Shown piece after piece: positions 1-64,000 of a stretch of 64,000 nucleotides of DNA. The notes beneath the pieces were generated by a model. The model was not told the DNA's origin and searched no databases. It saw only the letters and a program-made list of their open reading frames with translations. The stretch covers positions 124,001-188,000 of the forward strand of contig JBBDNB010000039.1 of NCBI GenBank assembly GCA_040877935.1, read 5' to 3'. Numbering within the stretch: position 1 is the stretch's first letter; each line of letters opens with the position of its first letter. This DNA is from Chitinophagales bacterium. GTDB taxonomy: Bacteria; Bacteroidota; Bacteroidia; Chitinophagales; CAIOSU01. A program made the position numbers and the translations under genes.

Positions 1-869
1 CCGGCAACCAGTGTCAGCCAGGGAACAAGGGAAGCGTTTTCTACAGGATCCCATGCCCAAAAGCCACCAAATGTCAATGCTTCATAAGCCCAGGCACCGC
101 CCATTAAAATACCGGTACCGAGTATGCCTCCACCTACCAATGTCCAGTTGAGAGCTGGTTTTACCCAGTTGGTATAATCCTTTATCCAAAGCGAAGCAAT
201 AGAGTAAGCAAAAGGAACTAAAGTAAGTGCAAAGCCCAGAAAAAGGGTTGGAGGATGAATGGTCATCCAGTAATTTTGCAACAGTGGATTCAACCCGTTT
301 CCATCTTCTACAAAACTCATGTAATCGGGACGTGAGAAAATAGGTGCATCCAGTGCTTCGCGCAATAAAATAAAAGGATTGCTGCCAATTCTCGTTCCGC
401 CAATTTCAATCCCAAGCAACATACTCGCCAACACCACCTGTGTGAGTGCCACTATGCTCAGAACCGGAGCTTTTAGTTTGCCTTTGGCTGTTTTTAATAA
501 AATTCCACCAAGAATAACGTGCCAGAACAACCACAGCAAAAAGCTGCCTTCCTGGCCTTCCCAAAAGCAAGACAATAAATAGCGCGGAGGTAAATCGTGC
601 GAAGCATGCTGCCAGGCATAGTAATACTCAAAAAGGTGATTGGAGATCAGGTAGAAAAGTGCAGCAATAATGGTAAAAACACCGAGTGCATGAAGCCCGA
701 AAAAAACAGTCGCCATCTGCGACCACTTTTTTTCTTCCAGATCATTTTTAGAACTGGTGGCCGCCCACCAGGAAATAAATGCCGAAAGGGCAAAAACAAA
801 GGCAAAAACCACTCCGCCTCTTCCTATCATACCGGGGATCAGGTTTTCACCTACATATTGAATATCCAT
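1..869 (-). CDS. ccmF: Cytochrome c maturation protein CcmF (heme lyase), C-terminal part missing
   Basis: The gene runs off the left edge, so only about 289 N-terminal residues are present. I translated the minus strand: it begins MDIQYVGENLIPG, has several hydrophobic segments, and near the edge carries the tryptophan-rich heme-handling motif in the form WAWDPVENASLVPWL, which is diagnostic of the CcmF/CcsA heme-handling family. CcmF is the membrane heme lyase that takes heme from CcmE and joins it to apocytochrome c. Its ATG overlaps the ccmE stop (TAATG), so the two are translationally coupled. Length and the early motif position fit CcmF better than the shorter CcmC. The catalytic C-terminal part cannot be seen. 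Confidence 0.9.
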   Translation of the reverse strand, partial: MDIQYVGENLIPGMIGRGGVVFAFVFALSAFISWWAATSSKNDLEEKKWSQMATVFFGLHALGVFTIIAALFYLISNHLFEYYYAWQHASHDLPPRYLLSCFWEGQEGSFLLWLFWHVILGGILLKTAKGKLKAPVLSIVALTQVVLASMLLGIEIGGTRIGSNPFILLREALDAPIFSRPDYMSFVEDGNGLNPLLQNYWMTIHPPTLFLGFALTLVPFAYSIASLWIKDYTNWVKPALNWTLVGGGILGTGILMGGAWAYEALTFGGFWAWDPVENASLVPWLTLVA

Positions 870-1276
870 TAACTTTCTGCTGCTTTGAATTCAGAAACTT
901 CCAACTCATCATCCACATATTTGGAAGGACATTTCATCAAAATTTTCGAGGCCATAAAGACATCCCCGTTCATGCCACCCGTGAGTACGATTTGTTCTGA
1001 TCGCTCGAAATCCTGCGGCTTTGCACCATTAAAAATCACTTTGCGCTCAGTTCCCGATTTGTCTTTCAGGTAAAAAGTAAAATGATTTGGATCTTCTTCC
1101 GGGTTGTAATAAATTTCCTTGTCTTCCACCAGTTCCCCTACAATATGAAAATCTTTGGATGGAGAAGCCGTTGCGCTTGTGAATGTTTCGTAGCGACTGT
1201 AATCTCCTGTCATGCTGATAATTACGGCAATCGAGATGGCAATAAAAACAAGGGCTATGATATGGGTTTTCTTCAT
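869..1276 (-). CDS. ccmE: Cytochrome c maturation heme chaperone CcmE, cysteine-type
   Basis: 135 residues. There is one N-terminal membrane anchor (about residues 5-23), then a small periplasmic OB-fold domain including an FYLKD-like segment and VIFNGAKPQDF. CcmE carries heme covalently to CcmF. In most bacteria the heme-binding residue is His in an HxxxY motif; here the motif reads MKCPSKY, with Cys116 in the His position and Tyr120 conserved. Cys-type CcmE proteins are known from archaea and some sulfate reducers, so this looks like a real variant. The gene overlaps ccmF downstream. About 150 bp separate it from the DUF4293 gene upstream. Confidence 0.88.
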   Translation of the reverse strand: MKKTHIIALVFIAISIAVIISMTGDYSRYETFTSATASPSKDFHIVGELVEDKEIYYNPEEDPNHFTFYLKDKSGTERKVIFNGAKPQDFERSEQIVLTGGMNGDVFMASKILMKCPSKYVDDELEVSEFKAAES

Positions 1277-1426
1277 TGGTAATTAGCTTCCTAATGCTGA
1301 AAATTCAACGCAAAGTTAAGTGAAAATGTTCAGTTTGTGCACGCTGTGCAAGAAAGGATTAGCGAAGAAATGTTAAACTGTTTTGTACAAACTTTGTACT
1401 AAGCTGTTTAGCATTGACAAAAAAAC

Positions 1427-1864
1427 CTACCGCAGGCGATCACTGGCACTCACCAATTTTTGATCGGCTTTTACACCACGCATTGCAAGAAAATTCAAGA
1501 CAAGTGCTACAAATGGCAATACCAATGGCCATTTAAAACTTACGATATCACCAGCTGCTGCAGGGGCTTCGCCATTAGATAGTGCAAGAAAATTCACCGC
1601 GGCAGAGCCTGTAAAACCTAAGAGAATTACCAAGGCAATTAGCCAGGAGAGTTTGATTTGCAAAGGGCGATTATTGACCAGAAAAATGGTCGCCAAACTG
1701 AGCAAAGCAGCTAAAGATGTGGCAATGGTCAAAGTCATACAATCCTGCACTGCAAAAACATTTTCTTTGCCGCTTGGTCCGTAGCCAAACATGGGCAAAA
1801 ACAAAAAAGCCACCAACACCACAGCAGTCAATAACCAGTATATACTCTGAACTCTTTGTATCAT
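1427..1864 (-). CDS. DUF4293 family membrane protein
   Basis: 145 residues beginning MIQRVQSIYWLLTAV, the typical opening of the Bacteroidota-restricted DUF4293 family. Four hydrophobic segments can be seen (about residues 8-26, 43-63, 73-93 and 112-130), so it is an inner-membrane protein with short loops. Its function is unknown. It is divergent from the thiolase gene, with a 61-bp intergenic region that holds a good Bacteroidota promoter for the thiolase. It may be the first gene of a transcript running into ccmE, but the roughly 150-bp gap leaves that open. Confidence 0.8.
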   Translation of the reverse strand: MIQRVQSIYWLLTAVVLVAFLFLPMFGYGPSGKENVFAVQDCMTLTIATSLAALLSLATIFLVNNRPLQIKLSWLIALVILLGFTGSAAVNFLALSNGEAPAAAGDIVSFKWPLVLPFVALVLNFLAMRGVKADQKLVSASDRLR

Positions 1865-1887
1865 CCCCGTTTAGAATTTTATCTTTG
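1855..1887 (+). promoter_or_regulatory. Predicted Bacteroidota-type promoter for the thiolase operon
   Basis: TATCTTTG at 1880-1887 fits the Bacteroidota -7 consensus TAnnTTTG. A TTTG at 1855-1858 lies about 21 bp upstream, where the -33 element is expected. The thiolase ATG follows 38 bp after the -7 box. This is a motif match only. Confidence 0.5.
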
Positions 1888-1925
1888 TACTATTGTAGAA
1901 TTGCCGACAAAATTAAAAATACTTT

Positions 1926-3122
1926 ATGACTTCAGCTTACATAATTGACGCACTGCGTACACCCATAGGAAAATATACCGGAACACTGAGCACAGTCAGG
2001 CCGGACGATCTCGCTGCACTTGTGATCAGTGAAATTGTGAAACGCAATCCTAAAGTCAATCTAGAAGACATTGAAGATGTAATCTTTGGCGCAGCCAACC
2101 AAGCGGGCGAAGACAATAGGAATGTCGCCCGCATGGCCTTGCTTATGGCCGGTTTGCCTCAGGAAATTGGAGGCGTGACCGTCAACAGATTGTGTGCATC
2201 AGGCTTGCAAGCTATTATGGACAGCAGCCGTGCCATTATGCTGGGCGAGGCCGATGTATATCTGGCTGGTGGCGTGGAAAGTATGACACGCGCCCCTTAT
2301 GTGATGAGCAAGGTCAGCAAAGCCTTTGGCCGCGATGCGCAATTATTTGACACTACCATTGGCTGGCGTTTTATCAATAAAAAATTAGCAGATAAATATT
2401 ATCCATATGCTATGGGCGAAACTGCTGAAAATGTAGCTAAAGAATGGAAAGTCAGTCGTGAAGAGCAAGATGCATTTGCACTGGGCAGCCAGGAAAAATA
2501 CCAAGCAGCGCATGATGCCGATAAATTCAAGGAAGAATTGGTCCCGGTTTCTATTCTACAGCGCAAGGGCGATCCCATTCTTTTCAATAAAGATGAACAT
2601 CCGCGACTGAGTAGTATGGAAAAAATCGCTTCGCTAAAACCAGCTTTTATCAAAGACGGAACCGTAACAGCTGCCAATTCCTCGGGCATAAATGATGGTG
2701 CCGCAGCCTTGATTTTGGTGTCAGAAGATTATCTTAAAAAACATGATTTAAAGCCATTGGTAAAAGTCATTTCCATGGGCATTGCCGGTGTTTCGCCCGA
2801 TTGTATGGGCATAGGTCCCGTACCCGCCACGCAGAAAGCGTTGAAAAGGGCAGGTTTGAAAATCAGCGATATCGGTTTGGTGGAATTGAACGAAGCCTTT
2901 GCTGCACAGTCCATAGCCTGTATGCGCGATTTGGAATTGGATCCCTCGATTGTAAACGTGAATGGTGGAGCCATTGCACTTGGTCATCCTTTGGGTTGTT
3001 CTGGGGCGCGCATCAGCACTACATTGATTCATGAAATGCAGAAAAGAAATGTCCGCTACGGATTGGCAACTATGTGCGTTGGAGTTGGGCAAGGTGCTGC
3101 GGTGATTTACGAAAATTGCTGA
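1926..3122 (+). CDS. Thiolase (acetyl-CoA C-acyltransferase family)
   Basis: 398 residues, the normal thiolase length. The nucleophile Cys90 sits in NRLCASGLQA. The His-containing block GGAIALGHPLGCSGAR is at about 345-360, and the second catalytic Cys lies in the C-terminal CVGVGQGAA block. The enzyme cleaves or forms 3-ketoacyl-CoA with CoA. Similarity to the 3-oxoadipyl-CoA/degradative thiolase branch is suggested by the opening residues and the full-length loop domain, but substrate cannot be settled by eye. It is first in an operon with truA, which starts one base after its stop; that pairing is positional and does not suggest a shared pathway. Confidence 0.9.
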   Translation: MTSAYIIDALRTPIGKYTGTLSTVRPDDLAALVISEIVKRNPKVNLEDIEDVIFGAANQAGEDNRNVARMALLMAGLPQEIGGVTVNRLCASGLQAIMDSSRAIMLGEADVYLAGGVESMTRAPYVMSKVSKAFGRDAQLFDTTIGWRFINKKLADKYYPYAMGETAENVAKEWKVSREEQDAFALGSQEKYQAAHDADKFKEELVPVSILQRKGDPILFNKDEHPRLSSMEKIASLKPAFIKDGTVTAANSSGINDGAAALILVSEDYLKKHDLKPLVKVISMGIAGVSPDCMGIGPVPATQKALKRAGLKISDIGLVELNEAFAAQSIACMRDLELDPSIVNVNGGAIALGHPLGCSGARISTTLIHEMQKRNVRYGLATMCVGVGQGAAVIYENC

Positions 3123-3123
3123 T

Positions 3124-3861
3124 ATGCGCTATTTCGTAGAGTTGATGTATGACGGAACAAATTATCACGGTTGGCAATATCAGCCCAATGTGATTTCCGT
3201 TCAAGAAACTATTGAAGCCGCTATTTCCAGGTACCTGAGAACAGAAACAAAAGTAGTGGGTTGCGGACGCACAGATTCAGGTGTTCATGCCTCCCAGTAT
3301 TTTTTGCATTTTGATCATCACGAGGCCATTGATAAACATTTCATGTATCGCCTGAATAAAATATTGCCACATGACATTGCATTTAAACGGGTGTTTCAGG
3401 TAGAAGATAATGCCCATGCTCGCTTTAGTGCAAAAACCCGGTCTTATCGCTATCAAATCTATTTTGATAAAAATCCATTTTTGAAACCCTTTGGCTTTCA
3501 CTATTTCCTGAAAGAATTAGATTTGGAAAAAATGCATAAAATGGCCGAATTGCTTCCCGAATTGAAAGATTTTGAGTCTCTGAGTAAAAAAGGCACGGAT
3601 GTAAAAACTACACTTTGCGATATTTATAGTGCTAAATGGACAACAGAAGGCGAGCTTTTGGTGTTTGAAATCAGTGCAAACCGTTTTCTGAGAAACATGG
3701 TGCGTATGATTGTAGGAGCGGGACTGATGATTGGACAAAGAACACTTAGTTTAGAAGCATTTGAATCAACAGTTAAAGCCAAAACACCATTTAAATACAT
3801 AATGCCTGTTGCTCCGGCAGGCCTTTTTTTAAGTAAGGTAGAATATCCATTTTTTGAATAA
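3124..3861 (+). CDS. truA: tRNA pseudouridine(38-40) synthase TruA
   Basis: 245 residues, full length for TruA. The catalytic aspartate is Asp51 in GCGRTDSGVHA. Further family signatures are the opening YDGTNYHGWQYQ, the ARFSAKTRSYRYQIY block and the C-terminal NRFLRNMVRMIVG. The enzyme modifies uridines 38-40 in the tRNA anticodon arm. It follows the thiolase gene after a single base. Its last 8 bases overlap the TTG-started ABC exporter gene, so the three are probably cotranscribed. Confidence 0.95.
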   Translation: MRYFVELMYDGTNYHGWQYQPNVISVQETIEAAISRYLRTETKVVGCGRTDSGVHASQYFLHFDHHEAIDKHFMYRLNKILPHDIAFKRVFQVEDNAHARFSAKTRSYRYQIYFDKNPFLKPFGFHYFLKELDLEKMHKMAELLPELKDFESLSKKGTDVKTTLCDIYSAKWTTEGELLVFEISANRFLRNMVRMIVGAGLMIGQRTLSLEAFESTVKAKTPFKYIMPVAPAGLFLSKVEYPFFE

Positions 3862-5623
3862 GCAAAATCAATACGGAAATATTTTTGACTGGAGTCTGTT
3901 GAAGCGCATTCTCGGGCTGGTCAAGCCATTTCGCAGGGAGTTTATTTCTGCTACACTTTTGGCTATTGTGCTTTCTGTACTGGGCCCTGTGCGCCCTTAT
4001 TTAATACAGGTAACGGTTGATGATTATATACTTAAACAAGACGGCAAGGGATTACAAATGATGATCATGATCCTTATTGGATTGCTGATAACAGAAAGTT
4101 TTTTGCGCTACTTTTTTATTTTTATTACCAATTGGCTGGGGCAGTCTGTAATCAAAAACCTCAGAGTACAGGTATTCAGCCATGTCACCCGGCTAAAGCT
4201 GCAATTTTTCGACAAAACACCCATTGGCACTGCTACTACCAGGACCATCAATGATGTAGAAACCATCAATGATATTTTCAGCCAGGGATTCATTACCATT
4301 ATTGCTGATTTGCTCACAATTGTTGTCGTTATTGGAATTATGTTTTATTCCAACTGGCAACTTACGCTGGTAAGTTTGGCCACCTTCCCACTGATCATTT
4401 ACAGCACTTATGTATTTAAAGAAAAAATTAAAGGGGCTTTCCAAAAGGTAAGAAACCAGGTGTCCAAACTCAATGCTTTTGCCCAGGAACACATCACCGG
4501 AATGCGCATTATTCAGATATTTAATGCAGAAGACAAAGAATACAGAAAATTTCAAAAAATCAATGCCGAGCATCGCGATGCGCACATACAGTCTATTCTT
4601 TATTATTCCATTTTCTTTCCGGTAGTGGAGGTGATCCTGGCCAGTGCCATTGGGTTGATGGTATGGTATGGAGCCAACCAGGTGATTGCGGAAAAAGCTA
4701 CGCTGGGAGTTTTGATTTCATTCATTCTTTACCTAAATATGCTCTTCAGGCCATTGCGCATGTTGGCCGATAAATTCAATACGCTGCAAATGGGCATAGT
4801 GGCAGGCGACCGGATTTTCAGATTGCTCGACAACAAGGATTTTATCGACAATTCCGGCACTCGTGAAACTGATCACGTCAAAGGAGATATCCACTTTGAA
4901 AATGTGAGTTTTGCCTACAATGCTGAAGAATATGTATTGCGGGATATCAATTTTGACCTGAAAGCGGGGGAGACACTTGCTATTGTTGGTGCCACAGGTT
5001 CTGGAAAAACTTCCATAATCAATATCCTGTCGCGCTATTACGAATTTCAAAAAGGGAAGATCACTGTTGATGGAGTGGATATACGCGATTATAAGCTCGA
5101 AAATTTAAGAAGCCATGTTGGTGCCGTTTTACAGGATGTGTTTCTTTTTTCTGGAAGTATTCACGACAATATCACTTTGCACAATCCGGATATCAGCAGG
5201 CAGCAGGTGATTGAAGCGGCAAAGGAAGTAGGTGCCCACGATTTTATTATGCGACTGCCCGACAACTACGATTATGATGTGATGGAGCGTGGAGCCACCT
5301 TATCTATGGGGCAAAGGCAATTGATTTCCTTTATTCGGGCATTGGTCTATGATCCCAAAATCCTGATATTGGACGAGGCGACCAGTTCCATTGATACGGA
5401 AAGCGAACGCTTGGTGCAAAAGGCGATTGAGCGATTGATCCAGGGCAGGACATCCATTACCATTGCCCACAGGCTTTCCACCATAAAACACGCTCATAAA
5501 ATTTTAGTACTAAAAGCTGGTGAAATCATTGAAGCCGGCACCCACCAGGAATTAATGGCACAGAACGGGCATTTCAAAAAACTGCACGATATGCAGTTTA
5601 GCGAGGGGGAAGTGGGGGTATAA
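3854..5623 (+). CDS. ABC exporter, fused permease and ATPase (MsbA-like)
   Basis: 589 residues. The N-terminal half has six membrane segments (about residues 30-310). The C-terminal ATPase has Walker A VGATGSGKTS, signature LSMGQRQL, Walker B ILILDEATS and a His-switch IAHRLS. This is the homo- or heterodimeric exporter layout seen in lipid A, lipid and drug exporters; the substrate is unknown. I accept a TTG start that overlaps truA by 8 bases, because no ATG occurs before the conserved FDWSLLKRIL segment. The last ten codons (MQFSEGEVGV) are echoed by degenerate copies further downstream at 6695-6732 and 7495-7532. Confidence 0.9.
   Translation: MNKQNQYGNIFDWSLLKRILGLVKPFRREFISATLLAIVLSVLGPVRPYLIQVTVDDYILKQDGKGLQMMIMILIGLLITESFLRYFFIFITNWLGQSVIKNLRVQVFSHVTRLKLQFFDKTPIGTATTRTINDVETINDIFSQGFITIIADLLTIVVVIGIMFYSNWQLTLVSLATFPLIIYSTYVFKEKIKGAFQKVRNQVSKLNAFAQEHITGMRIIQIFNAEDKEYRKFQKINAEHRDAHIQSILYYSIFFPVVEVILASAIGLMVWYGANQVIAEKATLGVLISFILYLNMLFRPLRMLADKFNTLQMGIVAGDRIFRLLDNKDFIDNSGTRETDHVKGDIHFENVSFAYNAEEYVLRDINFDLKAGETLAIVGATGSGKTSIINILSRYYEFQKGKITVDGVDIRDYKLENLRSHVGAVLQDVFLFSGSIHDNITLHNPDISRQQVIEAAKEVGAHDFIMRLPDNYDYDVMERGATLSMGQRQLISFIRALVYDPKILILDEATSSIDTESERLVQKAIERLIQGRTSITIAHRLSTIKHAHKILVLKAGEIIEAGTHQELMAQNGHFKKLHDMQFSEGEVGV
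5589..5623 (+). repeat. Repeat A, copy 1: 3' end of the ABC exporter gene
   Basis: This 35-bp stretch codes for the exporter C-terminus and its stop. Copies that can be aligned by eye lie at 6695-6732 (about 23 of the first 25 bases the same) and, more diverged, at 7495-7532. This copy is the parental one because it sits in an intact gene. Confidence 0.6.
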
Positions 5624-5690
5624 TTGAACGTCAGCAGAAGTATATACAGGTTTTAGTTATATTTGATAGGATGCTAAATTCCCATTTAGA

Positions 5691-6098
5691 ATGATACCAG
5701 ATACAGCTAAAAGATTATCATGGAATTTTAATTACTTAATAGTGATCCTATTTTATGGAATCGGACTTTATCTTTCCATCACTTTATTTATATCCAGTTC
5801 ATATTTATTTGGAATAATCCCCTTTATACTATTATGTGTTTCAACTAGACCATTTTTAAAAAGGATGATTAGTGTTTATTGTGACAATGAGCACATATAC
5901 ATTAAAAACATTTTTTCTAGAAAGATTAAAAAGCATGACAAGAAACACGTTATATCTATTGTTCTAGATCAGTGGCCAAATTCATATAAAATATCTATCA
6001 GTGATAGCGGTGAATCTAAAACAATTTATTTTTCAGGTGAAATGTTTTTAAGAAGTGAAGAGATAATTGATTATATAAAAAATAAACCCACCCCTTAA
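5691..6098 (+). CDS. Hypothetical membrane protein with two N-terminal membrane segments
   Basis: 135 residues. Two hydrophobic segments (about 15-35 and 37-55) form a hairpin, followed by a soluble basic domain of about 75 residues (KHDKKHVISIVLDQW...). This resembles PH-like or YdbT-like membrane-anchored domains, but I do not recognise the family. A TATATTTG box at 5658-5665 could be its promoter. It is AT-rich compared with the flanking housekeeping genes and lies in the repeat-scarred pocket between the ABC exporter and the Fic gene, so it was probably acquired. Repeat D copy 1 begins at its stop codon. Confidence 0.55.
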   Translation: MIPDTAKRLSWNFNYLIVILFYGIGLYLSITLFISSSYLFGIIPFILLCVSTRPFLKRMISVYCDNEHIYIKNIFSRKIKKHDKKHVISIVLDQWPNSYKISISDSGESKTIYFSGEMFLRSEEIIDYIKNKPTP

Positions 6099-6130
6099 TC
6101 TGTAGTAAAATAATGTGAAGGGCGACTAAG
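6094..6130 (+). repeat. Repeat D, partial copy 1
   Basis: A stretch starting CTTAATCTGTAG, just at the stop of the preceding gene. It aligns with the start of the longer repeats at 6743-6893 (CTTAGTCTGTAGCAAAG...) and 7355-7494, at about three quarters identity over some 37 bp. The rest, to 6345, shows no gene and nothing I recognise. Confidence 0.45.
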
Positions 6131-6345
6131 CATTAACAATCCAAACCCCAGAACACACTTGTTATATCTACCTCATAGTCAATGCTGGATGTAAAATCAT
6201 AGATGAAAATGCTGCTATTTTATAACTTTTGCAGTTGTGAAATGGGGGAATGTATCTACAAATCAGGATTACTGAGATATAGTGGTAAATCTTTCCTATG
6301 TTATTGCTACAAAACCTTAAATTTATTCCTTAACATTTCACTTCC

Positions 6346-6654
6346 ATGAACAATCACCCCTATAAAATCTCAGACTTTTCCTCCCACCTTTTTTGGGACA
6401 CAAATAGAGATATGTTGGATTTTGAAAAGCACAAATCACAAATTATTTACCAAGTGCTGGAATATGGCGAGATGAAAGATTGGAAAATGATCCAGGAAAT
6501 ATATGATAAGGACACATTAAAGGAAGTGACAACAAATCTCCGGCAACTTGATGTTGTTACGCTTTCCTTCATTGCCCACTATTTAAATATTGACAAATCA
6601 GAATTTAGATGCTACAAAAACAAGCAGTCGAACCCAAACTTCTGGAACTCTTAG
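6346..6654 (+). CDS. DUF6922-like protein, probable antitoxin-side partner of an AbiEii-type toxin
   Basis: 102 residues. The segment FSSHLFWDTNRDMLDFEKH followed by VLEYGEMKDWKMI is, as far as I can recall, the hallmark of DUF6922 proteins. These are commonly encoded just upstream of, and overlapping, nucleotidyltransferase AbiEii/AbiGii toxin genes in Bacteroidota. That arrangement is present here in broken form: an overlapping frame at 6609 begins like such a toxin but stops after 28 codons. The protein looks complete. Its role as an antitoxin is inferred from the neighbour pattern, not from a DNA-binding motif I can see. Confidence 0.6.
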   Translation: MNNHPYKISDFSSHLFWDTNRDMLDFEKHKSQIIYQVLEYGEMKDWKMIQEIYDKDTLKEVTTNLRQLDVVTLSFIAHYLNIDKSEFRCYKNKQSNPNFWNS

Positions 6655-6695
6655 AGTTTTTAATGAAATTTGATGATTCAGATACGCCTGAATAA
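6609..6695 (+). pseudogene. Truncated start of an AbiEii/AbiGii-type nucleotidyltransferase toxin gene
   Basis: An ATG inside the end of the DUF6922-like gene opens a 28-codon frame, MLQKQAVEPKLLELLEFLMK and eight more residues, then a stop. AbiEii-family proteins from Bacteroidota typically open with this kind of sequence and then continue for 200 or more residues with the GGTAL nucleotidyltransferase motif, which is absent here. The frame ends exactly where Repeat A copy 2 begins (6695). That suggests a recombination or deletion between repeats removed the toxin body. Confidence 0.5.
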
Positions 6696-6732
6696 TATGC
6701 AGTTTATTGAGGGGAAAGTGGAGAGGGTTTAA
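6695..6732 (+). repeat. Repeat A, copy 2: duplicated tail of the ABC exporter gene
   Basis: In frame from the ATG at 6697 this reads MQFIEGKVERV and a stop, against MQFSEGEVGV and a stop at the true end of the ABC exporter gene. Nucleotide identity is very high over the first 25 bases. No other part of the exporter gene is found next to it. Confidence 0.6.
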
Positions 6733-6742
6733 AAAACTGGTT

Positions 6743-6893
6743 CTTAGTCTGTAGCAAAGAAAAGTGCAGGGCTACTACGGACAGCTTCAAATAAACCAAG
6801 CCCTTAACTTTAATGGGGAAAAGTTTTGTTTGATACTTAGATTAAATCCGAAGTCCCTATGCTCTAGAATTGCTTAAGACTAAGGATAGTTAG
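6743..6893 (+). repeat. Repeat D-E, copy 2 (about 150 bp, noncoding)
   Basis: Starts CTTAGTCTGTAGC and ends with GGATAGTTAG. It aligns over most of its length, with gaps, to 7355-7494. The best conserved parts are AAGTCCCTATGC and the terminal ACGGATAGTTAG-like block. No open reading frame is supported inside. It may be a duplicated intergenic region left by successive insertions. Confidence 0.5.
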
Positions 6894-6965
6894 GGAAAAA
6901 CGAGAATTTCATATTTGAAAATAGGACGTGTGAAAAGAAAAGGTTAATTTTGAAAAAAAAATTGT

Positions 6966-7340
6966 ATGAAATCACTAATTCCTGCTTTTCTTTTTCTAAT
7001 TACAATATCTTCTTGTAAAAATGGAGATTCTGAAGAAGTAGCTAAAAAGTATATAAATGCGATATTCTCCTACGATTTTGAAACTGCAAGATTTTTATCT
7101 ACTAGCAATTTAGATAAAGATATTGAATATTACGAGCATATATACAACCCTAGCCGAAGAGATAATATAACTTTAAAGAGTATTAACACTCTTAGTGAAG
7201 AGGAATCTGACGATAAAGTATGCTATAGCCTCGAAATATACTACACACACGATGGAGCACCAACTCGAAAAAGAGGAAAATACTGCTTAAGATATATAGA
7301 TGCCAAATGGCAAGTAGTAAGTGTCCATGATTTAAAGTAA
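6966..7340 (+). CDS. Small lipoprotein, DUF4878/NTF2-like
   Basis: 124 residues. A signal sequence MKSLIPAFLFLITISSC ends in a lipobox, so it is likely a lipoprotein. The mature part opens EEVAKKYINAIFSYDFETARFLST and closes with KRGKYCLRYIDAKWQVV. That matches the pattern of DUF4878/NTF2-like lipoproteins, in which a helix pair precedes a curved sheet with a KW-V end. A TAATTTTG box at 6945-6952 could be the promoter, which would give a very short leader. It lies between two copies of Repeat D-E. Function unknown. Confidence 0.6.
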   Translation: MKSLIPAFLFLITISSCKNGDSEEVAKKYINAIFSYDFETARFLSTSNLDKDIEYYEHIYNPSRRDNITLKSINTLSEEESDDKVCYSLEIYYTHDGAPTRKRGKYCLRYIDAKWQVVSVHDLK

Positions 7341-7354
7341 ATTAATCTTAACTG

Positions 7355-7494
7355 CTTACTTGTAGTGACACCTAACGACCCTTATTTCTAGCAGACACGT
7401 GACAAACGACCAAGGAATAGCAAAGCTTTCCTTTGATTCATAAATTCCCAAGTCCCTATGCGCTAATACCTTTCTACAGACTACGGATAGTTAG
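7355..7494 (+). repeat. Repeat D-E, copy 3 (about 140 bp, noncoding)
   Basis: The second long copy of the 6743-6893 repeat. It shares TTTGAT-TAAAT-CC-AAGTCCCTATGC-CTA and the ending GACTACGGATAGTTAG, with small gaps. It starts 15 bases after the lipoprotein stop and is followed at once by Repeat A copy 3. Confidence 0.5.
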
Positions 7495-7532
7495 AGTATT
7501 CAGATTAGTGAGGGTAAGGAGAGAAAGTTTAA
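7495..7532 (+). repeat. Repeat A, copy 3 (degenerate)
   Basis: Reads CAGATTAGTGAGGGTAAGGA and on to TTTAA. It is closest to copy 2 with one or two missing bases, so the coding frame is lost. It ends 3 bp before the stop of the converging Fic gene. Confidence 0.45.
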
Positions 7533-7535
7533 CCC

Positions 7536-8321
7536 CTATTCCACTTCTTTTTCTATCCCATTTATGGTCATCAGAAGAAAATTAAGTGCTTTGTTGTAAT
7601 CCAGTTTTGCATATTCAAGCCCTAATTTTTTGATGTTATTATAATAGTGATGGATATGCACATAATAATTTTTCTCTAGTTGAACGGCAGCAGCTTTTTG
7701 TCCTATTTTTTCAATTAAAAACCATTTTTCAAGCAAACGGGCAGTGCGTCCATTTCCATCTTGAAAAGGATGGATTTTCACAAAGACAAGATGGATATAG
7801 GCAGCGTAATAGAAAATTTCAAAATCATTGAGCCGGGCTTTTAAAAGCAGTTCAATATCATTGAAAAGCTTTTCAATTTCTATTTTCACTATTGCTGGTT
7901 CAGCGGCAATATATTCGATTTCATCTTCGCTATTGATTACCATCATAGGATTATTCCTTATCAAGCCCTGTTGGCTTTTGGGCAATAAATGCGCACTTAA
8001 AATGGAATGGGCTTTTTGAATATTTTTAAAGCTGATGGAATGATTGTCAATAAAATCATAGGCAGCATATAAGTCATCTGCTTTGCGAGTATAATCTGCT
8101 TTGAATTTTACCTTTAAAAACTTATGCTTGAAATAACTGTCAAAATCAATATTTTCCCCTTCGATTTTAGAAGAATAAACAGATGAAATGGATTTATAGA
8201 ATTGAAAATAATCAACGGGGATTTCAATCTTTTTGATCTTGTCCAGTTTTTGCAATGGGGATTCTTTCACCACATTGGTATAGGCATCAAGAAGTGTATC
8301 GCTTAATATTTTGAAATTCAT
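7536..8321 (-). CDS. Fic family protein (AMPylase) with N-terminal inhibitory motif
   Basis: 261 residues. The Fic active-site loop is complete, HPFQDGNGRTAR at residues 184-195, so the enzyme should be able to transfer AMP (or a related group) from a nucleotide to target protein hydroxyls. The inhibitory helix motif [S/T]xxxE[G/N] is present as S50-SKI-E54-G55. This makes it a class II Fic protein, self-inhibited through its own N-terminus, so no separate antitoxin is needed. A winged-helix tail is possible but not clear. It converges on the accessory pocket and borders the repeat region, so it may be part of it. Confidence 0.85.
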   Translation of the reverse strand: MNFKILSDTLLDAYTNVVKESPLQKLDKIKKIEIPVDYFQFYKSISSVYSSKIEGENIDFDSYFKHKFLKVKFKADYTRKADDLYAAYDFIDNHSISFKNIQKAHSILSAHLLPKSQQGLIRNNPMMVINSEDEIEYIAAEPAIVKIEIEKLFNDIELLLKARLNDFEIFYYAAYIHLVFVKIHPFQDGNGRTARLLEKWFLIEKIGQKAAAVQLEKNYYVHIHHYYNNIKKLGLEYAKLDYNKALNFLLMTINGIEKEVE

Positions 8322-8366
8322 TCCCAGTTATTTCCCCAAAGATACCTATAAATTAAAGTCTGTGGA

Positions 8367-8522
8367 TTAGCCCTCTATCACCGAATACAGTACCTTGCCA
8401 ATTTGAATTCCAAATACAAAAAGCAATACGCCCCCAACAAGTGCCAGCAATACCGCAATGGCTGATTTTTCTGGTTTTGTAAAGCTGTTCCACTTCTCCT
8501 TTATTGTTTCTGAAAACTCCAT
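8367..8522 (-). CDS. Small single-pass membrane protein, 51 residues
   Basis: The frame reads MEFSETIKEKWNSFTKPEKS, then a strong hydrophobic segment (AIAVLLALVGGVLLFVFGIQ) and a short tail ending in EG. It lies 45 bp downstream of the DUF721 gene on the same strand. The amphipathic N-terminus plus one membrane helix looks like a real small protein rather than noise. I do not recognise a family. It could be cotranscribed with recF and the DUF721 gene. Confidence 0.5.
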   Translation of the reverse strand: MEFSETIKEKWNSFTKPEKSAIAVLLALVGGVLLFVFGIQIGKVLYSVIEG

Positions 8523-8567
8523 GCCTGCATTATATTTTTCACAGCTCTTTTCACATCCCTATTTTCA

Positions 8568-8864
8568 CTAAAAAACCACCTTCTCCACCAATTCCTTTCC
8601 AAAATGCTGGTTGATCTTCACGCGAAGCGGTTCCTTCAGATAAAGCATTTCGTTTTTTACGGCTGCAGAATCCAGTTGAATAAACAAAGTATTTTTGTGC
8701 AATCTGATGCTACGAGTGTATTTAGCGATCATCTTACCGGCAATTTCCTCCCAGTCCGTTTTCAATCGGGTTTCTACCATTTTATCACCCATGCCCAATA
8801 ATTCTATCATTTCATCAATGACTTCTTTAATGGGTCTTTCTTCATCTTGTTTAGGCATATACAT
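8568..8864 (-). CDS. DUF721 (DciA-like) protein
   Basis: 98 residues. The order VETRLKTDWEEIAGKMIAKYT, IRLHKNTLFIQLDSAAVKNEM and L-EPLRVKINQHFG is the DUF721/DciA pattern. DciA loads the replicative helicase in bacteria without DnaC, and the related KH-like domain binds DNA. The start overlaps the recF end by 14 bp, a placement common in Bacteroidota. It is the short form that lacks a long N-terminal extension. Confidence 0.8.
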   Translation of the reverse strand: MYMPKQDEERPIKEVIDEMIELLGMGDKMVETRLKTDWEEIAGKMIAKYTRSIRLHKNTLFIQLDSAAVKNEMLYLKEPLRVKINQHFGKELVEKVVF

Positions 8865-9951
8865 TTCCGTTTTCTACTTTAAAAATGGCAATATTGTCTA
8901 AATTTCCTGCAAATTGCTTTTCAATTCTTTCACGGCTGGTATCTGAAATAAATACCTGTCCAAAATCGGGGTTCAAAATAAACTCAAGCAGGTGCCGACC
9001 TCTCTGATCGTCTAATTTATCAAAAATATCATCCAAAAGCAGCAAAGGTTTCTTCTTGCTGATTTTTTCCAGCAAGGCTACTTGTGCCAGCTTTAATGCA
9101 ATCAGATAAGACTTTTGCTGTCCTTGTGAAGCAAAGCGTTTCACCTTCTGCCCGTTCATTTCAAATTCCATATCATCGCGGTGCACACCCTCAGAACTGC
9201 GCCTGATATTTCTGTCAATACTCAGGTTTTGCTCAAAAAGCTCAAGCATATCTTTTCCATAAACCTCTGAGGCATAGCTTAAGCTTACATGTTCTTTTTC
9301 TCCTGATATCTTTGCATACAATTCATGAAATTGTGGTACAATCAACTCGATCAATTCCTTGCGCTTTTCGGCAATATATGTTGCTGCTTCTGCCATAGGT
9401 ATTTCATAGGCTTTTAACATTTGCCTTTCAAAGCGTCCATTTTCGGCAAATCGTTTAAGCAGGGCATTGCGCTGAGTCAACTGCCGATTGTATATTTGCA
9501 AATATTGCAGGTACTTGCTGTCCATTTGCGAGAGCAAGGCATCCATAAAGCGTCTGCGGTCTTCACTTCCGCCCAATATCAACTGATTGTCGTCCGGAGT
9601 GATGATCACAACAGGGAATCTGCCGACATGCTCGGAAAGCTTCTCATATTTCACCTGATCTATAGACAATTCTTTTTTTCGGCCATTGGCATACAGCAGG
9701 CGCAATGCTTTTTGCTCATCACTATCCTGAATGTGCGCATCAATTCTAAAAAAATCCTTTTCAAAAAGAATGTTGCCGGCCTCCTTATTGTTAAAATAGG
9801 ATTTGGAAATGCAGGTATAATAAATGGCATCCAACAAATTGGTCTTTCCCGCACCATTTTCTCCCACAAAACAATTCACCTTTTTATCAAAGGCAATATC
9901 CGCCTTCAGATAATTCTTAAATTGGCATAAAGAAATGGTTTGAATAAACAT
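8851..9951 (-). CDS. recF: DNA replication and repair protein RecF
   Basis: 366 residues, normal for RecF. Walker A is GENGAGKT at residues 30-37. The signature and Walker B lie in the C-terminal third (SQGQQKSYLIALKLAQ, then PLLLLDDIFDKLD). RecF is an SMC-like ATPase that, with RecO and RecR, loads RecA at single-strand gaps. The gene is divergent from pdhA. The overlap with the DUF721 gene indicates an operon. Confidence 0.95.
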   Translation of the reverse strand: MFIQTISLCQFKNYLKADIAFDKKVNCFVGENGAGKTNLLDAIYYTCISKSYFNNKEAGNILFEKDFFRIDAHIQDSDEQKALRLLYANGRKKELSIDQVKYEKLSEHVGRFPVVIITPDDNQLILGGSEDRRRFMDALLSQMDSKYLQYLQIYNRQLTQRNALLKRFAENGRFERQMLKAYEIPMAEAATYIAEKRKELIELIVPQFHELYAKISGEKEHVSLSYASEVYGKDMLELFEQNLSIDRNIRRSSEGVHRDDMEFEMNGQKVKRFASQGQQKSYLIALKLAQVALLEKISKKKPLLLLDDIFDKLDDQRGRHLLEFILNPDFGQVFISDTSRERIEKQFAGNLDNIAIFKVENGNVYA

Positions 9952-10001
9952 TAGTTTCGGGGAGCGGTTTTATTTTATAATTTTGAAGCAAAGTGCGGAA
10001 A

Positions 10002-10997
10002 ATGGCCAAAGCAAAAATAACAAAAGATCAGTACCTCAAGTGGTTTGAATTAATGACCGAATTGAGGCGATTTGAAGAAAAAGCAGGGCAGCTCTATGGA
10101 CAACAAAAGATTCGGGGATTCTGCCACCTCTATATTGGCCAGGAAGCTGTGGCAGCGGGTATCGTTTCTGCTACAAAGCAAGAGGATCCTTTGATTACAG
10201 CCTATCGCGATCACGCTATTGCTATTGCCAAAGGTATTAGTTCAGATGCTGCTATGGCAGAATTGTTTGGCAAAAAAACAGGCTGCTCCAAAGGAAAAGG
10301 GGGATCCATGCATTTCTTTTCAAAAGAACACAATTTCTTTGGTGGACATGGTATTGTGGGCGCACATATTCCGCTTGGAGCGGGTATTGCATTTGCTGAA
10401 CAATATAAAGAAACCAAGAATGTATGTGTCTGTCTTTTCGGAGATGGCGCAGCAAGACAGGGAGCACTGCACGAAACATTCAATATGGCCATGCTTTGGA
10501 AATTGCCGGTGGTCTTTATTTGTGAAAACAACAATTACGCAATGGGCACTTCTGTAGAGCGATCGTCTAATGTGAAAGATATTTACAAGCTTGGTTCTGC
10601 CTATGAAATGCCCTCTGAAGCTGTTGACGGCATGAAAGTGGAAGATGTACATAAGTCTGTTGAAAAAGCAGTGAAACACGCAAGGGATGGAAAAGGCCCC
10701 ACTTTCCTTGAAATGAAAACCTATCGCTACAAGGGGCATTCAGTTTCAGACCCGGCCAAATACAGAACGCGTGACGAGGTTAATAAATACAAAAAGACAG
10801 ACCCGATAGAACAAGTGAGAACCACTATTCTGAAAAAGAAATACGCCTCAGAAAAAGAATTAAAAAAAATAGAAGACAAAGTGAAGGATATTATAGCAGA
10901 TGCTGTTAAATTTGCAGAAAATTCGGAATATCCGGCTCCTGAAGCTTTATATGAAGACAATTACAAACAGGAGGATTATCCTTTTATAAAAGACTAA
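10002..10997 (+). CDS. pdhA: Pyruvate dehydrogenase E1 component, alpha subunit
   Basis: 331 residues from the ATG at 10002; an in-frame GTG three codons earlier is less likely. The thiamine diphosphate motif is visible as GDGAARQGALHETFNMA ... ENNNYAMGT. The substrate loop RYKGHSVSDPAKYRT is typical of E1-alpha. It decarboxylates pyruvate and passes the acetyl group to E2. The E1-beta and E2 genes are not next to it, so the complex is encoded at more than one locus. A TAATTTTG box at 9978-9985 could be the promoter. Confidence 0.92.
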   Translation: MAKAKITKDQYLKWFELMTELRRFEEKAGQLYGQQKIRGFCHLYIGQEAVAAGIVSATKQEDPLITAYRDHAIAIAKGISSDAAMAELFGKKTGCSKGKGGSMHFFSKEHNFFGGHGIVGAHIPLGAGIAFAEQYKETKNVCVCLFGDGAARQGALHETFNMAMLWKLPVVFICENNNYAMGTSVERSSNVKDIYKLGSAYEMPSEAVDGMKVEDVHKSVEKAVKHARDGKGPTFLEMKTYRYKGHSVSDPAKYRTRDEVNKYKKTDPIEQVRTTILKKKYASEKELKKIEDKVKDIIADAVKFAENSEYPAPEALYEDNYKQEDYPFIKD

Positions 10998-11006
10998 ACA
11001 ACAACA

Positions 11007-11678
11007 ATGGCTAAAACAAGAACAACAGGTACAACACCAGAAGATAAATTAGACAAGCTTGAAAATTTTGTCAATGAAAATCAAAACAAAGTACTCACAG
11101 GAGTAGCAGTAGTGCTGTTGGTAGTTTTTGGTTATTTGGGTTTCAATAATTATTATCTGCCCAAACAAGAGCAGGAAGCCCAGGAACAAATGTTTAAAGC
11201 ACAATTTTACTTTGAAGTAGATTCTTTTTCACTGGCATTGAATGGTGATGGTAATTATCCCGGGTTTCTGGATATTATTGACAGTTATCGCTTTACAAAA
11301 GCCTCAAATCTTTCCAATTACTATGCTGGCATCAGTTATTTAAAATTGGGCAAATACGATCTGGCTATTGATTACCTCAATAAATTCAGTGCTGATGATG
11401 TGATGCTAAGCGCTATAGCACTTGGCGCCATTGGCGATGCTTATGCCGAAAAAGGAGAGAACGGTCAAAGTCTGAACTATTATGTGAAAGCTGCCAAAGC
11501 AAGCGATAATAATTTCACAGCACCATTGTTTTATCTCAAAGCCGGATTAATGGCCGAATCTGAAGGAAAAAATGCCGATGCATTGAGCTATTTCAAAGCA
11601 CTAAAAGAAAATTACCCCGAATCTTCCCAGGCTTCTAATGCTGAAAAACATATTGCCAGGTTGAGCATGAAAAGTTAA
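11007..11678 (+). CDS. Membrane-anchored tetratricopeptide (YfgM-like) protein
   Basis: 223 residues. A charged N-terminus is followed by one membrane segment (about residues 34-50) and then helical repeats, for example YYAGISYLKLGKYDLAIDYL and AIGDAYAEKGENGQSLNYYVKAAK. This is the layout of YfgM/TPR_21 proteins, which are periplasmic helpers near the Sec translocon. It lies 9 bp after pdhA and 2 bp before ribH, so it is in the same transcript. Function is inferred only from layout. Confidence 0.75.
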   Translation: MAKTRTTGTTPEDKLDKLENFVNENQNKVLTGVAVVLLVVFGYLGFNNYYLPKQEQEAQEQMFKAQFYFEVDSFSLALNGDGNYPGFLDIIDSYRFTKASNLSNYYAGISYLKLGKYDLAIDYLNKFSADDVMLSAIALGAIGDAYAEKGENGQSLNYYVKAAKASDNNFTAPLFYLKAGLMAESEGKNADALSYFKALKENYPESSQASNAEKHIARLSMKS

Positions 11679-11680
11679 TT

Positions 11681-12160
11681 ATGGCTACTTTTCTCAAAAG
11701 CCTTTCTGATTACGATCCCGCTAATGTGCCTTCAGGAAAAGGCAGGCGTTTTAGTGTAATAGTTTCTGAATACAATAGTGATATTACATTTGCCCTTAGA
11801 GATGCAGCAATTGAAACCCTGCTCAAACACCATGTCAAGGAAGAAGATATCCTTTTAGATCACGTGCCGGGTACCTTTGAACTTCCTTCAGCAGCAGCAA
11901 TGCTCTACAAAAAATACAAGCCTGATGCCCTGATCTGTATTGGCTGTGTCATCAAAGGGGAAACCGACCACGATAAATACATTAATCATGCAGTTGCTCA
12001 GGGTTTGGTAAATTTATCTCTGGAAATACTAAAGCCGGTGATTTTTGGCGTCCTGACTCCAAATACCCATCAACAAGCGCTTGATCGAGCCGGAGGAAAA
12101 CACGGCAACAAAGGTGTGGAAGCAGCTTTTACGGCTTTAAAAATGCTCGGTTTACAATAA
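11681..12160 (+). CDS. ribH: 6,7-dimethyl-8-ribityllumazine synthase
   Basis: 159 residues, normal length. Substrate-binding blocks VSEYNSDIT, VPGTFELPSAAAML and IGCVIKGETDHDKYINHAVA are all present, and the catalytic His is in the last block. It condenses the ribityl-aminouracil with dihydroxybutanone phosphate in the step before riboflavin. A C-terminal NTHQQALDRAGGKHGNKG block is also standard. It follows the TPR gene after 2 bp. Confidence 0.96.
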   Translation: MATFLKSLSDYDPANVPSGKGRRFSVIVSEYNSDITFALRDAAIETLLKHHVKEEDILLDHVPGTFELPSAAAMLYKKYKPDALICIGCVIKGETDHDKYINHAVAQGLVNLSLEILKPVIFGVLTPNTHQQALDRAGGKHGNKGVEAAFTALKMLGLQ

Positions 12161-12244
12161 TCTTTTGTTTTTATTGCGCAAGTGAGAAAGCGAATCGTGG
12201 GTTTTATGCAACTGAAATTTAATTTCCTTTTGTATCTTGGTTTC

Positions 12245-13030
12245 ATGAAAACAAAACCTATTTTTTCGGCCCTCTCCATTCTGTTATTTGTCTCAACAGC
12301 CTGTAATAAAGACAAATGTGAAAGTAAATTTTTTGGCATTCCGGTAAGCAATACTGGATTGGACAATTCTATTTGCACACCTATTTGTGAATGTGAAGGT
12401 ATCGCTTCTAAAAGTTTTAGTGTCGATGAGCTTTTGCTAATGAAGCAATACACCAATACAGATCCCTCTGAGGAAATTTTGGAGAACCCGTATGACGATC
12501 CAGTTCCGGAAAAACCGGAAAGCGTGTGTGCAGTGGTAATAGAGGATAAGAATGCTAAAACCTACCATTTGGAAACTTTCAGCAGCAGGGAGGCCGCCAA
12601 AAATGCAGGTGCCATAGTTACACATACGGATGCCTGTGGTGCTTGTTCCGGACTTCAGGATTTAAGTGTTTACGCTGAAAATTTAGATGTGGGAGCAGAT
12701 GTAAGAGCTTGTGCCATTTCCAATCTGGCAAAGCCGATGGATAGTTTGGTTGCCTGTATTCAAGCCCTGGGATTTACCAGGCCCTGTGCACAGATTTGGG
12801 CATTCAACACCAAAAATACCCAAGCAGAATGTTTTGAAGTGTGCATAAACAATAATACCTACAACAATGAAGATGGATCGCTAAGCGAATGTCTTCAATG
12901 CGATGAAACCAATAGTGGGCCGGTTTTTAAAGCAGTAGCCGGAAGAACTAGAAGAAATACCGGCATAGCCAATGCCATTTGTAGGTTTTGCGAAGAAGTA
13001 GAAATTATTGAGCACAATTACTCTTTATGA
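12245..13030 (+). CDS. Cys-rich lipoprotein of unknown function
   Basis: I place the start at 12245 (MKTKPIFSALSILLFVSTAC), which gives a lipoprotein signal with lipobox STAC and 261 residues; the longer frame from 12182 adds an implausible leader. The mature protein has many cysteines, including paired ones in CECEG, DACGACSG, CLQCDE and CRFCEE, so disulfides or metal binding are likely. I do not recognise the family. It ends about 100 bp before a strong hairpin that separates it from the converging cys operon. Confidence 0.6.
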   Translation: MKTKPIFSALSILLFVSTACNKDKCESKFFGIPVSNTGLDNSICTPICECEGIASKSFSVDELLLMKQYTNTDPSEEILENPYDDPVPEKPESVCAVVIEDKNAKTYHLETFSSREAAKNAGAIVTHTDACGACSGLQDLSVYAENLDVGADVRACAISNLAKPMDSLVACIQALGFTRPCAQIWAFNTKNTQAECFEVCINNNTYNNEDGSLSECLQCDETNSGPVFKAVAGRTRRNTGIANAICRFCEEVEIIEHNYSL

Positions 13031-13129
13031 TTCAGGGTTAAATAGTCATGCTGCTGCGAGTTTTCAACCTGAACTTTGTACTATTCCAGAAATTAAAAAT
13101 AAATTTTATTTAAATGTCTCTTGAGCCAA

Positions 13130-13175
13130 TTTTCAAAGTTAGGGGCGCACGGCCATGCGCCCCTAACTTTGAAAA
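13130..13175. repeat. Perfect 20-bp inverted repeat, REP-like hairpin or bidirectional terminator
   Basis: The arms 13130-13149 (TTTTCAAAGTTAGGGGCGCA) and 13156-13175 are perfect reverse complements around a 6-base loop, CGGCCA. The A-rich and T-rich ends would act as U-tracts in both directions, and it lies between two converging genes, so it can terminate both. The GGGGCGCA core also looks like repetitive extragenic elements seen in Bacteroidota. Confidence 0.7.
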
Positions 13176-13224
13176 ATTTCTAGAAAATTGTAAGGAGTTA
13201 ATAGCGCAATAAGATAAACAGGCA

Positions 13225-14517
13225 CTAAATAATCATGCCAGCACCAACCGTTTCATGGGTGCCCTCATCTACAAGAATTACACTTCCTGTATTTCGGTTT
13301 CTCCGGTAACTGTCGTGAAATAAAGGACTGGTGGTTCTAATGCTGATTCGAGAAATATCATTCAGTCCGATATTCTTATCTCCTTCATTGCGGTGTAGTG
13401 TATTAATATTGAGTTTGTACTTAATATCTTTCACAATGCAGCGCACTTCTTTAGAGGTATGCTTCAGCATATATTTCCCCCTGTGTTGCAGTGGGCGCTC
13501 ATTCAGCCAGCAAACCATCAGGTCAATATTCTGTTCTACTCGTGGGGAGTTATTTTCACGCACAATCATATCTCCTCTACTGATATCAATATCATCTTCC
13601 AGGGTCATACTTACCGACATTGGTGCAAATGCTTCTTCAATTTGACCATTCAAGGTATCAATGGATTTTATTTTAGAAGTAAACCCTGAAGGCAGCACCA
13701 TGATCTGGTCACCTTTTTTGAATACGCCTCCTGCAATTCTTCCGGCATAGCCCCTGTAATCGTGAAATTCCGTGGTTTGAGGTCTGATTACTGTCTGAAC
13801 AGGATACCGGGCATCTATATGGTTTTGATCGCTGGCAATATGAATGGTTTCTAATGAATACAGTAAAGTAGGTCCATCGTACCAGTCCGTTTTTTTAGAT
13901 CGTGTAACTACATTGTCGCCAAACAATGCACTTATCGGAATGAAACGAACATCTTTCACATCTAATTTGGTGGCAAATTTCCTGAAATCTTCTTTGATGC
14001 GATTATAGACTTCTTCATCATAATCCACCAAATCCATTTTGTTGATACAAATAACAATGTGCGGAATTTGCAACAGGGAAGCGATAAAAGCATGTCGCCT
14101 GGTTTGTTCCACCACACCGTGGCGTGCATCTACCAAAATTATGGCCAGGTTGGCCGTAGAAGCACCGGTTACCATGTTTCGGGTATATTGAATATGCCCG
14201 GGCGTATCGGCTATAATGAATTTTCTGCGCGGAGTGGCAAAATAGCGATAAGCTACATCAATCGTAATGCCCTGCTCTCGTTCAGCTTTCAGCCCATCTG
14301 TCAAAAGCGCCAGGTTTACCTGCTCATCCCCTTTGCGCTCACTGGTTTGCCTAATGGCCTCATACTGATCTTCAAAAATAGCTTTGCTGTCATAAAGCAA
14401 ACGACCTATGAGCGTACTTTTCCCGTCATCTACACTGCCGGCTGTTGTAAAGCGCAGCAGATCCATATCCATATATGCTTTGCTGTCAAATATTGTATTG
14501 TTCTTCGTATCTGTCAT
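13225..14517 (-). CDS. cysN: Sulfate adenylyltransferase large subunit CysN (GTPase)
   Basis: 430 residues. GTP-binding motifs are GSVDDGKST (27-35), DTPGH and NKMD, followed by an EF-Tu-like beta-barrel half. CysN couples GTP hydrolysis to adenylylation of sulfate by CysD. It stops at the normal CysN end, with no fused kinase, in agreement with the separate cysC upstream. Order on the minus strand is cysC-cysD-cysN with gaps of 7 and 25 bp. Confidence 0.94.
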   Translation of the reverse strand: MTDTKNNTIFDSKAYMDMDLLRFTTAGSVDDGKSTLIGRLLYDSKAIFEDQYEAIRQTSERKGDEQVNLALLTDGLKAEREQGITIDVAYRYFATPRRKFIIADTPGHIQYTRNMVTGASTANLAIILVDARHGVVEQTRRHAFIASLLQIPHIVICINKMDLVDYDEEVYNRIKEDFRKFATKLDVKDVRFIPISALFGDNVVTRSKKTDWYDGPTLLYSLETIHIASDQNHIDARYPVQTVIRPQTTEFHDYRGYAGRIAGGVFKKGDQIMVLPSGFTSKIKSIDTLNGQIEEAFAPMSVSMTLEDDIDISRGDMIVRENNSPRVEQNIDLMVCWLNERPLQHRGKYMLKHTSKEVRCIVKDIKYKLNINTLHRNEGDKNIGLNDISRISIRTTSPLFHDSYRRNRNTGSVILVDEGTHETVGAGMII

Positions 14518-14542
14518 GATGTGTTTTACTTAAAATCAATTG

Positions 14543-15445
14543 CTAAAAATAACCAGCTTTTTTGCGGTCTTCCATTGAAGATTCTGATCTTTTGTCATCT
14601 GATCTTCCACCGCGTTCAGTAATTCTGGTAGCTGCTACTTCCTGAATGATTTCGTCAATATTGGAAGCCGTAGAAAGCGCAGCACCGGTACAAGTGGCGT
14701 CACCTATTGTTCTAAATCGAAGGGTCATTTCTTTCACTTCCTCTTCAGGGCGGGTTTCTATAAAATCGGTTTTGGCCAGGATCACCCCATCTCTTTCAAA
14801 AGCTGGCCGCTTGTGAGAGAAGTACAGCGATGGCAGTTCAATTTTTTCCATGCCAATGTATTGCCAAACATCCAGCTCTGTCCAGTTGGAAATAGGGAAA
14901 ACACGGAAATGCTCTCCTACATGTTTTTTAGCATTAAAGATGTTCCACAATTCAGGTCTTTGGTTCTTTGGATCCCACTGGCCGAATTCATCCCGGTGTG
15001 AAAAAAAGCGCTCTTTGGCCCTTGCTTTTTCCTCATCGCGTCTTGCGCCACCCAATGCGGCATCAAATTTATGTTTCTCTATAGCATCCAGCAATGTGAC
15101 TGTTTGCAAGGCATTTCTGCTGGCGTTAATTCCTTTTTCCTCTACGGCTTTTCCACTGTCAATAGATTCCTGAACGGAGGCGACTATTAATTTTGCCCCG
15201 ATTTTTTCCATCAATTGATCTCTGAAGGCAATGGTTTCGGGAAAATTATGCCCGGTATCAATATGCATCAGGGGAAATGGAATTTTACCGGGATAAAAAG
15301 CTTTTCTCGCCAAATGTGTTACCAGTATAGAGTCCTTTCCTCCGGAAAACAACAAAACAGGATTTTCGAATTCCGCAGCCACTTCCCGGATCACATAAAT
15401 GGATTCGGATTCCAGCTCCTTAAGGTGATTTAAATTATAATCCAT
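14543..15445 (-). CDS. cysD: Sulfate adenylyltransferase small subunit CysD
   Basis: 300 residues. The PP-loop motif FSGGKDS is at about residues 33-39, and the family blocks LMHIDTGHNFPETI, ALGGARRDEEKARAKER and FRTIGDATCTGA are present. It makes adenosine 5'-phosphosulfate from ATP and sulfate together with CysN. It lies 7 bp downstream of cysC. Confidence 0.95.
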   Translation of the reverse strand: MDYNLNHLKELESESIYVIREVAAEFENPVLLFSGGKDSILVTHLARKAFYPGKIPFPLMHIDTGHNFPETIAFRDQLMEKIGAKLIVASVQESIDSGKAVEEKGINASRNALQTVTLLDAIEKHKFDAALGGARRDEEKARAKERFFSHRDEFGQWDPKNQRPELWNIFNAKKHVGEHFRVFPISNWTELDVWQYIGMEKIELPSLYFSHKRPAFERDGVILAKTDFIETRPEEEVKEMTLRFRTIGDATCTGAALSTASNIDEIIQEVAATRITERGGRSDDKRSESSMEDRKKAGYF

Positions 15446-15452
15446 AAGATAT

Positions 15453-16058
15453 TCACTTCTTTATAATAGGTAAAATATATTGCAGCACAGCATCTACGGA
15501 TGCTTCGGCTGTCATTTCATTTGTTTTGATTTCCAAATCGGGATTTTCAGGAGCCTCAAATGGCGCATTCAGTCCCGTAAAATTTTTTATTTCTCCTGCT
15601 CTTGCCTTTTTGTACAGTCCTTTCACATCTCTTTGTTCGCAGACTTCAAAAGGGGCATTGACATATATTTCTATAAAATCTTTATCGCCAATAATAGAAC
15701 GCGCAGCATTTCTAATTCCAATAGTAGGGCTCACAAAAGAATTGAGCGTAACAACGCCACAATCTACAAACAACTTAGATACTTCGGCAATACGCCTGAT
15801 GTTTTCTGTGCGGTCTTTGTCTGAAAAACCGAGATTGTTGTTGATTCCTGAGCGCACATTGTCTCCATCCAGTATTTGCACCAAATGACCCAGTTCGTGC
15901 AGCTTTTTTTCTACTCCCCTGGCAATTGTACTTTTTCCCGACCCCGAGAGTCCGGTAAACCAAAGCACTTTGCTGTGCTGCTTTAGCAATTCTTCCTTTG
16001 CTGAGCGCGGAAGGATTTGATCAAAAATAGGATGTATGTTTTCTGCTTGATTGGCCAT
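15453..16058 (-). CDS. cysC: Adenylylsulfate kinase CysC
   Basis: 201 residues. Walker A GLSGSGKS is at residues 36-43. The LDGDNVRSGINNNLGFSDKDRTENIRR block is the adenylylsulfate kinase signature. It phosphorylates APS to PAPS. With cysD and cysN it makes PAPS, but no PAPS reductase (cysH) or sulfite reductase gene is in the window. PAPS may therefore feed sulfotransferases or a reductase encoded elsewhere. It is the first gene of the operon. Confidence 0.95.
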   Translation of the reverse strand: MANQAENIHPIFDQILPRSAKEELLKQHSKVLWFTGLSGSGKSTIARGVEKKLHELGHLVQILDGDNVRSGINNNLGFSDKDRTENIRRIAEVSKLFVDCGVVTLNSFVSPTIGIRNAARSIIGDKDFIEIYVNAPFEVCEQRDVKGLYKKARAGEIKNFTGLNAPFEAPENPDLEIKTNEMTAEASVDAVLQYILPIIKK

Positions 16059-16380
16059 AAATCGCTGGCAAAGATAGAAAATAAGGCTTAGTGAATGAAG
16101 TGTTGCTATGATTCAAATAATAGCTAAAAAGCAATGGGAGAAATATTGTTCAGTAAGAGAAAAGATGCGAAGCATGGTTTTATGTGGCTTAATTTGAATT
16201 CCTATTAGAAGGTAAGAAGGGTTTGGAGTTTCCGTTAATAAGTAATGAGTGGGTTTATTTAGCTTATTTGTAAGTAGAAAGCCTGAGATTATCTTGCGCC
16301 AAACAATTGAGAAATGTTGGGGAATCAAGATTAGAAAGTTCAAGTTTGGATGTTTGTAAATTCATTACTTAATTGGAAGA
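16059..16380. other. Intergenic region upstream of cysC, no gene seen
   Basis: About 320 bp between cysC and the end of the next minus-strand gene. A 76-codon minus-strand frame is present, but it has no recognisable composition or start context and I do not call it. The region should contain the cys operon promoter; no clear TAnnTTTG box or operator could be picked out. Confidence 0.4.
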
Positions 16381-17580
16381 TTAAGATTCCAAATAGTCTT
16401 TCAAATAGAGAAAGGGGGTGTTCAGTTTGCCTTTTTTTACTATTGTAGCTCTGTCTAAAATTTTACTATCTGCTTTTTTGAGTTCGGGCAAAATTTCACG
16501 AAGCATTTTTTCACCAAAAGCTGTAGAGGCATCCCTTGGCAGCTCATTGGGTAAATTGTCAACCGCCATTACGCTAATGTTTTCTTTGTCAAAGGCGTCC
16601 CTTTCTTCATTTGTTTTGGGATCAAATCCATAAAATGGCGCATCGATAGTGGAAGGGCGAATGGTAGATGGCACGGATGCTTCAGGCGCAATATCGCAGG
16701 TAATATCCGCAATGGTCGATATCCTGAAATTGTCCTTCAGCATATCTTCCCTGGTAAAAAATGCCGGAGCTTTTGGATCCCAATAAATGGCATTGATGAA
16801 TAAATCGCTGTGCGGATAATATTGATGGAACCGACTTTTATACTTTTCCGGATTTGCGAAAAAATCTTTTAGCTCAAATGAATTTCCATCTTTTCTTTCA
16901 AATAAATCTTCTGAATCGAGCTGTGCATATACGGCTTCATTGAATTCCTCGCTTGTAAATGCTTCGGGACTCACTTTTTTTATTCCTAAAAAATCTAAAA
17001 TCTCCATGGCTCCCTTTGCCACCCTTCCCCCACCGGAAATGGCAATTTTAAATGCAGGGAATTTCAGTCCTTCCAAGGCTTTTTTCACTACTTCATAATC
17101 CTTGAAACTATTCACCGGATTAATCTCGAATGATTGCGTGCGCAATCCATAAGCCCTTAATCCATTCAGTGCGCCTACAATTCCCGCCCAGCGGCCAAAA
17201 GCAATGATGCGCTGACCATTTTCATCCGTTAGCACTTCGTAATCTATCAAGCGAATATTTTTCTCCGCCACGGCTTGTAGCAATTTTTGATTGTAAGGCT
17301 GTGCCTTAATCGTGTGGCTAAAGAAAAAATAGGTTTTATTGGCAATTAATTTATCAATGGGCACTTCTTTTATTCCAATTAAAATATCCCTATCGTCCAT
17401 GTCGGGTACAATAGGCAATCCTTCATTTTTGTATTCCTCATCACTAAAGCAGCGGCTATCAGAACTTTGCACCGCAATGTCAAACCCCATTTCAACAGCG
17501 GCTTTGGCTTGTTTGGGATTAAGCGCGACACGGGTATCCGCAGGTGTTTTTCCTTCCTTGATAAGACCTATTTTGAGCAT
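16381..17580 (-). CDS. Saccharopine dehydrogenase-like / alanine dehydrogenase-family oxidoreductase
   Basis: 399 residues. The N-terminus MLKIGLIKEGKTPADTRVALNPKQAK is the alanine dehydrogenase/transhydrogenase N-terminal pattern. A nucleotide-binding turn ISGGGRVAKGAMEIL lies at about residues 180-195, and the C-terminal blocks STIADITCDIAPEASVPST and FYGFDP fit the lysine-forming saccharopine dehydrogenase (LYS1) branch. The reaction is probably an NAD(P)-linked amino acid oxidation, but the substrate is not certain. It is divergent from ssrA and stands alone. Confidence 0.75.
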   Translation of the reverse strand: MLKIGLIKEGKTPADTRVALNPKQAKAAVEMGFDIAVQSSDSRCFSDEEYKNEGLPIVPDMDDRDILIGIKEVPIDKLIANKTYFFFSHTIKAQPYNQKLLQAVAEKNIRLIDYEVLTDENGQRIIAFGRWAGIVGALNGLRAYGLRTQSFEINPVNSFKDYEVVKKALEGLKFPAFKIAISGGGRVAKGAMEILDFLGIKKVSPEAFTSEEFNEAVYAQLDSEDLFERKDGNSFELKDFFANPEKYKSRFHQYYPHSDLFINAIYWDPKAPAFFTREDMLKDNFRISTIADITCDIAPEASVPSTIRPSTIDAPFYGFDPKTNEERDAFDKENISVMAVDNLPNELPRDASTAFGEKMLREILPELKKADSKILDRATIVKKGKLNTPFLYLKDYLES

Positions 17581-17675
17581 ATTGAAATGATAAATTTTGT
17601 TAGAAAATGCATTGCTGAAACTAAAGCAGCTAAAATACAGTTTTGCAAATGAAAATGAATTAGACGAGCTTTGTG

Positions 17676-17720
17676 CTCCAATTTGCCCATTGAGCGAAGT
17701 CGAAATGCCGCAAATTGGAG
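17676..17720. repeat. Inverted repeat, REP-like element
   Basis: The arms CTCCAATTTGC (17676-17686) and GCAAATTGGAG (17710-17720) are perfect reverse complements. The 23-base loop contains ATTGAGCGAAGTCGAAAT, a phrase I know as common in Bacteroidota intergenic repeats. It sits between a divergent dehydrogenase gene and ssrA, 52 bp before the tmRNA start. Confidence 0.55.
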
Positions 17721-17772
17721 AATGAATTTCAAATTTAAAAGCTTCGTTCTATCAATCGATCTTTGACATATT

Positions 17773-18140
17773 GGGGCTGACCGGAATTGACGGCAGGACT
17801 TGGAGATATACTTGCGTGTCGAGTATTCTGTCATATACTCGTAAATCCTAAGGCAGTATTTTTTTAGTTGGCGAACAAGATTACGCCATGGCTGCGTAGT
17901 ACAAGGTACTAAACAGCTTTTGTCCCTTTCCAGCTTTGTCTGGTAGGTAGGATATGGGGCATCGACAATATCAGACTAGTGAGGCAGAAGTAATTCGCCT
18001 GTCTTGCGAAATTTAGAATTTAAGGAGTGCATCAGGTGGGTCAACTGACCTTTGCATTCCCGACAATCAACAGGTGACTACACATGTAGATGGTATGTTT
18101 GCGACCTGGCCGGACCAGAGTTCGAATCTCTGCAGCTCCA
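17773..18140 (+). ncRNA. ssrA: Transfer-messenger RNA (tmRNA)
   Basis: The 5' end GGGGCTGACC pairs with the 3' CAGCTCC to make the acceptor stem, with one G-U pair. The T arm CAGAG-TTCGAAT-CTCTG is complete. The tag frame at 17870-17899 is GGC GAA CAA GAT TAC GCC ATG GCT GCG TAG, giving the tag GEQDYAMAA. This fits the Bacteroidota tag pattern (GENNYALAA-like, ending in two alanines). About 368 nt, one-piece form, CCA not encoded. It rescues stalled ribosomes with SmpB, which is not in this window. Confidence 0.95.
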
Positions 18141-18148
18141 CTTATAAC

Positions 18149-18190
18149 AAACCCAATACTTTGTATTTCAAGGTGTTGGGTTTTTTATTT
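18149..18190 (+). terminator. Rho-independent terminator of ssrA
   Basis: The arms 18149-18163 (AAACCCAATACTTTG) and 18169-18183 pair with two G-U pairs around the loop TATTT, followed by a T-rich run. It begins 8 bp after the tmRNA end. Confidence 0.8.
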
Positions 18191-18362
18191 AATTACTTGC
18201 TTCTTATTTGCTTTGTTTCCTGCTTATAACTCAATCATGTTTTATTGCTCTGTTCCTTTTCCTGTATGTATTTTCAGGGCAAGAAAAAATAATTTTAAAC
18301 TTTTGAATTTTCGTACAATAAAATTGTTAATTCAGTAGCTTTATTCTATAAAACCGAAAACT

Positions 18363-18530
18363 ATGAGTAGTATATCTGTTATTACCACAAAACTGGAGCA
18401 ATTGCCCCCCAAGGCATTAAAACAAGCAAATGATTATATTGAATTTCTCCATCAGCGTTATTCACGGCAAAGACCGAGTAAAAAAACAATAAACAAGAGG
18501 GTTTCAGATAATCCACAGTTTGGAAAATAG
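18363..18530 (+). CDS. Small DUF2281-like protein, 55 residues
   Basis: The frame reads MSSISVITTKLEQLPPKALK, then QANDYIEFLHQRYSR and a basic tail. The LP..-L-QA-DYIEFL core is the DUF2281 pattern, often seen as small antitoxin-like proteins next to PIN or other toxins. No toxin gene follows: the next gene is SanA-like on the other strand. The start is chosen from the first ATG. The only real evidence is the motif. Confidence 0.55.
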   Translation: MSSISVITTKLEQLPPKALKQANDYIEFLHQRYSRQRPSKKTINKRVSDNPQFGK

Positions 18531-18575
18531 GAATACCATTAAGGTGTTTAATTCAGTTTTTCAGGAAGGCAATTG

Positions 18576-19211
18576 TTAACCTCCAATCAATATCTTCTCT
18601 CCGTAAAACTTTGGTTCTTTGCCCAAAAGCAGGTCCGAAACCATCTTTACACGGGCCAGTTTTTCCCTTATCAAAGTTTTAAAACCATATTTTATATTTA
18701 CTGATTTGGCATTGTATCCAATAGCCTTGAGTTCTTTTTTATTGGCTATAAACACCGCCCTTTCATTGTGGAATTTTTGAGAGATAATGGTTATTTGGTT
18801 CTGCCCGAAAATTTCCCGACTTCTTACTACAGAATCCAGTGTTCTGAAACCAGCATAATCAAGAATAATTCTTTCTTTTGGTATGCCCCTAGCAATTAAA
18901 TCCCTTTTGATGGTAGTTGGCTCATCATATTCTTTGGTAGCATTATCTCCACTTACAAGAATAAAATCAATTTTTCCAGATAGAAAAAGTTCAACAGCAG
19001 CATCAATTCTGTACTGGTAAAATAAATTAACCTTCCCGCCAGATGCGTATTTTGAAGTGCCAAGTAATAATCCTACTTCATTTTTGGGTATCTGCTCTAC
19101 TGAACTGAACAATTGTTGCTTTACACTTAGCTCAACATATTTGTTGATCCCAAATACAGTGGCTAAAATTATAACAAGCAGCAAGCTTAAGTATTTCCAA
19201 AATTTCATCAA
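18576..19211 (-). CDS. SanA/YdcF-type DUF218 membrane protein
   Basis: 211 residues with one N-terminal membrane segment (about 5-23). The DUF218 core has VGLLLGTSKY, an FYQYRIDAAVELFLSG helix, LVSGDNATKEYDEP, GIPKERIILDYAGFRTLDSV and a SQKFHNERAVFIA segment. The GTSK-to-SGDN pattern is typical of SanA/ElyC/YdcF proteins, which act in cell envelope maintenance. The biochemical role is not known. It is a stand-alone gene, divergent from the SDR operon. Confidence 0.8.
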   Translation of the reverse strand: MMKFWKYLSLLLVIILATVFGINKYVELSVKQQLFSSVEQIPKNEVGLLLGTSKYASGGKVNLFYQYRIDAAVELFLSGKIDFILVSGDNATKEYDEPTTIKRDLIARGIPKERIILDYAGFRTLDSVVRSREIFGQNQITIISQKFHNERAVFIANKKELKAIGYNAKSVNIKYGFKTLIREKLARVKMVSDLLLGKEPKFYGEKILIGG

Positions 19212-19331
19212 GTAAATATTTAATAAACGCAGTTGTATTTCAAGATAAAACGAAAAAAATAATTGTTTCTTTTTTACTCAATTATTTTACTATAGTGTGT
19301 AGTATTCGATTTCCCTTATTTTAGCTGAAAT

Positions 19332-20108
19332 ATGGCTTTTAAATCAAAATACGGTCCATGGGCTTTTGTGGCCGGAGCATCGGAAGGTTTGGGAGCTGCT
19401 TTTGCTGAAGCATTGGCAATAAGAGGACTTAATTTAATTCTTGTTGCCAGGAGAAAAGATAAGTTGGAATCACTGGCTCAAAAAATCTCTGAAAAGTATG
19501 CTGTAAAAGTACAAACAGAGTCGCTTGACCTTTCACAGTATGAATCTGTCTTGACTTTTATAAACAGCCTTGACCAGGAAGTGGGATTGTTGGTTTACAA
19601 TGCAGCCTATGCACCAATTGGATATTTTTCTGAAATGGATTCGGAACACCTTTTAAAAGTAGTAGACGTAAATGTCAAGGCTCCTTTATTGTTGGCAAAG
19701 TTATTCTCCAAAGGAATGCTTCACCGTAAAAAAGGGGGGATAGTTTTAATGTCCTCATTATCCGGAACACAGGGGAGTCCTAAAATAGCTGCCTATGCTG
19801 CTTCAAAGGCATTTAATACGATTTTGGCAGAAGGGCTTTGGAATGAGCTCAAAAAATCAGGTGTGGATGTAATTGCTTCCAATGCTGGTGCTATAAGAAC
19901 TCCCGGCTATCAACAGGCGCAAGATAAAGAAGCCCCAGGCACCCTGGATGCAGCAAAAGTAGCAGAAGAAACCCTGAGTGCATTGGGCAAGGATCCGGGA
20001 GTAACACCTGGCTTCACCAATAAAATAGCACGCTTTTTAATGGGTAGGCTATTGCCGAGAAAAATGGCTGTCTCAATTATGGAGAAAAACACAAAAAAAT
20101 TATCATGA
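19332..20108 (+). CDS. Short-chain dehydrogenase/reductase
   Basis: 258 residues. The cofactor motif GASEGLG is at about residues 15-21, a conserved NAA occurs at YNAAYA, and the catalytic triad is Ser in SSLSG plus YAASK. The pattern matches SDR enzymes that reduce keto groups. It overlaps the ERG24-type reductase gene by 4 bp and is followed by an aldehyde dehydrogenase gene, so a three-step lipid- or sterol-linked pathway is possible. The substrate cannot be read from the sequence. Confidence 0.88.
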   Translation: MAFKSKYGPWAFVAGASEGLGAAFAEALAIRGLNLILVARRKDKLESLAQKISEKYAVKVQTESLDLSQYESVLTFINSLDQEVGLLVYNAAYAPIGYFSEMDSEHLLKVVDVNVKAPLLLAKLFSKGMLHRKKGGIVLMSSLSGTQGSPKIAAYAASKAFNTILAEGLWNELKKSGVDVIASNAGAIRTPGYQQAQDKEAPGTLDAAKVAEETLSALGKDPGVTPGFTNKIARFLMGRLLPRKMAVSIMEKNTKKLS

Positions 20109-21187
20109 GTACAGAAATACTAGGTTTTTTCACCCCCTGGGTTATTTATGCTCTAATTACAGCATTGCATTATTTTTTGCCTGGAAAATGGATCGTTGGA
20201 TACGTGAATGACAAGAAAAGCGGTGAAAAATTAAAATACCGGCTCAATGGCAGGTTGGTATTATTTGCGATGGTTGGCATCTGGTTTTTGCTCGGATATA
20301 TGGAGTGGTTGGCATTTGATTGGCTTTATACCATCCGTTGGTATAGCCTGGCAGGTGCATGCACATTTGGATTGATCTATTCCTTGCTTTCGGTTTTCCC
20401 TTATCCTTCTACAGGTAAATCAATTGCAGCTGATTTTTTTCTTGGGCGAATTGATAATCCACAATATTTCAATGCAAAAATTGATGCTAAAATGTGGCTT
20501 TACCTGATTGGGGCAGTGATGCTGGAATTAAATGTTTTAAGTTTCACGGCTCATCATTGGCTTGTGTATGGAGCTGATGCTTCTCCCGGAGTTTTACTAT
20601 GCGCTGCTATGCTGAGCTACTTTGTACTGGATTATTTGTCTTTTGAGAAAGTACATTTATACACCTATGATATTTTTGCAGAAAAAGTAGGATTCAAACT
20701 GGGCTGGGGATGCCTTACTTTTTACCCCTATTTTTATGCCATTGCATTGTGGTCAACTGTGCATTTGCCCAATCCGGGGACACCTGTTTACTTGCTGATC
20801 ATTTATGGGCTAATTTTTTTGACTGGATGGACTATAGCACGTGGTGCCAATATGCAGAAGTTTTATTTTAAAACACATCCTTATAAATCTTTCCTGGGAT
20901 TCAAACCTGAATTTATCACAGACGGCAACAAAACATTACTGGTAAATGGGTTTTGGGGGGCGAGCAGGCATATTAATTATCTTGGAGAAATTTTAATGGG
21001 TACAGGTATTGCCCTAAGTGTCGGATTCCCAACTATGCTCTGGCCCTGGTTGTATCCCCTGTATTATGTTGTACTCTTGCTACCTAGGCAAATTGATGAC
21101 GACAAGCGTTGTGCTGCAAAGTATGGTGCTTTGTGGGAGCGGTATATAAGCAGAGTTAAATACAGGATTGTGCCTTATGTGTATTGA
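20105..21187 (+). CDS. ERG4/ERG24-type sterol reductase family membrane protein
   Basis: 360 residues with about nine hydrophobic segments. The C-terminal part carries two signatures of sterol C14/C24 reductases: GFWGASRHINYLGEIL (canonical WG..RH-NY.GD) and a final block with LLPRQIDDDKRCAAKYG followed by W-RY---VKYRIVPYVY. The usual substrate is a sterol double bond with NADPH as donor. Bacterial homologues are known, for example in Coxiella. It overlaps the SDR gene, so the two are translationally coupled. No squalene or sterol synthesis gene is in the window, so the substrate may be an imported or different polycyclic or isoprenoid lipid. Confidence 0.8.
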   Translation: MSTEILGFFTPWVIYALITALHYFLPGKWIVGYVNDKKSGEKLKYRLNGRLVLFAMVGIWFLLGYMEWLAFDWLYTIRWYSLAGACTFGLIYSLLSVFPYPSTGKSIAADFFLGRIDNPQYFNAKIDAKMWLYLIGAVMLELNVLSFTAHHWLVYGADASPGVLLCAAMLSYFVLDYLSFEKVHLYTYDIFAEKVGFKLGWGCLTFYPYFYAIALWSTVHLPNPGTPVYLLIIYGLIFLTGWTIARGANMQKFYFKTHPYKSFLGFKPEFITDGNKTLLVNGFWGASRHINYLGEILMGTGIALSVGFPTMLWPWLYPLYYVVLLLPRQIDDDKRCAAKYGALWERYISRVKYRIVPYVY

Positions 21188-21252
21188 TTTTAAAAAATCA
21201 ACTGGTAATAATAGGCATATTTTTACTAATTTATAGGCAAAAGCATGTAATT

Positions 21253-22602
21253 ATGAAAAGTATCAATCCCTGGAATGGGGAAGTAATATTTGAACACAGG
21301 GCAGATTCTGACTCAATCGTCAATAATAAAATAATAAAAGCTGAGGTCGCCTTCAGTAAATGGAGAAAGCTATCCTTTGAAAAGAGAGCTGAAAAACTGG
21401 AAGCTCTTGCACAAAAATTAGAAGCGCAAAAGGCTGAATTGGCAATTTTGATGACTCGTGAAATGGGTAAACCAATTAAACAGGCAGAAGCAGAAATTGA
21501 AAAATGTGCCTGGGTTTGTCGCTATTATGCAAAAAATGCTGCTGCTTTTTTGTCCGATGAAATAATTCAAACAGATGCACAGAAAAGTTTTGTGCGGCAC
21601 AATCCACTTGGGGTACTTTTGGGAATAATGCCATGGAATTTCCCTTTCTGGCAGTTTTTTCGTTTTGCAGCTCCTTCTGTCATGGCAGGCAATACAGTTT
21701 TACTCAAACATGCATCTTCTGTAATGCAGTGTGCCAAAGCCATAGAAAAGCTTTTTCTCGAAGCGGACTTTCCAGAAGGTGTAGCCCAATCATTAATTAT
21801 TCCCTCTTCTGCTGTGCAATCAGTAATAGAAAATCCTGTGGTGAAGGCAGTGAGTTTGACAGGTAGTGAATTTGCTGGCGCTAAAGTAGCAAGTCAGGCG
21901 GGAGCTAAAATCAAAAAGACTTTGCTCGAGCTGGGGGGCAGCAATGCATTTATAGTGTTTGAAGACGCAGATATTGAAATGGCTGCAGAGAAGGCTGTCT
22001 GGGCGCGTTATCAGAATACCGGGCAGAGTTGTATAGCCGGAAAACGGTTTTTGGTTCAGGAGCAGGTCTATGAAGCTTTTAAAACATCATTTATCGAAAA
22101 ATTAGAAAAGCTAAAGTTTGGAAATCCTGAAGAGACCGATACAAAAATTGGCCCTATGGCTTCCGTAAAACTCGCTGAAGAGTTGGAGAAACAATTGCAG
22201 GAGTCCGTTAAGAAAGGAGCACAATTGACATTAGGGGGAAATCGAAATGGGGCAAAATTTGAACCTACTATATTAGAGAAAATTAAACCCGGTATGCCTG
22301 CATTTGATGAGGAGCTTTTTGGCCCTGTAGCGGCTTTTAGTAAATTTTCTACTGAAGAAGAGGCCGTGAAATTGAGTAATGAAAGCAATTTTGGACTTGG
22401 GGTAAGCATATGCACAAATGATAAGTCGCGTATAAAACGCCTCATTGATCAAATGGATGAAGGTGCTGTATTTTTCAATGAGCTTGTAAAGTCAGATCCG
22501 CGCTTACCTTTTGGAGGGATAAAAAATTCCGGATATGGAAGAGAGCTTTCTAAAGCAGGCATTGTAGAGTTTGTGAATCAAAAGACTGTTTATATTGCTT
22601 AA
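21253..22602 (+). CDS. Aldehyde dehydrogenase family protein (succinate-semialdehyde dehydrogenase-like)
   Basis: 449 residues from the ATG at 21253 (MKSINPWNGEV); a longer in-frame start at 21184 adds a hydrophobic leader that I reject. The catalytic Glu lies in LELGGSNAF and the Cys in NTGQSCIAGKR, and a MPWNFPFWQ block binds the cofactor. It oxidises an aldehyde to an acid with NAD(P). The short length and ALDH order match the succinate-semialdehyde dehydrogenase group, but the neighbours hint at a lipid aldehyde. It follows the sterol reductase gene by 65 bp. Confidence 0.88.
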   Translation: MKSINPWNGEVIFEHRADSDSIVNNKIIKAEVAFSKWRKLSFEKRAEKLEALAQKLEAQKAELAILMTREMGKPIKQAEAEIEKCAWVCRYYAKNAAAFLSDEIIQTDAQKSFVRHNPLGVLLGIMPWNFPFWQFFRFAAPSVMAGNTVLLKHASSVMQCAKAIEKLFLEADFPEGVAQSLIIPSSAVQSVIENPVVKAVSLTGSEFAGAKVASQAGAKIKKTLLELGGSNAFIVFEDADIEMAAEKAVWARYQNTGQSCIAGKRFLVQEQVYEAFKTSFIEKLEKLKFGNPEETDTKIGPMASVKLAEELEKQLQESVKKGAQLTLGGNRNGAKFEPTILEKIKPGMPAFDEELFGPVAAFSKFSTEEEAVKLSNESNFGLGVSICTNDKSRIKRLIDQMDEGAVFFNELVKSDPRLPFGGIKNSGYGRELSKAGIVEFVNQKTVYIA

Positions 22603-22696
22603 TATACGTTTACAGCTACTAAGATGTTGTAGTAGTCTGTTTATTTATTATTTTATATGCGTTAAAAGCTCCCAGCTTGCAGTGAAATAGAAGCAA

Positions 22697-23581
22697 ATGG
22701 CTGATAAAATAGATTACTACAAGGATATTAATAAACTGAATCCGGAGTCTGGGCGCTTAATTTTTAGACGTACAGTTACTTCAACTTGTTTTTTTATTCT
22801 CACTTTTTATACAGCCGTATTTTTAAACCATGCTGTTTCTGCTTATGCTGCAAAAATAATGGGTTATGATCCTGTACTTAAATATTTTGAAGTGAGCAAT
22901 CTCCCTATGGATTGGGAGCATTGGTCTAAGTTGAGAGTCTTTGTTTTTTACAGTAGCGGGCCATTATTTGTTTTGTTTGTCGGGCTGATATCATGGCATT
23001 TGCATAGTTTATTAAAAAAAACCAGCAGCATCTTTAAGCCTGTTACTTTGTGGTTTTCTTTTAATTGTATTGTGCTTTTTTTGAGCTATGTGATTGTTGT
23101 CGTTTTAGGTACGGGCTCATACAATTCCCCATTTTATTATGGTTTTTCAGTAATTGCTTCCTGGTATTGGTTTGGAAAACCTCTAATGGCACCGGTTACA
23201 TTATTGGGGGTTGGCTTTAGTGCACTTTATGCTTTCTTTGTTTCAAGAAGTTTTTTGGAACTGTCAAGTTCATATAAACGGATAAATAACCTTTACGGAA
23301 AACGTGCTTTTGTGTTTTACAATGTGGTTTTGCCAGTATTTATAGGTTCGGTTATTATATTGGTATTAAGAGCGGATAAAGATTTTATTGAAAGCCTGGT
23401 GACTTTTATCAGTGCTGTAATTGTAGTTTTTGTGATTTGGCTGCGAAGTATTCCTAAAATATCCGGATTGAAAATTGTAAAGAGCGATACATTGGATTTT
23501 CCTGTAGGATTTTCTCTAATTCTCTTATTGGTTTTTCTTGCTTTGCTTAGCTGGTTTTTTGAGAATGGGCTTGTTCTTTAA
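22697..23581 (+). CDS. Multi-pass membrane protein of unknown function
   Basis: 294 residues with about seven to eight hydrophobic segments and no soluble domain. A segment LNHAVSAYAAKIMGYDP near residues 42-60 has the shape of the M50 site-2 protease helix (HExxH...AxxxG), but the HExxH residues are missing, so I do not call a protease. It lies 94 bp after the aldehyde dehydrogenase and may be the last gene of that transcript. I do not recognise the family. Confidence 0.65.
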   Translation: MADKIDYYKDINKLNPESGRLIFRRTVTSTCFFILTFYTAVFLNHAVSAYAAKIMGYDPVLKYFEVSNLPMDWEHWSKLRVFVFYSSGPLFVLFVGLISWHLHSLLKKTSSIFKPVTLWFSFNCIVLFLSYVIVVVLGTGSYNSPFYYGFSVIASWYWFGKPLMAPVTLLGVGFSALYAFFVSRSFLELSSSYKRINNLYGKRAFVFYNVVLPVFIGSVIILVLRADKDFIESLVTFISAVIVVFVIWLRSIPKISGLKIVKSDTLDFPVGFSLILLLVFLALLSWFFENGLVL

Positions 23582-23624
23582 GCAGATGTATATGGAGCAT
23601 TTAATTTTCATATGCCTTTATAAA

Positions 23625-23720
23625 CTAAAAAGGTATTTGTCCAAAGGTTTCTCTCATCATTACAAATGAAAGTGCTAAAGTCAGTACTAAAAATGATCTG
23701 GGTTTTAAAAATTTCTTCAT
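23625..23720 (-). CDS. Possible small secreted peptide, 31 residues
   Basis: The frame MKKFLKPRSFLVLTLALSFV and 11 more residues (ending ETFGQIPF) looks like a bare signal peptide: lysine-rich start, hydrophobic core and a short polar end. It lies downstream of the acyltransferase gene on the same strand, 77 bp after it. Such a composition rarely arises by chance, but there is no homology I can name, so it is a weak call. Confidence 0.3.
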   Translation of the reverse strand: MKKFLKPRSFLVLTLALSFVMMRETFGQIPF

Positions 23721-23796
23721 AGCTGAATATTTAAGATTGAATAGCAATTGTTTTTTATTACGAAAGGAATGCTTAAATGTTACGTTTTCAAGAAAA

Positions 23797-24357
23797 TCAA
23801 TAAACGCCCTTTTCGGGATGCTTTCCTTTAAATTGCTTATACCATTCCATGAGTTCTGCTTCGGTTTCTTCCCAGCTTTTATCTTGAGTATAGAAAGGTT
23901 CTTTGAACACAACCTCTTTTTTTGAATAGTCGAGTGCTCCGCAAATAATAGGAATATCTGCCTTCTTTGCGATGTAATAAAAGCCCGATTTCCATTTTTT
24001 TACATAGGCTCTTGTGCCTTCTGGAGCTATGGCAAGCGCAAACTCATTATTGGTTCGGTAAATGTCTGCAATTGTATCTACAAGATTGCTGTGTTTTGAA
24101 CGATCAACGGGGATGCCACCAATTTGCCGTATAAATTTTTCGAATGGAAATCTAAAAACTTCTTTCTTGGCCATAAATTTAATATCCAGGCCAAGAATAC
24201 TTCTGGCTCCTGCACCTATAGGAATGTCCCAGGCGCTAGTATGGGGGGCTGCTATAACAATATACTTTTTCAGATCATAGGGTATAGCTCCTTTGAGTTG
24301 CCAACCGGTTTTAACGAAATAGAGCCGGCAGAACCACATGAAAATGCGTGCAATCAT
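23797..24357 (-). CDS. 1-acyl-sn-glycerol-3-phosphate acyltransferase family protein (PlsC-like)
   Basis: 186 residues. The catalytic HX4D motif is HTSAWD (about residues 38-43). The substrate-binding EGTR is in APEGTRA, and a GGIPVDRSK block lies between them. The family puts acyl chains onto lysophospholipids. This short version lacks the long N-terminal membrane helices of E. coli PlsC; it has one hydrophobic segment near the start. It may make phospholipid or acylate another glycerol lipid. Confidence 0.85.
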   Translation of the reverse strand: MIARIFMWFCRLYFVKTGWQLKGAIPYDLKKYIVIAAPHTSAWDIPIGAGARSILGLDIKFMAKKEVFRFPFEKFIRQIGGIPVDRSKHSNLVDTIADIYRTNNEFALAIAPEGTRAYVKKWKSGFYYIAKKADIPIICGALDYSKKEVVFKEPFYTQDKSWEETEAELMEWYKQFKGKHPEKGVY

Positions 24358-24450
24358 TTGCGGTGAGTTTTACCTACTAAAGTAATAAAGCAAATGAAAA
24401 TATATCTAAATCTGGAGTAATTTTTTATAAGTTCAAATTCAGCCTTGGGA

Positions 24451-26562
24451 TTAGTATGACCCGAGGTACTTTCTAATACTCCATTCAAAACTAAGCAAAA
24501 AGAGCAGCAGGAAGAATATCCATTTGAAATTCAGCACTGCCTGGTTTTCTTCAACTTCGTAGGTACTTGGGCGAATCTGACTGTTTTCTGCTATGTTTTG
24601 TGCAAGCATATCCAATTGGGCACTTGTATAAAAACCGCCCTTCGATTCTTCCGACATTTGATAGAGCAGGCGGTGGTCGGCTTCGGTTCTGAAAGCCTCC
24701 AGTTGGGTGGGCTGAATACTGAATTTCCCTGAATAACTATGGTTTTTCCCAGCCCATTGTGTGCGGGCTATATATTCATAATTGCCTTCTCCAAAGCCTG
24801 GAACTTGCAGTTCATATGCATTTCCACTTCTGTTAAAAACAAAGGGATATTCTTTGCCTTCAGCATTTTGAATGGTGATTTCTACATCCGGATCATTGAT
24901 CAATTGATAACTATCATTGTACAATTCAGCTTCAAGACGTATTACTTCATTGTCAGCATATATGTCCTTTTCCTGAATAATTCTGAATTTGCGCTTATCG
25001 TCTTTTACCGAAAGATATTGCAGTGTCTTGCTAATCAGCTCTTTAAAGGCATCGTGGTTATTGTTTTGCAAATAATTGTACAAATTCCATCGCCAAATTC
25101 CATCTCCGAGTGTAAGCGCGGACTTTCTACCACTTTGATTTTGAAAAAGCCACAGCGGATAATCAGTTGCTACACTGCCTACATTTTGAGAAAAAAGTAC
25201 TCTTGAGGTTTTTGCTGTTTCGTATTTTCCAAAAGGTGCTTTCAAAGGTGGCAGCTTTCGGTACATTTGCCGAGATTTTTCCGAAAGTGAGAAAAATTGA
25301 AAATCTTCATTGGTATTTGCTGAAACTTCATTCCAGGAATTTCTGCTTTGATTGATTTTTGCCAGGTTTTGAATTTCATTCAGTTTATTAAAATCTGTTT
25401 GAGTGCCGGCAATGTACCAAACGGGCATATTGGCCTTTTTTGCAGCATCTATCCAATGCATGCCTTTATTGCCAGTGCCGGGAATTTGATGAAAAACAAC
25501 GGTATTGTATTCTTCTGCATTGAAACTTTGATTGTGGCTGAGCATTACCACATCAACTTCATAATTCTTATTTTGCTCAGCCATAGTTTTTATTGCGGCA
25601 ATATCCGGGTGGGGGCTTAATGCTGCAATGAGGATTTTTTGCCTATTGTCCAGCACATTCACAAAAAAGTCTTTGCTGTTGTTTTTAGTCGTAAATTCCC
25701 CTTCTACCGGTTTTGCTACTATTCTATAATGCTGTACTCCGGGGCGATCAGCACTAATCGTAAAATTGTTTTCAATAAATGCATCACTTTTGCTAAAATT
25801 GATGTCTTTGCTTGCTAATTCTTTTATATTATTACCGTCAATTCTTTGTAAAACGACTTGAGTACTACTTTCGAGTTTTTTGTTTTGAATGCTCGCACTT
25901 ATCTGAAAGCGATCATCGAGATAAACGATTTTATTGTACAGTACACGCTCTACTAGCAAGTCTTTCTTAGGAGTTGTATCTCCCAGTGCTATGCTGTAGA
26001 TTGGATAGTTGAGCAATTTAGGCTTATAAATTGGATTGATGCCATTGTTGTATATCCCATCAGATGCAAGAATAATGGCAGATAGGTTTCTGGATTTGTA
26101 TAGATCAATACCTTCTTCAAGGCTACCAGAGATGTTGGTCAGTTTACCAGTGAAATTAATACTGTCTTTATCTGTAAGTTTAGCATCAAAACCTTTTAGA
26201 ATCACCTCATAATTATCTTGCAGCTTTTCTTTAAGTTGCTGCAATGCTTCGAGATATTGATTTTTCTCTTCTTCTGAAAAACTGTTTTGTAAGGAAAGCG
26301 TATTGTCCTGTAAAAGTAGGATCACCGGGGCTTCACTTTCGGTTACCGTACTTTTGAAAAAAGGGGAAAGCAATAGCCATGCAATTATTGAAACCAGTAT
26401 AAAGCGTGTAATAGCCAATACTTTTTTCCATCTTCTATGCTCTTTTTCCGGGGCATCTACTATTTCATTTTTGAAATATAAAATACCTGCTACAGCTGCT
26501 CCAAGAAGCAAACACAAAGGAATAAACCACAGCGGATATTCGTAAAATATTTCAAATTTCAA
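24451..26562 (-). CDS. Large membrane protein with VWA-like domain
   Basis: 703 residues. Two membrane segments lie at about 10-30 and 45-68, and one at the very C-terminus (about 680-697). The region after the second has the layout of a von Willebrand A fold: VILLQDNTLSLQNSF, LKGFDAKL, IILASDGIYNNGINP. The metal-binding DxSxS is incomplete (DNTLS), so metal binding may be lost. Similar proteins occur with BatA/BatB-type envelope genes in Bacteroidota. Exact function unknown. It stands 12 bp downstream of fabG. Confidence 0.7.
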   Translation of the reverse strand: MKFEIFYEYPLWFIPLCLLLGAAVAGILYFKNEIVDAPEKEHRRWKKVLAITRFILVSIIAWLLLSPFFKSTVTESEAPVILLLQDNTLSLQNSFSEEEKNQYLEALQQLKEKLQDNYEVILKGFDAKLTDKDSINFTGKLTNISGSLEEGIDLYKSRNLSAIILASDGIYNNGINPIYKPKLLNYPIYSIALGDTTPKKDLLVERVLYNKIVYLDDRFQISASIQNKKLESSTQVVLQRIDGNNIKELASKDINFSKSDAFIENNFTISADRPGVQHYRIVAKPVEGEFTTKNNSKDFFVNVLDNRQKILIAALSPHPDIAAIKTMAEQNKNYEVDVVMLSHNQSFNAEEYNTVVFHQIPGTGNKGMHWIDAAKKANMPVWYIAGTQTDFNKLNEIQNLAKINQSRNSWNEVSANTNEDFQFFSLSEKSRQMYRKLPPLKAPFGKYETAKTSRVLFSQNVGSVATDYPLWLFQNQSGRKSALTLGDGIWRWNLYNYLQNNNHDAFKELISKTLQYLSVKDDKRKFRIIQEKDIYADNEVIRLEAELYNDSYQLINDPDVEITIQNAEGKEYPFVFNRSGNAYELQVPGFGEGNYEYIARTQWAGKNHSYSGKFSIQPTQLEAFRTEADHRLLYQMSEESKGGFYTSAQLDMLAQNIAENSQIRPSTYEVEENQAVLNFKWIFFLLLFLLSFEWSIRKYLGSY

Positions 26563-26573
26563 TTGCTATAAAT

Positions 26574-27320
26574 TTAGCGGGACAGGCCACCGCATACGCT
26601 GATAACCTGGCCATTAACATAAGAAGAAAGATCAGATGCCAGAAACAAAGCAGTATTGGCTACTTCAGCACCACTACCTGCTCTGTTTAACGGTATATTT
26701 TTCAAAAATTGTGCTTTTGTATTTTCATCCAGTTCACCGGTCATTTCAGTTTGGATAAAGCCCGGAGCAATAACATTGCATCGGATATTTCGCGCACCCA
26801 ATTCATCAGCTATAGATTTTGAAAAACCGATAATTCCGGCTTTTGAAGCGGCATAATTACTTTGCCCTGCATTTCCACTGATGCCAACTACAGAAGAAAT
26901 ATTGATAATTGAGCCTTTTCTCTGTTTCAGAAAATTGCGCGAACAGACTTTTGTGAGGTTGAAAACGGATTTCAAATTGGCATTGAGCACTGCATCCCAA
27001 TCTTGTTCGTTCATGCGCAATATCAAATTGTCTTTTGTGATGCCTGCATTGTTCACAAGAATATCTATGGTTTCAAATTCAGAAAGTACTTCATTAAGAA
27101 GTTGTTCACTCTCATTAAACGAGGCTGCATCAGACCGAAATGCCCTGGCTTTTATGCCGGATTGAGAAAGCTCATTTTCCAGCGCTTTTGCCTTTTCAAC
27201 AGAATTAAGATAAGTAAAAGCAATATCAGCACCTTCTGCGGCAAAGCATTTGGCTATGTGATATCCTATCCCCCTGCTCGCTCCGGTAATTAATGCAGTT
27301 TTGCCTTTTAACAATGCCAT
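26574..27320 (-). CDS. fabG: 3-oxoacyl-[acyl-carrier-protein] reductase FabG
   Basis: 248 residues. The NADP motif GASRGIG is at 14-20, NNAG follows, and the catalytic Ser and YAASK are in ISSVVGISG...NYAASK. The end VNGQVISVCGGLS is typical of FabG. It reduces the keto intermediate in fatty acid elongation. It lies 8 bp downstream of sucD; this adjacency is likely not functional. Other SDR roles cannot be ruled out, but the match to FabG is good. Confidence 0.88.
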   Translation of the reverse strand: MALLKGKTALITGASRGIGYHIAKCFAAEGADIAFTYLNSVEKAKALENELSQSGIKARAFRSDAASFNESEQLLNEVLSEFETIDILVNNAGITKDNLILRMNEQDWDAVLNANLKSVFNLTKVCSRNFLKQRKGSIINISSVVGISGNAGQSNYAASKAGIIGFSKSIADELGARNIRCNVIAPGFIQTEMTGELDENTKAQFLKNIPLNRAGSGAEVANTALFLASDLSSYVNGQVISVCGGLSR

Positions 27321-27328
27321 AATTTGCT

Positions 27329-28210
27329 TTATACCGAAGCTCCTTTTAAAGCTTCAACCATAGTAGTACCAATATATGCAGGAGATTCAACTACATGAAT
27401 CCCGCATTCTTTCATTATTTCCATTTTGGCTTTGGCCGTATCGTCTTTTCCACCAACAATGGCTCCGGCATGTCCCATGGTCCTACCTTCTGGAGCGGTT
27501 TGTCCGGCAATGAAACCTACAACGGGTTTAGTTCCGTGGTCTCTCACATAGCGTGCAGCCTCGGCTTCCATTCCGCCACCAATTTCACCGATCATAATAA
27601 TGCCATCAGTTTCGGGGTCGTTCATCAACAATTCCACAGCTTCTTTGGTAGTAGTGCCAATAATTGGGTCTCCACCAATTCCGATACAAGTGGATTGTCC
27701 CAATCCGGCTTTGGTAACCTGGTCAACCGCCTCATAAGTCAAAGTCCCCGACCTGGAAACAATTCCGATTTTTCCGGGATTGTGAATAAAACCGGGCATA
27801 ATACCCACTTTTGCTTCACCGGGAGTAATCACTCCGGGACAATTCGGGCCTACCAGTCGGCAATCTTTATCACTGAGGTAAGATTTTACTTTTACCATAT
27901 CTTGTACAGGAATGCCTTCAGTAATACAAATGATCACTTTAATTCCTGCCTCGGCAGCTTCCATAATGGCATCTGCTGCAAAGGGGGGCGGAACAAAAAT
28001 TACAGAAACATCTGCTCCGGCTTCTTTCACAGCTTCTGAAACGGTATTGAAAACCGGCTTGTCCAAATGCTTTGACCCGCCCTTTCCAGGGGTTACTCCA
28101 CCAACTACATTGGTGCCATATTCAATCATTTGTTCTGCATGGAAAGAACCTTCTTTACCGGTAAACCCCTGCACTATTACTTTCGAATTTTTATTCACTA
28201 ATACACTCAT
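27329..28210 (-). CDS. sucD: Succinate-CoA ligase, alpha subunit
   Basis: 293 residues. The CoA-binding start [20 protein letters not shown] and the phospho-His block [13 protein letters not shown] are both present, as is [10 protein letters not shown]. It makes succinyl-CoA from succinate or the reverse, with ATP or GTP, together with SucC. The beta subunit gene is not beside it, so the two subunits are encoded apart. Confidence 0.95.
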
Positions 28211-28311
28211 AGTCTGTTATAGATGGTTTGTTAAAATTTCAGTTGCGCTAAAATACGAGAATATATGAAGCCCTCAAAAAAGAAAGTAGATGCCGTTAAA
28301 ACTAATCAGGC

Positions 28312-29070
28312 TTAAGAAGCTTTTTCTTCCTTTAGTTTTTTCAAAAACTCAGAAGCAAAAACAAAATCGTACAATTCGGGATTGTCTGTTTTTAGAATTT
28401 CTTTATTACTGCCTTCCCAGTGTTTTCTTCCTTGATGGAGAAATAAGACTTTATCACCAATGCCCATTACAGAGTTCATATCATGGGTGTTTACTACTGT
28501 AGTAATATTTTGATCAATAGTAATATCCCGTATCAGGTGGTCAATTACAATTGCTGTTTTAGGATCTAATCCTGAATTGGGTTCATCACAGAACAGGTAT
28601 TTTGGTTGTTGAACAATAGCGCGGGCAAGTGCCACCCTTTTTTTCATTCCACCACTGATTTCTGAAGGTGCTTTGTGATTACTGCCTTCAAGGTTTACAC
28701 GTTCCAGGCAAAAATTCACACGATCAATTTTTTCTTTTTTTGTCATATTGGAAAACATATCCAATGGGAAGCGTATGTTTTCTTCCACAGTCATAGAATC
28801 AAAAAGTGCATTGCCCTGAAAAAGCATGCCTATTTCCATACGGATGGCTTTTTGTTCTTTTCTGTTCATTTTTTGGAAGCTGCGATCATTATACAAAATT
28901 TCACCAGAATCAAGCGGTATAAGACCTACTTCACATTTCATTAAAACAGATTTTCCAGAACCACTTCTGCCAATTACAAGATTGGTTTTCCCAGGCTCAA
29001 AAGAAGTGGAAATGCCTTTTAACACATGTTCTTCACCAAATGATTTATGTACATCTCTCAATTCTATCAT
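28312..29070 (-). CDS. ABC transporter ATP-binding protein, MlaF-like
   Basis: 252 residues. Walker A GRSGSGKS, signature ISGGMKKRVALARAI and Walker B YLFCDEPNSGLD are present. The GGMKKR signature is typical of the Mla/Ttg2 lipid-transport ATPases. The start overlaps the end of the MlaE-like permease gene by 4 bp. Together they would move phospholipids between the inner and outer membranes. No mlaD (MCE protein) gene is in the window, although one is normally required. Confidence 0.88.
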   Translation of the reverse strand: MIELRDVHKSFGEEHVLKGISTSFEPGKTNLVIGRSGSGKSVLMKCEVGLIPLDSGEILYNDRSFQKMNRKEQKAIRMEIGMLFQGNALFDSMTVEENIRFPLDMFSNMTKKEKIDRVNFCLERVNLEGSNHKAPSEISGGMKKRVALARAIVQQPKYLFCDEPNSGLDPKTAIVIDHLIRDITIDQNITTVVNTHDMNSVMGIGDKVLFLHQGRKHWEGSNKEILKTDNPELYDFVFASEFLKKLKEEKAS

Positions 29071-29804
29071 AGGAAAAGGTAAGCGATTAAAAAATTAGCG
29101 ATAATAAGACTTATACTACTGTAAACAACTGCTTTGGTACTTGATGCGCCAATATCCAGCGCACCCCCGCTTGCATAAAATCCCTGGTAACAGGAAATAG
29201 ATGTGATAATAAATGCAAAAATTACTGCTTTTATATACATAATGAAGATGTCATAATTGTCTAAGGGCTCTTGCATGCCGCGAATAAACTCCTCCTGACT
29301 GTAAATTCCTGAAAGTGTTCCGGCTACCATACCACCATAAACCCCAAAGAATACTGCTGAAACAACCAATAAAGGAACGACTACGAGAGATGCCAATACT
29401 TTGGGGCCAACAAGATAGCCCGCAGTGCTGACACCCATAATCTCCAGTGCATCAATTTGTTCTGAAATACGCATAGTGCCCAGTTCAGAGGAAATGTTGG
29501 ATCCTACTTTTCCTGCGAGTAAAAGGCAGGATAGAGTAGGGGCAAGCTCTAGTATCATAGAGTTTCTTACGATCAAACCAATCCACCACATAGGAATGAT
29601 ATTGTCTTCTAACTGATAAGCAAACTGAATGGCTGTAACAGCTCCAATAAAAAGAGCCATAACAGAGATGATCCCAAATGAACCCACACCGATCAATTTC
29701 ATCTGTCGCATGGATTCTTTCCAATACATGCTGAATTTCTCAGGCTTGACAAATGTGCTTGTGAGCAGCAGAATATATTTTCCGAAATGATAAAAGAAAT
29801 TCAT
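29067..29804 (-). CDS. ABC transporter permease, MlaE-like
   Basis: 245 residues. Five to six hydrophobic segments and the MlaE blocks FIGAVTAIQFAYQLE, ELAPTLSCLLLAGKVGSNISSELGTMRISEQIDALEIMG identify the family. It is the membrane part of the Mla-type phospholipid transporter and is encoded just upstream of its ATPase. It is divergent from a short-chain dehydrogenase gene. Confidence 0.9.
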   Translation of the reverse strand: MNFFYHFGKYILLLTSTFVKPEKFSMYWKESMRQMKLIGVGSFGIISVMALFIGAVTAIQFAYQLEDNIIPMWWIGLIVRNSMILELAPTLSCLLLAGKVGSNISSELGTMRISEQIDALEIMGVSTAGYLVGPKVLASLVVVPLLVVSAVFFGVYGGMVAGTLSGIYSQEEFIRGMQEPLDNYDIFIMYIKAVIFAFIITSISCYQGFYASGGALDIGASSTKAVVYSSISLIIANFLIAYLFL

Positions 29805-29868
29805 AGCTTAATTCCTGACTCAAATTTAGTTTTTAATTTTAGCATTTTAAATTTAGAAAGCAGCACTT

Positions 29869-30567
29869 ATGAGAATTGTAGTTAGTGGAGGTACAAAAGG
29901 TATTGGAAGAAGCATTGTGGAAATATTTGCTGCCAATGGTTTTGATGTAGCTCTTTGTTCCAGAAATGCTATGGATTTGAATAAGCTAAAAACTCATCTT
30001 GAAGATGAATATGGTGTTGAAGTGCTGGTAAAAGTAGCGGATGTTTCCATTAAACAAGAGCTTCTGGATTTTGCAGCTACAGTTAAAAAAGAATGGGACA
30101 AAATTGATGTTGTAGTAAATAATGCAGGAATCTATCGTGCGGGATTATTGCATGAAGAGGAAGACGGTGTTCTGGAAAAAATGATAAATACCAATTTATA
30201 CAGTGCTTATCATCTGAGTCGTGCTTTTATTCCTGGAATGAAAAAACTAAAATCAGGTCACATCTTTAATATTTCTTCAATTGCAGGTAAGGAAATTTGT
30301 AAAAATACCGGAGCTTATGGGGTTTCTAAATTTGCAATGACGGGGTTGAATAAAGCTTTGAGAGCTGAACTTATGCATTTTGGAATAAAAGTGACTGCTG
30401 TAATTCCGGGAGCTACTCTTACTGCTAGTTGGGAGGGGGAGGATTATTCTGAAGACCGACTGATACCTGCGGATGATATTGCCCAATTGGTGTGGAATTG
30501 TTTTAATCTGTCAAAACAGACTGTAGTGGAAGAAATTGTGGTGCGGCCACAGATGGGGGATTTGTAA
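29869..30567 (+). CDS. Short-chain dehydrogenase/reductase
   Basis: 232 residues. The nucleotide motif GGTKGIG is at 8-14, NNAG is present, and the catalytic Ser and Tyr-Lys lie in ISSIAG and YGVSK. It ends with a VRPQMGDL tail common in this branch. Substrate unknown. A lipoprotein gene starts 19 bp after its stop, so they are probably cotranscribed. Confidence 0.88.
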   Translation: MRIVVSGGTKGIGRSIVEIFAANGFDVALCSRNAMDLNKLKTHLEDEYGVEVLVKVADVSIKQELLDFAATVKKEWDKIDVVVNNAGIYRAGLLHEEEDGVLEKMINTNLYSAYHLSRAFIPGMKKLKSGHIFNISSIAGKEICKNTGAYGVSKFAMTGLNKALRAELMHFGIKVTAVIPGATLTASWEGEDYSEDRLIPADDIAQLVWNCFNLSKQTVVEEIVVRPQMGDL

Positions 30568-30586
30568 TTTTTTTTATTTTAGTGTT

Positions 30587-31048
30587 ATGGGAAAAATGAA
30601 ATTATTGGCCGGCATACTATTGTTGATACTGGCATCAAGTTGTAAAAAAATTACAGAGAACAAAATCCGAAAGGACAAGTGGACGGTTCACAAGATTAAT
30701 ACTCCCGGAAATGAGGGGAATCTAATGCACCTGCTTTTGCCAAATTTCAGGGATTATCCCGATGAAAGCGCATATATAATTGATTTTTATGAAGATGGTA
30801 CTGCCGAAGCACGCAATTATCTTCGCGATTCACTTATATACGCCAAAGAGGGTTATTGGGACTTGAAAGAAAAAGACCTGCTATACCTCGATGTTGATGA
30901 TCATGTTGAGGGAGAATTTGAAATTCACCGCGAAAAGACAAAAACCTATACGCTAAAATCGGATGATAATTATAGCAAAGCATTGGATACAGAGCTTGCA
31001 ATAGAAGTAAGGGTCACACGCGAACGGGATAGTGCATTTAAAGATTAA
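30587..31048 (+). CDS. Hypothetical lipoprotein
   Basis: 153 residues from the ATG at 30587 (MGKMKLLAGILLLILASSC); an upstream in-frame start at 30536 overlaps the SDR gene and gives no signal peptide. The lipobox is ASSC. The mature part is acidic, with FYEDGTAEARNY and a YWDLKEKDLLYLDVDD block that suggests a lipocalin-like beta-rich fold. Function unknown. It converges on the DUF4837 gene with only 6 bp between. Confidence 0.65.
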   Translation: MGKMKLLAGILLLILASSCKKITENKIRKDKWTVHKINTPGNEGNLMHLLLPNFRDYPDESAYIIDFYEDGTAEARNYLRDSLIYAKEGYWDLKEKDLLYLDVDDHVEGEFEIHREKTKTYTLKSDDNYSKALDTELAIEVRVTRERDSAFKD

Positions 31049-31054
31049 TCTGGG

Positions 31055-32116
31055 TTAGTTCTGCAAGTTTATGCTGTTGAAAATCACTTCAGCTTTGCGC
31101 ATAAATATGCGTTTTTTCTCACCAGGTGCGTGAATAAAAGCATCCATCATAATCAGTCGCTTTCTTTGTTTATCAGGGATAAGATAATTTAAAAAAGGAC
31201 CACCCATAAAATCATTCTGTACTTTCCAGAGTCCCCGGTTTTCTATTATTTCCGTACCATTTATTTTCTTAATTGATGCCATTACTGGAAGTATGCTGTC
31301 GGTTGTCATGTATGTGCTGTCGATTTGGGTAGAAATGTACTTTTTACCCAGTTTGTTGCGCCAGGGAATGCCATAATTTTCAATATCCTTTTCGAATGCA
31401 TAGGGTTCAAAATAGAGCATAATGTTTTCGCTTGAAACAGTGGTTTCTCTCCTTATCCATAGAAAATCATCTTCTTCCTGAGCCAGAATATACTCTTCAG
31501 GAATTTCCATTTTGATATGATATTTTTCTCTTAAGGTTTTCTCTAGCTCATAATTGTGTCCTTTGGCAAAGAGGATTTTTTTAAGAAACGGTTCCTGGTA
31601 TTTTTGAATGACTTCACAAAGATAATCGCCTTGGGATTGGATGGCTTTCCACAGGTTATGCTGGTCATTGGCAAAAAGACAAATAATAAGTTGTGGTTCA
31701 GCCCATGCATTTTTTTTGATATAAAAATTGCGCTCCCCACTATCAATTATTTGCTGTGGAACATTTTCAAGGGTGAAATCCCGTGCCTTGCCTTTTTTTT
31801 CGAGATCGGCAACAATAACGATTGTTCGAAATCTCGACAGCAAATCGGTCATTTTATTGTAGGAAATAAAACGACTGATAAGTCTGGGTTCATATTGAGG
31901 CAACACGTCATAAGGGCCGGAAAATACATTGCTTAAGATTTTCCGAGTACTGTCTTCAAGATGCAGGGGATCTGCAACTATAAGAATTTCGTCTACAGCA
32001 CCATTTGAGTCGGGAAGTATTGTTCTTTGACTTTTGGAATTGTTTGCATCACAAGCACTGAAGAGGCTAAATAAGAGGAGTGTTAAAATAAAGAGCAGGA
32101 GGCTATTGCAGCGCAT
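31055..32116 (-). CDS. DUF4837 family lipoprotein
   Basis: 353 residues. The lipoprotein signal ends LFSAC. The mature part starts with the DUF4837 pattern: ILPDSNGAVDEILIVAD, then VFSGPYDVLPQYEPR. The family is Bacteroidota-restricted and of unknown function. Its ATG follows directly on the stop of the lytic transglycosylase gene, so the two are likely cotranscribed. Confidence 0.8.
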   Translation of the reverse strand: MRCNSLLLFILTLLLFSLFSACDANNSKSQRTILPDSNGAVDEILIVADPLHLEDSTRKILSNVFSGPYDVLPQYEPRLISRFISYNKMTDLLSRFRTIVIVADLEKKGKARDFTLENVPQQIIDSGERNFYIKKNAWAEPQLIICLFANDQHNLWKAIQSQGDYLCEVIQKYQEPFLKKILFAKGHNYELEKTLREKYHIKMEIPEEYILAQEEDDFLWIRRETTVSSENIMLYFEPYAFEKDIENYGIPWRNKLGKKYISTQIDSTYMTTDSILPVMASIKKINGTEIIENRGLWKVQNDFMGGPFLNYLIPDKQRKRLIMMDAFIHAPGEKKRIFMRKAEVIFNSINLQN

Positions 32117-33631
32117 CTAAGTTCTGATTTTAAGTTTCATGCCGGGTTTTAAGTGTTGGTTTTCGCTGAGCTGATTCCAAATTTTCAAATGTTCTATACT
32201 TACATCCGGATAAAGCCTGGAGATATCCCAAAGTGTATCGCCTGATTTAACTTCGTGATAAATGCATTGACAATCTTCATCAGCTAATAATTTAGTGCTT
32301 GAAGTGGTTTTTCCCTGTCTTTTAGCTTCAAAACTCAAGGAGTTAATATCTGCATAATCTCCAAGTTTGTTCTTGGGGACAAAAATATCCAAACGCTGTC
32401 CGGTTTTAATGATATTTCCATTGATGTTGTTCCACTTGCGAATATCTTGAGCACTACAATTGTACCATTCAGCAATGTAGCCCAGGTTATCGCCCGGCTT
32501 TACATGGTAGCTTAATCTTGCCATATTTTCATCCTTGTATGGAAATTCGCTTTTGTCGAGTTGTGCAATACTTTCAGTAATACTTTCTTTTGTGTTTTCG
32601 TATGCTGCAAAAATAGAGTCCCGTTTTTCTTCAAAAAGCACAATTTTATTAATTGGAAGTGTTAAGGGATATGCTGTTTCGCTTTCTGGGATAAAGAATT
32701 TTTTCAGGCCTGGATTAAGTCCTGCAATTACTTTAAAATCTATACCTAAACTGTCGGCTGCAATTTTTAAATCAAGATTGTTTTTTATCATTACAGTATC
32801 GGTGCTGTAATAGTCAAATTGTGGATGAATAGCTTTAAGCCCAAACTTTTCGTAGTGTTCCATTACATACATGGCTCCAAGAAATGCAGGAACATACCCC
32901 CTCGTTTCGCGCGGTAAATACTTTCTTATACTCCAGAAATTTTTGTGTCCTCCTGATCTTCGTATGGCTTTGTTGACATTTCCGGGGCCACAATTGTATG
33001 CTGCTATTACAAGGAGCCAGTCGCCATATACATTATAAAGCCTGTTTAAATAATTCAGGGCAGCTTCTGTAGATTTTGCCGGATCTCTGCGTTCATCAAT
33101 ATAGGAATTGACATTGAGTCCGAGAGATTTGCCAGTATAATACATAATTTGCCAAAGGCCACTGGCGCCTGCAAACGATACAGCATTAGGGTTGAGGGCT
33201 GATTCAACTATGGGTAAATATTTTAGTTCTATCGGCATGCCTTTTCTGTCGAGTGCGGTTTCAAACATGGGAAAATACCAGGCACTCATACCTAACATTC
33301 GCTCTACTTGTTCTCTGCGTTCTAAGGCATAGAGTTCAATATATCTTTTTACATAGCGATTGTATGCTAAATTTATGGGAGTTGGTATTTTGCTGAGGTC
33401 TGTTATAATCAGCGAATCATTGAGCAGATACCTAAATGAATCAGCAGGCAAAGTAGCTACAGATGAGTCTTTTAATTCAAATTGAAGGTTTGTGCTGTAG
33501 AGCCAATTACTCAGGCTATCTAATTTAGTAGTGAATTCCTTGTCAATAAAGGAAGTATCATTTTTCTCTGCCTTTAGGAAAAAGGAGAAGAAGATGACAT
33601 GCAAAAATATGGCAATAGATTTTAGACGCAT
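32117..33631 (-). CDS. Membrane-bound lytic murein transglycosylase with two LysM domains (MltD-like)
   Basis: 504 residues. A signal peptide covers about 1-21. The SLT domain has the catalytic Glu in VESALNPNAVSFAGASGLWQIM and a closing AAYNCGPGNVNKAIRRSGG. Two LysM domains follow, YHVKPGDNLGYIAEWYNCSAQDIRKWN and YHEVKSGDTLWDISRLYPD. The enzyme cuts peptidoglycan glycan strands in the periplasm, and the LysM domains bind it. It is the upstream partner of the DUF4837 gene. Confidence 0.9.
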   Translation of the reverse strand: MRLKSIAIFLHVIFFSFFLKAEKNDTSFIDKEFTTKLDSLSNWLYSTNLQFELKDSSVATLPADSFRYLLNDSLIITDLSKIPTPINLAYNRYVKRYIELYALERREQVERMLGMSAWYFPMFETALDRKGMPIELKYLPIVESALNPNAVSFAGASGLWQIMYYTGKSLGLNVNSYIDERRDPAKSTEAALNYLNRLYNVYGDWLLVIAAYNCGPGNVNKAIRRSGGHKNFWSIRKYLPRETRGYVPAFLGAMYVMEHYEKFGLKAIHPQFDYYSTDTVMIKNNLDLKIAADSLGIDFKVIAGLNPGLKKFFIPESETAYPLTLPINKIVLFEEKRDSIFAAYENTKESITESIAQLDKSEFPYKDENMARLSYHVKPGDNLGYIAEWYNCSAQDIRKWNNINGNIIKTGQRLDIFVPKNKLGDYADINSLSFEAKRQGKTTSSTKLLADEDCQCIYHEVKSGDTLWDISRLYPDVSIEHLKIWNQLSENQHLKPGMKLKIRT

Positions 33632-33773
33632 TTTTATCAGTATATATTTACTTCAGTAAAATTTATTCAACTGCTAGAAATTTATATTTACTCATTTGAA
33701 GGAATAAAGTTACCAAGACTATGAAAAAAGCTTTTAGGCTTTGTTCACGTGCTAATGTTTATAACGATTCCGT

Positions 33774-35204
33774 TCAGTTAAAAAGTGTCTTGTTTTCCAA
33801 CAGTGTTTTTGAAAAAGACAACAATTTAGCTTCTTCAAATTTATCACTCATCAGTTGCAATCCAAAAGGGAAGCCATTGGAATGCTCAAACAAAGGAACT
33901 GAAACAGCAGGTAATCCTGCCAGATTGGCCTGGACAGTGAAAATATCGGCAAGGTACATTGCTATGGGGTCATCGGATTTTTCGCCAATCTTGAAAGCTG
34001 TTGTAGGTGTGGTGGGAGTCAGAATAAAATCATAATCCTCGAGCATAGCCCTGCTGCTTTCAACAAGTAGACGTCTTACTTTTTGTGCTTTCCCATAATA
34101 AGCATCGTAATATCCTGCACTTAGCACAAAGGTGCCGAGCATAATTCTGCGTTTTACTTCTGGCCCAAAATTTTCAGAGCGTGTATTGTAATAAACATCG
34201 TCCATGCTTTCGGCATTTTCCGAACGCTTTCCATAGCGTACGCCATCAAAGCGGGCAAGGTTTGAAGATGCTTCGGCAGTTGTCAACACATAATAGGAGG
34301 GTACAAGATAATCGAGGTATGGAAATTCAATTGCTTTTACTTCATGCCCTTCGGCTTTGAGTTTTTCAATTGCAGACAGGATTTTTGATTTAATTTCCGG
34401 ATCAAGTCCTTCGTGTTCAAGTGTAGCGGGCAAATACGCAATTTTATATTTCTTTTGAGCATCAAGCTGATAGCTTTTTACAGCTTCATCCGAGCAAGTA
34501 CTGTCGTATTCGTCAGCACCGCTCATAATTTCGAGAAGCAATGCAGCATCTTCAGCACTTTTGGTAAAAGGGCCAATTTGATCGAATGAAGAAGCATAGG
34601 CAATAAGTCCATAGCGGGACACTCTGCCGTATGTAGGTTTTAATCCGAACACACCTGTGAAGGATGCCGGTTGCCGAATAGAGCCTCCGGTATCTGTACC
34701 GAGAGATGCATGGCAAAGCCCGGCCTGAACTGCTACTGCCGAACCGCCAGAAGATCCACCAGGGACATAATCGGGGTTCAGTGCATTTTTTACATTTCCG
34801 TATGCAGAGTTTTCATTGCTTGAGCCCATAGCGAATTCATCGCAATTTAGACGGCCTATGATTATAGCGTCTTCATCGATGAGTCTTTGAACAGCAGTGG
34901 CAGTATATAAGGAATTGAATCCTTCCAGAATTTTTGAAGAAGCACCAACTTTATGGTCTTTAAGGCATAAGATATCTTTTATGCCAATTACCATGCCTGT
35001 CAGTTTCCCTGCATTGCCGGATTGTAATTTCTGATCAATGACTTTTGCCCTGGTTAAAGCTTCATCAGAATAAACTTCAAGAAAAGCATTTAAATCTTTG
35101 CGGGTTTCAATATTTTTCAGGTATGCTTCTACCAGGCCAACACAAGTTGTGTTGCCGGCATTGAGCTCCTGTTGAATATCAGACAGACGGGTATATTCTT
35201 TCAA
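33774..35204 (-). CDS. gatA: Asp-tRNA(Asn)/Glu-tRNA(Gln) amidotransferase subunit A
   Basis: 476 residues. The amidase core PGGSSGGSAVAVQAG and the second serine block GTDTGGSIRQPASF supply the catalytic Ser-cisSer, with Lys in GIKDILCLKDH. It makes ammonia from Gln to amidate misacylated tRNA, with GatB and GatC. Those partners are not adjacent. It lies 23 bp after tatA on the same strand. Confidence 0.95.
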   Translation of the reverse strand: MKEYTRLSDIQQELNAGNTTCVGLVEAYLKNIETRKDLNAFLEVYSDEALTRAKVIDQKLQSGNAGKLTGMVIGIKDILCLKDHKVGASSKILEGFNSLYTATAVQRLIDEDAIIIGRLNCDEFAMGSSNENSAYGNVKNALNPDYVPGGSSGGSAVAVQAGLCHASLGTDTGGSIRQPASFTGVFGLKPTYGRVSRYGLIAYASSFDQIGPFTKSAEDAALLLEIMSGADEYDSTCSDEAVKSYQLDAQKKYKIAYLPATLEHEGLDPEIKSKILSAIEKLKAEGHEVKAIEFPYLDYLVPSYYVLTTAEASSNLARFDGVRYGKRSENAESMDDVYYNTRSENFGPEVKRRIMLGTFVLSAGYYDAYYGKAQKVRRLLVESSRAMLEDYDFILTPTTPTTAFKIGEKSDDPIAMYLADIFTVQANLAGLPAVSVPLFEHSNGFPFGLQLMSDKFEEAKLLSFSKTLLENKTLFN

Positions 35205-35227
35205 AAGAGCTTGTTTAAATCAGTGGG

Positions 35228-35440
35228 TTAATTGACTTTTTCTTCTTTGGATTGTTTTTCTTTCTTGGAATCCTCTTCTTTTATTCCATCCTCAATCTCA
35301 GTTCTTATATTAGCTTTGGCAGCATTGAATTCGCGTATGCCTTTGCCAATACCTTTCATCAATTCAGGGATTTTTCTACCGCCAAAAAGCAGTAAAATCG
35401 CGAAAATAATAATAATCCATTCCCAACCTCCTGGAAGCAT
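35228..35440 (-). CDS. tatA: Twin-arginine translocase subunit TatA
   Basis: 70 residues. One membrane helix (about 7-20) is followed by FGGRKIPELMKGIGKGIREF, the TatA/E hinge and amphipathic helix, then an acidic-lysine tail. It forms the translocation pore that exports folded proteins. It lies between the EnvC-like gene and gatA, as often seen in Bacteroidota. Confidence 0.92.
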   Translation of the reverse strand: MLPGGWEWIIIIFAILLLFGGRKIPELMKGIGKGIREFNAAKANIRTEIEDGIKEEDSKKEKQSKEEKVN

Positions 35441-35472
35441 AATCTTAAGTTTTAGAATTTACAAAGTTACCA

Positions 35473-36699
35473 TTATTGATTGTATATCCATAAGGCAGGA
35501 TTTAATTTTTTCGTTCCTTTCCATACTTCCAAGTGCACTTCGGTTTTGTTTTCTTCCTCATCGGTGTAAACTGCGCCTATGGTTTGTTTGGCTTTAACAG
35601 CATCGCCTGTTTTCAAGAGCACATCTTTCAGGTTTGAATACACGGTAAAATATTCTCCATGCCTGATTATTATTGCTCTTTGAAATCCGGGATTATAGAC
35701 CACGCTCACAACTTCTCCATCAAATACAGCTCTTACTTCAGCATTTTGGTTTGTTTTGATATCAATGCCATTGTTAAATGTTTCGACTTTCAGAATGGGA
35801 TGTACATGCTTTCCGAAACGACTGGAAATAATGCCTTTTTGAACGGGCCAGGGCAGTTTGCCCATATTAGAAGCGAAATCTGCTGAAAGTTTTGCAGATT
35901 CCGGTGTATCTCTCAATGCATCGCTACCTTCTTTCTTTTCTTTTTTTGCGGCTTCAGCTTTTTGCCGTGCAATTTCTATTTCCCTTTGAATGATTTCTTC
36001 AATTTTTTTATTGAGCTTTTCAGCTGAGCTTTGCTTTTTCTTCAGGTCTTTTTTTAGCTGTCTTTCTTGCGAAAGCAAATCGTTTACGAGTTTGTCCTTT
36101 TCACTTTTTTCATTGTCTAGCTTTTCTTTTTGTCGCTTTTGATCATTAAGCAAACGCTGTTTTTCATTTTTTTTCTTTTCCAGATCTGAGAGTTTCCCTG
36201 AAAGTGTTTTTTTAGTGTTTTCTATAAGCTGTGCCTGGGTTTTTCTGAATTCTCCATAGCGTTGCAGGTATTTCATTCGGTTGAATGCATCATTGAAATT
36301 TTTGGAAGAAAATATAAAAATCAGCTCGTTTATCTCTGAACGGTTTTTGTAGGCGTATATCAGCAGTTGTGCATAGCTTTCCTTGAGTTCTTCCAGGTCT
36401 TGCTCAAGAGAGGTGATAACGGTTTCTGTTTCTTTAATTGTAGCATTGAGCGAAGCCAGCTCTTTAGAGATATTGATGATTATTTCCTGTCGCAGCTCTA
36501 TTTGTTTTTCTAATGTTGTGAGCTGACTGAGGGATTTTTTTTTGCTGACACTTGTTTCCTGTAGCAGTTGTTTGGTAAGGTCGATTTCCTTGAGCAATTG
36601 TTTTCTTTCTTTTTCAAGTGCAGAGCGCTGCTGCCCGTATATTGGCAGGCAAAAAAGCAATATTGCAATAGCTAAAAAGAAAAACTTATTTTTTTTCAT
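35473..36699 (-). CDS. EnvC-like murein hydrolase activator with degenerate M23 domain
   Basis: 408 residues. A signal peptide ends at about 22. A long coiled coil rich in Lys and Glu covers about 25-255, followed by an M23/LytM domain from about 285. The metal ligands are missing: the first His position reads FNNGIDIK, and HL-H becomes EVHLEV, so it should not hydrolyse. This matches EnvC, which activates amidases at division. The gene overlaps the end of DUF4292 by 14 bp. Confidence 0.85.
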   Translation of the reverse strand: MKKNKFFFLAIAILLFCLPIYGQQRSALEKERKQLLKEIDLTKQLLQETSVSKKKSLSQLTTLEKQIELRQEIIINISKELASLNATIKETETVITSLEQDLEELKESYAQLLIYAYKNRSEINELIFIFSSKNFNDAFNRMKYLQRYGEFRKTQAQLIENTKKTLSGKLSDLEKKKNEKQRLLNDQKRQKEKLDNEKSEKDKLVNDLLSQERQLKKDLKKKQSSAEKLNKKIEEIIQREIEIARQKAEAAKKEKKEGSDALRDTPESAKLSADFASNMGKLPWPVQKGIISSRFGKHVHPILKVETFNNGIDIKTNQNAEVRAVFDGEVVSVVYNPGFQRAIIIRHGEYFTVYSNLKDVLLKTGDAVKAKQTIGAVYTDEEENKTEVHLEVWKGTKKLNPALWIYNQ

Positions 36700-37444
36700 A
36701 TTTACTGCCTACAAAGAAAGGGAAATCCACGGGTTCATTCCATTTTATGCGTGAAAATTTTATTTCTGTTTCCAATGGTTTGTCACCGCTGAAAAAAATG
36801 TTTCGCTCCGAAGAAAAGTCTATGGAATCACTGGTTACATAATCATCAAAAATAAATCTTGCATATCTTTTTACGAGATTATCCTCTAAAAAAACTTCGC
36901 TGAGGCGAAAGTGCTTAGGTTCAATTTGAATTTCCACTGAGAAATCATCTTGCTGAAAAATAAGCATGTGCTGTTTGTTGCGGACTTTACTTTTGGCTTT
37001 ATCCTGTATTTCAAAACTGAACTTGCCAAGAAGTATATCCTGAACTTGCTTTAGTGAAAGTCGATATGGCAAGTATTCTTCAATAAATTCATAATCGCGT
37101 TCGTAATAGACTTTGTCCATTCGGTCGAGCAGGAATACGGAATCTTTTCTAATCAATACTCTTCCTACTTCAATGCCCATTAGTGAGGTGAAATTTGCCC
37201 AGATTATACTGTCTTTGATCATGCGCAAATTGGCAGTGAAACTTTGTGATTTTTCTTTGGTTTTGTAGCGGATCTTAAGGCGGGCACTGAAGCTTTGATA
37301 ATCGTAATCATTTTGCTGTAATGCTTCTTGAAGCGCTTTCGGACTTAGCTTTTCAATTTTTATTTCTTTGCTAATATCTTTACTGCTGCGGCAGGAGAAA
37401 ATAAATAGCAGCACTACAACAAGAAAGAATACACCCCTATTCAT
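36686..37444 (-). CDS. DUF4292 family lipoprotein
   Basis: I use the inner ATG (MNRGVFFLVVVLLFIFSC), which puts the lipobox FSC in a normal position and gives 252 residues. The longer start at 37462 only adds six residues. The mature domain has FSARLKIRYKTKEKSQSFTANLRM and IIWANFTSLMGIEVGRVLI. This is the DUF4292 fold, which resembles LolA/LolB lipoprotein carriers. It overlaps the TPR gene by 8 bp and the EnvC-like gene by 14 bp, so this stretch is one envelope operon. Confidence 0.8.
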   Translation of the reverse strand: MNRGVFFLVVVLLFIFSCRSSKDISKEIKIEKLSPKALQEALQQNDYDYQSFSARLKIRYKTKEKSQSFTANLRMIKDSIIWANFTSLMGIEVGRVLIRKDSVFLLDRMDKVYYERDYEFIEEYLPYRLSLKQVQDILLGKFSFEIQDKAKSKVRNKQHMLIFQQDDFSVEIQIEPKHFRLSEVFLEDNLVKRYARFIFDDYVTSDSIDFSSERNIFFSGDKPLETEIKFSRIKWNEPVDFPFFVGSKYEKK

Positions 37445-39185
37445 AAAGCTTTTTGTCGGCAATTTTCTTATTGATCAGGTCTGATTCAGAGCCATTCATT
37501 GCAGCTTTCTTCCAATATTGAAGTGCTTCTTCTTCTTTACCGAGTTTATACAGAATATCTCCATAGTGTTCCAGTATTACAGCATTGTCCTCCCCGCCAT
37601 TATCAAGGGCTTTTTTAATCCATTTTTCTGCTTCATTGAATTCTTTCATTTTGTATAGAATCCAACCGTAAGTATCTTGAAATGAAACAGTATTGGGCTC
37701 CAGTTCATTCGATTTTTTAGACAGCTCTTTTGCGCGCTCCAGATTTTCTCCTCTTAATGAGAGATAATAGCTGTAGTTGTTCATGACATAGGAATTCTCC
37801 GGATCAAGCTCCAGGGCTGCTTCAAAAGCTTCATCAGATTTTGGATATTTCTCAAGGCTATTGTAGGCATCGCCTAAAGTAGCCAGCATTTGTGATTTTA
37901 ATGCCTTGTTGTTGACTACAAGGTCTTTTCCGGCTTCTAAAATATCAACAGCTTCCTGATGTTTTTTTTGCTGATTCAGCGCCATTCCATTGAAGAAATA
38001 TATGATGGCCTGATTGGGAAATAATTCCAGGGCATTATCAGTGCGTTCGAGCAATTCATTATAATCTTGCTGATCTGATAAGATAAAGAATAATTGTTGC
38101 CATACTTCAAATACGCTGTTGTCGTTTTCTAAAGCTCTTGTATATTTTTCACGTGCTTTGTCTAATTTATTATCCTGGTAATAAAAATCACCATAAAGGG
38201 CAAATACTTTGGCGCTTTGAGGGTGTACTTCAGCAGCTATTTCTACAAGCTCCATTGCTTCTTTTCGTTCCAGTGTATCGGTTTCGGGGTTGGTGAGATA
38301 AGGAAATAGCACCCTGATTTTTGTGTCTTCACCAACTTCTTCATTTCGGAAAGCTTTTTTTAGGTATTCCATATAGGCTTCCCGGTCTCCCTCTTTACGT
38401 TTGATTTCTGCAAGATTAAAAAGAGCAAAGGGGTTGTCAGAGTCTAATTCCATGATTTTTTTATAGACCTCTACTTCTTTTTCGGGCATTTTGTTGGTTC
38501 TGTAAAGATCCGCAAGTGCATGATAGTATTCGGGATTTTCAGGATCCATGTCAATTAAGCGATTGATTTCCACAATCGCACTTTCTAAATCATCCATTTT
38601 GATATAAAGCCGCTGTTTTTGTAAGGCAATATTTTCATTAAAACCTATTATATCTTCTAATGCTTCATAGGTTTTTAATGCTGCTTTATAATCTTCTGAT
38701 TTGATTTGTTGAAAAGCCAATTCAAAATAATAGTCTATCTCTTTGGGGTAATGCTCCAGTAGTTTGGAGTAGGTTTCCGCTGCAGCTTTATTATTGCCCA
38801 TTTGGGCATTGATTTCGCCCTGTAATATCAGATACCATTTGTTTTTGCTTTCATCTGTTTTTACAGCTTCATTGATATACTTGAGTGCTTCTTCATACTG
38901 TTTTGATTTGTAAAATAGCAAGGCCAATTCATAGAAAGCTGCTGAATTACCGGGATCCATTCGAACTACTTTCTCGAATTTATTTACAGCTTCTTGGAAA
39001 TCTTCAAGTATTTTGGCTTTAGTAGCATCTAGGTACATACTTTGTACAGCAACCTTATCAGATTTTGACAATTGCTGTTCTTTTTTGTTTTTTTTCTTCT
39101 TTTTATCCTTTCGGCCACCAAATGCAATTAGTGGAATCAGAATAAGAAAGAAAATCCAGATTGTATATTTTGATTGATTTATCAT
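37437..39185 (-). CDS. Tetratricopeptide repeat protein, secreted or membrane-anchored
   Basis: 582 residues. An N-terminal hydrophobic segment (about 8-22) is followed by a lysine-rich patch and then about twelve TPR units, for example AAFYELALLFYKSKQYEEALKYINEAV and DPENPEYYHALADLYRTNKMPEKEVEVYKKIME. The last repeats include NNYSYYLSLRGENLERAKELSKKSNELEP. It is a scaffold-type protein in an envelope operon. It overlaps the sugar nucleotidyltransferase gene by 4 bp. Confidence 0.85.
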   Translation of the reverse strand: MINQSKYTIWIFFLILIPLIAFGGRKDKKKKKNKKEQQLSKSDKVAVQSMYLDATKAKILEDFQEAVNKFEKVVRMDPGNSAAFYELALLFYKSKQYEEALKYINEAVKTDESKNKWYLILQGEINAQMGNNKAAAETYSKLLEHYPKEIDYYFELAFQQIKSEDYKAALKTYEALEDIIGFNENIALQKQRLYIKMDDLESAIVEINRLIDMDPENPEYYHALADLYRTNKMPEKEVEVYKKIMELDSDNPFALFNLAEIKRKEGDREAYMEYLKKAFRNEEVGEDTKIRVLFPYLTNPETDTLERKEAMELVEIAAEVHPQSAKVFALYGDFYYQDNKLDKAREKYTRALENDNSVFEVWQQLFFILSDQQDYNELLERTDNALELFPNQAIIYFFNGMALNQQKKHQEAVDILEAGKDLVVNNKALKSQMLATLGDAYNSLEKYPKSDEAFEAALELDPENSYVMNNYSYYLSLRGENLERAKELSKKSNELEPNTVSFQDTYGWILYKMKEFNEAEKWIKKALDNGGEDNAVILEHYGDILYKLGKEEEALQYWKKAAMNGSESDLINKKIADKKLYE

Positions 39186-40180
39186 TTGCTTTGGCTGAAG
39201 TCTCCAAGACTCAGATCGTCATATGTGCCTTCAATTTTGGCATTGTTTCCAATCATTGAGTCTTTAAAGATTTTTTTTTCAATTATTGAGTGCTTTTGAA
39301 TAATGCTGTTTTTTACAATGCTGTTTTTCACAATACTATAGGCACCTATGGAAACATGCGGACCTACAACGGAATTTTTAAGTTGCACATTTTCTCCTAT
39401 AAAACATGGTGGTATAATCACGGAGTTTTCACTTTTAACACTTGAAGCTACCAAATCGTTTTTGTCGAGTTCTAAAATCCGTTGATTGGTGTGTACCGTT
39501 GCATCTTTATTTCCACAGTCAAGCCATTCATTGACTTTTCCGGGCACAAATGCAGCTCCTTTTTCCTTCATATTCTCCAAAGCATTGGTCAGTTGAAACT
39601 CACCTTTGTCCTTGATATTGTTATCTATAAGATATTTTAACTCTTCTTTAAGCCAATTTCCATCTTTAAAATAGTAGATACCAATAATGGCCAGGTCTGT
39701 TATAAAAGTTTCCGGTTTTTCTACAAAATCGGTGATGTGGTTGTTTTCATCAAGTTTTACGATACCAAAAGCAGAAGGATCATCAATTTGCTTGACATAA
39801 ATAACCCCATCTTTTTCTTTGTCTAATTTGAAATCTGCACGAAAGAGTGTGTCGGCAAAAGCTACAATAATATTGCCTTCCAGCGATTTATCAGCGCAAA
39901 GAATAGCATGGGCTGTACCCAATGCTTCTTCCTGGTAATAAACCTTTCCTTCTGCACCGAGATTTGCAGCTATTTCTTTTAAGTCTCTTTTCACCTGTTC
40001 GCCAAAATCACCAATGATGAATGCAATTTCATCAATGGGTTCTTCGCTCATTTCAGCAATATCTTCAACCAATCTTTGAACAATGGGTTTTCCACCAACA
40101 GGAACAAGTGGTTTGGGGATAGTTAATGTATGTGGTCTCAATCTACTGCCGATTCCGGCCATGGGCACGATTATCTTCAT
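39182..40180 (-). CDS. Sugar-1-phosphate nucleotidyltransferase (RmlA/GlmU-like)
   Basis: 332 residues. The nucleotide-binding start AGIGSRLRPHTLTIPKPLVPVGGKP is complete. The second half has a left-handed beta-helix with hexapeptide repeats, VSIGAYSIVKNSIVKNSIIQKHSIIE. It makes a nucleotide-activated sugar for cell-surface glycans. The sugar (glucose, GlcNAc or mannose) is not clear. It lies just before dut and the flippase gene, a common Bacteroidota cluster. Confidence 0.85.
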   Translation of the reverse strand: MKIIVPMAGIGSRLRPHTLTIPKPLVPVGGKPIVQRLVEDIAEMSEEPIDEIAFIIGDFGEQVKRDLKEIAANLGAEGKVYYQEEALGTAHAILCADKSLEGNIIVAFADTLFRADFKLDKEKDGVIYVKQIDDPSAFGIVKLDENNHITDFVEKPETFITDLAIIGIYYFKDGNWLKEELKYLIDNNIKDKGEFQLTNALENMKEKGAAFVPGKVNEWLDCGNKDATVHTNQRILELDKNDLVASSVKSENSVIIPPCFIGENVQLKNSVVGPHVSIGAYSIVKNSIVKNSIIQKHSIIEKKIFKDSMIGNNAKIEGTYDDLSLGDFSQSK

Positions 40181-40204
40181 TTGCTTATTTTTTATTTGCT
40201 TATT

Positions 40205-40639
40205 TTATTTATTACCTGTGGAGCCAAAACCTCCGGCACCTCTTTCAGAGGTTTCTAATACCTCTACTGCTTCCCATTTGTACTGGTTCACGGGTTTTAT
40301 CACCATTTGAGCAATACGTTCTCCATCATTGATTGTGAAGCTTTCATTGGATAAATTGACCAGAATAATCCCCACTTCACCACGATAATCAGCATCAATG
40401 GTACCTGGACTGTTCAATACAGTGATGCCCTTTTTAAAAGCCAGCCCACTTCTGGGGCGAATTTGTGCTTCATGGTTCTCAGGCAATTCTAAAAAAAGCC
40501 CGGTTTTGATCAGCTTTCTTTCTAATGGGGCCAGTTCAACAGGGGCATCTAAAAAAGCGCGAATATCCATTCCTGCCGAGCCCGAGGTTTTGTATTCAGG
40601 CAGTGCGTGATGTGATTGATTTACTATTTTTATTTTCAT
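40205..40639 (-). CDS. dut: dUTP diphosphatase
   Basis: 144 residues from [11 protein letters not shown], the normal size; the open frame continues upstream to 40750 but that part is GC-rich repeat DNA. All five motifs are visible: [45 protein letters not shown] and [10 protein letters not shown]. It hydrolyses dUTP to dUMP and keeps uracil out of DNA. Confidence 0.96.
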
Positions 40640-40671
40640 CTGTTTAAAATTTTTCTTCAAGCTCCAAAAAT

Positions 40672-40812
40672 GCAGAAAAATTTCTGCACAAATGCCTGCC
40701 CGACTAAAGTCATGCAGGCGGGGAACCGCTTCGCTCCTGCCTACCGGCAAGGCAGGCTCACATGATTTTTTTAATCATACTCATGTGTAAGTTTTTGATT
40801 AAAAAAATTCAT
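40672..40812. repeat. Intergenic cluster of inverted repeats (REP-like)
   Basis: Several hairpins lie in the 223 bp between dut and the flippase gene. TGCAGAAA/TTTCTGCA (from about 40672) is 8 bp per arm. GCCTGC...GCAGGC (40694-40719) encloses the small palindrome GACTAAAGTC. CCTGCC...GGCAGG is at 40736-40756. A long A/T-rich arm pair, 40762-40777 and 40796-40812, pairs with one bulge. The CCTGCC and GACTAAAGTC phrases occur widely in Bacteroidota spacers. Some could be the terminator of the flippase gene. Confidence 0.6.
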
Positions 40813-40862
40813 GTTCGTTTCATGCGCTCAAAGTTATAATTTTTAGTCGAGTAGATTTATTG

Positions 40863-42338
40863 CTAACCTTTTATCTTTCTTTCCAATATCCAAATCAGCA
40901 ATATAAAAGGCAGCAACAAAATGGTATTGATCAGTAATCTGGTAGTGGTCTCCATTTGAAATAGCAAATCCAGGTTGGCACTGAGCAAATACAATGCAAG
41001 CGCTGTAAGAATGTATAAAGTGATCTTCTCCCAATTGTATTTTACCGGGTAATATTTATGACCGGCAAGGGCTGTCATAATCACCATTGATACATATGCT
41101 ATTAGTGTAGCCCAGGCTGATCCCATATAATAGAATTCAGGAATCAACAGAAAGTTAAACAGTACAGTGATGAAAGCAGTTGCCAGCGCAATTAGTGCCC
41201 CGGTTTTGGTTTGGCCGGTGAGCTTGTACCAAATAGAAATATTGATTTGAATTCCGAGGAACAAATTGGCCATTAACAACACGGGCACTGCTTTGAGCCC
41301 GGAACGATAAGCTTCGCCAATAAAATACTGGACTATATCTATATAGAAAAGCACCCCAAGAAAAACCAGGCACCCAAACAGTACAAAGAAATCCAGTACT
41401 TTGACATACAGTTTTTTTGCATCTTTGGAACTGGCCTGATTGAAGAAAAATGGTTCGGCAGCATAGCGAAATGCCTGGATAAAAAGAGTCATTAAAATGG
41501 CAATTTTATAATTGGCTCCATAGATACCAATCATTGCCATTCTTTCCTTTAGCTCAAAAGGCAATAGCTGTTTGAGCATTATCCGGTCGGCCATTTCGTT
41601 AACAATACCTGCAAATCCTACTACCATAAGTGGTAGTGCATATTTTACCATGGGTTTCCACTGCCTTGGGCTCCAGCCAATTTTTAGCCCTTTGAAAAGC
41701 GGAAGCAGGAAAATCAGCGTAACAATACTTGCGAGCAAATTAGAAATGAAAATATAGGCCACACCAATTTCAGGATTGTAGAGAAAGTGCAAAGACTCCA
41801 ATATTTCATTTTTAATAAGCCAGGGCAGCAACACCAGGAAAAAGAGATTGGCACCAATATTAATGCTGATGTTTAAAATCTTGATGCCTGCAAAGCGGGC
41901 AGCTTTATTTTCTAAGCGTAAGCGTGCAAAAGGTAGTGCTGACAGTGCATCTAATGTAAGTATCCATGCAAAATACTGAATGTACTCCGGGTTATTGGGA
42001 TATTCCAGAAAAGTGGCTATTTGGGGAGAAAATACAAGTGCTAAAAACAAAAAAACAGATGTAGTACCAAGCAGCGACCACAGTCCTGTAGCATAATAGC
42101 TTTCTTTTTCATCTCCTTTTTTCCCTGAGGCAAAATTGAAATAAGCCGTCTCCATGCCATAGGTCAGTAATACAACAAAAAAACCTACATAGGCGTAGAA
42201 TTCTGTTACAACACCGTATGCCTCGGGTAGGAATATATTGGTATATAGCGGGACAAGTAGGTAATTCAGAAAACGACCTATTACACTACTCAGTCCATAC
42301 AGTACTGTTTGTCCGGCTAGCTTTTTCAGGGGATTCAA
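40863..42338 (-). CDS. Polysaccharide flippase (Wzx/MATE-type)
   Basis: 491 residues with about 12-14 hydrophobic segments and the N-terminal pattern LAGQTVLYGLSSVIGRFLNYLLVPLYTNIF of the polysaccharide flippase family. It moves lipid-linked sugars across the inner membrane. In this setting it fits the nucleotidyltransferase and cell-surface glycan genes next to it. Substrate unknown. Confidence 0.85.
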   Translation of the reverse strand: MNPLKKLAGQTVLYGLSSVIGRFLNYLLVPLYTNIFLPEAYGVVTEFYAYVGFFVVLLTYGMETAYFNFASGKKGDEKESYYATGLWSLLGTTSVFLFLALVFSPQIATFLEYPNNPEYIQYFAWILTLDALSALPFARLRLENKAARFAGIKILNISINIGANLFFLVLLPWLIKNEILESLHFLYNPEIGVAYIFISNLLASIVTLIFLLPLFKGLKIGWSPRQWKPMVKYALPLMVVGFAGIVNEMADRIMLKQLLPFELKERMAMIGIYGANYKIAILMTLFIQAFRYAAEPFFFNQASSKDAKKLYVKVLDFFVLFGCLVFLGVLFYIDIVQYFIGEAYRSGLKAVPVLLMANLFLGIQINISIWYKLTGQTKTGALIALATAFITVLFNFLLIPEFYYMGSAWATLIAYVSMVIMTALAGHKYYPVKYNWEKITLYILTALALYLLSANLDLLFQMETTTRLLINTILLLPFILLIWILERKIKG

Positions 42339-42433
42339 AAAGCAATAGTTTGCAGCGAATTTAGTTAAATAATCTCAAGGCAGTGATGCCGGACAGTTTA
42401 CATTTCCTATTTTTGAACAAAATACAAGTAGTA

Positions 42434-42634
42434 ATGCGCAAAATTACTGTGCTTCTATTTTTATTGATGGGTTTTTCAAGGTTCCTAATACTCAGTCATA
42501 TTTCTATTTTGGAGCCGAAAAAAAATGCCCCTATTGGAATAAGTGTCGGCTCATATTTATCACATTGGTTTTTGAAAATAGATCATTCCAAACTGTATGC
42601 TGCAATCAATGAGGTCAATAATACCGGTACTTAA
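42434..42634 (+). CDS. Possible small secreted or membrane protein, 66 residues
   Basis: The frame MRKITVLLFLLMGFSRFLIL begins like a signal or membrane segment. The rest, through SILEPKKNAPIGISVGSYLS, has no recognisable motif. There is no clear ribosome binding site. It lies in the 367-bp gap between the flippase and the lipocalin-like gene. It may be only a chance frame. Confidence 0.25.
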   Translation: MRKITVLLFLLMGFSRFLILSHISILEPKKNAPIGISVGSYLSHWFLKIDHSKLYAAINEVNNTGT

Positions 42635-42705
42635 TAATATAAAAAAATAATAACTATTTTGGCATTCACCTTTCACTCATATTTAAAAATAAAGATTAAC
42701 AAATC

Positions 42706-43182
42706 ATGAAAAATTACAAGCTATTATTTCTCATTTTTACAATTCCTTTTTTTGCATGCAATACCGATTCCAGGACCGAAACAGAAAAAAAACTGATTGG
42801 CGACTGGGAGAGCTTGAGTATAAAAGTAGAGATCAATTCGGAAGGAGGAGAATCAAGAGTACTGGAAGTTCCCCGTTCTCAATGGGAAGAAAAGCTAAAA
42901 ATCCAACCCATACAAACCACTTACAATGCAGACAGCACCTATAGTTCTGTATATAAAAGCCTGGAGGGCAAAGTGATCACTACTAATAAAGGCACCTGGC
43001 TAATTAAAAATGATGCATTGATAATGCGTGAAACAGAACCCCGCAAAGAAAATTTTAGATACAGTGTCGAGTTTTCAGGCGACAGCGCATTGTTCAAAGG
43101 CGAAATTGACTGGGATTTGGATGGCAAAAAAGACGACTTTTACGAAGGCTGGCAGATCAAAGTTGAGTCAGAAAGTAAATAA
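42706..43182 (+). CDS. Lipocalin-like lipoprotein
   Basis: 158 residues. Lipoprotein signal with FFAC lipobox. The mature part opens with LIGDWESLSIKVE and has TYNADSTYSSVYKS, GTWLIKNDALIM and DDFYEGWQIKVE, the alternating strand pattern of Bacteroidota lipocalin-like proteins. Ligand and role unknown. Its 3' end overlaps the converging LysE-type gene by 26 bp. Confidence 0.65.
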   Translation: MKNYKLLFLIFTIPFFACNTDSRTETEKKLIGDWESLSIKVEINSEGGESRVLEVPRSQWEEKLKIQPIQTTYNADSTYSSVYKSLEGKVITTNKGTWLIKNDALIMRETEPRKENFRYSVEFSGDSALFKGEIDWDLDGKKDDFYEGWQIKVESESK

Positions 43183-43810
43183 TTCTTATTACGAATGCTA
43201 TAAGTATTACACCAAACAAGCGAAAAATAATTTTAAGTGTTTTAGGCTTTAGCCATTTTCTCAGATATCCTGCAAAATAGGCTCTTAAAATATCTAAAAT
43301 AAATACAGTGCTAAGCATTGCAACTACAAAACTGCCTGCATTGTCAGGATATTTATTAGAAGCATAAGCGATAATGCCCAGCCAAACAGCAAATACAAAT
43401 GGGTTCACAAAATTCACCAGAAAGCCATAAGAAAAACCACTAAACAAATCTTTTACATTTTTTTTGGCTTTTCCACTCATATCTGCCGGAGGAAATAAAA
43501 TGAAACGCATAGCTAAAAAAGTAAGAATACCAACAGCCAGAACACCAAGTGTAAATTCAGATATTTCTTCTTCAAAGTATTGATAAAGCCCAAAAAAACA
43601 AATGGCAGAAGCAAGAATATCACTTACTATAATTCCTGTAGCTACAGAAATGCCACCCCAAAACCCGTGCTGGAGGGAGGCATTGACCAATGTGAAAAAA
43701 ACCGGGCCGGTGAATAAAATTGTGCCCAGACCAAATAAAGCACCTTCAATGATGGGATGATCAATCAAGATTAGAGGTTTTAAAGGGTGAAATACAGCAA
43801 TTTTTGGCAT
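43157..43810 (-). CDS. LysE family amino acid exporter
   Basis: 217 residues with six hydrophobic segments. The LysE pattern is ALFGLGTILFTGPVFFTLVNASLQHGFWGGISVATGIIVSD. The N-terminal 20 residues are not part of the usual family, so a later start near GALFGLG is possible. It exports an amino acid or related compound. The substrate is unknown. Confidence 0.8.
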   Translation of the reverse strand: MPKIAVFHPLKPLILIDHPIIEGALFGLGTILFTGPVFFTLVNASLQHGFWGGISVATGIIVSDILASAICFFGLYQYFEEEISEFTLGVLAVGILTFLAMRFILFPPADMSGKAKKNVKDLFSGFSYGFLVNFVNPFVFAVWLGIIAYASNKYPDNAGSFVVAMLSTVFILDILRAYFAGYLRKWLKPKTLKIIFRLFGVILIAFVIRIIYFLTQL

Positions 43811-43822
43811 TTAAACAATTCA

Positions 43823-43830
43823 TACTTTTG
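43823..43830 (+). promoter_or_regulatory. Possible -7 promoter box for rraA-rnhB
   Basis: TACTTTTG fits TAnnTTTG and lies 45 bp upstream of the rraA ATG. A TTTG-like -33 element lies at 43803-43806, 16 bp away, closer than usual. Weak. Confidence 0.35.
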
Positions 43831-43874
43831 TCTGAATTGATTTGTTTCAGTAATTTTTGCAAAAAATAAAACCA

Positions 43875-44354
43875 ATGCAATTTAAAACAGCAGATTTAAG
43901 CGATGAGCACAGGGAAATCCTACAAGTAGCCCAGCCTATTTTTCTTTCATTCGGTGCAAAGCCGAAATTTTGCGGTGAAATCGTTACCGTAAAATTATTT
44001 GAGGACAATGTATTGGCCAAAGAACAATTGGGCAAAGACGGCACCGGAAAAGTGCTGGTTGTTGATGGAGGGGGGTCAGAGCGTGTGGCTCTGATGGGCG
44101 ACAATGTGGCTGCCCTGGCGATTAAAAATGGCTGGGAAGGAGTCGTGATTTTTGGCTGTATTCGCGATGCTGCCGATATTGACGAAATGGGAATCGGGAT
44201 TCGCGCCATTGGCACCCATCCTTTTAAAAGCCACAAAAAAGGCGAAGGCGATGTGCAAATTACCGTACAATTTGCCGGTTGCACCTTTCAGCCCGGGCAC
44301 TTTCTTTATGCAGATGAAGATGGCCTCATTATTTCCCCAAAAAAGCTGCTCTAA
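43875..44354 (+). CDS. RraA family protein (ribonuclease activity regulator-like)
   Basis: 159 residues from the ATG at 43875; an upstream in-frame TTG adds six residues. The core KVLVVDGGGSERVALMGDNVAALAIKNGWEGVVIFGCIRDAADI is the RraA pattern. E. coli RraA inhibits RNase E, but many homologues are 4-hydroxy-4-methyl-2-oxoglutarate aldolases. Both are possible here. The stop overlaps the start of rnhB by about 35 bp. Confidence 0.85.
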   Translation: MQFKTADLSDEHREILQVAQPIFLSFGAKPKFCGEIVTVKLFEDNVLAKEQLGKDGTGKVLVVDGGGSERVALMGDNVAALAIKNGWEGVVIFGCIRDAADIDEMGIGIRAIGTHPFKSHKKGEGDVQITVQFAGCTFQPGHFLYADEDGLIISPKKLL

Positions 44355-44955
44355 AATTTTACGAGCCTACCTAAATAAAGGAAGAATAGAAGCCGGCTGC
44401 GATGAGGCTGGCAGAGGCTGTTTAGCAGGGCCGGTATTCGCTGCTGCCGTCATTTTACGAGAAGATTTTTCTGATGAATTGCTCAATGATTCCAAGCAAA
44501 TGAGTTTGAAAAACCGTTTGCTTCTACGCAAAAAAATAATGGAAGAAGCACTGTCATACTCCATTGTGGCTGTGGATCAAAAGGAAATTGATGCAATCAA
44601 TATTTTACGCGCATCGATTATGGGTATGCAGAGGGCGGTTAGGCAATTGAGCACTCGCCCCGATTTTCTACTCATCGATGGCAATCGCTTTTATCCTTTT
44701 GAGGATTATAAATACGAATGCATCATAAAAGGGGATGGGAAATTTATGTCCATTGCTGCAGCATCGATTTTGGCCAAGACCGAGCGGGATATTTATATGG
44801 AAAAAATTCATGAGGATTTTCCGCATTACGATTGGAAAAATAACAAAGGCTACCCGACCAAGGCGCACCGTGCTGCCATTTTAAAACACGGTTCTTGCGA
44901 GCATCACCGACAGAGTTTTCGCTTACTACCTGTAAAGCAGGGGAAGTTGTTTTAG
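44320..44955 (+). CDS. rnhB: Ribonuclease HII
   Basis: 211 residues. The catalytic blocks are EAGCDEAGRGCLAGPVFAAAV, ILRASIMGMQRAV, LIDGNRF and SIAAASILAKTERD. It cuts RNA in RNA-DNA hybrids. The open frame begins 168 bp earlier, but that part is the overlapping rraA gene in another frame. The start could be 44308, 44314 or 44320. Confidence 0.92.
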   Translation: MASLFPQKSCSKILRAYLNKGRIEAGCDEAGRGCLAGPVFAAAVILREDFSDELLNDSKQMSLKNRLLLRKKIMEEALSYSIVAVDQKEIDAINILRASIMGMQRAVRQLSTRPDFLLIDGNRFYPFEDYKYECIIKGDGKFMSIAAASILAKTERDIYMEKIHEDFPHYDWKNNKGYPTKAHRAAILKHGSCEHHRQSFRLLPVKQGKLF

Positions 44956-44971
44956 AGCTCAAAACTACACA

Positions 44972-45163
44972 TCAGTCTCTACGCATTTCATCCAGGTTTC
45001 CTTCCCATTTGACCTTGCCGGAAAGTGCTGTAAGCTCTTGTTGTTTTATATTTGTCAAATAAGCTTTTAATGCTCTATGAACTGCTTCCTTTTTGGTTTT
45101 GATTTGTGCCAATTTCATCACTTTTTCCAAAAGCGCATCATCTATTTCTATATTGGTTTTCAT
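44972..45163 (-). CDS. VapB-type antitoxin, orphan
   Basis: 63 residues. The ribbon-helix-helix start MKTNIEIDDALLEKVMKLA is followed by IKTKKEAVHRALKAYL and the C-terminal toxin-binding end GKVKWEGNLDEMRRD. In complete pairs a PIN-domain VapC follows immediately. Here the gene ends 16 bp from the converging rnhB, so the toxin is missing. The antitoxin may still repress its own promoter or act on another toxin. Confidence 0.8.
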   Translation of the reverse strand: MKTNIEIDDALLEKVMKLAQIKTKKEAVHRALKAYLTNIKQQELTALSGKVKWEGNLDEMRRD

Positions 45164-45232
45164 GGGGTAAGTTTTTTATCTACACAAAAAAATGATTTTT
45201 TTAGTTCTGTGATTGATAATGCTATTAATCGT

Positions 45233-46591
45233 CTAAACCTTATACTCCTCTACAAAGTGCGCAATATAATCAGGGATTTTGGTTCCCAAATAGTAAGGAA
45301 GGTTCATAAGCAAAAAGGTGTTTCCCGCATTGGTTTGGTGTTTTTCAACTGAAAATTCCCCGGCATATATTCTCACAGCATAAGGGTGCTTACTGCGGTC
45401 TATAAATTGGTGCAATGATTTTAGTTTTCCAATACTCCCCGATTTTATTTCAATGGGAATCAATTTATCCTTGTAAACAACTACCAGATCAACTTCTGAA
45501 GAAGCCTGGCTTTTTTCCCTCACCCAAAAATTGGGTTTTGAGCTGCTGATGGTGTTCAATGACATTAATTCCTGCGTAATCAGTTGAGGAATTATTGCTC
45601 CTTTATAGGAATTGCTCAAATCCTTTAGGGCCAGTAACTCAGCTTGGATTCCCAGGGTATAATTTAAAAGCCCTGTATCTAGAAACTGAAGCCTTGGAGA
45701 TTTTCTAAGATCGGGTTTTACAGGGGGCTCTATCTCAGTTGTAGGGTAAATCAGTTGAATGATTTTAGCAGCATCCAAATTGCGCATGGCTTCACCAACC
45801 TCTCTCGATTTATAATTTGAATTTCCGAAATTCTGGAACTTAATGCGCTGATCTACATACAAATGTGCTGAGCCCATAACATGCTTTATGACCTTTCGAT
45901 CAGCCTCATGACTTGTATATTTTTCAACATCATTTTTATAACTCTCCCATATACTTTCATACACTTTTGGCAAATCGCTCAGGCTTTTGCTTTCAGTATA
46001 AGTTTTAACGATTTCGGGCATACCGCCAATAATGGCATATTCATTAAACAGCTCAATCAGTGTATTGTGTGCAAAATCGGAAAGGGGGATTTTCTCAATT
46101 TGTTCCAATGCAGCATGGTGTTCGATGGCCTTTAGGTACTCGATAAAATTCAAGGGATATAAATAAAGGTATTCCACCCTGCCCACAGGAAAGCTTTTTA
46201 TGTGACGCATGGCAAACTCCAACAAAGATCCGGCAGCTATTACATGCAATTCGGGCAATTCTTCATAGAAATAGCGCAGTAACTGAATGGCTTTTGGTGA
46301 TTCCTGAATTTCATCTATAAACAATAAGGTATTTTTTGTTGCACTACTAGGGATATTATGGTTTAGCAATAAAGCATTTATAATTTTTAGCACATTATCA
46401 TATGTTTCAAAATAATTTAGATGCTCTGCTTTCTCTAGATTTAAAAAAATAGCATTGGAGTAGTTTTTGGCAAATTGTTTTACCAAAGTAGTCTTTCCCA
46501 CCTGTCTGGCACCTCTTAAAATAAGGGGTTTTCTATTACTTGAATTCTTCCAATCCTCAAGATTATTGATTATCAGTCTATTAAAAGCCAT
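45233..46591 (-). CDS. ATPase with AAA and DUF4143 domains
   Basis: 452 residues. Walker A GARQVGKT is at 27-34 and Walker B in LLFIDEIQE. A DUF4143-type C-terminus ends with a nuclease-like EVDLVVVYKDKLIPIEIKSG block. Such proteins are common, often horizontally transferred, and of unknown role; a DNA-related or regulatory function is suggested by the PD-(D/E)XK-like end. The upstream region has 33-bp tandem repeats. It stands alone. Confidence 0.85.
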   Translation of the reverse strand: MAFNRLIINNLEDWKNSSNRKPLILRGARQVGKTTLVKQFAKNYSNAIFLNLEKAEHLNYFETYDNVLKIINALLLNHNIPSSATKNTLLFIDEIQESPKAIQLLRYFYEELPELHVIAAGSLLEFAMRHIKSFPVGRVEYLYLYPLNFIEYLKAIEHHAALEQIEKIPLSDFAHNTLIELFNEYAIIGGMPEIVKTYTESKSLSDLPKVYESIWESYKNDVEKYTSHEADRKVIKHVMGSAHLYVDQRIKFQNFGNSNYKSREVGEAMRNLDAAKIIQLIYPTTEIEPPVKPDLRKSPRLQFLDTGLLNYTLGIQAELLALKDLSNSYKGAIIPQLITQELMSLNTISSSKPNFWVREKSQASSEVDLVVVYKDKLIPIEIKSGSIGKLKSLHQFIDRSKHPYAVRIYAGEFSVEKHQTNAGNTFLLMNLPYYLGTKIPDYIAHFVEEYKV

Positions 46592-46605
46592 TTATCTTAT
46601 ATTTC

Positions 46606-46737
46606 TGCACAAAATAAGGGTAAATTTTGAATTTTTATGTAACAAAACAAAGGTAAATTTCCCATTTTCATGTAACAGAATAAGGGTAAAATTCCCGATT
46701 CCTTGTAACAAAACAAGGGTAAACATAAATCCTTGTT
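46606..46737. repeat. Four tandem 33-bp repeats upstream of the AAA/DUF4143 gene
   Basis: Units start at 46606, 46639, 46672 and 46705, with the core GTAACAAAACAAGGGTAAA in slightly different versions, giving a steady 33-bp period. They begin 15 bp upstream of the ATPase start (its ATG is at 46591), so they lie in its promoter. Because 33 is a multiple of three, they also read as an 11-residue repeat on the plus strand, which is probably accidental. Confidence 0.8.
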
Positions 46738-46808
46738 CTCTACTTTCCACTTTTTTACTTACGATTTCCGCCTATTTGACTTAGAACTTAGACGAGTGTT
46801 CAATTTCA

Positions 46809-46926
46809 GAAACTGTCAGACGGTTAGTGTATTTATAGGGCCTACGTCAATTAACAAGCCTCAAACCTTTGTATAAACTTAGGACTATTAAGTTACAAAC
46901 CGTCAGACAGTTTACCCTATTGTTTG
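46809..46926. promoter_or_regulatory. Two copies of a palindromic operator-like sequence upstream of sulP
   Basis: The sequence AAACnGTCnGACnGTTT occurs at 46810-46826 (AAACTGTCAGACGGTTA) and at 46897-46913 (AAACCGTCAGACAGTTT). Each is an almost perfect 17-bp palindrome with an odd centre, 87 bp apart. Odd-centred palindromes of this kind are typical of TetR-type repressors. They lie 163 bp or more before the sulP start; the spacer to 47075 holds no gene. No regulator gene is nearby. Confidence 0.55.
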
Positions 46927-47075
46927 GTAGTAAATACAAGGCGTTTTATAGGAGTTTGACTTAAAACTTACAACTTCAAGACTCATCGACTTACAAACCT
47001 CCCATTGTTACAAATGTTACGCTGGCGATTGCGTAAATTAGAGAGCTTTGCCCTTGAACCCGGAATATCAAGACT

Positions 47076-48830
47076 GTGAAAAAAATAATCAATTACCTCA
47101 AAAGCTTAATGCCAATTCTTCATTGGTTGCCCAATTACAAAAAAGAATATTTACAAGGCGATTTATCTGCTGGGCTTACCGTGGGCGTAATGCTCATTCC
47201 ACAAGGAATGGCATATGCCATGTTGGCGGGTTTGGATCCCATTCACGGGCTTTATGCCGTTACCGTTCCCTTGGTGCTTTATGCTATTTTCGGAACATCG
47301 CGTCAGTTGGCCGTAGGTCCCGTGGCGATGGTCTCTTTGCTTACCGCTGCGGGTATTGGCACACTGAACCCAAGCTCAACTGAAGAATACTTACTGCTGG
47401 CTTTAACCTTGGCCTTTATCGTAGGGCTTATACAATTTGGCATGGGCATTTTCCGCCTGGGATTTATAGTCAATTTTCTATCGCACCCTGTCATCAATGG
47501 TTTCACTTCGGCAGCGGCCATCATTATCGGCCTGAGTCAAGTAAAGCATTTGTTAAAGATCGATTTGCCTAGAACGGAACATGTTCAGGATATAGCCCTT
47601 GCGCTTTTCCAAAATATCGGGGATATCCACTGGATTACTTTTGGCATTGGCCTCGCAGGAATATTGATAATAAAATACGGTAAAAAAATCCACAGCGCTT
47701 TTCCCGCGCCATTGGTTGCGGTGGTATTGGGAATTGTTGTGGTTTCTGTTTTTAACTTAACCGAATATGGCGTGGTAGTATTGGGCGAAGTGCCATCGGG
47801 ACTGCCCACTTTTTCCGCTCCCTCATTTGATCTGGAGAGCTGGAAAGAATTGCTGCCCATTGCATTGACCATCTCATTGGTGGGTTTTGCGGAAAGTTAT
47901 GCGGTGGCAAAGTCCATTCATGCAAAACACAAAGATTATAAACTGGATGCCAACCAGGAATTGATCGGTCTGGGAATGGCCAATTTTGGTGCCGCATTTT
48001 TCAAGGGCTATCCCGTAACCGGAGGGTTTTCCAGAACTGCCGTAAACGATCAGGCTGGTGCAAAAACAGCTTTGGCATCCATAGTCAGCGTAATTCTAAT
48101 TGTACTGACCTTATTATTTTTCACTAGCTTATTTTTCTATCTGCCCAATGCAATTTTAGCAGCAGTAGTATTGGTAGCTGTTTCTGGATTGGTGGATTTT
48201 GAAACGCCAAAAGCTTTGTGGGAAAAAGATAAAAGTGATTTTTTAATGCTTTTGGCCACTTTTGTGATAACACTCACACTGGGCATTGAAACCGGAATAA
48301 TTTCAGGTATGGTCTTGTCCCTTGCGGCTGTGATTTATCGCGCTTCAAGGCCACATATAGCGCAGTTGGCCAAAGTTCCAGGTACAGATTATTATAGAAA
48401 TATCACTCGGTTTGACAATTTGGAACAGCGCAATGACCTTTTATTATTGCGCATTGATGGGCCTATTTATTTTGCCAATATTCAATTTATAAAATCAAAA
48501 ATTGACATATGGACAGAACAAAAAGGCAAGGATCTAAATACCATTGTGCTGAACTTTGAAAGTGTTACAGCCCTGGACAGCACAGGAGCTCATGAATTGG
48601 AAGAATGGATATTAAGCTGGAGAAAAAGCGGCATTGATGTTTTGCTAAGTGGAGTCAGGGGACCCATTCGCGATGTGCTTGAAAAATGGGGCATTATGAA
48701 AAACATTGGTGGAGATCAATTTTTTGTGGATGACTCTTCGGCCATAAAATTCGCAGATAAAAATATAGGGGAAGGTGAAATCAAAAACCTGAGACCTTTT
48801 GCCATTCAATCTAATGTGAAAAAAGATTAG
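47076..48830 (+). CDS. SulP family anion transporter with STAS domain
   Basis: 584 residues from a GTG start; no ATG precedes the conserved LPNYKKEYLQGDLSAGLTVGVMLIPQGMAYA. About eleven membrane segments follow, then a STAS domain (about 440-560) with LDSTGAHELEEWI. SulP proteins carry sulfate, bicarbonate or other anions. The sulfur genes downstream make sulfate or a related sulfur anion plausible. It is the first gene of the island, behind the operator-like pair. Confidence 0.9.
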   Translation: MKKIINYLKSLMPILHWLPNYKKEYLQGDLSAGLTVGVMLIPQGMAYAMLAGLDPIHGLYAVTVPLVLYAIFGTSRQLAVGPVAMVSLLTAAGIGTLNPSSTEEYLLLALTLAFIVGLIQFGMGIFRLGFIVNFLSHPVINGFTSAAAIIIGLSQVKHLLKIDLPRTEHVQDIALALFQNIGDIHWITFGIGLAGILIIKYGKKIHSAFPAPLVAVVLGIVVVSVFNLTEYGVVVLGEVPSGLPTFSAPSFDLESWKELLPIALTISLVGFAESYAVAKSIHAKHKDYKLDANQELIGLGMANFGAAFFKGYPVTGGFSRTAVNDQAGAKTALASIVSVILIVLTLLFFTSLFFYLPNAILAAVVLVAVSGLVDFETPKALWEKDKSDFLMLLATFVITLTLGIETGIISGMVLSLAAVIYRASRPHIAQLAKVPGTDYYRNITRFDNLEQRNDLLLLRIDGPIYFANIQFIKSKIDIWTEQKGKDLNTIVLNFESVTALDSTGAHELEEWILSWRKSGIDVLLSGVRGPIRDVLEKWGIMKNIGGDQFFVDDSSAIKFADKNIGEGEIKNLRPFAIQSNVKKD

Positions 48831-48877
48831 CCGGGGCTTGTGTGACTTTTATTACACACTTCCCTTTTTAGTCGATT

Positions 48878-48885
48878 TATATTTG
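48878..48885 (+). promoter_or_regulatory. Possible -7 promoter box for the first CstB-like gene
   Basis: TATATTTG fits TAnnTTTG and is 35 bp before the ATG at 48921. An imperfect inverted repeat, TGTGTGAC/TTACACAC, lies at 48839-48860 just upstream and could bind a CRP/FNR-like protein. Motif match only. Confidence 0.4.
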
Positions 48886-48920
48886 TTGTAGAAATTAAAA
48901 AAAACCAAAAAAATAAACTG

Positions 48921-50333
48921 ATGAAAGTAGAACAAATTTATACCGGATGTATCGCCCATGCAGCGTACTATGTAGAAAACAATGGCGAAGCTGCCATTTT
49001 TGATCCACTCAGAGAAGTGCAACCCTATATTGATCGGGCAGAGAAAGATGATGCCAAGATCAAGTATGTTTTTCAAACGCATTTCCATGCCGACTTTGTA
49101 AGCGGACACTTGGATTTGGCAAAGAAAACCGGAGCGGATATCGTGTATGGGCCAACTGCCAAGCCAGGTTATGACGCTATTACAGCCGAGGACAATCAGG
49201 AATTTAAAGTCGGGGATTATACCATAAAAGTAATCCATACGCCCGGGCACACCATGGAAAGTACCACTTACATGTTGATTGATGAAAAAGGAAAAGAATA
49301 CGGCATTATCACGGGAGATACTTTATTTATCGGAGATGTGGGCAGACCGGATTTGGCACAAAAAGTAGTGGCCGACTTAACGCAGGACAAACTTGCCGGC
49401 CATTTGTACGATTCTTTGAGGAACAAAATTATGCCCCTAAACGATGATTTGATCGTATTTCCAAATCACGGAGCGGGAAGTGCTTGTGGCAAAAACATGA
49501 GCAAGGAAACTACCGATACTTTGGGCAATCAGAAAAAAACCAATTACGCCCTGAATCCAGAATTGAGCAGAGAGGAATTCAAAAAAGAAGTATTGACCGG
49601 TTTGGTAGAACCACCGCAATACTTTCCTGAAAATGTGCTGATGAATATCAAAGGCTACGAAAGCCTGGACAAAGTGATAGAAAGAGCCAAAACACCATTG
49701 AGTGTAGATGCTTTTGAGGTAGTGGCCAATGAAACCCGCGCATTGATATTGGATACCAGGAATGCGGAGGATTTTGCCAAAGGACATATCCCAAATAGCG
49801 TGAACATTGGTATTGATGGAAATTTCGCCATGTGGGTAGGAGAAATGATTTTGGATTTGAAACAAGAAATCCTTTTGGTTACCGATAAAGGCAGGGAAGA
49901 GGAAAGCATGATCCGATTGTCAAGAGTTGGCTATGACAATACCATTGGCTATCTAGATGGCGGTTTTGAAAGCTGGAAAAAAGCCGGAAGGGAAGTAAAT
50001 ACCATCAACAGAATTTCTGCTGAAGAATTTGCCAAAAAATACAAGGAAGATGCACTGGTATTTGATGTGAGAAAGAAAAGCGAATACGATTCTGAGCATG
50101 TCATCAATGCCAAAAATGTACCGCTCAATCAAATCAGCGAACATCTGGCGGAATTCCCCAAAGACAAGGAATTTGTACTGCACTGTGCCGGTGGGTATAG
50201 AAGTATGATTGCCGCCTCTATTTTAAAGCAAAGAGGCTGGGACAATTTCACTGATGTAGTGGGCGGATTTGAGGATATTTCCAAAACAGACGTGGAGAAA
50301 ACTGAATATGTTTGTCCATCTACATTGTTGTAA
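48921..50333 (+). CDS. CstB-type persulfide dioxygenase-rhodanese fusion, copy 1
   Basis: 470 residues. The N-terminal metallo-beta-lactamase domain has H54 and H56 in THFHADFVSGH, His110 in HTPGHTME and Asp133 in TGDTLF, the iron ligands and support of ETHE1-type persulfide dioxygenases. Two rhodanese domains follow: the first (about 265-360) has no Cys at its active site (VTDKGREE), the second has Cys422 in CAGGYRS. This is the order known for CstB of Staphylococcus aureus. It would oxidise persulfides and transfer sulfur. A paralogue lies at 55659. Confidence 0.85.
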   Translation: MKVEQIYTGCIAHAAYYVENNGEAAIFDPLREVQPYIDRAEKDDAKIKYVFQTHFHADFVSGHLDLAKKTGADIVYGPTAKPGYDAITAEDNQEFKVGDYTIKVIHTPGHTMESTTYMLIDEKGKEYGIITGDTLFIGDVGRPDLAQKVVADLTQDKLAGHLYDSLRNKIMPLNDDLIVFPNHGAGSACGKNMSKETTDTLGNQKKTNYALNPELSREEFKKEVLTGLVEPPQYFPENVLMNIKGYESLDKVIERAKTPLSVDAFEVVANETRALILDTRNAEDFAKGHIPNSVNIGIDGNFAMWVGEMILDLKQEILLVTDKGREEESMIRLSRVGYDNTIGYLDGGFESWKKAGREVNTINRISAEEFAKKYKEDALVFDVRKKSEYDSEHVINAKNVPLNQISEHLAEFPKDKEFVLHCAGGYRSMIAASILKQRGWDNFTDVVGGFEDISKTDVEKTEYVCPSTLL

Positions 50334-50347
50334 AATTTAAAACACAC

Positions 50348-50386
50348 AAAGGCTTTCGGGTATCATTTGCCCGGAAGCCTTTCTTT
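50348..50386 (+). terminator. Rho-independent terminator after the first CstB-like gene
   Basis: The arms AAAGGCTTTCGGG (50348-50360) and CCCGGAAGCCTTT (50370-50382) pair with one mismatch or wobble around a 9-base loop, and a short T run follows. It begins 14 bp after the stop codon at 50333 and lies before the usp gene. Confidence 0.7.
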
Positions 50387-50400
50387 AAAATCACAAGACC

Positions 50401-51231
50401 ATGAAACGAATACTCATCCCAATAGATTTCTCAGAGCTATCAGAATATGCATTTTCTATTGCTAAGGAAATACAGGAAAAAACCAATGCGCAATTAATTG
50501 GGCTCAATGTAGTGCATGTGGGCAAATCCGCACTTTACAAAACCGATGGAACCCTTTCTGACAGCAACGATTTTGATGTGGAAGCCATTAGAAAGCAGCA
50601 AGCGGATAATGAGCAAAAAATACAGGAATTTTTGAAAGATGTACCCAACTCAAAAGGGGTGGTCAAAATCGGGAATATTGAAGAAATTATCCTAAACTGT
50701 GAAAAAGACGAGGAAATAGATTTAATCATTATGGGCACACACGGTTCTTCTGGTCTATCCCAACAATTGAGCGGAACCATTGCCGATAAAATCGTACGCA
50801 AAGCACAGGCATCTGTCATTACATTGAAATGCAAACGCGAAACTTCTGAGTTTAAGGACATTTTATTGGTCAGCGACTATGACCAGGCCGAGAAAGACAA
50901 TATCGCACAGCTAAAAGAAATAGCATCAATTTTTGGAGCAAAACTGCATTTGCTAAAGGTCAATACTCCATCTAACAGCAGCGAAGTATCAGAAATTGAA
51001 AACAATATGTCTAAATATTGCCAACTTAACGGCTTGGAAAATGTTGATTTTCATGTTGTTGAAAACGATAAGCTGGAAGATGGGATCACAAAATTCGCAG
51101 ATGAAAAAGGCATAGAATTTATTGCCATTGGCTCCAAGGGTAGAATGGGCATCAGTGCCTTGTTTAGGGGCTGCATTTCTGCCGATTTGGTCAATCATTT
51201 ATACAAACCCGTTTTCACTTTTAGAGCATAA
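50401..51231 (+). CDS. Tandem universal stress protein (two UspA domains)
   Basis: 276 residues with two UspA halves. The first has RILIPIDFSELSEYAFSIAKE and the nucleotide-binding MGTHGSSGLSQQLSG; the second has ILLVSDYDQAEKDNIAQ and IGSKGRMGISALFRGCIS. UspA proteins bind ATP or act as stress modules. Its position in the sulfur island suggests a response to sulfur or redox stress. It starts 14 bp after the preceding terminator and 21 bp before the YeeE/YedE pair. Confidence 0.88.
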   Translation: MKRILIPIDFSELSEYAFSIAKEIQEKTNAQLIGLNVVHVGKSALYKTDGTLSDSNDFDVEAIRKQQADNEQKIQEFLKDVPNSKGVVKIGNIEEIILNCEKDEEIDLIIMGTHGSSGLSQQLSGTIADKIVRKAQASVITLKCKRETSEFKDILLVSDYDQAEKDNIAQLKEIASIFGAKLHLLKVNTPSNSSEVSEIENNMSKYCQLNGLENVDFHVVENDKLEDGITKFADEKGIEFIAIGSKGRMGISALFRGCISADLVNHLYKPVFTFRA

Positions 51232-51252
51232 AATTTTAAAAGACTATCTACT

Positions 51253-51828
51253 ATGAACCTAATTGAATTGATAAAAGAACCTTGGCCCTGGTATGTTGCC
51301 GGGCCATTGATTGCCTTTGTATTTTTCTTATTGTCCTTTTTTGGAAGGAGCTTTGGAGTTTCCGATTCCTTGCGGACCATGTGTTCGATGAGCGGAGCTG
51401 GAAAGAAAATCGAATTTTTCGACTTTGACTGGCGCAATCAAATCTGGAACATCATATTTATTATTGGCGCAGCCATTGGAGGATTTATTGCCACATTTTG
51501 GTTGTCATCCGATACACCTGTTCAAATCCATGAATCGGTGATTGCAAATATCCACGCCATGAATTTGGATGCTCCTTCGCCCTACAAAATTTTACCCGAA
51601 TCCATCTTCTCTTTTGAAGCATTGCTAACCCTAAGAGGTTTTATAGCCCTGGTGCTCGGTGGATTTTTAGTAGGCTTTGGCGCGCGCTATGCAGGTGGCT
51701 GCACTTCAGGTCACGCCATTAGCGGATTGAGCAATTTGCAATTGCCATCATTGATTGCCGTAATAGGATTTTTCATTGGCGGCTTGATTATGGCGCATTT
51801 GCTACTGCCTGTAATCATGAATTTATAA
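51253..51828 (+). CDS. YeeE/YedE-type sulfur transporter, first subunit
   Basis: 191 residues with about five membrane segments. The motif GGCTSGHAISGLS, with a conserved Cys, matches the YeeE/YedE family, where some members (TsuA) import thiosulfate. A cytoplasmic-side block SLRTMCSMSGAGKKIEFFDFDWR is typical of the two-part Bacteroidota version. The second subunit follows after 19 bp. The substrate is a reduced sulfur anion by inference. Confidence 0.85.
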   Translation: MNLIELIKEPWPWYVAGPLIAFVFFLLSFFGRSFGVSDSLRTMCSMSGAGKKIEFFDFDWRNQIWNIIFIIGAAIGGFIATFWLSSDTPVQIHESVIANIHAMNLDAPSPYKILPESIFSFEALLTLRGFIALVLGGFLVGFGARYAGGCTSGHAISGLSNLQLPSLIAVIGFFIGGLIMAHLLLPVIMNL

Positions 51829-51847
51829 ACTGAAAAAGAAAAATAAA

Positions 51848-52261
51848 ATGAAATACTTAAAATTTTTATCGGTAGGGATACTATTTGGAATAGTGCTGGC
51901 AAAAGCAGAAGTGATTTCCTGGTACCGAATCTATGAGATGTTTTTGTTCAAGAGCTTCCACATGTATGGAATAATTGGCTCGGCAGTGATCATAGGAATT
52001 ATAATCGTCTTTTTGGCGAAAAAATACAAATGGCGTACCTTAGATGGAGAAGGTATGGTCTTCAATCCCAAGCAAATGAGCATACCGAGGTATCTCTACG
52101 GTGGTATAATATTCGGATTGGGCTGGGCATTGGCAGGAGCTTGTCCAGGACCCATGTATATTTTGGTGGGAGCTGGTTATCCGGTAATTCTTGTAGTAAT
52201 TTTCGCAGCCTATCTAGGTACACTGGCTTATGGCGCTGTAAGAAGCAAATTGCCTCATTAA
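51848..52261 (+). CDS. YeeE/YedE-type sulfur transporter, second subunit (DUF6691-like)
   Basis: 137 residues with about four membrane segments. The second conserved Cys block is GLGWALAGACPGPMYILVGAG, complementary to GGCTSGH in the first subunit. Together the two resemble one full-length YeeE/YedE. The terminator at 52280 follows. Confidence 0.85.
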   Translation: MKYLKFLSVGILFGIVLAKAEVISWYRIYEMFLFKSFHMYGIIGSAVIIGIIIVFLAKKYKWRTLDGEGMVFNPKQMSIPRYLYGGIIFGLGWALAGACPGPMYILVGAGYPVILVVIFAAYLGTLAYGAVRSKLPH

Positions 52262-52279
52262 TACAAAAGGAGTGAAAAT

Positions 52280-52322
52280 CAAATTAAGAGAGTGGCATTA
52301 AGGTTGCCACTCTTTTAATTTG
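52280..52322. terminator. Bidirectional terminator between YeeE/YedE and the porin gene
   Basis: The arms 52280-52297 (CAAATTAAGAGAGTGGCA) and 52305-52322 pair over 18 bp with one mismatch, around the loop TTAAGGT. The A-rich and T-rich flanks allow termination from both sides. It separates two converging genes. Confidence 0.8.
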
Positions 52323-52338
52323 AATAAAGTAAACCAAC

Positions 52339-53496
52339 TTAAAAGACTCCAATAACTGCTATCCCAGCAGTAGTCTGGTATTTTTTAAACTTTACTTCAC
52401 CATTTGTTTTGGGACCACTTATTTCAGCAGAATAAATATTTTTATTGCTCCTGTCATGTCTGATCTCAGGCTTGATTAGAACAGCCCCATTGGCTAAAGT
52501 AAAAATTCCGGTTAATGTTAATCCTGTGTATTTGGCTCCTAAGTATTGGACACCTCTGTCATCATCAAAATATTCTACCCTGGTTCCTATAGCAAATAAA
52601 TCAGTAAAGTTGTAATTAAGATAGAGAGCTGCACCGCCCCAGGCACTAAAATTATTATTGTCAAACTTGTAAGTTCCGAATGCAGCATTTACTCCTATAT
52701 TGAATTTTTCAGTAACAGAATAAGTAGAGGTTAAATCCACCATTTGTTTATAGCTTTTTGTTGAATCTCCTGTTATTTCAGAGCCGTCTTCGTTGCCTCC
52801 AATCCAATTGAGATAAAGCTCGAAATCATCTGAAGGGCTCAAAGCCAACTGACCAACAAAAGATTTTCCCTTATTATTGTCAGAGATATTATCCCAACCA
52901 TTTACAATACCTGCCATCACTTGTACTTTATCGCTAAACGCATAATTTAATAGTAAGCCTGTATGGTAAAACGGGCCATTGCCAAAAAGATAAGAAAGGC
53001 TGTAATTGAAGTTGGCATTTGCATCTACCAGTTCATATCCAATATGAGTTCCGAATTGCCCGACTTTAAAGCTGAATTTTTTACCTAAAGAGTGTTTGAT
53101 GTAGGCCTGCTTAATCAAAATACTGGTACCGGTATTGCCAAAATTTGCCAGCTCTGCGGCAGGGCCAAAAGCGAGTTCTCCTACAATTTCTGTTTTTTCT
53201 GTTTCGTACGCCACCATAGTACGCAACATACCAAATGCGATGCGGTTGTGTTCCAGATCAAATATCCTTCCTACACCCGTTGTTCCCCCGTTTTCCAGAG
53301 GCCCAGGTTTATTAAAATTATAAGAGTAATAAGTATCAAGACTTCCGGAAAATGAAAATGCACCTTTGCGAAAGAATCCTTTTTTTTCCGTAATAGTAGT
53401 GTCTGCAACTTGTGCTGACACATTTGTTCCTGTAATCAGAACTGCGCATAAGATTAGAAACCATTGTTTTAAAAGTGTTGTGTTGTTTGAATTCAT
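52339..53496 (-). CDS. Outer-membrane beta-barrel porin
   Basis: 385 residues from MNSNNTTLLKQWF; the longer frame to 53589 lacks a good start. A signal peptide (about 1-27) ends in NVSAQ. The mature part is a run of alternating strands with aromatic ends: FSFSGSLDTYYSYNFNK, LGKKFSFKVGQFGTHIGYEL, DDFELYLNWIGG, and a closing TTAGIAVIGVF. The order is that of BBP2/DUF1597-type putative porins. It is cotranscribed with amt and glnK and may let ammonium or a nitrogen source cross the outer membrane. Confidence 0.8.
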   Translation of the reverse strand: MNSNNTTLLKQWFLILCAVLITGTNVSAQVADTTITEKKGFFRKGAFSFSGSLDTYYSYNFNKPGPLENGGTTGVGRIFDLEHNRIAFGMLRTMVAYETEKTEIVGELAFGPAAELANFGNTGTSILIKQAYIKHSLGKKFSFKVGQFGTHIGYELVDANANFNYSLSYLFGNGPFYHTGLLLNYAFSDKVQVMAGIVNGWDNISDNNKGKSFVGQLALSPSDDFELYLNWIGGNEDGSEITGDSTKSYKQMVDLTSTYSVTEKFNIGVNAAFGTYKFDNNNFSAWGGAALYLNYNFTDLFAIGTRVEYFDDDRGVQYLGAKYTGLTLTGIFTLANGAVLIKPEIRHDRSNKNIYSAEISGPKTNGEVKFKKYQTTAGIAVIGVF

Positions 53497-53608
53497 GAGT
53501 AAAAATTGTTTAGGGTTAAGAGAATAGAATTCCTGCATTCCGCATATGCGGACGTTGTAAAAAGAGTGGCACAAGTGGCACTCAGGCACTAATACTTTGG
53601 TTCAAATC

Positions 53609-54841
53609 TTATTTAATAGTAAAATCAGGGTATGCATGCATACCGTGTTCGGTAATATCCAGCCCTTCTATTTCATCAGCTTCAGAGACACGAATGCCCA
53701 ATAATTTCTTTATGATAAAAAAGAGTATAAAAGCAAACAAAAAGCAAAATACTCCTACTAGCCCGATACCGATCAATTGACTAATTAATTGAGGCATTCC
53801 TGCATTGGCGCCAAATAATCCTACGGCAAGTGTTCCCCATATTCCACATACAAGATGGACTGAAATTGCACCCACAGGGTCATCAACTTTTACTATGCGA
53901 TCGAAAAAAGCTACAGCAAGAACTACCAATGCACCTGCTATAAAACCAATAATTACTGATGAAAGGGGATCCATTAAATCAGCGCCAGCTGTAATACCAA
54001 CTAACCCTCCAAGAATACCATTAAGCACCATCGTTAAATCATGTGATCTGAAAATGGCAAAAGAAAATATGAATGCCCCTATAGCCCCTGCTGCTGCTGC
54101 TAATGAAGTTGTGACAAAAACTAAAGAGACCAATTCAGCGTCTGCACTGAGCACAGACCCTCCATTAAACCCATACCAACCCAGCCAAAGTATGAGTACT
54201 CCAATTACAGTCAGGGGCATGCTGTGTCCGGGAATTGGCCGGATTTTCCCTTCAATATATTTACCTAATCGGGGACCCAGAATAATGGCTCCTGCAAGAG
54301 CACCCCAACCACCAACAGAGTGAACAATAGTGGAGCCTGCAAAATCATAAAATGGAGTGGAAAGACTATCGAGAAATCCTCCTCCCCATTTCCACATGCC
54401 AACAATTGGATAGCATATTGATACATAAACCACTGAGAAAAGCAGGAAACTGAAAAGTTTGATACGCTCTGCAACTGCACCAGATATAATTGTAGCTGCA
54501 GTTGCTGCAAACATTGCCTGGAATATAAAATCAGTCCAATACGTATATCCACCTGAATACTCAGAGGTCATTCCTCCGGGAGGGGGTGTAATTCCAAAAC
54601 CGGCAAAGCCAAAAAACTTCCCGGCAAACTCCGCACCAGGATACATCAGGTTAAACCCTAAAAGTGCATAAGTCAGCAAGCCGATAGATATAATCATTAC
54701 ATTTTTAAAAATAATATTCACTGTATTTTTAGAGCGTGTAAGTCCCGCCTCGAGCGAGGCAAATCCCAAATGCATAGCAAATACCAAAATTGCTGCTATC
54801 ATTATCCAAAGGTTATTTACCGTAAAACTGACTGTTTCCAT
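53609..54841 (-). CDS. amt: Ammonium transporter
   Basis: 410 residues from METVSFTVNNLW; an upstream frame to 54937 adds an unlikely leader. The Amt signatures are DFAGSTIVHSVGGWGALAGAIILGPRLGKY and GWYGFNGGS, with eleven membrane segments. The twin His residues are in the pore segments (HS in the first, HL in the second half). It carries ammonium. It lies 50 bp downstream of the PII gene, the standard glnK-amt order. Confidence 0.93.
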   Translation of the reverse strand: METVSFTVNNLWIMIAAILVFAMHLGFASLEAGLTRSKNTVNIIFKNVMIISIGLLTYALLGFNLMYPGAEFAGKFFGFAGFGITPPPGGMTSEYSGGYTYWTDFIFQAMFAATAATIISGAVAERIKLFSFLLFSVVYVSICYPIVGMWKWGGGFLDSLSTPFYDFAGSTIVHSVGGWGALAGAIILGPRLGKYIEGKIRPIPGHSMPLTVIGVLILWLGWYGFNGGSVLSADAELVSLVFVTTSLAAAAGAIGAFIFSFAIFRSHDLTMVLNGILGGLVGITAGADLMDPLSSVIIGFIAGALVVLAVAFFDRIVKVDDPVGAISVHLVCGIWGTLAVGLFGANAGMPQLISQLIGIGLVGVFCFLFAFILFFIIKKLLGIRVSEADEIEGLDITEHGMHAYPDFTIK

Positions 54842-54890
54842 TTTTTTACTGTGTTTTAGATGTTTATTAATGTTGGTTTGAATAGTGTTT

Positions 54891-55229
54891 TTACAAAGCC
54901 GAAGTACCTTCTTCCCCTTTTCTGATATTAAATACACGCTCTACAGCAGTGACAAAAATCTTCCCATCTCCGATTTCTCCTGTACTGGCTGAATTTATGA
55001 TGCACTGAATGATCTCATCTGTTTTTTCCTCAGAAACTATTATTTCAATAACCGTTCTGGGAATAGATGCCATATCATAGATCGCACCGCGATAGTGGAT
55101 TTCCGCTCCTTTTTGCTTGCCAAACCCCTGCACATCATAGAAAGTGAAGAAGTTGACATTGATTTTCGCTAATTCTTCTCTCACTTTTTCCAGTTTGGAT
55201 GTGCGGACAATGGCTTCGATTTTTTTCAT
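54891..55229 (-). CDS. glnK: PII nitrogen regulatory protein
   Basis: 112 residues, normal for PII. The T-loop GKQKGAEIHYRGAIYDMASIPRT holds the tyrosines, and the C-terminal signature TGEIGDGKIFV is complete. PII proteins bind ATP and 2-oxoglutarate and block the ammonium channel when nitrogen is plentiful. Next to amt it is most likely GlnK. A nested inverted repeat at 55321-55371 lies upstream and could be its regulatory region. Confidence 0.93.
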   Translation of the reverse strand: MKKIEAIVRTSKLEKVREELAKINVNFFTFYDVQGFGKQKGAEIHYRGAIYDMASIPRTVIEIIVSEEKTDEIIQCIINSASTGEIGDGKIFVTAVERVFNIRKGEEGTSAL

Positions 55230-55320
55230 CTCTAAAGTGTTTTAGTAAGAAACTCGTTAAAAAAAACTAAAAATTTTGACCAAATATATCTAAAAAGTGG
55301 TTTTAAAGAAGAAAAAAGTG

Positions 55321-55371
55321 ATTTATTTTAATGAAAAAATGCTTTTTAAAGCATAAATCGCTAAAATAAAT
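55321..55371. promoter_or_regulatory. Nested inverted repeats upstream of glnK
   Basis: The outer arms ATTTATTTTA (55321-55330) and TAAAATAAAT (55362-55371) are perfect reverse complements. Inside, ATGCTTT-TT-AAAGCAT forms a second hairpin at 55339-55354. The region lies between divergent glnK and the second CstB-like gene, so it may be an operator or a structured leader. The rest of the 430-bp spacer holds no gene. Confidence 0.45.
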
Positions 55372-55625
55372 AGGTTTTTTGTGAGTGAAGATGATGGAAA
55401 TCGAAAAATTTGACTTTTAATTGATGAATTATTGGCGAAGAGGCCAAAAGAAAGAATTGTTAATGACAGAAAAGAGTAATGTCCTTCTCGGAAATAGATC
55501 AAAATAGCCCGCCATTAAATTAATTTTTCAGTCGAGTTTCACTATTTTCCATATTTCTGAAGTAAATAATATCCGAACTCAGGCTTGATGTAACTAATGT
55601 AACACACCCTGAATCAGTCTTTGCC

Positions 55626-55633
55626 TAGTTTTG
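55626..55633 (+). promoter_or_regulatory. Possible -7 promoter box for the second CstB-like gene
   Basis: TAGTTTTG fits TAnnTTTG and lies 25 bp before the ATG at 55659. A direct repeat GTAAC-4nt-GTAAC at 55590-55604 lies just upstream; a similar one occurs at 47006-47020 in the opposite direction, before sulP. Confidence 0.4.
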
Positions 55634-55658
55634 TTATTGAATAAAAAAATACAGCATT

Positions 55659-57071
55659 ATGCATATTGAACAGATTTATACCGGATGTTTGGCACAAGGT
55701 GCTTATTACATCGAAAGCAATGGCGAAGCAGCAGTGATTGATCCCTTGAGGGAATCTGCACCCTATTTGGAAAAAGCCAAAAAAAGGAATGCCAAGATCA
55801 AATACATTTTCGAAACCCACTTCCATGCCGATTTTGTATCGGGTCATGTGGATTTGGCCGAAAAATCCGGTGGAATCATTGTTTATGGCCCCGGAGCAAA
55901 AACCGATTTTGATTTTCACGAAGGAAAAGACGGTGAAATATTTGAACTGGGCGATTTGAAAATAAAATTGCTGCACACGCCTGGGCATACCATGGAAAGT
56001 TCCACCTATTTGCTTTTGGATGAAAAAGGAAACGAAAAAGCCATATTCAGTGGCGACACTCTATTTATAGGCGATGTAGGCCGTCCTGATTTGGCACAAA
56101 AAGGAGACATCACCCAAGATGATTTGGCAGGAATGCTTTATGATAGCCTGCGCAATAAAATCATGCCGTTACCAGATGATATTACCGTATATCCAGCGCA
56201 CGGTGCTGGTTCAGCTTGCGGAAAAAACATGAGCAAGGAAACCACAGATACTTTGGGCAACCAAAAAAAGACCAATTACGCATTGCGCGCTGATATGAGC
56301 AAAGCCGAATTCATCAAGGAAGTGACTGAGGGATTGTTGCCTCCCCCACAATATTTTGCCAAGAATGTGGCCATGAACAAAACAAAGGAAACTTCTTCGC
56401 TCGATAGTGTTTTGGAAAAAGGAAATGTAGCTTTGGATCCTGAAAAATTTGAATCCATCGCCAATCATGAAGGTGCATTGGTGCTCGATACTCGTAAGGA
56501 GAGCGAATTTGCCAAGGAACACATCCCCAATTCTATTTTCATAGGAATTGATGGCGACTTTGCCCCTTGGGTAGGCGCTTTGATTCCAGATTTGCAACAA
56601 CCCATTATTTTTCTAGCAGAAAAAGGCAGGGAAGAAGAAGTGGTTACCAGGCTTTCAAGAGTAGGCTATGACAATACGCTTGGATATTTGGAAGGCGGCA
56701 TAAAAGCATGGAAAGCTGCGGGAAAGGAAACCGATTCCGTTCAGTCAGTATCTGCCGGGGAATTTGCCAAAACCTATGAAAATGGCAATACAAATGTATT
56801 GGATGTGCGCAAGCAGAGCGAATTCCAATCAGAGCATGTGGAGGATGCGCAAAACTTCCCATTGGACTACATCAATGACAATATGGATGAGTTGGACAAA
56901 AACAAGGAATACCATGTGCATTGTGCAGGCGGCTACCGCTCTATGATAGCCAGCTCTATCCTTAAAGCCAGATCTTACCAAGATGTGGTAAATATTGAAG
57001 GTGGATTTGGGGCCATATCCGAAACTGATGTGCCGAAGACCGAATATATTTGCCCAAGCACATTGAAGTAA
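55659..57071 (+). CDS. CstB-type persulfide dioxygenase-rhodanese fusion, copy 2
   Basis: 470 residues, the same length and domain order as the 48921 gene. The iron ligands THFHADFVSGH, HTPGHTME and SGDTLF are kept, the first rhodanese domain lacks Cys (LAEKGREE), and the second has it (CAGGYRS). A block from GAGSACGKNMSKETTDTLGN to KKTNYAL is identical to copy 1. The two copies flank a nitrogen module. Different expression or substrate preferences may explain why both are kept. Confidence 0.85.
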   Translation: MHIEQIYTGCLAQGAYYIESNGEAAVIDPLRESAPYLEKAKKRNAKIKYIFETHFHADFVSGHVDLAEKSGGIIVYGPGAKTDFDFHEGKDGEIFELGDLKIKLLHTPGHTMESSTYLLLDEKGNEKAIFSGDTLFIGDVGRPDLAQKGDITQDDLAGMLYDSLRNKIMPLPDDITVYPAHGAGSACGKNMSKETTDTLGNQKKTNYALRADMSKAEFIKEVTEGLLPPPQYFAKNVAMNKTKETSSLDSVLEKGNVALDPEKFESIANHEGALVLDTRKESEFAKEHIPNSIFIGIDGDFAPWVGALIPDLQQPIIFLAEKGREEEVVTRLSRVGYDNTLGYLEGGIKAWKAAGKETDSVQSVSAGEFAKTYENGNTNVLDVRKQSEFQSEHVEDAQNFPLDYINDNMDELDKNKEYHVHCAGGYRSMIASSILKARSYQDVVNIEGGFGAISETDVPKTEYICPSTLK

Positions 57072-57143
57072 GCAAAAAGATGATCCTAATTTTCAAGAAA
57101 GACTTGATGCACAGCCAAAGGTTTTGGATTATCGGTTTTAAAT

Positions 57144-60100
57144 TTACCTGATAACCGTTATACTGCCGGATCGTTCGTATGTTTCCAGGTTAATATATTC
57201 TGCATAAATACGATATACATAAACACCGGGTTCGATCAACTTGCCTTTATATCTGCCATCCCATGCTTCATTTACATCTCGGCTTTCGTATAGCAGTTCG
57301 CCCCAGCGGTCGAATAAGCGGAACACAAATTGGTCAACACCTTTGTGAACAGGAGCATAATAATCATTGAGTCCATCTCCATTGGGTGAAAAAGCCGTTG
57401 GCATGTGCATGTAATATTCTCCTTCAAGTACTTCAATCAGAATGGTATCGGTTTTTGTGCAATTGTTGGCATCAGTATAGCTCAGCACGAATTCCTGTGT
57501 TTCAAGTGGGGCAACAATAGGATTCAGGCAATTATCGCAACTTAATAGATATTCGGGAGACCAAACAAATATTCCCGGAGGATTGGTGCTTCCATTGATC
57601 AAGCCCTGTAATTGAGCATTGTTAAATTCCACAATGGATGTATCTTGTCCGGCATCTACAATCAATGAATCACTGATATTTGCAGTCACTGAATCAGCAG
57701 CCAGGCAGCCATTGGCATCACTTACTGTAACTGAATATGTACCACTTTGGCTTACTTCTATACTTTGACTTGTTTCGCCTGTTGACCAGGAGTAAGCAGC
57801 AAAGTTTCCTGCATCAAGCGTTTCAGATTCTCCAAAACAAAGCACTATGGTTCCTCTTAAGTTCACAGTCAGAGGAGCAGGATCAATCAATTCTACGGTA
57901 TCACTTCTGCTGCAATTGTTTTGATCGGTTACTTCTACCCAATAAGTACCCGCAGGTAAATTGTCAATAAAAGTATCTGTACTTGCATTGTTCCAATTGT
58001 ATTGCAGCGGGGGATTGTTCGTTCCTGCTATTGCTGAAATGCTTCCATCATCAGCTCCGTTGCAGCTGATGGGATCCACATCAAGGCTTAGGCTAACTGT
58101 ATTGTTTGCTTCATCTACTTGAGCATTCACAGTATCTGTGCAACCATCGGCATCCTCTACAACAATGGTATAATTTCCGGCAAAAAGATTATCAAATACT
58201 GGATTGTTACCGAAAGCTCCGCCATCAATTGAAAAACCCAAAGGTAAAACTGCTGTGGATGAATCTGTATTTACTTCGATAGAGCCGTCATTTGAATTAC
58301 AATTCGCCCCCTGAATCAGGACGGTGGATGATAGATCATTGGTTTGTAAATATAAGGTGACTATGGAATCACAACCACCAGCGTTTTGCAAAGTATCTGA
58401 ATAAACACCACTTTGTGAATAGAAATCACCATTAAACTCAAACTGATCACCTGAACATATGGTATCATAAATATCTGTGAAAACCTGAGAAACCACTTCT
58501 ACATCCAAAACGATGTTAGAATCACATCCAAATGTATTGGTCAATTCAAATGGATAGGAACCAGGTTCAAATATGTCCACACCATTAAAAGTAATCGTAT
58601 CTGTTTCACAAATACTGGTATTTATCGTATCATAATTTGCAACAAAGGGAGGGGTGTTAACACTAGTTTGGGCCAAAAAGCCAGCAAAATTTGCAGCAGA
58701 CGCTACATGTAAAATCAATGTGTTCAAACCGGGATTCCAGTCGTCACAAAGGGCTACACTTAACATACCCGATTGTGCATAGCCAGTATGTGTATAAGGA
58801 TTACCAACAGGAATACCTGGTATTTGTCCGGATTGGGCAGTTCCGTTAATATATATTTCAAAAACAGAATTGTCGCTGAAAAAATCCAATGCCAAACAAA
58901 ATGCATTTTGGTCTGAAAAACTTCTGCCACAAGAATCCATGCAAGGAAGCTCGAACTCAATTTTGTAGAAATAATCAAGGCTACCTCCATGTCCCCCAGT
59001 TTGATTATGTGAAATCCATTCAGCATCCGGGAAAGGGCTGCTATAATAATTTCCAGGAATACTACTCATCACGACAGCCGGATTGTAAGAGCCATTGATA
59101 TCGTTTACAGCAACTTCCCAATTCAAATCATTATTACCACCTGGTAATATACCTCCACTTCCATTGTTTCCTGTATTGAAAAAATTAGGGTCTGGTGCTT
59201 GGCCGATTGCTTGGATATTGGATATGTTTAAATTAATTACCGAGTCACAACCTGAAGGGGTTTGTAAGGTATAAGAGTATGTACCTGCTGAATCAAAAAC
59301 TACTCCATTAAAAACTATAGGTTCATTTGCACAAATAGCAGTGTCAATGGTAATTCCTGAGTTAACTATTCCAGTCAATGTTATAGATGTATCTATCGTA
59401 CAATTCACCTGGTCTAAATCTTCCACTGTAAGATCGTACACTCCGGCACTGAGATTGCTCAAATTGTTTCCACTACCGGATGGTTGCCAGGTATAGTCAT
59501 AATTGCCGCTACCATTCTGCACAGCGACAGATATGCTGCCATTGCTTGCTCCGCAATCAGGGTCAGTGATAGCAGCAGTAAGGGAAATATCGCAGCAATT
59601 TAGTCCCGGATCTACAGTCATGGAAGCAGTAGCTTCACAGCCGTTGTTGTCACTAACAGTCACATTGTAGGTGCCGGGAGATAGGTTGAATAAAACCGAA
59701 TCAGTTGAAGTGCTATTGTCCCATGCAAAAGAGTAGGGGAGCATACCACCGCTTACCGCAATTCCCGCAATTCCATCATTATCGCCCAGGCAGGTCTCTG
59801 CAATGGCTACTGCGGTATCAATAACAGGCGCCCCCGGATTGCTTAGGGTAAATGTGCTGTCTTTAATGCAATTGCTTTGACCCAAATCTTCAATGGTTGC
59901 CGTATAAACCCCGGCAGACAAATTGGTGGCGGATAGCCCCGATTGTCCATTGTCCCATGAAATATCATAATTGCCACTGCCCTGGGTAATATTCAAAGTA
60001 ATACTTCCATCACTTTGTCCACAGGCGGGTTCTTGCACGGTGGCCTCAAATTCCAAATCGCAGCATACCGAATCAACCTGCACAAAAACAGTATCGGAAA

Positions 60101-61715
60101 GCGTTACACAGCCGGCTGTATCTGTGGCAGTTAAAATATATTCTTGATCAGCAGTAGGGCAAACTGTTGGCGACAAAGTGTTTTCGTTTGTCATATTGGT
60201 AGTGGGACTCCAGGTAAAGTCGGCTTCATAGCTGAGTTCTGGGTCATCAAAGGTAATAGACCAACCAGTTAAAGTTCCTTCTCCAGCAGAGGCGAAATTA
60301 GAGCCAGCAGTAACTACAATAGACCAAACTCCGTTGGCAGTGCAACCTGTAAGGTTATTAAAATTTTCATCAGGTCCGAAACTGCTGCTATGCCTTGTCC
60401 CAGAACCTGTTGATATAGGAGGGCCTGCCGGGACAAAACAGGTGTTAACAAAAGTGACGCTATCGGGCCCTTGAAAACTTGGGAAAAATGGAATGGGCTG
60501 ATAAGCGATGTTTTGTCCTTGAGTAGCTCCGGCAGGAACGAGTAATATTCTTGTGCCGTCAGGGCATTCAAGATAAATATCTAGATCAGCCGCAGTTTGT
60601 ATGCTATTAGGTCCGGGAGGAATAGCAGTAATGTCGACACCGAAATAACTGAATCTATCAATACAAACCTGTGTAATAGAGTTTGGCAGCACATTGTTCA
60701 TGTTTAATGTTTGCACATTAACATTAACTGAAGATTCTGAGCCAAAAGTACTACTAACTGGCTCTGGCTGGATGTTAGAATAAGTTCTATGTGCAGCAGG
60801 CCTGTGAATGACTTTAGCAGAAGCACTTAATTCTGCACAATTTCCTTCGCATATAGTAGTGTCAGCACCTGCATTAATTTCTAGTTGAGGTTCAACAACA
60901 TTAATAGTTACTGAGTCTGAACATGTGGAATTACCATTGGTCATTTCTACATAATAAGTAGTTGTATTGGATGGATTTATGGGATTGGGATTTTCACCGC
61001 CCGGATTTCCTACTCCATAAGAGTAGTTGTCATGCTGCCAGGTAATTTCGTAAGTAGGGTCATTATAGTAGATATTCACATTGTCAATGCCCCAGTGGTC
61101 GTATTCAGCTCCAGAATCATAGTCCTGAAACCAACGAAAGCTGGTATTGGTTGTGATTCCTCCAGGGGGAACGGGAAAGCACCAATTGTTCCAATTGACC
61201 AGATCGGGGTCATTGCCACCATTAGGATCGAAATAATGAATATCTGTCCAGGTATTACCTCCATCGGTAGAGTATTGAATATAAACCCCTTCATCAGGTT
61301 CGTCTGGCCCTTCACAGGGTGCAGCATTCCCTTGTTCAGCAAAAAGCATATCAAAACAAATGGTGACTCCAGCAGTTGCTGGTGTTAAATCGTAGCCGAC
61401 TGTTTCAAGTGCACGTGGAACGGCAGATTGATCTCCCATCCAGATGTGCGTGGTGCCATCTACACCATTGGGGCTACATGGGTTTGTAAAGGTAGCTTGT
61501 TGTGTGAATGCCCAGCCAGAAGGGTTTCCATTGTCAAACTGTTCTACAAAAACCTGTTGTCCCTGCCCTTCTCCAAAAACAGACAAAGAAATATAATCTC
61601 CACATACAATGGTATCGGGAACACTTGAAATCTCAACTTCACATTGAGCATTTAAAAACAAGGGAAAACAAATACTAAATGATAAACTTAAAAGGAAATG
61701 ATATATTTTTTGCAT
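57144..61715 (-). CDS. Large type IX secretion system cargo protein with SprB-like repeats
   Basis: 1,523 residues. A signal peptide covers about 1-23. A Reelin-like module (about 55-220) has VYIQYSTDGGNTWTDI and YDHWGIDNVNIYY. A P-domain-like module has DLDIYLECPDGT and GTLTGWSITFDD. Several SprB-like repeats follow (DGSI...YNWNN...LPAGTYWVEVTD). A type B T9SS sorting domain is at the end, from PTAFSPNGDGLNDYY to the last residue. It is exported and anchored at the cell surface. The role is likely adhesion or polysaccharide binding, but this is not proven. Its start overlaps the stop of the next gene upstream. Confidence 0.9.
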   Translation of the reverse strand: MQKIYHFLLSLSFSICFPLFLNAQCEVEISSVPDTIVCGDYISLSVFGEGQGQQVFVEQFDNGNPSGWAFTQQATFTNPCSPNGVDGTTHIWMGDQSAVPRALETVGYDLTPATAGVTICFDMLFAEQGNAAPCEGPDEPDEGVYIQYSTDGGNTWTDIHYFDPNGGNDPDLVNWNNWCFPVPPGGITTNTSFRWFQDYDSGAEYDHWGIDNVNIYYNDPTYEITWQHDNYSYGVGNPGGENPNPINPSNTTTYYVEMTNGNSTCSDSVTINVVEPQLEINAGADTTICEGNCAELSASAKVIHRPAAHRTYSNIQPEPVSSTFGSESSVNVNVQTLNMNNVLPNSITQVCIDRFSYFGVDITAIPPGPNSIQTAADLDIYLECPDGTRILLVPAGATQGQNIAYQPIPFFPSFQGPDSVTFVNTCFVPAGPPISTGSGTRHSSSFGPDENFNNLTGCTANGVWSIVVTAGSNFASAGEGTLTGWSITFDDPELSYEADFTWSPTTNMTNENTLSPTVCPTADQEYILTATDTAGCVTLSDTVFVQVDSVCCDLEFEATVQEPACGQSDGSITLNITQGSGNYDISWDNGQSGLSATNLSAGVYTATIEDLGQSNCIKDSTFTLSNPGAPVIDTAVAIAETCLGDNDGIAGIAVSGGMLPYSFAWDNSTSTDSVLFNLSPGTYNVTVSDNNGCEATASMTVDPGLNCCDISLTAAITDPDCGASNGSISVAVQNGSGNYDYTWQPSGSGNNLSNLSAGVYDLTVEDLDQVNCTIDTSITLTGIVNSGITIDTAICANEPIVFNGVVFDSAGTYSYTLQTPSGCDSVINLNISNIQAIGQAPDPNFFNTGNNGSGGILPGGNNDLNWEVAVNDINGSYNPAVVMSSIPGNYYSSPFPDAEWISHNQTGGHGGSLDYFYKIEFELPCMDSCGRSFSDQNAFCLALDFFSDNSVFEIYINGTAQSGQIPGIPVGNPYTHTGYAQSGMLSVALCDDWNPGLNTLILHVASAANFAGFLAQTSVNTPPFVANYDTINTSICETDTITFNGVDIFEPGSYPFELTNTFGCDSNIVLDVEVVSQVFTDIYDTICSGDQFEFNGDFYSQSGVYSDTLQNAGGCDSIVTLYLQTNDLSSTVLIQGANCNSNDGSIEVNTDSSTAVLPLGFSIDGGAFGNNPVFDNLFAGNYTIVVEDADGCTDTVNAQVDEANNTVSLSLDVDPISCNGADDGSISAIAGTNNPPLQYNWNNASTDTFIDNLPAGTYWVEVTDQNNCSRSDTVELIDPAPLTVNLRGTIVLCFGESETLDAGNFAAYSWSTGETSQSIEVSQSGTYSVTVSDANGCLAADSVTANISDSLIVDAGQDTSIVEFNNAQLQGLINGSTNPPGIFVWSPEYLLSCDNCLNPIVAPLETQEFVLSYTDANNCTKTDTILIEVLEGEYYMHMPTAFSPNGDGLNDYYAPVHKGVDQFVFRLFDRWGELLYESRDVNEAWDGRYKGKLIEPGVYVYRIYAEYINLETYERSGSITVIR

Positions 61716-62170
61716 TATTTGACGTTTTCACCATTCACAGCCAATGGTATGATTTTAAAATCAGTCAATTTTCGGGCTTTTGCAGTTCCGGTCATTTTAG
61801 AGAAAACAGCAAGTTTTCGGTTTCTATAATCTTTACATGAACCGGTAGCACTTTCACCAGCAGCCAGTTCTATTGAGAAAGAAGAATTTTCTCTTTCATC
61901 TAAATCACAATTGCTGCAAACCTCATCATACCATTTTTCGATTTTGTAATCCAGTTGCAAAGCATTTTTGCTTTTGTTCTCAATTTTCAAAAACAAGTAT
62001 TCCTTGCTGATACCTTTGGATGCATCACTGCAATTGATTTTTTTAGTTGAGATTTCAAAGTTTGAATTGCCTTGGGAAATTACCCAATCAGCACTGCTTT
62101 CCTGAGCAGATATTGAATAATATATTCCAATAAAAATAATTGCTGTAAATAATCGGCTAAAAAATTTCAA
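61715..62170 (-). CDS. Secreted protein of unknown function, partner of the T9SS cargo
   Basis: 151 residues. A signal peptide (about 1-22) ends in ISAQ. The mature part carries a C-x22-C-x2-C style cysteine set (SDASKG and VCSNCD) in a probable immunoglobulin-like fold, FLKIENKSKNALQLDYKIEKW. It lies directly upstream of the giant T9SS cargo gene and shares a TAATG overlap, so they are coupled. It may be a periplasmic helper or a part of the same surface structure. Confidence 0.65.
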   Translation of the reverse strand: MKFFSRLFTAIIFIGIYYSISAQESSADWVISQGNSNFEISTKKINCSDASKGISKEYLFLKIENKSKNALQLDYKIEKWYDEVCSNCDLDERENSSFSIELAAGESATGSCKDYRNRKLAVFSKMTGTAKARKLTDFKIIPLAVNGENVK

Positions 62171-62351
62171 TGCTTTAAAATTTGTTTATGCACATAAAAA
62201 TAAGGGATTTGAATTGGAATAGTAAGTGTTTATGCAACTTTATACAGAAAAGCTGTCTGCTTTGCTAAGCTGGAACTGAAGCTTTTGTCATCATCAATAA
62301 AAAATTTTAACTTTTTTTTCGAATAGTTTTAAAATTCATGAATGCTTTTTA

Positions 62352-62359
62352 TACATTTG
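62352..62359 (+). promoter_or_regulatory. Possible -7 promoter box for the Cys-rich lipoprotein gene
   Basis: TACATTTG fits TAnnTTTG and lies 45 bp before the ATG at 62405. No clear -33 element. Confidence 0.35.
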
Positions 62360-62404
62360 TGAAATCAAATTATTATTCATTCTTTAATTAAAACCAAACA
62401 AACA

Positions 62405-62725
62405 ATGAAAAAGCAACATTTTTTAAACCTGTTTATCGCAGTTTCTTTACTTTTTGTATTGCAATCCTGTTCAGAAGATTTTGACTGTAAAACTTGTAAC
62501 TGCACCGTTACAGAGAGGGATACAGAATTAGATGGCGATGGTAACACGGTAGAAGTTACTACCACCCGAACTGAAACTTTCACAGCTTGCCCAGGTGGTG
62601 ACAATAATACAAGCGGTGTTCGAAGCCTAGAGTATTATGAATCAAACCCTATTGAAAAAACTGAACAAACTATTGATGGCGATACATATGTAGACGAAAC
62701 ATCATATAGCTGTAGCTGTAGCTAA
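62405..62725 (+). CDS. Small Cys-rich lipoprotein
   Basis: 106 residues. Lipoprotein signal ending LQSC. The mature part opens with DFDCKTCNCTV and closes with YSCSCS, with long Thr/Asp-rich stretches between. Cysteine clusters at both ends suggest disulfides or metal. I do not recognise a family. It is followed by a strong terminator, so it is its own transcript. Confidence 0.6.
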   Translation: MKKQHFLNLFIAVSLLFVLQSCSEDFDCKTCNCTVTERDTELDGDGNTVEVTTTRTETFTACPGGDNNTSGVRSLEYYESNPIEKTEQTIDGDTYVDETSYSCSCS

Positions 62726-62752
62726 TCTATATTTTCTTTCAAATAATTTAAG

Positions 62753-62784
62753 AGCGTCAGTAAATATTTACTGGCGCTTTTTTT
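62753..62784 (+). terminator. Rho-independent terminator
   Basis: The arms AGCGTCAGTAAAT (62753-62765) and ATTTACTGGCGCT (62766-62778) pair with one G-U pair and almost no loop, followed by a run of T. It ends the Cys-rich lipoprotein transcript. Confidence 0.85.
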
Positions 62785-62963
62785 ATGTTTTATAGATATT
62801 AATTGCTGAATAAAGAATTTTAACCCGCATTATGCAATTGAAAAGCGATTGCATAATTTGACGAATGAAAATCAATAACTTATCATGAAATGGAGAATAC
62901 CAAAATGGTGATTTTCATTGTCAGGGTTTAATCGGGATTAAAAATTGCTGTATATTTAAGCCT

Positions 62964-63923
62964 ATGAAATCAAAGATATACGCAATCCGCATTTTAGTAT
63001 TGTTTTTTATTGTCAACCTTGTATTGTTAAGTGCCTGCAAGAAAGAACCGGTTGACGATAAGGATGATGATAAAGACAAAAACCCCAACGATACCACCCA
63101 GGTAGAGGAATACCGCGAAGTGGAATTTTCTATACTCTGCTACAATGTAGCAGGTTTACCCCAGGGAATATCTTCCTCAGATCCTGAAAAATACATGACT
63201 TCAATCAGTCCACTGATGAATGCCTATGATGTAGTGCATGTCCAGGAAGATTTTAATTATCACGATTCACTTTTGTTGTACAATTCTCATCCATATAAAA
63301 CACCCCCTTCGCCTCCTGTACCCAATGGCGATGGTTTGAATACCTTTTCAAATTTCCCGATTTCCAATGTAGAACGCATTCCATGGACGGAGTGTACCGA
63401 AGCAGATTGTTTAACCCCTAAAGGCTTTTACTATTCACAAATTGAAATACAGGGCAAAACCATTGATTTTTATAATTTGCACTGTAATGCCGGTGGTGAT
63501 GAAGCATCCATTACAGCTAGACGAGCCAATATTGCCCAGCTTACCGATTATATTGCAGAACATTCAGAAGGTAAGCCGGTATTGCTGTTTGGTGATTTCA
63601 ACTGTCGCTATGTTCGCCAGGGAGATTCAATCAGGGCTGTGCTGGATATGGGCTTTAAAGATGCCTGGATTGAGCTGATCAGGGAAGGTGATATTCCGGC
63701 TTTGGGCAGCCCGAGGCTGGATGATTGCGATCCAGACCGGAACAGTCCGGATTGTGAGGTGGTGGACAAGGTCTTTTACCGCGGAAATGATGAGGTGGAA
63801 ATTACAGCCCTTTCCTTCCAGACAGACGACCCTGCCTTTTATTTTGAAGGCGATCCCAACCAGGAACTTTCAGATCACTGGCCGCTTATTGCCGAGTTTA
63901 AATTGCGGTTTAAGGTGGAGTGA
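62964..63923 (+). CDS. Endonuclease/exonuclease/phosphatase-fold lipoprotein (sphingomyelinase-like)
   Basis: 319 residues. The lipoprotein signal ends LLSAC, followed by a Lys/Asp-rich linker. The DNase I-fold motifs are HVQED (catalytic Glu), GDFNCRY and SDHWPLIAEF (catalytic Asp-His). This family includes nucleases, sphingomyelinases and inositol phosphatases. The NVAGLPQGISSSDP start and the early YDVVHVQEDF are closest to sphingomyelinase-like secreted enzymes. The substrate must be tested. The remaining 77 bp to the window edge hold no visible gene. Confidence 0.8.
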   Translation: MKSKIYAIRILVLFFIVNLVLLSACKKEPVDDKDDDKDKNPNDTTQVEEYREVEFSILCYNVAGLPQGISSSDPEKYMTSISPLMNAYDVVHVQEDFNYHDSLLLYNSHPYKTPPSPPVPNGDGLNTFSNFPISNVERIPWTECTEADCLTPKGFYYSQIEIQGKTIDFYNLHCNAGGDEASITARRANIAQLTDYIAEHSEGKPVLLFGDFNCRYVRQGDSIRAVLDMGFKDAWIELIREGDIPALGSPRLDDCDPDRNSPDCEVVDKVFYRGNDEVEITALSFQTDDPAFYFEGDPNQELSDHWPLIAEFKLRFKVE

Positions 63924-64000
63924 TACTTCTATTCCATATGTCTGTATAAATCCAATAAATGGATATACATGGCATTTGTCACAAACCATAGCAGTTTTAT

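Follow-up and report, generated by a model that had tools for sequence, protein, structure and literature searches.

An SDR and an ERG4/ERG24-family membrane reductase without the proposed catalytic tyrosine: a candidate two-gene lipid-saturation module in a Chitinophagales bacterium

The window, i.e., the whole stretch of 64,000 nucleotides from a Chitinophagales bacterium that was analysed here, carries a closely packed pair of genes that encode an SDR and a membrane reductase, followed by two further genes in the same direction. The features are as follows:

19332..20108, + strand: SDR of 258 aa, the upstream partner of the pair (open reading frame, Pfam and NCBIfam matches)
20105..20108, + strand: four-base ATGA overlap of the SDR stop and the reductase start (open reading frame coordinates)
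20105..21187, + strand: ERG4/ERG24-family membrane reductase of 360 aa (PF01222, MaSR1 match, AF2 model)
20621..20623, + strand: codon for Phe173 of the reductase, aligned with Tyr241 of MaSR1, which equals Tyr257 of yeast Erg24
21253..22602, + strand: aldehyde dehydrogenase, succinate-semialdehyde-dehydrogenase-like, a neighbour judged to lie outside the module
22697..23581, + strand: multi-pass protein of 294 aa, a neighbour judged to lie outside the module

Translational coupling of the SDR and the reductase can be inferred from the ATGA overlap. The aldehyde dehydrogenase probably starts at the ATG at 21253, because homology begins at residue 15–24 of the listed open reading frame, and about 65 bases separate it from the stop of the co-directional reductase. 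These three genes lie where the first-pass annotation had placed them, as open reading frames and profile matches confirm, and the signatures RHINYLGE, DDDKRCAAKYG, and VKYRIVPYVY to which it had pointed are all present in the sequence. The multi-pass protein that it had described as following without a family assignment is likewise there, and has no Pfam or NCBIfam match.

The grouping of SDR, reductase, and aldehyde dehydrogenase into one operon, as first suggested, has held for the pair and found no support for the third gene. Among 80 loci of relatives, only one weak match to the aldehyde dehydrogenase occurs within 4 kb; at the same time, each of the 6 other family genomes encodes its orthologue (48–52% identity) and lacks a reductase of the window type. 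The surroundings of this orthologue are unrelated in the 5 family genomes compared, and for this reason no empty site for the pair was recognised in those 5 genomes. An operon of three genes, with the aldehyde dehydrogenase rounding off the pathway, as its direction and its proximity to the reductase would imply, is therefore already largely refuted and must be regarded as very improbable, since the gene is not found beside the pair in relatives and persists, in other surroundings, in family genomes that lack the pair. The 294-aa protein was also rejected as a member of the module, because no homologue of it was found in the 80 loci.

The SDR itself is a well-formed member of its family (adh_short, E 7.3e-38), with the cofactor motifs GASEGLG and ARR and a complete catalytic tetrad N114-S142-Y155-K159 that is invariant in an alignment of 13 rows. 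Its best NCBIfam match is to mycolate reductase, at 155 bits far under the cut-off of 380, while the 7beta-HSDH family scores 111.7 bits against it and 134.7 bits against the partner SDR of locus L103, both below the equivalog cut-off of 300. The first-pass proposal that the reductase is coupled to an SDR is borne out by the relatives: an SDR homologue adjoins the reductase in 69 of the 80 named loci, upstream on the same strand in 33 and downstream and convergent in 36, and the four-base overlap recurs in 23 of the 32 upstream-arranged loci in which it could be measured. SDR matches number 72 in 519 kb near the reductase vs. 2 in 723 kb farther off, and the neighbourhood survey revealed no other gene family that recurs close beside the reductase; the conserved unit is thus two genes, the SDR and the reductase, and their association spans several phyla. 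The remaining 11 loci have no adjacent SDR; for four of them (L073, L110, L112, and L121) the survey covered 10 kb on both sides. Of the 6 Bacteroidota carriers in which a strong sterol-cyclase match occurs, 3 belong to these 11, so another enzyme may stand in for the SDR in some carriers, or its gene may lie elsewhere in the genome.

The reductase matches PF01222 (ERG4/ERG24) over model positions 75–432 of 432 (E 4.1e-48; 164.7 bits, cut-off 27), and it matches MaSR1 (4QUV), a bacterial delta-14 sterol reductase of known structure, with a phmmer E of 3.6e-36. Its AF2 model (pLDDT 90) follows the whole chain of MaSR1 with Z 31.9 and an rmsd of 3.6 over 346 residues (Foldseek E 2.0e-16, TMq 0.80), and the matches that rank next are PbSRD5A (Z 10.6) and SRD5A2 (Z 9.8); ICMT reaches Z 8.3. 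Among the structural matches with Z ≥ 8, no reductase family other than MaSR1 and SRD5A appears. PF01222 and DUF1295 are the only Pfam matches at E ≤ 0.001, and neither the SRD5A C-terminal family nor ICMT is matched at that threshold. An ICMT-like identity was rejected on both the Pfam and the fold comparison, and the original placement in the sterol-reductase family stands: the protein is a true ERG4/ERG24-family member whose predicted fold is that of MaSR1.

Within this fold, cofactor binding and catalysis have fared differently. The residues were tallied over 81 rows of the window-type clade vs. 11 ordinary bacterial rows and 2 second paralogues, and the tree comprises 44 rows, 31 of them from the 81 clade rows; tally and tree both exclude L183 and L186, and the tree is confined to bacterial rows without eukaryotic ERG24, LBR, DHCR7, and ERG4 or the reductases of Coxiella, Legionella, and Chlamydiae. 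In this phylogeny, the bacterial part of the one that the first-pass annotation had recommended, the window type forms a clade of its own (support 96/99). The NADPH-site residues K252, K256, W284, R288, H289, N291, Y292, R328, D332, and Y340 are kept in 80–81 of the 81 rows; K252, K256, N291, R328, D332, and Y340 correspond to K319, R323 (here replaced by K), N359, R395, D399, and Y407 of MaSR1. We take K319, R323, D399, and Y407 of MaSR1 to be NADPH-site residues, and such a role is described for N359 and R395 (PMC4951196).

Tyr241 of MaSR1 is the catalytic proton donor proposed from structure, docking, and models (PMC12489058). The equivalent position 173 is Phe in 81/81 clade rows and Tyr in all 11 ordinary rows and both second paralogues, so the whole clade, as its alignment reads, has lost the proposed proton donor to the isolated delta-14 double bond. 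Asp271 of MaSR1 is replaced by Cys203 in 79 of the 81 rows; the change of Asp363, another proposed catalytic acid, to Glu295 is conservative, present in 81/81, and shared with 8 of the 11 ordinary rows. The SRD5A family uses QEY as its catalytic motif (PMC7815742); residue 141 of the clade is E in 56 rows, Q in 17, A in 5, G in 2, and a gap in 1, and because E occurs in only 56 of the 81, E141 is not claimed as a replacement acid resembling the SRD5A glutamate. The first-pass annotation had named grouping with ICMT and loss of the catalytic residues as evidence against its own assignment; the grouping was not found, and the loss concerns the tyrosine, with the NADPH-site residues kept. With the catalytic tyrosine and a CYP51 partner both missing, the protein was not classed as an ordinary C-14 reductase.

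The earlier observation that squalene and oxidosqualene genes are lacking holds for the window's own contig and fails for the genome, where the search for sqs and osc that it recommended found both on other contigs, and the suggestion of a host devoid of sterol precursors proved wrong. Squalene synthase, squalene epoxidase, and an oxidosqualene-type cyclase are encoded on contigs C28 and C56 of the 98.75% complete assembly, the cyclase with a DCTSE motif and an E of 1.9e-213 against human lanosterol synthase, which suggests that the host may make sterols. The only P450 match in the host is 24–25% identical to operon CYP51s, and its nearest PDB entries are a putative P450 and carotenoid hydroxylases; judged from these comparisons, it is not a C-14 demethylase, and no CYP51-type enzyme was found in the host genome. 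An SdmA-like Rieske protein was not found either (best match 25% over 109 residues), and because both are absent no delta-14 substrate is expected in the host.

A step in the host's own pathway, from squalene through oxidosqualene to a lanosterol- or cycloartenol-type sterol in which the reductase would reduce a side-chain or ring double bond, is rather unlikely. The three sterol genes, a rare trait in view of strong cyclase matches in 5/395 Bacteroidota genomes, and the vacancy left by a DHCR24-type reductase, for which the best host match reaches 23% over 118 residues, favour such a step, but the pair is located away from the host's sterol genes, the catalytic tyrosine is lost, neither a CYP51-like P450 nor an SdmA-like Rieske protein is present, and a squalene/oxidosqualene cyclase match is absent in 42 of 50 carrier genomes. 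In view of this last count, an imported sterol, as named in the first-pass annotation, may still be the substrate. Strong cyclase matches are over-represented among Bacteroidota carriers (6/33 vs. 4/394; p 2e-5, or 0.025 with near relatives collapsed), an enrichment that favours a sterol-like substrate and rests on few independent lineages.

The reading that we tentatively prefer, at somewhat less than an even chance, is that the SDR and the reductase form a two-gene lipid-saturation module that works by way of an enone or enal. Oxidation of a lipid alcohol by the SDR would give a ketone or aldehyde, the membrane enzyme would deliver a hydride from NADPH to the conjugated C=C, and the SDR would return the carbonyl to an alcohol; with a conjugated double bond, the membrane enzyme would need no strong acid to make a carbocation. 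Precedents are described for DHRSX and SRD5A3, an SDR and a membrane ene-reductase that make dolichol in mammals (PMC11607601), and for gut bacteria, in which a 3beta-HSD/isomerase is fused to or lies beside a 5beta-reductase (PMC12238238). A sterol-like molecule is plausible as the most likely substrate, which most carriers would scavenge and the host may make itself.

Two other substrate classes have to be weighed. The substrate might be a polyprenol or another acyclic isoprenoid whose alpha-isoprene unit the pair saturates, in a bacterial form of dolichol synthesis; the mammalian precedent, with its core-fold-sharing membrane reductase (PMC11607601), lends itself to this, carriers without cyclases pose no difficulty, and SRD5A enzymes are the closest folds after MaSR1. 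Sequence and fold are nevertheless closer to sterol reductases than to SRD5A, no further gene family recurs beside the pair, and this alternative is judged doubtful. Undecaprenol is near-universal in bacteria, whereas the module is rare and patchy, with 209 confirmed loci in 84,980 species genomes and a window-type reductase in 1 of 395 Bacteroidota (PF01222 sample). Very-long-chain fatty-acid elongation also employs an SDR together with a membrane ene-reductase, and the pair could act as 3-ketoacyl reductase and trans-2-enoyl reductase on long acyl chains, in keeping with the mycolate reductase match of the SDR; neither an elongase nor a dehydratase is a recurrent neighbour, the fold is nearer to MaSR1 than to SRD5A-type enzymes, and this alternative is considered improbable.

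A more specific form of the lipid-saturation reading, also doubtful, is an oxygen-independent hydrogenation of stenols to stanols, in which the SDR would turn a delta-5 3beta-stenol into the delta-4 3-ketone, the altered Erg24-like enzyme would reduce the delta-4 bond (5alpha), and the SDR would make the final stanol. In anoxic waters and sediments, stenols are converted to stanols, a process on which our literature search found no paper. Carriers, which include Bacteroidota, Spirochaetota, Gammaproteobacteria, and others, come according to record titles from lakes, fens, sediments, sludge, stratified seawater, and termite guts. The aerobic isolates Lutimonas saemankumensis and L. halocynthiae are among them, and Bizionia arctica has the reductase with no SDR next to it. 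Treponema/Brachyspira hyodysenteriae reportedly converts cholesterol to cholestanol, a conversion on which literature searches turned up no paper. Among 392 genomes sampled from the phylum to which a Treponema carrier belongs, two window-type matches were found, one of them in the carrier itself; the other lies in DNA of 42.6% G+C, a value that hardly suggests Brachyspira, a genus of low G+C, and a Brachyspira link was not adopted.

Bacterial ERG24-type genes are taken as a sign of sterol synthesis or as genes from eukaryotic hosts. The clade described here, a large bacterial one, retains the fold and the cofactor site, uniformly lacks the proposed catalytic tyrosine, comes with an SDR partner of its own, and occurs mostly in genomes without a sterol cyclase match. 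The host itself also holds core sterol-synthesis genes that are rare in its phylum. If the module is confirmed, the annotation 'delta-14 sterol reductase' would be wrong for this clade, and the two genes would be a candidate system by which bacteria hydrogenate lipids, possibly stenols to stanols. Stanol formation, if true, would supply the enzyme system behind bacterial 5alpha-stanols in habitats of the carrier type, and would mean that one Erg24-family branch consists of enone reductases that have lost the protonating tyrosine.

Among known systems, MaSR1 of Methylotuvimicrobium shares with the window reductase PF01222, the whole-chain fold, and NADPH-site residues that include those matching LBR N547 and R583; it differs at 29% identity, in the changes from Tyr241 to Phe173 and Asp271 to Cys203, and in that no C-14 demethylase was found in the host. 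The ERG24 proteins in sterol operons of other Bacteroidota (G301, G392, G270, and G246) belong to the same Pfam family, with similar length and the C-terminal signature kept, but they retain the tyrosine, form a separate clade (100/100), and, unlike the window pair, lie beside CYP51, a Rieske oxygenase, a 3beta-HSD-like protein, and an epoxidase-cyclase fusion. The gut system resembles the pair in joining a Rossmann-fold dehydrogenase to a C=C reductase for the hydrogenation of 3beta-hydroxy-5-ene steroids, and is set apart by its 5beta-reductase, which is not described as a membrane ERG4/ERG24 protein (PMC12238238). DHRSX with SRD5A3 is a functional analogy, in which an SDR and a membrane ene-reductase successively convert the same lipid, in eukaryotes and with another reductase family. 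SRD5A enzymes (PbSRD5A, 7C83; SRD5A2, 7BW1) differ from the window reductase in sequence (10–15% identity, and no SRD5A Pfam match in the latter) and share its core fold, and their NADPH-dependent ene-reduction of an enone is the logic proposed for the window reductase.

The locus lies in a 4.03 Mb genome of 98.75% completeness, probably a member of Bacteroidota on the basis of its genes and closest relatives, and comprises the following features.

Features of the locus, in window coordinates
17773-18141: tmRNA gene, tag GEQDYAMAA, closely 5' of the locus
18576-19211 (-): DUF218 protein, SanA-like at 199 bits where the cut-off is 363, transcribed divergently from the SDR
19332-21187 (+): two ORFs overlapping by 4 bases, encoding the SDR (19332-20108, 258 aa) and the ERG4/ERG24-family membrane protein (20105-21187, 360 aa)
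Downstream of the pair: aldehyde dehydrogenase, then a 294-aa protein without family match

In a scan of named species genomes, 209 relatives of the reductase were confirmed and the best 80 of the 209 were retained; all of these are 57-72% identical to the window reductase, so that subsequent counts are biased to near relatives. The best 80 are spread over Flavobacteriaceae (Bizionia, Lutimonas), Bacteroidales, Prolixibacteraceae, Paludibacter, Chitinophagales, Saprospiraceae, Gammaproteobacteria of marine origin (HTCC2080, Luminiphilus), and Spirochaetota, among them Treponema from termite guts, with one record each labelled Deltaproteobacteria, Alphaproteobacteria, and Verrucomicrobia. In 69 of the 80 loci the reductase has an SDR homologue within 3 kb, upstream on the same strand in 33 (49-67% identity to the window SDR) and downstream and convergent in 36 (40-48%); 11 loci have no SDR homologue within 3 kb, and for some a contig end intervenes. 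SDR matches number 72 in the near zones (519 kb) versus 2 in the remaining locus sequence (723 kb), and the identical 4-base overlap recurs in 23 of 32 measurable upstream-type loci. Because the same partner occurs in two arrangements, a functional link is favoured over inherited gene order; gene neighbourhood argues for a functional unit of two genes, in line with the coupling noted in the first-pass annotation. Besides the SDR, no family recurs close to the reductase in more than a handful of the 80 loci. The same annotation had placed the aldehyde dehydrogenase in one operon with the pair, a membership that was rejected: a homologue within 4 kb gives a single weak match in the 80 loci, and the enzyme is kept, at 48-52% identity, in all six other genomes of the window's family, which lack the window-type reductase, with different surroundings in the five inspected. 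The 294-aa protein gives no match within 4 kb in any of the 80 loci.

As had been proposed, the reductase belongs to the sterol reductase family and not to the ICMT-like proteins. It is the sole genome-wide match to PF01222 (164.7 bits, cut-off 27), and the solved structures related to it by sequence are delta-14 sterol reductases only, headed by the bacterial enzyme MaSR1 (PDB 4QUV; E 3.6e-36). An AlphaFold2 model built on 56 aligned sequences (mean pLDDT 90) aligns with MaSR1 along its full length (Foldseek E 2.0e-16; Z 31.9, rmsd 3.6, 346 residues), followed by PbSRD5A (Z 10.6), SRD5A2 (9.8), and ICMT (8.3).

Residues were tallied in 81 clade rows (the window reductase and its 80 relatives) versus 11 ordinary reductases (7 Bacteroidota, 3 Spirochaetota, and MaSR1). 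The cofactor-site residues K252, K256, W284, R288, H289, N291, and Y292 are present in 81/81 clade rows, and R328, D332, and Y340 in 80/81, the remaining row being a gap; N291 and R328 correspond to N547 and R583 of LBR, whose disease mutants are described as losing NADPH affinity (PMC4951196). At the proposed proton donor of delta-14 reductases, yeast Erg24 Tyr257 or MaSR1 Tyr241 (PMC12489058), Phe stands in all 81 clade rows, versus Tyr in each of the 11 ordinary reductases as well as in the two second paralogues found in sterol-operon genomes. The second proposed residue (MaSR1 Asp363) is Glu throughout the clade and likewise in 8/11 ordinary rows; the position of MaSR1 Asp271, which by numbering offset is yeast Asp287 of the sterol channel, is Cys in 79/81 clade rows. 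H184, Y188, K198, and Y207 are clade-invariant and do not occur at these positions in the 11 ordinary rows. In a 44-row tree, built without eukaryotic sequences and with long branches flagged, the clade forms one side of a branch (support 96/99; 94% of bootstrap trees) and the ordinary rows occupy their own (100/100). Judged by its residues, the clade enzyme is not an ordinary delta-14 reductase. The second paralogues (L069:3030-4181 and L070:6979-8115, in G246 and G270; 38-40% identity to the window reductase) fall between the two groups and keep the Tyr, but Gly replaces their NADPH-contacting Asn.

The first reading had seen no squalene or oxidosqualene genes, which holds for the window but not for the genome. 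One contig (C28) encodes squalene synthase (TIGR01559, 383.5 bits, cut-off 286.75) and squalene epoxidase (PF08491, E 2.3e-66), together with a prenyl-diphosphate synthase, HMG-CoA reductase, and a protein that resembles type-2 isopentenyl-diphosphate isomerase but scores below cut-off. Another (C56) encodes a 763-aa cyclase closer to human lanosterol synthase (E 1.9e-213) than to squalene-hopene cyclase (3.2e-42), with the DCTxE motif that marks oxidosqualene cyclases. Genome searches found no CYP51 (the sole P450 match, nearest in PDB to a putative P450 and carotenoid hydroxylases, is 24-25% identical to the operon CYP51s), no DHCR24 (best, a 23% fragment), and no SdmA-like Rieske oxygenase (best, a 25% fragment). 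The host's product is therefore expected, on gene content, to be a lanosterol- or cycloartenol-level sterol, and with no CYP51 found, no delta-14 bond would be formed for an Erg24 to reduce. Lanosterol has been measured in another Bacteroidetes species, Fluviicola taffensis (PMC4919349).

Sterol synthesis does not seem to be required in a carrier, since 42 of 50 surveyed carrier genomes (taken from the 80, longer contigs mostly preferred; many are drafts of ungauged completeness) gave no cyclase match; 8 did, 7 of them at E < 1e-50. Strong matches are nevertheless enriched, occurring in 6/33 Bacteroidota-labelled carriers versus 4/394 background Bacteroidota, the window's own genome left out of the latter (Fisher p 2.3e-5), and in 3/30 versus 2/170 genera after a crude collapse of near relatives (p 0.025), with taxonomy as a confounder. 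In three of these six carriers (L110, L112, L121), compared with 11 of the 80 loci as a whole, the reductase has no SDR next to it, so that the case for a strictly two-gene unit is weaker there. In a 10.2 Mb genome labelled Deltaproteobacteria (Myxococcota in the tree output; L097, G416), the pair is accompanied by a cyclase of 696 aa that has a DCTAEG motif. Elsewhere, four other Bacteroidota genomes carry sterol operons (L065:7032-15204, L064:4802-12962, L066:6132-15317, and L067:1-6172, the last on a cut contig) in the order 3beta-HSD-like protein, Rieske oxygenase, ERG24, CYP51, and a protein of about 1140-1176 aa in which squalene epoxidase is fused to oxidosqualene cyclase; the CYP51 of L065 was compared with PDB, the fusion was Pfam-checked in L065 and L064, and L066 has an additional sterol-methyltransferase-like gene. 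In G395, of the window's family, oxidosqualene cyclase, squalene synthase, squalene epoxidase, and HMG-CoA-reductase-like genes are clustered (L061:2286-13851) with a 557-aa FAD protein (sole Pfam, FAD_binding_4), which we take to resemble DHCR24; this genome also has an ordinary ERG24 at a separate site (L062).

A sterol-like substrate is indirectly favoured by the family, the predicted fold, the cyclase enrichment, and the weak resemblance that SDRs of both types bear to 7beta-hydroxysteroid dehydrogenase. Most likely, the pair would act as a three-step relay saturating a lipid alcohol: the SDR would oxidise the alcohol, the membrane enzyme would use NADPH to reduce the conjugated double bond of the resulting enone or enal, and the carbonyl would then be reduced by the SDR. 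Adjacency, predicted fold, cofactor residues, and Tyr loss are findings on the pair, from which we infer these steps; loss of the protonating Tyr is compatible with, though no proof of, an activated, enone-type substrate. A stenol-to-stanol module is the bold case, and an improbable one.

The fold family and SDR/ene-reductase pairs as such are already known; in the open-licence papers searched, no description was found of this clade, in which the active site is altered and the reductase has an SDR partner of its own. Precedents are available for the individual elements. For instance, SpiR, an SDR, is reported to oxidise cholesterol (PMC13079761), and in gut bacteria a 3beta-HSD/isomerase adjoins or is fused with a 5beta-reductase, pregnenolone being hydrogenated (PMC12238238). 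SRD5A enzymes are described as reducing enones via hydride transfer to the beta carbon (PMC7815742), and dolichol is made by DHRSX and SRD5A3 through the same three-step relay as that proposed for the pair (PMC11607601).
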